Shown here in pieces: positions 1 to 26,180 of a DNA stretch of 26,180 nt. The stretch covers positions 1 through 26,180 of the IMG/VR virus record IMGVR_UViG_3300005613_000361, one strand, 5' to 3'. The notes beneath the pieces were generated by a model. That model ran no database searches. It saw only the letters and a list, made by a program, of their open reading frames with translations, and was not told the DNA's origin. Position 1 is the stretch's first letter. Each line of letters begins with the position of its first letter. Made by a program: the position numbers and the translations under genes. Origin of the DNA: a virus.

Positions 1-638
1 GGGTCGAAATTATCGTACCAGTAGCCGCTGACCTGGCTCCCGCGAGAGAAGGACAGCACGTCCGGCGTGCCGGTGCCGTCCCACGCGCCCTGCACAATCG
101 GCGCAGCGGCGAACACGCCGCCCGCCCTCTTGGCCATAGCCGCGTCAAAAACGGGGCTATCCACTCGCACGCTTGGACCATACAACCCCCACTCATGCCC
201 CGACCACGCAAACTCAACAAGTAGCACGTCTCCTGATTCAGCGTCAGCTGTTGGCTTGGCACGCCCTGCAATATGGCCACGCCCCGCCCAGTTTAGCGCG
301 TCGGCCGCCCCGTCTCGCGGACGGTGACGAATCCAGACCAGAGTCTGGGCCTCTGCGTAGCTGTCAAGCAGCGCCGTGGCTGACTCTGCGTTTTCCGTAT
401 ACACAACTTTAATCACGCCCTCAGCAGGCTCCCGCTTGCCAATACCGATCAAGGGCAAATGAAACTCGCCCATTGTATGGGCCGAATCAGTCATGCTTGC
501 CCCGCCGCCCGACTCGACAGCGTTTGAACTCCCACTGATGTCCACCCAGTTTACGACGTCATCATAAAGCCAAGTGTCATCAGCGGATATCTCAAGCACC
601 GCGTGCTTTGACGTGATATGTTCGTTTGTCTGTGCCAT
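1..638 (-). CDS. Second tail-tube-like protein with C-terminal extension (partial, runs off left edge)
   Basis: The reading frame opens with ATG at 638 and stays open to the window edge, giving at least 212 residues. The first ~155 residues match the tail tube protein at 9738-10214 at roughly 70% identity by eye, beginning MAQTNEH(I/M)TSKHA in both, with shared blocks such as GEFHLPLIGIGK and AEAQTLVW. After that the proteins part: this one continues for at least 55 residues with a stretch (PDVLSFSRGSQVSGYWYDNF) of the kind seen in phage structural proteins carrying LamG-like or receptor-binding domains. An AGGGGG ribosome site lies 4 bases before the ATG, and the fibre gene ends 8 bases upstream. 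It is the last visible gene of the tail-tip set, so a tip or fibre-attachment role built on a duplicated tube domain is my inference. The true C-terminus is outside the window. Confidence 0.85.
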   Translation of the reverse strand, partial: MAQTNEHITSKHAVLEISADDTWLYDDVVNWVDISGSSNAVESGGGASMTDSAHTMGEFHLPLIGIGKREPAEGVIKVVYTENAESATALLDSYAEAQTLVWIRHRPRDGAADALNWAGRGHIAGRAKPTADAESGDVLLVEFAWSGHEWGLYGPSVRVDSPVFDAAMAKRAGGVFAAAPIVQGAWDGTGTPDVLSFSRGSQVSGYWYDNFD

Positions 639-646
639 GGCGCCCC

Positions 647-1843
647 CTAGTATGCTCTCACGTAGAAACAAGAACCCTCAAGTTCACTAACCGTAATCAC
701 GTGTCCAGCAACCGCTGGGTGATAGTACATAGATACTGTATGGTTTCCTGCGGCAAGAAGGGTAGACCATCTTTGCATTCCCGTGGATGTTATGACACGA
801 TTCAATGCCGCCGGCTCGCCACCCCGCATGATGGCGAAGTTCGCACCGTCTACATCAATGTAAAAGTAGGCGGACCAGTTAGCTCGGGCAACACTGCTCC
901 ACCACGTCCACCAGTATGAATACCACAGGTATCCAGGTTCTTCGAATGTTAACGTCATGACGCTCCCGGCGTGCTGAACGTAATTTACCGTGTTATTGGT
1001 CTCATCCCCCGTGGCCCATACATAGTCGTTGACTAGGTGAATCCCCGGTGAGTACGCCGCTTTCATCTGTTGGAATTGCGCGTCATCAAAGTATAGCGAT
1101 TCGCCCACGTTGGGAGCTTGTGCCACAACGCGGATATAGCGTGTGTTGGCCGAGAGCGCTATGTCGCCCAAAGGCCCAACCCGCCGCTGGATGGGCACCC
1201 AAGCCGCGCCGGGAGCTGCGTTGTATGCCCAGACGGTTGCGATAAATGCTTTGTCCTCATCATAGCAGTGAACGCCGAACTTGAAAGTATCCGTCGGCGA
1301 TTTGCCTTTAGCATGGCAAGCGAGGTAGTAATCTCGATCCTCATGCACCGGGATATACCAGTCGTGGCGGATCGTGGCAACGCCCGTACCGCCTGCAAGG
1401 GCGAGATAGTAGTAACCCGCCGCCGCCCCGCTGGGGATGCGCGTCACGGTGCCCCCGACGCTTTCGTCAACCCACTGCATGGCGATGGGGTATTCATCGG
1501 TTGGCCCACACTCGAATTGACCATTGCAGACGCCAAAGTCGCCGAGAGGCGGAATCAGGTCTTGGCACCGCGCGCCATTCAGCGGGATCAGCCCGCTCTC
1601 GTCAGCGTCAAAGGACAGCTCCAAGATATGCCCGGTGGCGTCCCTGTCCGCGTTGATAATATCATCGTCGGTAACCTGGATGCGGTAGTCACCGGGCAGA
1701 GGGTCAATCACCGCCCCGGCATTGTCGCGCAAGCCAACAAGCGCCTTGTGATAGGTTTCTTGCGCTTCGAGTGCGCGTAGTCGCCGCTCGTGGTCCTCGA
1801 TGAATTGCTGTAGCTGCTCCTCAGCGGTTCTAGGCTCAGGCAT
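647..1843 (-). CDS. Tail fibre / receptor-binding protein with N-terminal coiled coil
   Basis: 398 residues. Residues ~5-35 (EEQLQQFIEDHERRLRALEAQE) look like a short coiled coil suited to trimerisation. The rest is rich in Tyr, Trp, Gly and Asp and reads as beta-sandwich modules: a middle part (~110-260) with ARYIRVVAQ/YFDDAQFQ-type segments resembling carbohydrate-binding modules, and an aromatic-rich C-terminal part (~280-398). The gene follows the Gp37-like hub gene, with an 8-base overlap (ATG inside the hub gene's last codons), and precedes the tube paralogue at 638. Position after Dit and hub genes and the carbohydrate-binding look point to a receptor-binding tail fibre or tip protein. 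No specific family is recognised with certainty and no enzymatic motif is visible. Confidence 0.7.
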   Translation of the reverse strand: MPEPRTAEEQLQQFIEDHERRLRALEAQETYHKALVGLRDNAGAVIDPLPGDYRIQVTDDDIINADRDATGHILELSFDADESGLIPLNGARCQDLIPPLGDFGVCNGQFECGPTDEYPIAMQWVDESVGGTVTRIPSGAAAGYYYLALAGGTGVATIRHDWYIPVHEDRDYYLACHAKGKSPTDTFKFGVHCYDEDKAFIATVWAYNAAPGAAWVPIQRRVGPLGDIALSANTRYIRVVAQAPNVGESLYFDDAQFQQMKAAYSPGIHLVNDYVWATGDETNNTVNYVQHAGSVMTLTFEEPGYLWYSYWWTWWSSVARANWSAYFYIDVDGANFAIMRGGEPAALNRVITSTGMQRWSTLLAAGNHTVSMYYHPAVAGHVITVSELEGSCFYVRAY

Positions 1844-2942
1844 CTGTCAACTCCACCGATACGCCCTGTGTGTCCTGATTCCAAGTATAGGTATAGCTAT
1901 GGACGTGCTTGGTTGTCGTATATCCCGCATAGCTGCCCGTTACAAGGTCGCCCAAGAAGTAGTCTTTGCCGAGTAGCGTCCCCGGCACCTGTAGCGGTTT
2001 GAACGTGAGCAATTCCTTGGGCGTGCCCTCAACCAAGAACGCATCACCCAGGGCGTCTAGGCCCGCCGGGTCCGGCTCTTGCCGTGCGTCTCGGAACCGT
2101 TCGCGCCGTCCCCATGGGCTGGCCGCGATGCGCACATCATCTGTGCGCCATGACCATACCCTGAATTGCTCCTCGCCTTGGCCGCCTACAAGGACGGCGT
2201 TTACCTCGCTTTGGTGGGCAAGGTTCAACTCCGGTTGCCCCATGTTGCCACGGCCAAGCGAAAAGAGAACAGTAGCCGTCCGGTCTGTGCCCCGCTGGCC
2301 TTCATACCATTTGAACTCAAAGGTAGCCGCTCCGGTGCCCACGACGTCAAAGTCGCCGCCGCCGTCTTGGCGGATCTCCTGGATGGTATCGAGCAGTCCT
2401 TGGTATTGCTTGCCCCATGGGCCACCCGCAATGCCGCCGCCCGCGTCCGCTTCGACGGTTAGACCGGCAAGCGCGCGCGCCCCTGCGCCCGGCCCCGCTT
2501 GCTCGTTGACATACTCTTTTATGACCGACTCAGCCGGTCCCGTTTTATACGCCTCGGCGCTCTGGGTATAAGCCGCGATGATCCGGCGGCCCAAGAGGTC
2601 CAGATACCCCCGACCGCCAATGTACATCATGGTACCACCTTCAACGGTGGTATAGATGCGCCGCGATAGGGTGAGGTATTCCCCCTCTTGCTGCCAATCG
2701 ATCCCGGCCTCTGAATGCCGCCGCCAGAATTCGACCTGTCCGTCTTGCTCGAATATGGCAGTCCGCGCCAAGAACTCGGTCATGGTCTCACTGGCCCGCT
2801 GCATAAACAGCAGCAGGAACGAGCCGGGCGCGTTGACCGTTCGGTTGAACGAAAAGCCAGTAAACCCGTCCTCTTGGCCCGTGAGCACACCGGCCAGTGC
2901 CCCATCTTGGCCCTTGACGCGAACTTGCCATACTTGCGGCAT
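1836..2942 (-). CDS. Tail hub protein, Siphovirus ReqiPepy6 Gp37-like
   Basis: 368 residues. The pattern fits the Gp37-like family of siphovirus tail proteins, related to baseplate hub / tail-associated proteins: an N-terminal beta-rich part with the N-R-x-V-N-A-P-G-S-F segment (~34-43), a central YIGGRGYLDLLGRRII segment (~108-123), a helical insert with YVNEQAGPGAGAR, the SEVNAVLVGGQG segment (~247-258), and a C-terminal segment with D-x-V-T-G. Family proteins sit between Dit and the fibres at the tail tip, and this one does the same. It starts two bases after the stop of the signal-peptide protein and overlaps the fibre gene by 8 bases. No peptidase or muramidase motif is seen. Confidence 0.75.
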   Translation of the reverse strand: MPQVWQVRVKGQDGALAGVLTGQEDGFTGFSFNRTVNAPGSFLLLFMQRASETMTEFLARTAIFEQDGQVEFWRRHSEAGIDWQQEGEYLTLSRRIYTTVEGGTMMYIGGRGYLDLLGRRIIAAYTQSAEAYKTGPAESVIKEYVNEQAGPGAGARALAGLTVEADAGGGIAGGPWGKQYQGLLDTIQEIRQDGGGDFDVVGTGAATFEFKWYEGQRGTDRTATVLFSLGRGNMGQPELNLAHQSEVNAVLVGGQGEEQFRVWSWRTDDVRIAASPWGRRERFRDARQEPDPAGLDALGDAFLVEGTPKELLTFKPLQVPGTLLGKDYFLGDLVTGSYAGYTTTKHVHSYTYTWNQDTQGVSVELTDA

Positions 2943-2944
2943 GT

Positions 2945-3943
2945 CTAGCTGTCCGCCGTGTAGGAGACCGTGAATCCGTCAAAGATCACGTCTGCGTTGA
3001 CCGTATCTAGAACGTCGGCCCCATTCCGAGTAAACCATAGGTAGACTACGTGCCCTACTTCGACGTCGGGCAAACTTAGCTCGGCGACCTCGGTGAGCTT
3101 ATTCTGGACCAGCGCCTCGGCAGCGGCAGGGACAGCAGGGGTGAACGTATCGTAATCCCCCCCAATCGCTCCGTGCTCTACCTGCATCTCATCGTAAATA
3201 TTCCCCGATGCCGTGGGACAATATACAACTGCCTTGGCCTTCATATCCGAGGCATAATCCGTAGGAACCGTAAAGAACCCATAGCGGAATGAGCCCGCCC
3301 CATCCGTCAACGTGCGGAGATCAAACTGCTCGACGGGGATAAATAGCGTCCTGGATCGGTTGGCTATATCGCTCGGGTTCACCGTCCAGCGACCGCCAGA
3401 CCCGAGCGGCGTCCTGTCGTCCTGGGTGATCGTCACCACGCCGCCAATAGCGACGGTGCCCTGCGCCAAGCTGATTTCCCAAGTGGTACCCGCCGTTTGC
3501 GTTACTGCCGGGATTGCCGCGACGCCGTCCGCCGATTGCAGCAGCGCGCTACGGACCGTCCGCGCGGCCCAGTCTGTCCTCAGCACCACACGCCAACCCG
3601 TCGGCCCAATGGCCGGATTGACCAACGTATGATCGACGTTGCCCGTGTTGCGATACGGGAATCCGTATACCTCGCCGCCGCCCGACGGCACGCGCAAGGT
3701 CAGCGCCCCCGGTGACGTCACCTCCAACCCATTGAGATAGTCGAGCGCTACGCCCTCGGTCGTGGGGTCCTGCGCCCAACACATCCGCTGCCACTCGGTC
3801 AGATCATCTTGGGTATAGCCGCTACTGGCCCCGTCTCCTACTCCCTCAGTTGCCCAAAAGATTGATTTCTCCACTTGTGCCTCCACTGGCGCCCCAGCCA
3901 TGACCAGAACCAAAAACACCGTCGCCACGATTCGCCCAACCAT
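2945..3943 (-). CDS. Putative tail-tip protein with predicted signal peptide
   Basis: 332 residues. The start is well fixed: AGGGGGG lies 5 bases before the ATG at 3943. Residues 1-22 look like a classical signal peptide: Arg4, a hydrophobic core at residues 5-18 (IVATVFLVLVMAGA) and a V-E-A/Q cleavage site after Ala22. The mature part opens with SIFWATEGVGDGASSGYTQ, a segment like those starting many phage tail-tip proteins, followed by beta-rich sequence with YGFPYRNTG (~93-101) and a C-terminal beta-sandwich-like half. It lies between Dit and the Gp37-like hub, so a tail-tip or baseplate role is likely. A secretion signal is odd for a protein that should be assembled in the cytoplasm; the hydrophobic segment may instead insert in the membrane or serve a different role. 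Confidence 0.65.
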   Translation of the reverse strand: MVGRIVATVFLVLVMAGAPVEAQVEKSIFWATEGVGDGASSGYTQDDLTEWQRMCWAQDPTTEGVALDYLNGLEVTSPGALTLRVPSGGGEVYGFPYRNTGNVDHTLVNPAIGPTGWRVVLRTDWAARTVRSALLQSADGVAAIPAVTQTAGTTWEISLAQGTVAIGGVVTITQDDRTPLGSGGRWTVNPSDIANRSRTLFIPVEQFDLRTLTDGAGSFRYGFFTVPTDYASDMKAKAVVYCPTASGNIYDEMQVEHGAIGGDYDTFTPAVPAAAEALVQNKLTEVAELSLPDVEVGHVVYLWFTRNGADVLDTVNADVIFDGFTVSYTADS

Positions 3944-3955
3944 CGCTTCCCCCCT

Positions 3956-4870
3956 TTAGCTACCGCGATACCGATGCAGGTACGATACCTGTATCTTGCT
4001 ATCGCTATTACAATCGCTTGCGAGTATCCGCAAGTGATTTGCCCCCCCGTTGACCTCTGGATGCCCCCCTAGATGCCACGTCGCCAAGTCGCTGTCCTCT
4101 GTGATAAACTCAATCTGATCCATGTTCGCAAGGTTGCGGACGGTTTTATATCCATAGCGTAGGTCGATGGTCCAGATATCATTGGGCTCCACAAACCCGC
4201 CCGCCGTGAATTGGATCGTCTCGCCGGTGCTCAGGTTGTCAATCCGCACGTGTGACGCCGGCCCGTAAATGGACCAGACCGGGTAGCTATCCCATGACCC
4301 CGAGTAGATCAGCGCTTCATCGACCAGCATCGAGCTAGGCGCGACCATGACGGGCACGAACATCTCGACCGTCCAACCCGACCCGCCGCCGTAATAATAC
4401 TCTGGCCCCGCGTACCACGTTTCGAGCAGCGGCGTCGGGTCATACCACGCCGGGTCATCGGCGATCAATTGCAGCACATCCGCCTGCCAATTCCACAACC
4501 CCGCGCCCGCGCGCTTTGCGGGCAAGCCATCATAATAGTACACGTCCAGGCGGCGGATGTTTCCCGAGGGATATTGCACGTCCAGGTATATCGGGTGATT
4601 GAGATCGTTGAGCATCCGCTCCAAGCGCTCGCGCTGCGTCTCTAAGCCCGGCTCGTTGGTGGTCTGGTATTGTAGCTTCATCGTCACCACGCGCGGGCGT
4701 AGGTAAGCCGCCCCGAGCGTCTGGCCGTGCTGCTGCGGCCCCGACCGCGTGTAGCGCCGGACCTGCGCTAGCCCGAACCCGTCATGCTCGGTAAGGTAGA
4801 TCGGCCCCGTGAGTGCGACCGAATCCCCCATCGTATTTCTGAGCGTTACGATTTCCTGCGTCTCGGTCAT
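3956..4870 (-). CDS. Distal tail protein (Dit-like, siphovirus tail component family)
   Basis: 304 residues. It directly follows the tape measure gene in a TAATG overlap, the usual place of Dit. The N-terminal ~150 residues have the features of the siphovirus tail component family: GFGLAQVRRYTRSGPQQHGQ, then RPRVVTMKLQY, a long helix ETQRERLERMLNDLNHP, and LQLIADDPAWYDP, which closely resembles the end of the Dit N-terminal belt domain. The C-terminal half (Trp/Tyr-rich, with VRIDNLSTGETIQF near 208-221) fits the galectin-like or carbohydrate-binding domain found in larger Dit proteins. Dit forms the hexameric ring joining the tail tube to the tip or baseplate. Confidence 0.82.
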   Translation of the reverse strand: MTETQEIVTLRNTMGDSVALTGPIYLTEHDGFGLAQVRRYTRSGPQQHGQTLGAAYLRPRVVTMKLQYQTTNEPGLETQRERLERMLNDLNHPIYLDVQYPSGNIRRLDVYYYDGLPAKRAGAGLWNWQADVLQLIADDPAWYDPTPLLETWYAGPEYYYGGGSGWTVEMFVPVMVAPSSMLVDEALIYSGSWDSYPVWSIYGPASHVRIDNLSTGETIQFTAGGFVEPNDIWTIDLRYGYKTVRNLANMDQIEFITEDSDLATWHLGGHPEVNGGANHLRILASDCNSDSKIQVSYLHRYRGS

Positions 4871-7800
4871 TAAATCGCCTGCCCCATTTCCATCATGGTC
4901 AGATAGTTAGCCATGTCCCCGACCGTATCCCCAGACCCGCCGGCTACGGTGATATTGTAGTCAGAATAATTATTCGTTGTGGTGGTAGACCCGCCAGCGC
5001 TGGCCCCCGCGGTACTCATGGTCGGTATCTGCGCGGCCAATGCCGCTGCCCTGGCCGCCGCTGCAATGCGCGGCGTCGCATCGGCAAACGCCGCGACCAA
5101 CTCGGCCAGCCTAGACCGCGCATAGGTCACAGCTCGGCCAAGCCAGTAATTCACCGTATCGGCGAACGTCTGGAGCGGCGTCGCGGCCCCCGCCAATGAC
5201 CCCTGCCTTATCCCAACCAGCGCATCGATGCCCGCAATAATGGCCGTCCGAATCTTGACCGCCACCTCATGGAATCGCTCGGCCTGTTTGATGCCGTCTG
5301 CCTCCATCGTGGTAGCCGTATCGCCAAGCGTCACAACCAAGCTATCCAGCGCATCGACAAAGAACTTGGTATTGCCCGGCAAGTCGTACTCTTCGCCGGT
5401 CGGGAGCTTGAGCAGCTTTTTGAGCACGTCGAGCGCCTTTTCGACGCCCTCCATGATCGAGTCAACCGCCGCGGCCCAGAGTTGCAGATGCGTCAACCCG
5501 TCCGCCTCATATTCGTCGGCCATGTCACGCAACGCTATTACCACGGTGCCCATCTGGTCGACAAAGACCTCGATCAGGGTAGGCAGTTCCTTGACGGCCA
5601 CATACTCACCGAGCTTCTTGAGCGCCGTAACCCCCGGGCTGATAATGCTGATGATCTTTTTGACCGCCGCGAAAAAGTCTTCTGCCGCGTCCGTTAGGTC
5701 TATCTCATAGTCGGCGACCATAGCCTCTAGCACGGGGATAACCTGCAAGAGGTTGTCAACGAACCCCTGGGCCTGGGCGGTTATATCGGCGACAACCTCC
5801 CACGTGAGAAGCGCCTGCATGGCCTCAATCGCGGGCTGTATGATTGCGATAACGTCCTTGACCACCGCATAAAACGCCGCCGCGGCCTCTAGGCCTGCCA
5901 ACTCATAATCGAGCGTCAGCGCCGAGAGCCATTCGATCACCTCGATCAGGCGCCCGGTGAACCAGTCCAGCTTGGTTTCTAGCGACTCCACAACGTCCCA
6001 CCCGGCCAGCGCCGCGATTGCCTCGACCGCGGGTTTGATGAACGCTACAATCTTTTGAGCCGCCGCCAAGATTGCCGCCGCTGCCTCGATCTCGGCTTTT
6101 GTCCACGACTTGCTAACTGCCATAAGCGCGGGCAGAACTTCGCCTATGTCCGTAACAAACATCTGCAACGCGGTTGACAGGTCAACATGCCCCGGATAGG
6201 CGGCCAGTTCTGCAATGGTATCGATGGCCGTCTTGACGAACGAGAACACCGTCGACACGATATCTGCAAACGCCGCGGCCAGTCTAGCGCTGTCTCGGCC
6301 CGTCTCCTCCTCGAGCGCAACGAGCCCCGTAATCATCGCTACCCCGATGCGGCTGATGTTGTCTTTGAACGTCTGCATCATGGGCAACGTTACTTCGGTT
6401 TGGTCCGCCATGGCTGAGAAGTCGATCATCACGGCGTCCCACATGCGGCGCAGGCGGATAGCCGTCTTGTCAAGCTCTTTGATCGTCTTGTAGCCGAACG
6501 CCTCATTCAGCCAGTCGAATAGCCGCACGACCTCGCCGATAACGACCTTGAACTTCTCCGTCATGTTGGTCATGTTCGGCAATAGTTCGTCGCCGTCTGA
6601 CAATTCGTTGCGCAGTGCCAAGAGCTTGCCGAACGTCTCAACCAGCTTACGGACGCCCGAGGTCACCTTGTCGAATACCTTGGCATCGGTGCCGCTCATC
6701 TTAGTGGCCATCTTGCCGAACGTGGTACCGACAATCTGCAAGGCATCGCCGAGGCCAAGCATGGCCAATTCAAACGGTGTCGGGGATCCGGGCTGTAGAA
6801 TCTTGGGCACTTTGAAATTGCGCACCTTCTCGGCAAAGGCGCTGAACTTGTCTTTGATCTTTCCCAAAACGCCAGAGACGGCCTCGACGCTTTTCTTGAG
6901 TGTGCCCAGAGCACCGTCAAATACTGTGATTCCCTCTTTGGCCTCTTTCGTCTTGGTGAACAGCTCCACCAATGGCACGACCAGCTTTTCGGTGATCCAT
7001 ACACCTACTGTCTGGATAACGGCGCCCACGGCTTCGAGCGCGGGCTGCAAGAACTCAGACACCTCCTTATAGGCGCTTTGCAATGCCGGGATCAAAACAT
7101 TCTGGACTAGCGCGACAAGAACTTTAATGGCAAACTCCATAAGCGCCAAGACGACTTCATGGAAAGCCTCGAATACGGGAATGATGTTGTCCTCGATGTA
7201 TGCCCAGACCGCGGCGAATACCTCGATTGCCGCGTCTAGCTTTTCTTTGATGACGTCATAGATTGCCGTGAACTTTTCGGCAATGGTCGTCAACATGCCG
7301 CCGGTCAATACGTTTATGCGGTCCGCAATGATTGTCAAGGCATTGGCGATCAGCGCCTTGACCATATCCCACACGGCCACCGCGACGCCTTTGATGCTAT
7401 CCCAAGCGCCTTTCCAGTCGCCATGAATGGCAAGCATAACCGCTTTGAGAACGCCCTGGACTACTTTGATGGCCGTATCGATAACGATTTTAATATGTTC
7501 CCAAACCGCCTCGACCACGGGCAGCAGGAACTCAATCGCCACCTTGACCGCGTCCATAATCCGCAGCACCGTACTCTCGATAAGCGGCCAATTCTCCTCA
7601 GTCCATGCGACAATCTGCTGCCACTTCTCGCCAATGAACGCCGTCATATCGGCGACAAGCCGCTGGACCACCGGCGCCACAATTGCGATAATCTCTTGTA
7701 TCTTGACCCATACCTTAGCCCAAAGCTCTTGGATGCGCACGATCCACGGCGCCAGTCCCTCTTGTAGCGTCGTAACAAATCCCGTTATCCATGTGCGGAT

Positions 7801-9189
7801 AGCCTCGATTGCTGGCCCTATTCCCCCCTGCGCTTGGACAAACGCCGCGGCGAGCGCGACAACGGCCAGAACGATCAGACCAATCGGCGAGGCCAGCGCG
7901 CCAGCAATAGAAACGAGCGTCCCCAAAACCGTCAATAGCGGTCCCGCCGCGGCGACAACCCCAAGAATGGCCAGCCCTATTTTAATAAACTTGGGGTCAA
8001 GCTCCAGCAGCCACGTCACGGCGTTCTGCAAGTGCCCAATCAGCGGCATGAGGACGTTTTCAATCAGCGGCTGCCCCGCCGTGATCATGAACGTCTGGAC
8101 CTGACCCATAAGGGCCTCCATGGCCGCGTTGAATCCTTGCGTCCGCGCGTGAGCGACCTCCTCAGCGGTCGCGGCGGCACCAATGGCCACCTCCATAGCA
8201 TTCCAGCCCTCAGTACCCTCGGTGAGAAGCGTATTCATGGCCTTCATACCGTAGGTGCCCGCGAGGGTCTGGATATACTGATTGCGCTGCTGTTCTGTTA
8301 GCTTGTTGACACTATCTGCCCCTGTGCCCAATGCAATCTCAAGGTCCCCAATAATATTGGGCATATCCTTTAGGTGCCCGTTGGCATCATATAAGCTGAA
8401 TCCCAAAACGTCGAATGCTGTTAGTACCGACTTGGTTGGTCGCATGATATTTGTCATCATGCTTTTTAGTGCCGTTCCCGCTTCAGCCCCAGCAATGCCA
8501 CGCTGGGATAGAATGGCCAGCGAGGTATTGACGTCCTCCATGCCCCAACCGAATGCCGCCGCCGTCGGGCCGACGTTCTTAAACGCCGCGGCCAAGTCGC
8601 CAACTTCGGTCACAGAGGCGTCAGCCGCCGCGACCAGGTTGTCAGATATCCGCGTTGCCTCCTCTGCACCGACGCCGAACGTCGCCATGGCAATAGTCAC
8701 GGTATCCGTTGCCCCGGCGAGGTCTAGATCACTGGCCGCCGCAAGGTCAATCGCGGCCCGGAATGCGCCGGTTAGGTTTGTGCCTTCTTCTAAGTACTGA
8801 TTGAGCCCAGTCGGACCGCCGAATATGTCTGAGGTCGACAGACCCGCCTTGTAGAACGCGGTCATGGCATCGGCGGCCTGGACCGCGTCGATGCCCACAA
8901 GCTGGATATCCGCGCCGGTCGCAATCGCGGCTTTTTCCAGGTCCTCCAGCGACGTGCCAGACGACCGCGCCGCGATTGCCATGATGTTGACCTGCGCCTC
9001 AAAGTCGCCTGCCACCTTGGCAAGCGCTACGCCCGCGCCAACAATCGGCACCGTTAGCCCAGCGGTCATCTTGAGCCCCGTCCGGGTTAGCGTCTTGCCA
9101 AGGTCCTGGAGGCGCGCCCTTGCGCCCCCAAGTGCCTTGGCGGTTCGATCCTCGGCTGTGACTACAATCTTGACCTGACGCTCTGGCAT
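4870..9189 (-). CDS. Tail tape measure protein
   Basis: 1439 residues, by far the largest gene in the window. The N-terminal ~400 residues match the TP901-type minor tail domain (AEDRTAKALGGARARLQDLGKTL, then FEAQVNIMAIAARSSGTS and long Ala/Thr-rich helices). A hydrophobic stretch at about residues 401-450 (IGLAILGVVAAAGPLLTVL and on) would span a membrane several times, as expected for the segment that helps DNA cross the host membrane. The middle is helical. Residues ~982-1315 hold five 66-70-residue repeats, listed separately. The C-terminus is Ser/Thr/Gly-rich. At about 1.5 angstrom per residue the length predicts a tail near 200 nm, which is an estimate from the general rule. The ATG overlaps the TAA of the chaperone frameshift product. 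Confidence 0.95.
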   Translation of the reverse strand: MPERQVKIVVTAEDRTAKALGGARARLQDLGKTLTRTGLKMTAGLTVPIVGAGVALAKVAGDFEAQVNIMAIAARSSGTSLEDLEKAAIATGADIQLVGIDAVQAADAMTAFYKAGLSTSDIFGGPTGLNQYLEEGTNLTGAFRAAIDLAAASDLDLAGATDTVTIAMATFGVGAEEATRISDNLVAAADASVTEVGDLAAAFKNVGPTAAAFGWGMEDVNTSLAILSQRGIAGAEAGTALKSMMTNIMRPTKSVLTAFDVLGFSLYDANGHLKDMPNIIGDLEIALGTGADSVNKLTEQQRNQYIQTLAGTYGMKAMNTLLTEGTEGWNAMEVAIGAAATAEEVAHARTQGFNAAMEALMGQVQTFMITAGQPLIENVLMPLIGHLQNAVTWLLELDPKFIKIGLAILGVVAAAGPLLTVLGTLVSIAGALASPIGLIVLAVVALAAAFVQAQGGIGPAIEAIRTWITGFVTTLQEGLAPWIVRIQELWAKVWVKIQEIIAIVAPVVQRLVADMTAFIGEKWQQIVAWTEENWPLIESTVLRIMDAVKVAIEFLLPVVEAVWEHIKIVIDTAIKVVQGVLKAVMLAIHGDWKGAWDSIKGVAVAVWDMVKALIANALTIIADRINVLTGGMLTTIAEKFTAIYDVIKEKLDAAIEVFAAVWAYIEDNIIPVFEAFHEVVLALMEFAIKVLVALVQNVLIPALQSAYKEVSEFLQPALEAVGAVIQTVGVWITEKLVVPLVELFTKTKEAKEGITVFDGALGTLKKSVEAVSGVLGKIKDKFSAFAEKVRNFKVPKILQPGSPTPFELAMLGLGDALQIVGTTFGKMATKMSGTDAKVFDKVTSGVRKLVETFGKLLALRNELSDGDELLPNMTNMTEKFKVVIGEVVRLFDWLNEAFGYKTIKELDKTAIRLRRMWDAVMIDFSAMADQTEVTLPMMQTFKDNISRIGVAMITGLVALEEETGRDSARLAAAFADIVSTVFSFVKTAIDTIAELAAYPGHVDLSTALQMFVTDIGEVLPALMAVSKSWTKAEIEAAAAILAAAQKIVAFIKPAVEAIAALAGWDVVESLETKLDWFTGRLIEVIEWLSALTLDYELAGLEAAAAFYAVVKDVIAIIQPAIEAMQALLTWEVVADITAQAQGFVDNLLQVIPVLEAMVADYEIDLTDAAEDFFAAVKKIISIISPGVTALKKLGEYVAVKELPTLIEVFVDQMGTVVIALRDMADEYEADGLTHLQLWAAAVDSIMEGVEKALDVLKKLLKLPTGEEYDLPGNTKFFVDALDSLVVTLGDTATTMEADGIKQAERFHEVAVKIRTAIIAGIDALVGIRQGSLAGAATPLQTFADTVNYWLGRAVTYARSRLAELVAAFADATPRIAAAARAAALAAQIPTMSTAGASAGGSTTTTNNYSDYNITVAGGSGDTVGDMANYLTMMEMGQAI
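5245..6246 (-). repeat. Five tandem 66-residue (198-bp) repeats in the tape measure gene
   Basis: Units start at 6246 (FSFVKTAIDTIAEL), 6048 (VAFIKPAVEAIAAL), 5850 (IAIIQPAIEAMQAL), 5652 (ISIISPGVTALKKL) and 5454 (MEGVEKALDVLKKL). The first four are spaced by exactly 66 residues; the last is about 70. Each has the order: hydrophobic helix with a central Pro in most copies, a short acidic linker, a second amphipathic helix, then an Ala-rich helix. The repeats are diverged at DNA level but in strict register. Confidence 0.8.
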
Positions 9190-9392
9190 TACCTACTCTG
9201 TCTCCGTTGGTCGAACTCGTAACACTGCATATCCGTCTGGATATCTGCCCAGTCTCGTTTGGCCAGGATTACCTCCAGCTCCAATGGCGTACACTCGTAT
9301 ACGTATTTCCACATAACGAACTCAGTCCAAGCCCACGGCACTTTATAGCTTGCGTCTTTGATCCAAATTGCTGCCCAAAGACGCGTGGCTAG
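9189..9392 (-). CDS. Tail assembly chaperone frameshift extension (GT-type downstream part)
   Basis: This -1 frame has no start codon of its own near its beginning and is read only if ribosomes slip at 9392-9398. It adds 67 codons (LATRLWAAIWIKDASYKVPW and on, ending FDQRRQSR) after the 109 codons of the upstream frame, giving a fusion of about 176 residues. The Trp-rich helix and position just before the tape measure gene are typical of the T part of lambda G-GT-like chaperones. Its TAA stop at 9189-9191 overlaps the ATG of the tape measure gene. Without this frame the 200 bases between chaperone and tape measure would be empty, which supports it being real. Confidence 0.8.
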   Translation of the reverse strand, partial: LATRLWAAIWIKDASYKVPWAWTEFVMWKYVYECTPLELEVILAKRDWADIQTDMQCYEFDQRRQSR

Positions 9393-9718
9393 TTTTTTGA
9401 CCCCTCATTCCCCGTGAGCTTTTCAGTCAGGAATCGCAGCTCATCGTCTGTCAATTCGTCAAACACCTCCACAGATTCCTGCGGCTGTGGCAGCGGGTCA
9501 CCATTATCGTCAACCCAATTCCATTCCAGAACGTGAGACCGCAGGAGGTCCATGCTGTCAGCATATGTTTCCAGACCTCCCGCGTCCTCACCTTGTGCTT
9601 CGTTTTTCCGCATAGCCTCCTTGATATCGCGCCCTTTAGGCCGGCGCATTTGAACCCACGATCCTTCGCCCTGCACGCTAGTGCTCGGAACTGTCCGAAT
9701 TGACTGCCGTTTAGACAC
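9389..9718 (-). CDS. Tail assembly chaperone (short, unshifted form)
   Basis: 109 residues from a GTG start with AAGGGGG four bases upstream. It lies between the tail tube and tape measure genes, the conserved place of siphovirus tail chaperones. The sequence is charged and helical (DIKEAMRKNEAQG, LRSHVLEWNWVDDNGDPLPQP, LTDDELRFLTEKL), like gp13-G-type chaperones of many siphoviruses. The last codons read TCA AAA AAC TAG, so the stop directly follows a perfect slippery heptamer. The short form should be the main product and the shifted form the minor one; both would bind the tape measure protein during tail assembly. Confidence 0.85.
   Translation of the reverse strand: MSKRQSIRTVPSTSVQGEGSWVQMRRPKGRDIKEAMRKNEAQGEDAGGLETYADSMDLLRSHVLEWNWVDDNGDPLPQPQESVEVFDELTDDELRFLTEKLTGNEGSKN
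9392..9398 (-). other. Programmed -1 ribosomal frameshift site, A AAA AAC
   Basis: On the minus strand the heptamer AAAAAAC is in the correct 0-frame phase (TC A AAA AAC TAG), immediately before the stop codon. The -1 frame then stays open for 67 codons up to the tape measure start. An X-XXY-YYZ heptamer in a tail chaperone gene at this place is the standard arrangement of dsDNA tailed phages. Confidence 0.88.
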
Positions 9719-9737
9719 GTCTCCCCCTTAACCGTTA

Positions 9738-10214
9738 TTAGGTTGTAGCCTGACCATGCAGGTCCCACTCGCGACCAAACCACGGGAACTCGACCAACAG
9801 AATATCGGCTGATTCCGAATCCGTGGACGCCTTCGCGCGTTCCGTGATATACCCTCGACCACTCCATTCCCATGCTCCCGCGACTGCCCCGCGCGGACGA
9901 TGCCGGAGCCAAACCAGAGTTTGGGCCTCAGCATAGGCATCGAGCAAGGCTGTCGCTTCGGCGGCGTTCTCAGTGTAAATTACCTTGACCGTCACCTCAG
10001 CGGGCTCGACCTTCCCAATACCAATCAGGGGCAAGTGAAACTCACCCAGCGAGTGCGCCGATCCGGTCATGTGCGCGCCGCCGCCAGGCTCGACACTGTT
10101 TGCACTGCCGCTGATATCCGTCCAGGTCGCTACGTCGTCATAGACCCAGGTATCATCGGCAGAGATTTCCAGCGTCGCATGTTTGGACGTCATATGTTCA
10201 TTCGTTTGTGCCAT
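9738..10214 (-). CDS. Major tail (tube) protein
   Basis: 158 residues with ATG at 10214 and a GGGAG ribosome site 6 bases upstream. It sits directly before the tail chaperone pair and after the neck genes, where the tube protein belongs. The sequence is beta-rich with GEFHLPLIGIGKVEPAEVTVKVIYTE (split here: GEFHLPLIGIGK then EPAEVTVKVIYTE) and a C-terminal SADILLVEFPW strand, consistent with a tube-forming beta-barrel; VKVIYTENAAEATALLDAY fits the strand-helix of tube proteins. A close copy with a longer C-terminus is present at 1-638, so the gene was duplicated within this phage. Confidence 0.78.
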   Translation of the reverse strand: MAQTNEHMTSKHATLEISADDTWVYDDVATWTDISGSANSVEPGGGAHMTGSAHSLGEFHLPLIGIGKVEPAEVTVKVIYTENAAEATALLDAYAEAQTLVWLRHRPRGAVAGAWEWSGRGYITERAKASTDSESADILLVEFPWFGREWDLHGQATT

Positions 10215-10224
10215 GATTTACTCC

Positions 10225-10641
10225 CTATCCTCGTGCTCGAATACTGGCGACAACTGCCCAATAGGCAGTCCCCGCAACTACCACATCTGCGCGTACCTGA
10301 ACCGTGACCGCCTCTGGCCATGAGAGCGCAACGTCCGCCTTGACGAGCGCCTTGGTCATGTTGTCGACCATGGCGACCGTTCGCGTAAAGTTGGGCTCTG
10401 GCAAGTCTTGGATAACTGGTTCAATCGCAACGACGACTTCACACGTCATGAGTCCGCTACCATGACGGTCTGCGCCGTCGATTGCCAACGTGAAACGGCT
10501 GCGCCCTTCGACGGGCAGCCTTAGAAACTTTGCGGGCATGTCCGCGGTATTCAGCGACGCGGGCGGGTCCATCCCATAGTCCCGCACCACGCCCGGAATT
10601 ACCGTCGTGGCCAAGCCCTCGATATAGTCCTCAAAGTCCAC
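10225..10641 (-). CDS. Probable tail terminator / neck protein
   Basis: 138 residues from a GTG at 10641. It lies between the head-tail connector and the tail tube gene, the usual place of neck and tail-terminator (tail completion) proteins. The pattern of an N-terminal helix (FEDYIEGLATTVIPGVV), strands TLAIDG and TCEVVVAIEPVI, helix RTVAMVDNMTKALVKAD, and final strands VTVQVRADVV and AYWAVVASI is consistent with the mixed alpha-beta fold of tail terminators. No ribosome site is close to the GTG, although GAGGGGG lies about 20 bases away. Function is inferred from position and fold pattern only. Confidence 0.55.
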   Translation of the reverse strand: MDFEDYIEGLATTVIPGVVRDYGMDPPASLNTADMPAKFLRLPVEGRSRFTLAIDGADRHGSGLMTCEVVVAIEPVIQDLPEPNFTRTVAMVDNMTKALVKADVALSWPEAVTVQVRADVVVAGTAYWAVVASIRARG

Positions 10642-10655
10642 AGTGCCAACGGTGA

Positions 10656-11228
10656 CTATGCTACACCCCCTCGCCTATAGCCATCGAGGATCAGAGACAC
10701 GCCCGCCGGGACGCCTTGCGGCACCGTGAGGATGCCCCCCTCGTGGAATGACGCCACGTCAAACACTTGGCTGTCCTTTTGCTTGTAGAGATAGGCTGCA
10801 AGGCGCCGCGTCGCTTGCACAATGTCCTGCGGCGCCTTGAGCGAATAGCCCCAGTAGCCGCGGACGCGGATAGCGTCCTCAGAGTGTGTCGAATAGCGCC
10901 AAGAGCCCGACAAGATACGAATGCCCCAATAGGGCGGCGAGTTGGGCGTCAAGAGCTGGCGGTTTGCTACGGCCACGATTGAGCCGTCACCGTTTATGAT
11001 CTGACTGTCCTTGACTAGATCATAGTCCAGGTAAAGCACGTCGCCGTCAACGTCCCGCACGGCGTCAAACCGCCGCCAAGATACATCGACCACTCGGAAC
11101 CGCCGCCGCGTTGTCTTGTCGATATACGCCTCGGCCGCGTCTATGGCGTCGGCCAATAGCGCCTCGTCAGTGGCGGCGTCTTGGCCCAGATACGCCTTCA
11201 GGTTGGCGACGCTGCAATAGTCTCCCAT
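10656..11228 (-). CDS. Head-tail connector (adaptor) protein, HK97 gp6-like
   Basis: 190 residues starting with MGDYCSVANLKAYLG. The ATG at 11228 overlaps the TAA of the upstream methyltransferase by one base; longer in-frame starts would run into that gene. The opening helix pattern (LKAYLGQDAATDEALLADAIDAA then EAYIDKTTRRRF, here in two pieces) is the classic start of gp6-like adaptor proteins, which form the ring below the portal. The C-terminal part has QDIVQATRRLAAYLYKQKD, the usual long helix, and LILDGYRR at the end. This is the first virion gene after the sugar-modification block, so that block separates the head genes from the connector. Confidence 0.78.
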   Translation of the reverse strand: MGDYCSVANLKAYLGQDAATDEALLADAIDAAEAYIDKTTRRRFRVVDVSWRRFDAVRDVDGDVLYLDYDLVKDSQIINGDGSIVAVANRQLLTPNSPPYWGIRILSGSWRYSTHSEDAIRVRGYWGYSLKAPQDIVQATRRLAAYLYKQKDSQVFDVASFHEGGILTVPQGVPAGVSLILDGYRRGGVA

Positions 11229-12322
11229 TATCCCGCCTTTTGGCACTTCCACAACGGATGGACGCCGTGGTCCTCGATCCAACCCAACCATTCGACCGTC
11301 TCAAAGTCGCGGTCTAGGAGTGCCTGATAGTTCTCGCGCTTGTCGCGTCCTTGGCCTTCGAATAGAACGGTACCCCCGGGCGCGACCAGCTTCGGGAACC
11401 ACGGCGCATACCCGCCCGCATGGCCCAAGACGCTCAGGGCGAACACCACGCCAAACTGGCGAATGCCCGTCTGGCGCACAATCTGCCGCCGGCCCTGGGG
11501 CAGTCGCGCCTGTACAAAGTCCATATTGAAACGGCCCAACCAGTTAGCTAGTTCCCGGTTCCCCCGGCAGAATTTGTGATCCACGCCGACGGTCCGCAAC
11601 GCGCCCAAGCTGTCCGCGAGGCGCGTAACGGCGCCTTGGTTGCAGCCTAGATCGAGCACCGTTCGGCCTTCGATCATGGCGCGACTCAATCCCATACGGC
11701 CCGCTCTGTATGCGATATCTCGGAACCCCGGCACGCCTAGCTCTTCGCATGGTTGGTATCCGTTTCTCCCTTCGTGCGGCTTTTTGTGATAGATTGCCAC
11801 ATGCTTAGTCAATCGCTCTCGAATGGCGTCATGGTCCACAAAGTACATTCTGCCAAAGTCGACCAGCCACTTGCCGCGCCACTTGGGCGACCGCGCCACA
11901 TAGGCGCCGATGTTTGGCTCACTCTGGCGCAGGTCCTTGGCCGTGATCTGAAACTTGCGGGCAACCTTGACCGCCTTGGTGATATCGGCTTCACCTTGCG
12001 GCTTCACATAGTCGGTCACCTGCGCGACATGGGCGTCGTTGACTACCGCGATGCCATAGACCCGCGGCGCGACGCCATGAATCGCAAACATGTTTTGAAC
12101 CTTGGTGCTTTCGTTCAGCCGGACGCCGCCCCATTGCGGATTGTCCAGGTCCGCCTTGGGGAACACCTTGAGGCATAGACCCTTGCGGCCATAGAGGCGC
12201 GCCAGCGTTGCCGTGATTGCGATGGACTGCGCAATCCACGACTCGTTACCTACCTCGCCGCGCTCGTCGGCCTGCTCCTTGGCGCTGCTCAGAATGTTCT
12301 CACGAATAGCAATTCTTTTCAT
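11228..12322 (-). CDS. Kinase-like domain fused to SAM-dependent methyltransferase
   Basis: 364 residues, AAGGGGG ribosome site 5 bases before ATG. Residues ~45-165 look like a compact protein/sugar-kinase fold: GLCLKVF with Lys52 in the place of the ATP-binding Lys, a helix then HGVAPRV, a hinge-like AQVTDYVKP, a D-x6-N-I-G catalytic-loop-like motif at Asp130-Asn137, and VDFG at 154-157. Residues ~220-360 are a class I methyltransferase with motif I VLDLGCNQG (222-230) and GVDHK (246-250). It is a paralogue of the first ~360 residues of the neighbour at 12364-14037. Kinase-methyltransferase pairs are known in glycan chain terminators such as WbdD; here the order is kinase first. The substrate is unknown; the glycosyltransferases nearby suggest a glycan. 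Confidence 0.7.
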   Translation of the reverse strand: MKRIAIRENILSSAKEQADERGEVGNESWIAQSIAITATLARLYGRKGLCLKVFPKADLDNPQWGGVRLNESTKVQNMFAIHGVAPRVYGIAVVNDAHVAQVTDYVKPQGEADITKAVKVARKFQITAKDLRQSEPNIGAYVARSPKWRGKWLVDFGRMYFVDHDAIRERLTKHVAIYHKKPHEGRNGYQPCEELGVPGFRDIAYRAGRMGLSRAMIEGRTVLDLGCNQGAVTRLADSLGALRTVGVDHKFCRGNRELANWLGRFNMDFVQARLPQGRRQIVRQTGIRQFGVVFALSVLGHAGGYAPWFPKLVAPGGTVLFEGQGRDKRENYQALLDRDFETVEWLGWIEDHGVHPLWKCQKAG

Positions 12323-12339
12323 ACTTTCCCCCTTGCCCT

Positions 12340-12345
12340 ATCATA
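12340..12345 (-). promoter_or_regulatory. Candidate extended -10 promoter before the 12322 gene
   Basis: In the 41-base gap between two paralogous methyltransferase genes the minus strand reads TGATATGAT, a TGn extension followed by TATGAT (5 of 6 bases of the -10 consensus). No good -35 is present and the predicted leader would be only about 10 bases, so this is weak. Confidence 0.3.
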
Positions 12346-12363
12346 TCACAGAATGGACCCGTT

Positions 12364-14037
12364 TTATTGCTTTTTGAACGCAATCATACGGTCCTTGGTG
12401 CCAATACACTGCCAGTCTTGCGATGCCTCGGCCCATTCGTCAACGGCGCGCTTGACGCCATAGCCCTTTGCCTCTGGCGCTACATAGTCATCAAAGACGA
12501 CAATGCCGCCTGTCTTGACCTCCGGCAAAAAGCGCTCCATGTCCGCGCGGACGCCCTTATAGCTATGGTCGCCATCGATGAACAGAAACGCAATGTCACC
12601 CGCCGGCCATGGGTCAATCGAGACTGTCGCCGAGGGGCCAATCAGCACTTGGACCTCAAAGCCTAGACGGGTCAGATTGTATACCGCCTCTGGCCGCGAT
12701 ACTGTGTCGATGGTGTACTGGGGTCCTTGACCCGCGCAGGCCGTGGCCCATGCGACGGTGCCCGATGCGCAAAGCGTACCGATCTCGATAGCTGCGCCGT
12801 CCGGCGCCTCCTTGGCCCTATCGTACAGCCACGCCGCCTCGTTTTTGTAGAGCATGACCTGGCCATAGATAGACTGGCTCTGTTCGACGGCCCAGCGCTT
12901 TAGCGCCGCGGTCGTGGTCGGTCGCCGTCGCGGTGCCTTGGGCGGGTTTTTGTAGCAACGGAACAGACAGCGCCGGTCCTCGTCTTTGATGAACCCCGTA
13001 AGCTCGACCTGCTCAAAGTCCTGGGCCAGCATCGGGCGATAGTGGCTCTCTGGCACCTTGACGTCGCCTTCGAGCACCAGGACGCCCTTGGTCAAGTCGG
13101 CAATCCAGGATTGATAGGCGCCCTTCATGTGCTGGATGATGGCCAGAGCAAACACGATATCGAACTTGTCAATACCCGTCTGTTGCTCGATCCTAGCCCG
13201 GTCATCAGGTAGCCCGGCCTCCACAATGTCGATATTCCAATACCCAAGCCAGTTATTAACCTGCCGCCATAGACCGCACCGGGTATAGTCTACGCCCACG
13301 ACGCGCTTTGCGCCGCGACGCAATGCCTCGCGCAGCATGGTCCCGTTATTGCATCCGAGGTCTAGCACCGTCGCGCCTTTGAATTGCAGGTCATCGAGGC
13401 GCATATGCCGCAAGCGGTGGGCATGGTTGCGCTGTCCAGGGATGCCAAGCTCTACCACGTCCTGATAGCCGACGAGCGACCGGCCAGGCCCCCGGCGCCG
13501 GTGCTGGATGGCCCGCTGTAGCTTGGCCACATACCACGCCTTGTCAGAGAGGTAGAATCGGCCAAAGTCAACGAACTTGTCACCGACCCACTTAAACTCT
13601 AGGCCGACATACCTAACCGCGCGCTTGACGTCGTTGCCCTCGCCCTTGGCCGAGATGCGGTACTTGTGCAGAATCTCTTTTGCCTTCTTGGGGTTGGGCT
13701 TGCCGCTACCGTCTGCATACTCGCAGACCTGCGCCAGCGCTTCATCGTTCACGGTCACAATGTCGATCACCCGAGGGGCCAAGCCGTACCACGAAAAGAT
13801 ATTCTGGACCCGCGTTGCATCGAATAGAGAGACGCCGCCCCATGTGTACGTCTTGGCGTCTTTGCCCGCGCTGTCTTTGAACACCTTGAGGCATAGCCCG
13901 TCGCGCTCGTATGCGCTGGCCAGAATGCGGGCAATGTCCGACGATTGCACCAAGATGCAATCGAGGCCGTGGTTCTTGTGGCCCTCAGACGGCGGCGCCT
14001 GGACTACAAGGTCGGGGTTGATCTTTAGGTTTCGCAT
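12364..14037 (-). CDS. Three-domain protein: kinase-like domain plus two methyltransferase domains
   Basis: 557 residues, AGGAGG 4 bases before ATG. Residues 1-360 are a paralogue of the 364-residue neighbour: GLCLKVF with Lys51, YGLAPRV (84-90), AQVCEYADG, VDFG (156-159) and methyltransferase motif I VLDLGCNNG (224-232) with GVDYTR. The D-x6-N loop seen in the paralogue is not conserved here (DVKRAVRYVG), so this kinase-like part may be inactive. A Pro/Arg-rich linker (~364-375) leads to a second class I methyltransferase of the Methyltransf_24 kind: IEIGTLCASG (417-426), FIDGDHSYKGV (486-496) and VVFDDYVAP (513-521). The gene lies in the sugar-modification block; methylation and perhaps phosphorylation of a glycan is inferred, the substrate is unknown. 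Confidence 0.72.
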   Translation of the reverse strand: MRNLKINPDLVVQAPPSEGHKNHGLDCILVQSSDIARILASAYERDGLCLKVFKDSAGKDAKTYTWGGVSLFDATRVQNIFSWYGLAPRVIDIVTVNDEALAQVCEYADGSGKPNPKKAKEILHKYRISAKGEGNDVKRAVRYVGLEFKWVGDKFVDFGRFYLSDKAWYVAKLQRAIQHRRRGPGRSLVGYQDVVELGIPGQRNHAHRLRHMRLDDLQFKGATVLDLGCNNGTMLREALRRGAKRVVGVDYTRCGLWRQVNNWLGYWNIDIVEAGLPDDRARIEQQTGIDKFDIVFALAIIQHMKGAYQSWIADLTKGVLVLEGDVKVPESHYRPMLAQDFEQVELTGFIKDEDRRCLFRCYKNPPKAPRRRPTTTAALKRWAVEQSQSIYGQVMLYKNEAAWLYDRAKEAPDGAAIEIGTLCASGTVAWATACAGQGPQYTIDTVSRPEAVYNLTRLGFEVQVLIGPSATVSIDPWPAGDIAFLFIDGDHSYKGVRADMERFLPEVKTGGIVVFDDYVAPEAKGYGVKRAVDEWAEASQDWQCIGTKDRMIAFKKQ

Positions 14038-14045
14038 CGTGCCTC

Positions 14046-15116
14046 CTAGGGTAGCATCCCATTGTTTACGAGCAGCCTAGCTAACGTGGCCGCCGCCTTT
14101 TGCTTCGTCAGCTTGTCGTTGTCGATTATCAGGTCTGGCGCCGTCATGGGGTCAAACCGTGGCCGCCTGACCTCGCCCTCCTCATGCTTGACGTATACCC
14201 AATAGGGGTCACATATCTGGGCAATCCGGTCGCGGCGCTCTTGCGGCGAGGCGATCATATCCACAATCACACGGTGCCCCTGACGCGCCAAGCTATTGGC
14301 CACCAGCGCGCACTCTGTCGCAAAGTCGCGGTGCATCGAGGCGGGCGTTTCGTCTTTGAACAAGTCGACCCCCGGCTGCGCCGTTGCCTCGCCGCTGATC
14401 TTGTTATAGGTGTGCCGCCAGACGTCACGCCAGAGATAATGGTCATCCACAATGACGATATTCGGCCATAGGCTCTGCATATAGCGGCAAAGTGTCGACT
14501 TGCCCGCGCCCGCGCGCCCGTTGACCCAGATGATGCGCTTCGGCTCTGGTACCACTAGGCCCCCGTTCATAATCGCCTCCCACTGATCCTCTGAGCATAT
14601 CTTTTGCAGCTTGGCCCAGATTGCGACCTTCTTTTTATCTGTGTATCCGCGGTCGAGCAGCCGCCACTTGTAAGGCGAGTAGTATTGATGCGTCTTGCCG
14701 TATGTCGTCGTGGGGTCGAAAAACGTCCAGACCCCAATATCCCATCCGCGCCAGCGATGCGTTGGGTCGCGGTACGCCTTGTAATAGTTCCACTGGGGAA
14801 CCTTGATCATGACCTTCCCGCCGGGCCGAATGATGCGCCACAGCTCGTTCATGCTCTCTTGGAGCGTCGGCGCGATATGCTCCAAAACAGCCCACGCATG
14901 AACCCGCGAGAATTGATTGTCCTGGAATGCCGCCCATGGGCGCTCGTCTAGGTTCCAAGCTATGTCTATGTGCTCACTGTGGACCGTGATATCGTGGTTG
15001 GTCCATCCAGGCATAGCAGCCTCACCCGCGCCTAGATTGAGCCGACGCTGCCAGTTAGCAGGCCGCACTTCCCACGGGTCGAGGCCTAGATGCTCTCTCA
15101 CCGATTGTCCCGCCAT
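14046..15116 (-). CDS. Methyltransferase fused to P-loop kinase (APS-kinase-like)
   Basis: 356 residues, GGAGG 5 bases before ATG. Residues ~20-150 are a class I SAM methyltransferase: LNLGAGE (26-32), an acidic strand end DIAWNLDERPW, VLEHIAPTLQESMNELWRII (78-97) and RPGGKVMIKVP, the Methyltransf_11 pattern. Residues ~194-350 are a separate P-loop domain: IIWVNGRAGAGKST with Walker A at 200-208, VIVDDHYLWRDVW, and VIVDMIASPQERRDRI followed by WVYVK, the pattern of adenylylsulfate kinase and related small-molecule or polynucleotide kinases. The fusion and the neighbouring glycosyltransferases suggest modification of a sugar by methyl and phosphate groups, but the substrate is inferred. Two arrays of 9-bp repeats lie directly upstream, one of them touching the ribosome site region. 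Confidence 0.72.
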   Translation of the reverse strand: MAGQSVREHLGLDPWEVRPANWQRRLNLGAGEAAMPGWTNHDITVHSEHIDIAWNLDERPWAAFQDNQFSRVHAWAVLEHIAPTLQESMNELWRIIRPGGKVMIKVPQWNYYKAYRDPTHRWRGWDIGVWTFFDPTTTYGKTHQYYSPYKWRLLDRGYTDKKKVAIWAKLQKICSEDQWEAIMNGGLVVPEPKRIIWVNGRAGAGKSTLCRYMQSLWPNIVIVDDHYLWRDVWRHTYNKISGEATAQPGVDLFKDETPASMHRDFATECALVANSLARQGHRVIVDMIASPQERRDRIAQICDPYWVYVKHEEGEVRRPRFDPMTAPDLIIDNDKLTKQKAAATLARLLVNNGMLP

Positions 15117-15124
15117 ACTCGCCT

Positions 15125-15239
15125 CCAGTGTATTTAGTGTAATTAGTGTAATCGTTCTGGAAGAATCCGTATATTTATCTGCTGGAATAGAATACGTATG
15201 TTTCTGGCTACACTACACTAGTTACACTAACTACACTAA
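15125..15239. repeat. Two inverted arrays of three tandem 9-bp repeats
   Basis: Plus-strand units at 15125-15151 are CCAGTGTAT, TTAGTGTAA, TTAGTGTAA. Units at 15213-15239 are CTACACTAG, TTACACTAA, CTACACTAA, the same motif inverted; a fourth partial unit overlaps at 15208-15216. The arrays would pair at 22 of 27 positions around a 61-base AT-rich centre that includes the palindrome ATACGTAT (15192-15199). They occupy the only gap (15117-15249) in this part of the gene block. Operator, iteron-like site, or RNA hairpin are all possible. Confidence 0.75.
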
Positions 15240-15249
15240 CTTGATTAAC

Positions 15250-15306
15250 CTAGAGCTTCTTAGACCACTTCCGCCACAACCCGCGTCCGTCGTGGTTCAC
15301 CGTCCA
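15250..15306 (-). pseudogene. Remnant of the original 3' end of the glycosyltransferase gene
   Basis: On the minus strand these bases encode WTVNHDGRGLWRKWSKKL and a TAG stop. This is exactly the last 18 residues of the glycosyltransferase that ends 450 bases upstream at 15755, but 12 of the 18 codons differ and all differences are silent. The remnant uses G/C-ending codons like the rest of the phage. It has no start and overlaps the last codons of the HNH gene, whose TGA lies inside it. It is best read as the displaced native gene end. Confidence 0.9.
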
Positions 15307-15758
15307 GGTTCTAAAATAGGAAGCTGATAATCACAATCCACTACATCGCCCCGATTTTGGCGCCAGTGCAATTTACGGTGGCAATTTGCACATAATACAT
15401 CGCATTTGGCTAGTTCTTCTTCTATTTCTGTAGCACTGTGCCCTACCAAGTCTGGAGCATTAAAATTGAACAGCTTTGTAGAGGGGTCGCGATGGTGAAA
15501 GACCAGACATGCAGGATGTCCCTCTCCACATTCTTGACATACTCGACCTCCAAGAAGTTGCAATTTCTGGGATAGCCGATGCTCATTCTGATATGCCTTA
15601 GCCCGCTTGCGAATCGCCGTTTTGTTACGAGCGTGGTACTCTTTAGACCGGGCATTGCTACAATCTTTACAATAGGTGCCTAGACCGTCGCGCGATGCTC
15701 TGTCTTTATAAAACTCGCTCTTTGGTTTGCTTTGGCCACAACGCGAACAGCGTTTCAT
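15297..15758 (-). CDS. HNH homing endonuclease
   Basis: 153 residues from the ATG at 15758, which overlaps the stop of the glycosyltransferase as ATGA. An in-frame TTG at 15782 behind AAGGGGA is an alternative start. Residues ~4-37 form a zinc-binding module (CSRCG ... YCKDC), and the HNH core follows: VCQECG, LVFHHRDP with the catalytic-type His pair, and CDVLCANCHRKLHW at the end. This is a common layout of small phage HNH enzymes that make site-specific cuts. The gene is AT-richer (about 40-45% GC in the parts counted) than its neighbours (near 60%). Its last codons run into the old glycosyltransferase end. Together with the recoded gene end upstream it forms a homing unit; the likely target is the uninterrupted glycosyltransferase gene. 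Confidence 0.88.
   Translation of the reverse strand: MKRCSRCGQSKPKSEFYKDRASRDGLGTYCKDCSNARSKEYHARNKTAIRKRAKAYQNEHRLSQKLQLLGGRVCQECGEGHPACLVFHHRDPSTKLFNFNAPDLVGHSATEIEEELAKCDVLCANCHRKLHWRQNRGDVVDCDYQLPILEPGR
15301..15310. repeat. 10-bp direct repeat at right-hand (downstream) end of homing unit
   Basis: Minus strand AACCTGGACG, identical to 15902-15911. In the native gene end it encodes Trp-Thr before VNHDG. Confidence 0.8.
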
Positions 15759-16582
15759 AGTTTTTTGGACCACTTTCTCCAAAGTCCCCTTCCGTCATGA
15801 TTTACTGTCCAAGCTCGAGCAGCAGTTGCAAAATGCCGAACACCACAGCTACGTCCGATCTCTTGTGGATGATGGGCAAAAGTATTCCACTCAGTACCGA
15901 GCGTCCAGGTTTTGACCGGCGATTGGTAAAGCGCCCGAATCATGCTCTGCTGGTCGGTATGCTGCCAATGATGCCATTCGGCGTAGAACAGATCCAAGAA
16001 CGCATGGACACGCTCATTGCGAGCGAATGACCAAACGCCGCCCGCGGGCTGGAGCCAATGATTGCCGTGCAGTAGCTTGTTTGTGACGTGGTTCTCCGGT
16101 TTATACTTGGCTCTCTGCGCATGGCGCACAAGCGGCCCCTGCGGCGGGCTCATGGTGAGCACCATATCCCAACCGTCAACCAGCGGCTCAAAGAACAGGC
16201 CGAGGTCACAGTTGACCAAGATATCCGCATCCAAGTATAGCACATATTGCCAGTCTTTAGGTGCCAAATCCCAAATGCGCGTCTTTTGCCGCCGCGCTCG
16301 CCGGTCGCGCATCGCGTCAGGGAGTATAATATCAGTACCCCGGAGCACCTTGTGAAATATGTCAGGCAACACGTCGAATCTAGGCGCTGGCGTCGGGATC
16401 GTCTTGTCATCGCGTATCTTTTCAACAGGCTTACGATAGTCCTCTTTGAACCCCTCACAGACTAGACAGACCGGATAGCTTGGGCTGTACTTGTGAATGG
16501 TCCGTATCAGGTGATAGGCGCAGTCGTGCGCCTGCTTGCCGTAGGCCACGATATAGACGCCGCGATCCTTGTATACTCCCAC
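15755..16582 (-). CDS. GT-A fold glycosyltransferase with recoded 3' end
   Basis: 275 residues from a GTG with GAGGAG 7 bases upstream. The N-terminal strand GVYIVAYGKQA, the helix CAYHLIRTIHKY and the metal-binding D-x-D in VLYLDADILVN (Asp118-Asp120) are hallmarks of GT-A sugar transferases. PAGGVWSFARNERVHAFLDLFYAEW (residues ~179-203, given in parts) with DQQSMIRAL is the acceptor-side pattern shared with the proteins at 17441-18130 and 18043-18690, so the three are paralogues. From about residue 228 to the end the codon usage changes to A/T-ending codons: this part is the recoded tail delivered by the homing unit. The protein appears full length. Donor and acceptor sugars are unknown. 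Confidence 0.85.
   Translation of the reverse strand: MGVYKDRGVYIVAYGKQAHDCAYHLIRTIHKYSPSYPVCLVCEGFKEDYRKPVEKIRDDKTIPTPAPRFDVLPDIFHKVLRGTDIILPDAMRDRRARRQKTRIWDLAPKDWQYVLYLDADILVNCDLGLFFEPLVDGWDMVLTMSPPQGPLVRHAQRAKYKPENHVTNKLLHGNHWLQPAGGVWSFARNERVHAFLDLFYAEWHHWQHTDQQSMIRALYQSPVKTWTLGTEWNTFAHHPQEIGRSCGVRHFATAARAWTVNHDGRGLWRKWSKKL
15902..15911. repeat. 10-bp direct repeat at upstream end of homing unit
   Basis: Minus strand AACCTGGACG, covering Thr225-Trp226-Thr227 of the glycosyltransferase; the same 10 bases occur at 15301-15310. Codon usage changes right after it. Confidence 0.8.
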
Positions 16583-16583
16583 C

Positions 16584-17444
16584 CTATAGCTCCTCTATTG
16601 CCCGTTTCCACCCCTGCGCCCACGCGCGCGGGGTCCGCCGAATAACTAGCGCCTGCAATTCATCGGGCGTCATGGGCGAATTGAGCGCCGCCTTGACCGC
16701 CGCTATAAGTGAATCTAAGTTGCCCCGCTCGTATCGCTGGATACCTGAGACGTGGGGCAGTTCTGACTCGATGCCTACGCCCTTGCCAATGACCACGGGC
16801 CGGCCACAGCCTAGCGCCTCAAGCACCGTCACGGGGCCGCCCTCGATAGTTGACGTGCTCACGTATACGCTCAAACTACGGTAGTACGTCGCCATGTCGG
16901 CCCATGAGTAGAACTTGCTAGGGATGGGCCAGGCGTGCGAGTTACTCATGGGCTTCCCACTAGCGCATATATCCCATTTGTTGCTCTTGGCTCTGTACAG
17001 GTCTAGGGCCAGCTTTTCACCCTTGCGCCCGCCTCGATAGACTGTGCCGCCTAGACCGACCTTGGGCCGCTTGCGCTCGCGTCGTGGCTCTGGCGTGAAT
17101 ATCTTTGTCTCATAGCAGACCGGGACCGCGCGCGCGTGTGTTTCTTGTGAGAGTTCGCCAGCGTAGCGCTGCGCCATGCAGACGCATAGGTCCAGATGGT
17201 CCGCGGCGCGCCGCCACATCTTGCCCTTTGCGCCGCCTTCTCGATGCGTCATGAACCCCACGGCCTTGGTCTGCTTGGGGTGTCTATCTGGTCGAAAGAA
17301 CACGTAAGGAAAGTAGATATTGACCTCTGCCATCGGGTTGGGCCCGCGCGTCACGGCCCACCCATTGTAGCGGACTAGGTGCCTGGCCAGTCGAGCAATG
17401 ATCCAATCGCTCTTGTGGTCGCTGCATACGATGTTTACCTTCAT
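16584..17444 (-). CDS. GT-B fold glycosyltransferase (GT4-like)
   Basis: 286 residues beginning MKVNIVCSDHKSDW. The ATG at 17444 overlaps the upstream TGA as ATGA and has GAGG 5 bases upstream, so the longer in-frame start at 17495 is not preferred. The C-terminal half has the GT4 signature: STIEGGPVTVLEALGCGRPV with the E-x7-E pair (Glu201 and Glu209), followed by IGKGVGIESELP, and KVGLGGTVYRGGRKG (~128-142) for the donor-binding start. The N-terminal half is short, so the acceptor domain is compact. The next gene starts two bases after the stop, so it is co-translated with the GT-A genes on either side. Confidence 0.82.
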   Translation of the reverse strand: MKVNIVCSDHKSDWIIARLARHLVRYNGWAVTRGPNPMAEVNIYFPYVFFRPDRHPKQTKAVGFMTHREGGAKGKMWRRAADHLDLCVCMAQRYAGELSQETHARAVPVCYETKIFTPEPRRERKRPKVGLGGTVYRGGRKGEKLALDLYRAKSNKWDICASGKPMSNSHAWPIPSKFYSWADMATYYRSLSVYVSTSTIEGGPVTVLEALGCGRPVVIGKGVGIESELPHVSGIQRYERGNLDSLIAAVKAALNSPMTPDELQALVIRRTPRAWAQGWKRAIEEL

Positions 17445-18130
17445 CTCGCCCTCGCTGCTCCAAATCGGTGCTCGATGCAATGCCCCCCATTCCAAGCCCT
17501 AGACAATAGCCAAATCCTACATGGGTTGGCCACATAGGCGCGCATAAGCGCCGCCTGATCTTGCCCTTCCCACCGCAACCATTCGGCCCGCCATGCCGCC
17601 CAGAGTGCCTTGGTCCGCTCGTTGCGGTCCCACCAGAACACCCCCCCCCCGAGGGTTAATAACTGTCCCCCTTGTTCTGTTTGCGTTGCTGCGCGCTCCA
17701 TGCCCCCGACGTGCCATAGCCAGTTGCGCCCGCTGCATTTGCTCGGCGCAATCACCACGTCCCAACCATCGTTGAGAATGTCAAACCCTACGCGCACGTC
17801 CGCGCGCGGGCGTGTGTCCGCGTCTAGATACAATGTTTGTGCCCACGGACTGAGCACCCCCAATTTAGTCTTCGCGTCCCTCCCACCCTTACCGCGATCG
17901 TCATGGGGAATACGTCGCGACGCCCCTGCTACCGAGTCGCCGACCACTAGGACCTCGACGCCTCGCCAAACAGCGCGGAGACTCTTTATCGATTCTGCGG
18001 CCTCACGTTGCGCGTTGAGGCCGTAAGCCACGTAGATAACGCCTACGCTGGCCGTTTCTTCACGGCGGCCACGGGCAACGGTAGAATCAGCGGCTTTACT
18101 TTGTACAGCGCACGCATGAACGCTAGACAC
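17441..18130 (-). CDS. GT-A fold glycosyltransferase with internal G10 tract
   Basis: 229 residues if the GTG at 18130 is used: AGGGGGG lies 6 bases upstream, in the style of this phage. An ATG at 18163 is the alternative. Either start lies inside the upstream gene, an overlap of 88 bases or more, because no other start precedes the first strand VGVIYVAYG. The D-x-D motif is in TLYLDADTRP (Asp103-Asp105), followed by the donor segment NDGWDVVIAPSK and the shared paralogue pattern GGGVFWWDRNERTKALW and DQAALMRAY. Codons for LGGGV contain ten G in a row, so slippage would change the frame near residue 162. The gene ends in an ATGA overlap with the GT-B gene. Confidence 0.75.
   Translation of the reverse strand: MSSVHACAVQSKAADSTVARGRREETASVGVIYVAYGLNAQREAAESIKSLRAVWRGVEVLVVGDSVAGASRRIPHDDRGKGGRDAKTKLGVLSPWAQTLYLDADTRPRADVRVGFDILNDGWDVVIAPSKCSGRNWLWHVGGMERAATQTEQGGQLLTLGGGVFWWDRNERTKALWAAWRAEWLRWEGQDQAALMRAYVANPCRIWLLSRAWNGGHCIEHRFGAARAR
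17641..17650 (-). repeat. G10 homopolymer tract within glycosyltransferase gene
   Basis: Ten C on the plus strand, ten G on the coding strand, reading CTC GGG GGG GGG GTG. It is the longest homopolymer I saw in the window. Gain or loss of one G would truncate the enzyme after its D-x-D motif but before the acceptor segment is complete. Confidence 0.9.
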
Positions 18131-18690
18131 TCGTCGCCCCCCTCGCTCATTTCCTTGTGCCATGCCTCGACCAGCCGCTTGGTGATCTCGTTTCGCCGGA
18201 TAAACAGCAAGTGCGTATTGTAGTATGGCACGCGCAGGTCATGAATTACGCTCTTGGTCAGCGCGCGGTCCTTTTGGTTCCCAATATCGTCTGTCAACTT
18301 GGCATAGCTTTTGATGGGCACCGCCAAGTCCCAGCCGAACGCTCGCAGCGTTTTGAACGTCGCGATAAGCTGGAGGCAGTTGGGCGAGTATCGCGGATCC
18401 CATAGGATGGTCAATCCATAGGGCAGCTCTCGCACGTCCTTGACGATCTGACTGCCTATGTCCAGCGACTCGATCCAGCCGGGCGGCTTATCCAACTTGC
18501 CGCGAATGCCTACGCCGCAACCGTCCGGTGCCGCGCCTTGACCGCCAGCCACGTCAATAGCAAACCCATCTTGGATCAGCTCCTTTGCCATGGCCTTGTT
18601 TTTAATGTGTAACATCTCGCCCGGTTCGTGCATGATCGGCCGCCCGCCGGGCTCCACTTGCCGGTAGGGTTTGATCAGTTGTACCCACAT
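18043..18690 (-). CDS. Putative virion-linked protein with GT-A-like C-terminal region
   Basis: 215 residues, GGGGGAG 5 bases before ATG. Residues 1-50 (MWVQLIKPYRQVEPG, EPGEMLHIKNKAMAKELIQDG) resemble the small domain that often follows phage capsid genes, with an x-G-x-x-x-x-x-x-x-x-A-x-x-L-I-x-x-G pattern. Residues ~85-200 look like a glycosyltransferase-related fold: TILWDPRYSPNCLQLIATFK, a helix FGWDLAVPIK, and NTHLLFIRRNEITKRLVEAW with DECLAFMRALYKV, which lines up with FARNERVHAFLDLFYAEW/DQQSMIRAL of the neighbour at 15755. No D-x-D is visible where expected, although WDPR may take its place, so activity is doubtful. It is the first gene of the sugar block after the head genes. Confidence 0.55.
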   Translation of the reverse strand: MWVQLIKPYRQVEPGGRPIMHEPGEMLHIKNKAMAKELIQDGFAIDVAGGQGAAPDGCGVGIRGKLDKPPGWIESLDIGSQIVKDVRELPYGLTILWDPRYSPNCLQLIATFKTLRAFGWDLAVPIKSYAKLTDDIGNQKDRALTKSVIHDLRVPYYNTHLLFIRRNEITKRLVEAWHKEMSEGGDECLAFMRALYKVKPLILPLPVAAVKKRPA

Positions 18691-18708
18691 AGACGCTCCC
18701 CCAAATCA

Positions 18709-18730
18709 GGGGCGGTGGAGGTCCCGCCCC
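18709..18730 (-). terminator. GC hairpin between head genes and sugar block
   Basis: Perfect 7-bp stem GGGGCGG / CCGCCCC with an 8-base loop, in the 46-base gap after the decoration-protein gene. No T tract follows, so it is more likely an mRNA-stabilising or attenuating hairpin than a full terminator. Confidence 0.3.
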
Positions 18731-18736
18731 ATCGGT

Positions 18737-19177
18737 CTAGGCTACAATCTCTGTCCAGGCCGTCACGGCTGGCGGCAGATATCGCAGCGCCTCGGCGAAC
18801 ACAAGCAGACAAGCGTTAGACGATGCGGTGAGCACGTCTAGGCGCGCGCGCACGTGGTCAAAGTTCTGCGCGGCGTTCATCTCGGCCGCCCCGAGGTTGA
18901 TGCAGACGTTATCGTTGCCGTCCCCACCCGCCTGGGTAAGCTGAGTGATTGCCTTGGCCGCGATGGGCACGGCGCCGGTTCCCGCGTTGTCCTGCGCCTC
19001 TTGCAATTCCAAGTCGATGGTCGACGTTGCGGTCATATCGCCAACGTCAAGCACGAAAAGGAACCGCTCACGCTGAGCCGCGGAAATCCACGGCGTGTAG
19101 TAGGTGCCCGAGTGGAGGTCAGCGTGAATCACGGCGACCAGCTCAAGGCGGTCAGTAGTCAATCCTGGATACGGCAT
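18737..19177 (-). CDS. Probable head decoration / small capsid-associated protein
   Basis: 146 residues, AAGGAGA 6 bases before ATG. It follows the capsid gene by 17 bases, the usual place of a head decoration or stabilisation protein. The sequence begins YPGLTTDRLELVAVIHADLHSG and has a strand-rich middle (TSTIDLELQEAQDNAGT) and an Ala-rich helix NAAQNFDHVRARLDVLTASSN (given in parts: NAAQNFDHVRA, RLDVLTASSN), ending in VTAWTEIV. No family is recognised with certainty. Function is inferred from position and small size. Confidence 0.5.
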   Translation of the reverse strand: MPYPGLTTDRLELVAVIHADLHSGTYYTPWISAAQRERFLFVLDVGDMTATSTIDLELQEAQDNAGTGAVPIAAKAITQLTQAGGDGNDNVCINLGAAEMNAAQNFDHVRARLDVLTASSNACLLVFAEALRYLPPAVTAWTEIVA

Positions 19178-19194
19178 AGTTGCTCTCCTTTATT

Positions 19195-21093
19195 CTAGGT
19201 CGTCGCGGCGTCGCCAAGCACCACAAACGGTGATACCTGCGTCTGGCCGTCCTTCAGGTAGATCGGGGCCGGGAGCTTTTCCTGGCCGTCGACCTTCAAG
19301 AAGAACTTGAAAACGGTCTGGTTGCTCGTGAACAGCACGTGCTCGGAGCTGGCGATTGAGATACCGCCCTCTTCGGCCACGTAGTAGTAGCGCTCATCGG
19401 CCAGCACCACGTCCCCTTGCGTCCCAAGGATCGGCGTCTTTTCGGTGAACACGAACGGCAGGCCCAGGATGGTCGTGGGCTCGCCGTCGCGCGCGTTCTC
19501 CTGCCAGATATAGTTTCCGTTCGGGTTCTGCATCTGGACAAGCGATTCATAGGCCGAGATGGTGAAAATCCAGTGGGCCGAGGTCCATGAGGCGGGCAGT
19601 AGGTGCTGCTTCATGGCCACGAGGTCAAGGTACGTGATAGCCCCGGCACCAATGCGCGTCTGGATGAACGTGCCCGGCGCGTTGATGATACCCAACGGCT
19701 GGCCTGCGCCCGTGCCGTCTAGGAATGCCTCGTCACGGTAGAACCGTAGCGCGTCGCTGAACAGCCCCGTCAACAGACCCGGCAAGTTAATAACCGACCG
19801 GCTCAGTAGCTGGTCAAACACCGGGATATACCCCGACAACTCCCACGGATTGAGAGAAATCTGGGTAAAGTCGATGTCAACATCGGGCTTGGTCGTGCCG
19901 CTTTCGGTCCAGTAGGCGCGCATACCACCAAGGAAGTTGGTCACGCCCTGCGTCTGTCCAGCCGTCGAGAGGCCGGGCAAACGAATGGGGCCGTTGACCG
20001 TCTGGCGATCCGCGCGCGGATAGACGATCTCCATCTCGGGCTCGACGCGGATCAATTCGGGGATGAACGTCTCAGGCACCAAGTACGCGCCCGACGGCCC
20101 AGTCTCCTCAGACAGCGTCTTGGTCGACCCCATAGCCTTGAGCGCGGCCTCGTCTTTGTTGGCCACGGCATAGATAAAGTCGTTAAACGTCTTGCCGTTA
20201 TCGGTCACGCCTGGGGTCAGCGCAGCACCGCGGGCTGGGGATGCCCACGCCTTTTGCGCCGCGTCGAACTTCTCCAGCATGGCGTCGAGCGTTTTCTGCT
20301 GGGTGGCCGCGAACATCTCGGCCATGCGCAGCATCTCAGGCTTGCCCTGCTCGGCGATATAGTCCTCAGCGGCCTTCTCTTCATCGAACGTCTGGATGGG
20401 CATACCAATCGGCGCGTCATCCTCGCCGATGTTGTAGACGTGGTATTTCCCACCGCTCTTATAGGTTCGCAGCATGTTACTTCTCCGTTTCTGACTTGGT
20501 GTCACTGGTTTCTGTTGGGGCGCGCTTTTGTCTCCACTATCCCCTGCGTCTGCCTTGACCGCAAACGCCTCTGGGGCCAGCGCCTTGAGGCTCGGAGTGT
20601 CCAGCGCCCGGAACGTTTTCAGGTCGGCGATGTTGCGCGGCTCTGCTGGCGTCGGCGTCAAGCTGGCATCTAGGCCCAAGGGCCAGCGGGTGATATGCGT
20701 TGCCTTCTCGCCCGGCTCTCGCTCCACAAGATGCGGCGCGGTGCCAGACGAAAAAGATAGCTTGCCCGCGAGGCCAAGCTGCCGGATGGCCTGCTCGTAG
20801 TCGTCGCGCATTTTAAGCTGGCCGTCCAGCCAGACCCCCACATCATCGGCAATCAGCGTACCCTCACCGATGATGCGCTTGCCCACTACCGGGTCCTGCC
20901 CATGATGGTAGTACAGCGGCGTCTTTTGCGGCTCTGCCATCGCATAGTCTGTTTCTGCGTTGAAATATTCCCCCTCTAGGTCTGGGGTGTCGGCATCCGA
21001 AAACCGAACCAGATAGCCCTTGACGGTGCCATCGGCCAGCATCTTGACGCTGCCCCCAAACGAGAGGAGAAGGTCGTCTGTCTTTTTGCCCAT
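19195..21093 (-). CDS. Prohead protease fused to HK97-fold major capsid protein
   Basis: 632 residues, AGGAGG 4 bases before ATG. Residues ~1-165 are the HK97-type maturation protease: YYHHGQDPVVGKRIIGEG with His63/His64, KLSFSSGTAPHLV (111-123) with the serine region, and SLTPTPAEPRN (144-154), all as in prohead proteases. A Lys/Gln/Pro-rich linker (~180-206) leads to the capsid part (207-632): a helical delta-like segment (~237-285), AYLVPETFIPELI (~323-335), then the body with WTESG, ISLNPWELSGYIPVFDQLL and FLDGTGAGQPLGI, all typical of HK97-fold capsids. Met207 has its own GGAG ribosome site, so capsid protein may also be made alone. Protease-capsid fusions are known in some phages but uncommon. 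Confidence 0.92.
   Translation of the reverse strand: MGKKTDDLLLSFGGSVKMLADGTVKGYLVRFSDADTPDLEGEYFNAETDYAMAEPQKTPLYYHHGQDPVVGKRIIGEGTLIADDVGVWLDGQLKMRDDYEQAIRQLGLAGKLSFSSGTAPHLVEREPGEKATHITRWPLGLDASLTPTPAEPRNIADLKTFRALDTPSLKALAPEAFAVKADAGDSGDKSAPQQKPVTPSQKRRSNMLRTYKSGGKYHVYNIGEDDAPIGMPIQTFDEEKAAEDYIAEQGKPEMLRMAEMFAATQQKTLDAMLEKFDAAQKAWASPARGAALTPGVTDNGKTFNDFIYAVANKDEAALKAMGSTKTLSEETGPSGAYLVPETFIPELIRVEPEMEIVYPRADRQTVNGPIRLPGLSTAGQTQGVTNFLGGMRAYWTESGTTKPDVDIDFTQISLNPWELSGYIPVFDQLLSRSVINLPGLLTGLFSDALRFYRDEAFLDGTGAGQPLGIINAPGTFIQTRIGAGAITYLDLVAMKQHLLPASWTSAHWIFTISAYESLVQMQNPNGNYIWQENARDGEPTTILGLPFVFTEKTPILGTQGDVVLADERYYYVAEEGGISIASSEHVLFTSNQTVFKFFLKVDGQEKLPAPIYLKDGQTQVSPFVVLGDAATT
20473..20486 (-). 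promoter_or_regulatory. Internal ribosome site and ATG for a separate capsid protein
   Basis: Minus strand GGAG, seven bases, then ATG for Met207 of the protease-capsid fusion. It sits exactly at the domain border, after the linker and before the capsid part, and would give a 426-residue capsid protein, the normal size of HK97-fold proteins with a delta domain. Confidence 0.55.
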
Positions 21094-21101
21094 AGCTCCT
21101 C

Positions 21102-21596
21102 CTACCGTAGCGCTTCATCAATCGCGGCGTCGATCTGTGCCTCGATGATCCTGTCCTGCACAACATCCTCCGCGACTGACAGCGTTGTTTGCCACCCGTG
21201 CTGCCGGTGTACGTCTTGCTGCGTCTCTTCACCGACAACCTTTGCCGCGTAGGTCACGGGTCGACCTGTGCGCGGGCTCAACGTATCGACCAACTGTGAC
21301 AGCGGACTTATCACAGATTGTCGCCAACTCTGTTGGAGCCGCTCGGACGTGTTGCGCCCCTGTAGGCTCCCGCTCTTTGTGCGCCAGCGCGGCCCCCATA
21401 GCCGCTGATACCAGCGCTTAGGATATGCGCCCGGCGTATTGGCGCTTGTCTCAGATGGATAGGTCGCCATGCGGATTTTGACACCACTTGCCACAATATT
21501 GACCAGGGTCCCTAGCGTGCGCTGCATATCAGCACGATCTAGGCCCCGCATGGCGCGATCTAGTCCCTCTGCGTACAGTGTCGTCTTGTCAGCCAC
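21102..21596 (-). CDS. Putative neck / tail-completion protein (HK97 gp10-like or virion morphogenesis type)
   Basis: 165 residues from a GTG at 21596 that overlaps the TAG of the portal gene by one base; GGTGGAG lies 8 bases upstream. The pattern LGTLVNIVASGVKIRMATYP, a Gly/Ser/Arg loop with GPRWRTKSGSL, then ERLQQSWRQSV and RPVTYAAKVVGEE is that of gp10-like neck and virion morphogenesis proteins (L-x-x-S-W and YA-x-x-V elements). Its place between portal and capsid is not where gp10-like proteins usually are, so either the order is rearranged or it does a different head job. The stop lies 8 bases before the protease-capsid gene. Confidence 0.5.
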   Translation of the reverse strand: MADKTTLYAEGLDRAMRGLDRADMQRTLGTLVNIVASGVKIRMATYPSETSANTPGAYPKRWYQRLWGPRWRTKSGSLQGRNTSERLQQSWRQSVISPLSQLVDTLSPRTGRPVTYAAKVVGEETQQDVHRQHGWQTTLSVAEDVVQDRIIEAQIDAAIDEALR

Positions 21597-23707
21597 TATA
21601 CGTACTCCACCACAAGCATACAGCGGCAATTGACGTGGGCAGGCGGCCCCGATGGGAATTGGCTGCCCCACTCACCGTCTACCGCCTTGTCCAGCGGGCC
21701 GCAAATCGGGCAGACCCGTTCATCCTCTGCCGTGAGCCAGCGCTCTATGACCGGGATGCCCGCCGTGCGCATACTGTCGGCCAGTTCGTGCGACGACTCA
21801 GACAGCGCGCTTGACGTTTCATAGGCCGCGATGCCCTCTGCGCGCTTGTCGCTAAATAGCCTTGTGGCCAGGCTCTCGGCCACCTCTGGCAGCACCGCGC
21901 CGCTCGTTACGTCGCCAATGATGCCCTGGAGGCGCGTCTGGTTTGTCCTCTGCGTGAGCCGGACCGCCTCATCTGCGCGCTCGCGCGCCCACGTCTCAGA
22001 GTTCATAAGCAACTCGTCATACTCGATACCCCAGCCCAACGCCGCGCCTTCGGCCAGCGCCCTCTCGGCAGCCACTTGCTGCAATGATTGAATCAGCACG
22101 CCGCGCAATTGGGTATTGAGCGCCACAAGCTCGGGCATCTTGCCCGCCCTGACCGCGCGGATTATCGCCGGGAGTTGGCTGGCGTAGATTGCCGCGATGC
22201 CCCCAGCCAGCGCCTTTTCGGTGCCCATGGGGTATGCCTTGACGCCCCCCAAGAACGGGTCGAATGCCGTTTCGGGCTCTGCCAGCAGGCGCATGTGGAC
22301 CGTCTTGGTGGCCCAGTCGGGTATGGCGTCGCTCTCAAACGGGCAATCACCGCCGCGCTTGCTGGCCTTGCGTGCCCACTTGCCCAGGTCCCTGCGCATC
22401 TGGGCGGCCATATCGAGCGCCCTCTGCGCCGCTTCGGGTGGCACACCAGGCTCTGGCGGTTGCGGCGTTTCGTCGTCTGTCGCATCATTGGGCGGTGCCT
22501 GGACGATCACCGGCGCGGGCTCTGGCTCCGGCTCCTCGTCGGGCATATCCTCGGGGAACGGCATTCCCATCTGGTCCCATATTCGCTCGGCCAGAAATAC
22601 AGCCCGGTCGCGGGTCAGAATCTTCTTGTCGAATTGGTCCGTCACGGCCCCCATAAGCGCCGTCATGCCCTCGGCCTTCTCTGCCTCGTTCTGCTGGATG
22701 GCCTCGACCTCGTCGGTCAAGAACCGAAATTCATAGCCTAGCGGCTTCCATAGCTGCTTGTTCATGCCCGACTGGATGCGCCCTGCCTCGGGAAAGTTCG
22801 TATTGATATGGTAGCCCTGGACGTCCTCTTTTGCCGTGGCATAGTTGGCCGCGGCCTGCTGTAGCATGGTGATCGGGATTCCAAAGCAGGCGGCCAAGTC
22901 CTCTCGCACCTCGTCGGATAGCTCGGGAATGGCCAAGTCCTTGACGGGTGAGCTGAGAATCGTCGGCGTCAGGCCCTTGGACAATACGCCGGTTTTATGC
23001 GCCTTGGCCACGCCGCCAAACAGCTTGTCCCACATAGCCCCGATGCGCTTGAGGTCGGGATCATTCTGATTGATCGTTTGGTCTGTAGTCAACAGCACCA
23101 AGGGCACCGCGCCATGGGCAAAAAACGACTCGGCCCACTGCAAAAGCGACCCCGCCAAACCCGCCGCCCTGAGCGCTACGTCAGCAGGTGCCACGCCTGG
23201 GCCTAGATCGTCGGAGGGGCCAAATAGAGGCAAGTAGACCAATTCGTCGGGCTGCCACGTTGCCGGCTTGCCCGTTGTCTCTTGGCGGAATGCGGCAATC
23301 TGGTTATTCAGAACCTCAACGGTCATCGTCGAGGGGTTGAGCCAGTGGAGCGTGGCGTCCTTCTCCCAATAGCTTGCCCCCCAAAGGCAGCGCGCCGCCT
23401 CTGTGAGCCAAAGTAGCCGCTCCATGTCGACGTCCTGGTAAGGTGCTGGTAGTTCTTCTAGCGGCTCCTCGTCGCCCTCTCGGAACAACCCATGGGGAAT
23501 TGCCGAGAGCGTATCGCAGCGCAGATTGACGCAGCGGTACATCCAGGACACCGTAGAATAGACGTTCGCCGTGGTCGGCGACGCATCTACCCCGAACAGT
23601 TCCGGGAATGCCTTATCGAGGTCGTTTAGGCTGATTGTAGATTTGAGCGCCCCGCCTACAATCTGGCCGCTCTGCGCCTTGGTTATCTTCATAGCACCGC
23701 CATCCAA
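21596..23707 (-). CDS. Portal protein fused to MuF-like head morphogenesis domain
   Basis: 703 residues. The ATG at 23707 has GAGGAG 6 bases upstream; a second ATG at 23692 overlaps the TerL stop as ATGA. Residues ~1-385 are an HK97-type portal: VYSTVSWMYRCVNLRCDTLS (50-69), LHWLNPSTMTVEV, PDELVYLPLFGPSDD, and the helix with ACFGIPITMLQQAAANYATA (273-292). An acidic Pro/Glu linker (~386-425) follows. Residues ~425-703 match the MuF/SPP1 gp7 minor head family: long helices, then ERWLTAEDERVCPICGPLDK with Cys666/Cys669 and PAHVNCRCML with His691, Cys694 and Cys696, the end motif of that family. In most phages these are two genes; here each portal subunit carries its own MuF domain. Confidence 0.9.
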   Translation of the reverse strand: MDGGAMKITKAQSGQIVGGALKSTISLNDLDKAFPELFGVDASPTTANVYSTVSWMYRCVNLRCDTLSAIPHGLFREGDEEPLEELPAPYQDVDMERLLWLTEAARCLWGASYWEKDATLHWLNPSTMTVEVLNNQIAAFRQETTGKPATWQPDELVYLPLFGPSDDLGPGVAPADVALRAAGLAGSLLQWAESFFAHGAVPLVLLTTDQTINQNDPDLKRIGAMWDKLFGGVAKAHKTGVLSKGLTPTILSSPVKDLAIPELSDEVREDLAACFGIPITMLQQAAANYATAKEDVQGYHINTNFPEAGRIQSGMNKQLWKPLGYEFRFLTDEVEAIQQNEAEKAEGMTALMGAVTDQFDKKILTRDRAVFLAERIWDQMGMPFPEDMPDEEPEPEPAPVIVQAPPNDATDDETPQPPEPGVPPEAAQRALDMAAQMRRDLGKWARKASKRGGDCPFESDAIPDWATKTVHMRLLAEPETAFDPFLGGVKAYPMGTEKALAGGIAAIYASQLPAIIRAVRAGKMPELVALNTQLRGVLIQSLQQVAAERALAEGAALGWGIEYDELLMNSETWARERADEAVRLTQRTNQTRLQGIIGDVTSGAVLPEVAESLATRLFSDKRAEGIAAYETSSALSESSHELADSMRTAGIPVIERWLTAEDERVCPICGPLDKAVDGEWGSQFPSGPPAHVNCRCMLVVEYV

Positions 23708-24993
23708 AGCTCCTCGTTTTCGCCAACCATCAATTCCGTCAGTGCCCAGACCAATGCGTCCATTCTATCGGGGCTTGTCTTGTCACCCGGCGTATAGGTA
23801 CACATCTGGTCCTCCAAGTCGCCGAATGCCCCGATATGATGCACCCGGCCTTGCTCGTAAAGCGCCGCGACCGGCTCGGCCCTGACGTACTTACCCCGAG
23901 TGGCCCTGACGCCCTTGTAGTTTGCATAGGCGTCCTTGGTCCGTATCGTGGCCTCTACTAGGTCGCCGCCGTTATTAACCTCGCCGACTATCAGGTCGGC
24001 CTTGTGGCGATGGTATACCCCGACCGCCATGCTGGCCCATGCATCTGGGCTGGCGCGCAAGCTGGCATCGTGGATCACATAGCCGTGATCGTCTGCGCCT
24101 AGACCGACCAGCACAATGCCCGTTTCGTCGCTGCCCTCCTCGGCTGTCACTGCCGGGTCTATGGCCACGACCAACCGCTTCCAACCGCCCGCCGGCGCAG
24201 CCTTGACGCGCCCGCGGTCTAGTAGTCCATAGGTCCACAGTGCCCCCGGCGTATCGAGGAGCAGCTCGCCGTAGATTTCCTGCCTGCCTAGACGCGTCCC
24301 CCGCATGGGGTCGATCACGTTCTGAATATAGGCCGGGTGAAGGTTCGCTATGTTATCGTATGTCGGACGCCGGACGCTTACCGTCGTGGGCAGCTCTATC
24401 AGCTTTTTAAGTAACGGTATAGGCCGCGGCGTGGTGGTCACCAGCACACGCGGTCTAGGCCCAATTCTGAGCCCTAGCATCAGGTTAGACCAAGTGTCAT
24501 CTGGGTATTGGAACTTGGCCAGCTCGTCAACCCACGCAAAGTCATGTTGTGGCCCGCGTAGCTGGTCCGGCTTGTCGCCGCTGTAGGTCATGGCAACAGC
24601 CCCATTGGGCCATATCAGCCGCCGCTTACTTGGGATATAGTTTGGCCGTTCGCTTGGCGGGCAGACGTTTAGGATTGCCGAATCGCCTACCTCGACCATG
24701 GTGTCGCGCACATCGGCCGCCGTCTGGCCCACTAGCGCAATCCGCTTGTAGCCCTGCTTGACTAGCGCGCGCACGGTCTCGGCGCCTGTTCGCGTCTTGC
24801 CGTATCCGCGCCCTGAGCGGATCAGCCAAACAAACCAATCGCCAGGCGGGAGCTTTTGCTCTGGCCTAGCGAGGGTATCCCAATCATGCGCCAGCGCCTC
24901 CATTTCCGCTGGCGTCATCTTGTCCAGTATCGCCGCCCTCTTCGCTGGCGTCATCTTGCGCAGCGACGAGAGCCATGAGTTTGTCGCGGGCAT
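23689..24993 (-). CDS. terL: Terminase large subunit
   Basis: 434 residues; GAGGT lies 5 bases before the ATG at 24993, although this makes a 110-base overlap with the small subunit gene. The N-terminal run SWLSSLRKMTPAKRAAILDK and LARPEQKLPPGDWFVWLIRS is typical of COG5323-type packaging proteins, which supports the early start. ATPase motifs: Walker A SGRGYGKT (60-67), Walker B FAWVDE (152-157), coupling motif VTTTP (185-189). Nuclease motifs: AIDPAV with Asp279, IVGEVNNGGD around Glu338, and SPDRMDALVWAL with Asp409/Asp412. It pumps DNA into the prohead and cuts the concatemer. Confidence 0.95.
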   Translation of the reverse strand: MPATNSWLSSLRKMTPAKRAAILDKMTPAEMEALAHDWDTLARPEQKLPPGDWFVWLIRSGRGYGKTRTGAETVRALVKQGYKRIALVGQTAADVRDTMVEVGDSAILNVCPPSERPNYIPSKRRLIWPNGAVAMTYSGDKPDQLRGPQHDFAWVDELAKFQYPDDTWSNLMLGLRIGPRPRVLVTTTPRPIPLLKKLIELPTTVSVRRPTYDNIANLHPAYIQNVIDPMRGTRLGRQEIYGELLLDTPGALWTYGLLDRGRVKAAPAGGWKRLVVAIDPAVTAEEGSDETGIVLVGLGADDHGYVIHDASLRASPDAWASMAVGVYHRHKADLIVGEVNNGGDLVEATIRTKDAYANYKGVRATRGKYVRAEPVAALYEQGRVHHIGAFGDLEDQMCTYTPGDKTSPDRMDALVWALTELMVGENEELWMAVL

Positions 24994-25255
24994 CTGATAC
25001 CTCTATCGGCCCACCGTCGGGGCCTGATACCTCTGTGCGGTAGGTGGCCTTGCCCCAAACACGGTCCATAACCTCTTTACCGGCCATGAGACGAGAATCC
25101 ATGGCGCGCGCCTCGTCGCGCATCAATGCAACGAAAAGGCCAAGGGCATACTTTGCATCTTCCCCGGCCTGTTCTAGTGCCCTCTCTCTGATTATGGTGG
25201 TCTGTTTCTTCTTACGGCCCGCGCCTGGACGCTTGCCGCCCCACCCATCGGCCAC
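24884..25255 (-). CDS. terS: Terminase small subunit
   Basis: 123 residues from a GTG at 25255 with AAGGAG 6 bases upstream. The opening ADGWGGKRPGAGRKKKQT is the basic Gly/Arg/Lys start seen in many small terminases and other phage DNA-binding proteins, followed by helices (RERALEQAGEDAKYALGLFV, ARAMDSRLMAGKEVMDRVWG) and an acidic Gly/Asp/Ser-rich tail. It lies directly upstream of TerL, overlapping its start. It would recognise the packaging site and bring DNA to TerL. It is the first gene behind the promoter at 25312-25320. Confidence 0.78.
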   Translation of the reverse strand: MADGWGGKRPGAGRKKKQTTIIRERALEQAGEDAKYALGLFVALMRDEARAMDSRLMAGKEVMDRVWGKATYRTEVSGPDGGPIEVSDARDKLMALVAAQDDASEEGGDTGQDDASGNGGAGA

Positions 25256-25267
25256 TTGATTCTCCTT

Positions 25268-25287
25268 ATGATATCAAGATTTATCAT
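25268..25287. promoter_or_regulatory. Candidate operator: ATGATA-N8-TATCAT inverted repeat
   Basis: A 6-bp inverted repeat with 8-base spacing lies between the predicted transcription start and the ribosome site of the terminase small subunit gene, in the only long AT-rich gap on this side. Also contains the palindrome TGATATCA. Could be an operator; no bound protein is known. Confidence 0.3.
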
Positions 25288-25311
25288 GTTAGCCCACAAA
25301 CGCACACCACC

Positions 25312-25320
25312 ATTATACCA
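25312..25320 (-). promoter_or_regulatory. Extended -10 promoter for packaging and structural genes
   Basis: Minus strand reads TGGTATAAT: a TGn extension and a perfect TATAAT. No clear -35 is found at 16-18 bases (best GTGTTT or TGTTTT), as expected for an extended -10 promoter. It lies in the 96-base gap between the 89-residue protein gene and the terminase genes; transcription would start near 25305, about 50 bases before terS. Confidence 0.65.
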
Positions 25321-25351
25321 CAACTTTAGGCCAAAAACACACAAAGTGCGG

Positions 25352-25621
25352 TTATTTACCTTGACGCGCATCCTCTAGGCGCAGCCAGCGCAGGTATTCG
25401 AGCAGCTTCTTGGGCCGCTTGGTCTTTTCTCTGAGGATAAACTGGCCACAAGCGCTCGTCGTGGGGTCCCATGACGGGCTGGTAAACGTCCAATCGGTGC
25501 GGCCACAGCGGTAGGTAGTCGGTTCGTGCTCAAGGGCCAGTAGGTGCTGGCAGTTACCGCAACACTGGCCCTCGGCCTCGCCGTAGAGCAGGCGCATAAT
25601 CTTGGCGGGGTCAGTCTCCAT
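25352..25621 (-). CDS. Small Cys-cluster protein of unknown function
   Basis: 89 residues from the ATG at 25621, with AGGAGGT 5 bases upstream (a second ATG lies directly before it at 25624). It overlaps the end of the upstream gene by 11 bases. Cysteines at CCGNC (~20-24), YRCG (~38) and SACGQF (~62) could bind zinc or a metal cluster. The C-terminal part is a basic helix (KRPKKLLEYLRWLRLED). I do not recognise the family. Confidence 0.7.
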   Translation of the reverse strand: METDPAKIMRLLYGEAEGQCCGNCQHLLALEHEPTTYRCGRTDWTFTSPSWDPTTSACGQFILREKTKRPKKLLEYLRWLRLEDARQGK

Positions 25622-25943
25622 CATCGACCTCCTTCGCCCTTTCCGGGTAGTGGTCCCGGCACCAATTGCACACGTGGCCCTTGACGGGGTGTGGGTATTG
25701 GTTGTCCACACTTGCGGCCAGCAGGATACCGCATACCTCGCACGTTTGCTTCTTTTCCCTCTTGGCCGCGAGGCGCTTTATGCGCAACCGCTCGGCCTTT
25801 TGCGCCGCGTAGGTGCCCCGGCACCAGCGGATAACGGCTGTACGCTCGACATTGTAGTGCTTGGCGATCTTGACCCAAGTCCAACCGTCACGGTGCAACC
25901 GCCGCCAGTCTTCAATAGGATAGTTCTTAGTTGACGTGGCCAT
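25611..25943 (-). CDS. HTH protein with C-terminal Cys-pair zinc-binding motif
   Basis: 110 residues beginning MATSTKNYPIEDW. AGGGGGA lies just upstream of paired ATG codons at 25946 and 25943; longer frames would enter the upstream gene. Residues ~10-40 (DWRRLHRDGWTWVKIAKHYNV, then ERTAVIRWCRG) look like a homeodomain-type helix-turn-helix. Residues ~68-95 have CEVCG and CNWCRDHYPE, a two-pair zinc-binding site. The basic linker between them (KAERLRIKRLAAKREKK) would touch DNA. A DNA-binding regulator or recombination accessory protein is likely; no catalytic motif is seen. Confidence 0.65.
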   Translation of the reverse strand: MATSTKNYPIEDWRRLHRDGWTWVKIAKHYNVERTAVIRWCRGTYAAQKAERLRIKRLAAKREKKQTCEVCGILLAASVDNQYPHPVKGHVCNWCRDHYPERAKEVDDGD

Positions 25944-25951
25944 CATTCCCC

Positions 25952-26179
25952 CTACAACCTGTCGGCCATCTCGGCCAGTGCTTCGCGTACCGTCAACTTG
26001 TGCATCGCGGCATATAGATCGATCACGTCGCCGTGAGCCGCGCAACCGTAGCAGTGATAGTGACCATCGGCGTACAGCCGCAACGACGGCTGAGTGTCCG
26101 CGTGAATTGGGCAAACGGCCCACTGCGTATCGAGCGAGACGCCTAGAACCTCTTGGAGCATCACGCGCGCCTTGACCAT
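25952..26179 (-). CDS. CHC2-type primase zinc ribbon protein (possibly partial at right edge)
   Basis: 75 residues visible. The sequence VCPIHADTQPSLRLYADGHY followed by HCYGCAAHGDVIDLYAAMH matches the zinc ribbon at the start of DnaG-type primases (C-P-x-H ... C-x-x-C, then GDVI). It stops after LTVREALAEMADRL, the end of that domain, so it has no polymerase part in this frame and is a stand-alone zinc ribbon. The ATG at 26179 is one base from the window edge, so the true start may lie further upstream. In phages such proteins work with a separate primase or helicase. It is the most upstream of the genes visible here and its stop is 5 bases from the next gene's first ATG. Confidence 0.75.
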   Translation of the reverse strand: MVKARVMLQEVLGVSLDTQWAVCPIHADTQPSLRLYADGHYHCYGCAAHGDVIDLYAAMHKLTVREALAEMADRL

Positions 26180-26180
26180 G

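Follow-up and report, generated by a model that had tools for sequence, protein, structure and literature searches.

An old question about free-standing homing endonucleases is how their genes can lie within or next to a gene that they cut and neither damage it nor have the site cut again. Introns and inteins solve this by splicing. A different arrangement is found in the 26,180-base record of an uncultivated phage analysed here (the window, meaning that whole stretch of DNA), in which an HNH endonuclease gene lies between two versions of the 3′ end of a glycosyltransferase (GT) gene. An earlier note on this locus, made from the sequence alone, had proposed that the GT end was rewritten with silent codons, that the displaced native end was left behind the HNH gene, and that the whole resembles the WHO elements of yeasts. 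We set out below what the locus contains, where its parts are likely to have come from, and how far a homing mechanism is supported.

Anatomy of the glycosyltransferase and HNH locus

The features referred to throughout are as follows (all coordinates are those of the window).

15755..16582, minus strand: GT gene, GT8-like, with a GTG start, complete and in frame; full-length relatives are 52-73 % identical (aa)
15755..15900, minus strand: 3′ tract of the GT gene read as replaced (foreign) on the basis of GC3, with its upstream edge at ~15884-15900
15297..15758, minus strand: HNH endonuclease gene (153 aa), with an N-terminal zinc ribbon and a C-terminal HNH domain
15250..15309, minus strand: remnant, read as the displaced native GT 3′ end; the last 18 codons are certain at 15253-15306, with a TAG stop at 15250-15252
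15902..15911, minus strand: left border copy of the 10-bp direct repeat AACCTGGACG, at the edge of the A+T-rich cassette
15301..15310, minus strand: right border copy of the same repeat, at the other edge

The GT protein gives only a weak Pfam match (Glyco_transf_8) and ends in WTVNHDGRGLWRKWSKKL. The ATG of the HNH gene starts at 15758 and overlaps the GT stop codon TGA (15755-15757), whilst the HNH stop codon (15297-15299) falls inside the remnant, which consists of only the last 18-20 GT codons directly behind the HNH gene. The remnant, at 15250-15306(-), specifies the same 18 residues as the GT end, plus its TAG stop (57 nt). Of the 18 codons only 15 could differ silently, and 12 do so between the two versions, through 15 changes in 54 nt, 12 of them at third and three at first codon positions, and not one residue is altered. 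When 15 random changes were simulated 200,000 times, every outcome altered the peptide, with 9.4 changes on average and never fewer than 4; furthermore, a search for the 18-residue peptide in all six frames of the window gave a next-best match of only 6/18. As such, the pairing of GT end and remnant is real rather than a product of chance, and both the architecture and the silent-only divergence are shown directly. The ACC (Thr) codon just upstream of the shared part in the remnant remains ambiguous, relatives having Ala or Ser there. A tblastn alignment that lengthened the remnant to 33 residues was rejected, as the added similarity is weak, lies outside the HNH frame and crosses a stop; 18-20 codons were taken as real. 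In the intergenic sequence behind the remnant (15117-15249) we observed a repeated TTAGTGTA on one side and inverted copies of ATTACACTAA on the other.

The HNH protein belongs to PHROG 2255 (E=2.7e-34) and is related to HNH genes of Felix O1, crAss001 and Myrna. All of the residues invariant in 43 relatives are intact in it (C4, C7, C30, C33, C74, C77, H89, C119, C123, C126 and H127), and its AlphaFold (AF2) model is confident (pLDDT 90.8). Structural matches of the C-terminal domain to solved HNH nucleases were weak: the best, to the Gme HNH nicking endonuclease, had a VIA Z of 4.2 (64 residues, rmsd 3.8), others being GVE2 HNH, T4 endonuclease VII and Cap5. Foldseek results for the model were likewise weak, with PacI as the best hit (E 0.52). 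A search of positions 15000-16700 against Rfam returned no match at E<=1, and thus no group I ribozyme core or other RNA element was detected around the HNH gene.

Base composition and relatives of the glycosyltransferase gene

The GT gene is not uniform in composition. Its GC3 is 0.68 over codons 1-225 and 0.34 over the last 50 codons, with a change point at codons 228-232 (~15884-15900) that was not equalled in strength in any of 2,000 permutations. The tail value lies below all 6,616 fifty-codon windows in the 20 other genes of the window (minimum 0.38) and is close to that of the HNH gene (0.39), whereas the remnant, at 0.89, resembles the native GT body and not the cassette. No depression of tail relative to body was seen in relatives without the HNH gene, where tail/body values are 0.62/0.67 (L001), 0.80/0.80 (L013), 0.68/0.69 (L014), 0.76/0.76 (L020) and 0.46/0.52 (L016). 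As tail and HNH gene share one composition and the remnant is like the native genome, tail and HNH gene are of one foreign origin. Their foreign composition is shown; that they arrived together from a related phage of lower GC, displacing the native end, is likely. By this reading the gene is native over codons 1 to ~228 and replaced over the rest, so that the foreign tract begins ~30 codons upstream of the 18-residue shared part. The assignment of remnant as native and tail as foreign is inferred from composition and does not rest on phylogeny. Exactly two occurrences of the 10-mer AACCTGGACG exist in the window, one at each cassette edge; this may be a trace of microhomology, but the shared Trp-Thr makes part of the repeat likely in any case.

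Nine viral loci were found to encode the GT, seven of which read through its end. In none of these seven was an HNH gene or a remnant present at the GT end, and later relatives also lacked the HNH gene. In five of them (L014-L017 and L020) a methyltransferase/kinase gene directly follows the GT gene, the same gene that comes after the remnant in the window, and in L001 and L013 other genes lie between the GT gene and this downstream gene. The nearest relative, L001 (GT protein 73 % identical), has neither HNH gene nor remnant. Over the last 18 codons it differs from the two versions to the same degree (16 and 17 of 54 nt), and it is therefore too distant to tell phylogenetically which end is native. 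No matches to the GT were found in 50,697 records of cultured phages, nor were relatives found in cellular genomes, and viral sequence searches did not recover the donor phage of the A/T-rich tail. The boundary that the HNH gene occupies in the window is taken in L001 (5804-6511) by a gene for a DNA methyltransferase, which overlaps the GT end; this boundary thus takes different inserts. Elsewhere in the window, at 11228-14037, two adjacent homologous methyltransferase genes match each other's relatives, and sit in a glycosyltransferase/methyltransferase block that is conserved in relatives.

Several claims of the earlier note can be judged on these data. Its description of 18 shared end residues with 12 of 18 codons silently different was correct to the base, as was its placing of the HNH gene exactly between the copies, with an ATGA overlap at the start and a stop inside the remnant. 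Its extent for the recoded part (18 residues) held only in part, since by GC3 the foreign tract is ~30 codons longer. Neither observation that it named as a potential refutation was made: the HNH-less L001 does not carry an A/T-ending tail (GC3 0.62), and the remnant is not the end of a separate complete paralogue, as only 18-20 codons exist. The wording 'rewritten' or 'recoded' needs correction, in that the end descended from a divergent allele and was not rewritten.

Related HNH genes, a mirror-image case and tRNA loci

In order to place the window among its relatives, the DNA on both sides of the HNH gene was compared for 190 HNH ORFs (175 loci) and then for 86 more, with some contigs in both sets; an earlier, smaller screen had covered 102 HNH ORFs. 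In the 190-ORF screen the window scored 117, whereas none of 296 mismatched pairs exceeded the highest null score of 63. Most of the other high scores were rejected as HNH-HNH or tRNA-tRNA similarity, and that of L231 was due to an identical non-coding repeat; at L231:2890-3410 the HNH gene lies between two direct copies of an identical ~45-bp non-coding sequence. Only two protein-gene cases, the window and L117, were found among 276 HNH ORFs, showing that, within this sample, gene-end replacement is uncommon even in this HNH family, the members of which mostly adjoin tRNAs.

The second case carries the closest relative found of the window HNH (43 %).

L117, 164-1172 (IMGVR_UViG_3300022538_000124): mirror-image case, with a stranded native start, an HNH gene and a terS-like gene with a foreign start

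Here the HNH gene overlaps a neighbouring frame at each end, namely, at its start, a short frame, MARPKKDLGVAFAIVAKGDR, closed by a stop codon and, at its stop, the start of a terS-like (small-terminase-like) gene that begins MARPRKDLEKAFSLVAKDL. Over its first ~80-104 nt this terS-like gene goes with L192, and beyond that with L188 (Fisher p=1e-4). Compared with the starts of L188 and L187, the stranded start agrees at 40 and 38 of 51 nt and the gene's own start at only 33 and 32, and relatives lack an HNH gene at this site. We consequently regard L117 as an independent case and a mirror image of the window, in which the 5′ end was replaced and both recipient-like and donor-like lineages are visible. 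This conclusion rests on mosaic phylogeny: the L117 score (60) is only at the upper edge of the null (maximum 63), and the case carries weight because of its position and mosaic ancestry, not its score. HNH genes beside terminases can also be packaging genes, which calls for caution.

Many relatives of the window HNH adjoin tRNAs, and in 50 of the 190 ORFs the next tRNA starts <=5 nt from, or inside, the HNH end. The HNH stop often lies ~9-10 nt into the tRNA, where it would use the conserved U8-A9-G10 as a stop codon; loci with a tRNA at the HNH end include L025, L026, L027, L036, L105, L110, L116, L118 and L124. Same-type tRNAs flank the HNH gene on both sides in L027, L105 (crAss001), L124 (three times), L140 and L177, but as tandem tRNAs of one type are common, this is possible evidence of replacement and no more than suggestive. 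Two arrangements are more specific.

L089, 2843-3444 (IMGVR_UViG_3300043178_000075): complete tRNA-Arg(ACG) and HNH gene between two orphan tRNA halves
L085 (near-identical L083 and L181), 2690-3215: complete tRNA-Pro(TGG), HNH gene and orphan tRNA 3′ end

When joined in silico, the orphan halves of L089 form another tRNA-Arg(ACG); thus, an HNH of the same family came with a whole replacement tRNA. The same probably applies to L085, where a CGGAGCG stretch immediately before the complete tRNA is complementary to the acceptor strand of the orphan 3′ end. At L140:3908-4530 and L168:2930-3470 the HNH gene appears to split a tRNA without a complete same-type replacement beside it. The replacement principle may therefore extend to RNA genes, but because other tRNA loci seem simply split, we do not generalize it firmly.

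Proposed replacement homing, rival explanations and known systems

The explanation that best accounts for the locus, and which we consider likely, is that of a free-standing homing cassette, built on an HNH gene, which substitutes its own version for the end of the gene it targets; cutting of the GT site by the HNH protein, resistance of the replaced end and movement by this route are all inferred. The mobile unit would consist of a divergent, synonymous GT 3′ tract (~45 codons) together with the HNH gene. During a mixed infection the HNH protein would cut the native GT end near codons 257-258, where the stranded piece begins, and the break would be repaired on the DNA of the donor phage, so that its GT tail and HNH gene are copied in. 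The copied tract would run upstream to about codon 228, and the downstream join would fall in the native end, leaving the old end stranded. The GT protein would stay complete, as the residues encoded by the donor tail are unchanged, and the silent differences would abolish the cleavable site and so prevent re-cutting. The protection from the endonuclease that the earlier note attributed to the recoded end likewise remains an inference.

The most serious rival is phage mosaicism with a passive HNH gene, which we consider unlikely. It supposes recombination within the GT gene, with the donor's HNH gene lying downstream and an illegitimate right-hand crossover stranding the old end, such that the HNH gene neither caused the replacement nor gains from the tail. 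Phage genomes are indeed mosaic, the 10-bp AACCTGGACG at both cassette edges could be crossover microhomology, and different genes occupy this boundary in relatives, such as the DNA methyltransferase of L001. In disagreement with this, however, the breakpoints lie exactly at both sides of an intact HNH gene, the closest HNH relative (L117) shows the mirror arrangement in an unrelated gene, and the family's ties to replaced or split tRNAs would not be predicted by passive hitchhiking. The same gene order would also result had the GT end been duplicated locally in tandem, an HNH gene then entered between the copies, and one copy been altered by drift or by selection for recoding, but we consider this very unlikely. 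A released copy would gather amino acid changes, whereas none of the 15 nucleotide changes alters the protein (0/200,000 simulations), and the low GC3, which resembles that of the HNH gene, already sets in ~30 codons before the duplicated part. Moreover, an identical protein with near-saturated silent change means that both copies were until recently maintained by selection, each within a phage of its own; this speaks against duplication in place and in favour of a replacement that came from a divergent relative.

The window finding rests on one metagenomic contig, a 26,180-base record that is probably a fragment, and an assembly chimera of two strains, one with the GT and HNH genes and the other with the uninterrupted gene, might be suspected. 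We consider this very unlikely too: the sequence common to the HNH/remnant junction and the left edge is only 10 bp long, shorter than usual assembly k-mers; the reading frame, ATGA overlap and silent-only divergence are biological; and the independent contig L117 shows the same logic. Finally, the remnant might be the downstream exon of a group I intron, or belong to an intein or translational-bypass element. HNH genes are often found in phage introns, as is generally known (PMC2988022), but this reading is all but excluded, given that the GT gene is already complete upstream, so that splicing would duplicate 18 residues, and that the HNH gene has its own start and stop. The earlier claim that the unit is distinct from introns and inteins thus held, no intron having been found and the GT being complete.

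In the yeasts Torulaspora and Lachancea, WHO elements occupy FBA1, and for one of them, WHO6, the enzyme cuts the native allele and the replaced allele resists (PMC7282813). The likeness in anatomy proposed previously held point by point, including the displaced host 3′ fragment downstream of the endonuclease gene (15250-15306 in the window), although that fragment is ~400 bp in WHO and ~60 nt here. The window element is nevertheless not a member of the WHO family: WHO proteins derive from a VDE-like intein, have a zinc finger and act in meiosis on a nuclear gene of yeast, whereas the protein here is a small HNH of PHROG 2255 in a phage glycosyltransferase gene. Nor is WHO the earliest parallel: the architecture was described long before in fungal mitochondria, where mobile endonuclease ORFs generated gene hybrids in Allomyces (atp6) and Glomus (atp6, atp9, cox2 and nad3) (PMC3630166). 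These share with the window the order of in-frame foreign C-terminal tract, endonuclease ORF and displaced native C-terminal tract; in Glomus atp6 the inserted and native tracts are 63.5 % identical in nucleotides and 91 % in amino acids, with mostly synonymous divergence (PMC3630166). Fungal hybrids use LAGLIDADG or GIY-YIG enzymes rather than HNH, and their endonuclease ORF is sometimes fused to the host gene. Because WHO and the fungal hybrids use other, unrelated nucleases, the likeness is one of convergence in logic, not membership.

Among phages, the T4-like free-standing endonucleases Mob and Seg are intronless and promote their own inheritance with flanking DNA; some of their genes overlap an upstream stop (mobE/nrdA) or sit among tRNAs (segB) (PMC2988022, PMC13096335). 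They are described as lying between genes and as cutting at sites that are hundreds to thousands of bases distant (PMC2988022). A replaced gene end with a stranded native end is not described in the relevant sections on these enzymes (PMC2988022, PMC13096335), nor is a replaced gene end in those of a survey of phage nuclease genes (PMC10448857). More broadly, no phage report of one was found in the partial, open-access literature searched, the same scope within which the earlier note's statement that it knew of no such description stands.

The window, L117 and L089 together suggest a third solution in phages, so far known from fungi, namely synonymous replacement of the broken part. Replacement homing would account for gene ends at which mosaicism is abrupt and silent and for some of the HNH genes in phage tRNA arrays, and as the native sequence is kept beside the nuclease, target sites become predictable. 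If unrelated nucleases have come to it independently in yeast nuclei, fungal mitochondria and phages, this would be a clear case of convergence. A bolder reading, which we would neither favour nor dismiss, is that PHROG-2255-like HNH genes are widespread phage replacement homing elements. The targets on this reading, held with equal reserve, would be a coding 3′ end (window), a coding 5′ end (L117) and tRNAs (L089 and L085), each element carrying a divergent functional replacement. Were it true, no introns or inteins would be needed, and phage gene ends and tRNAs would be continually exchanged between lineages. For the PHROG 2255 members examined, among them those of Felix O1, crAss001 and Myrna, the usual position is between tRNA genes, and gene-end replacement is not annotated. 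In keeping with a free-standing phage homing endonuclease, the window HNH gene is optional, being absent from the same site in the relatives read through the GT end.
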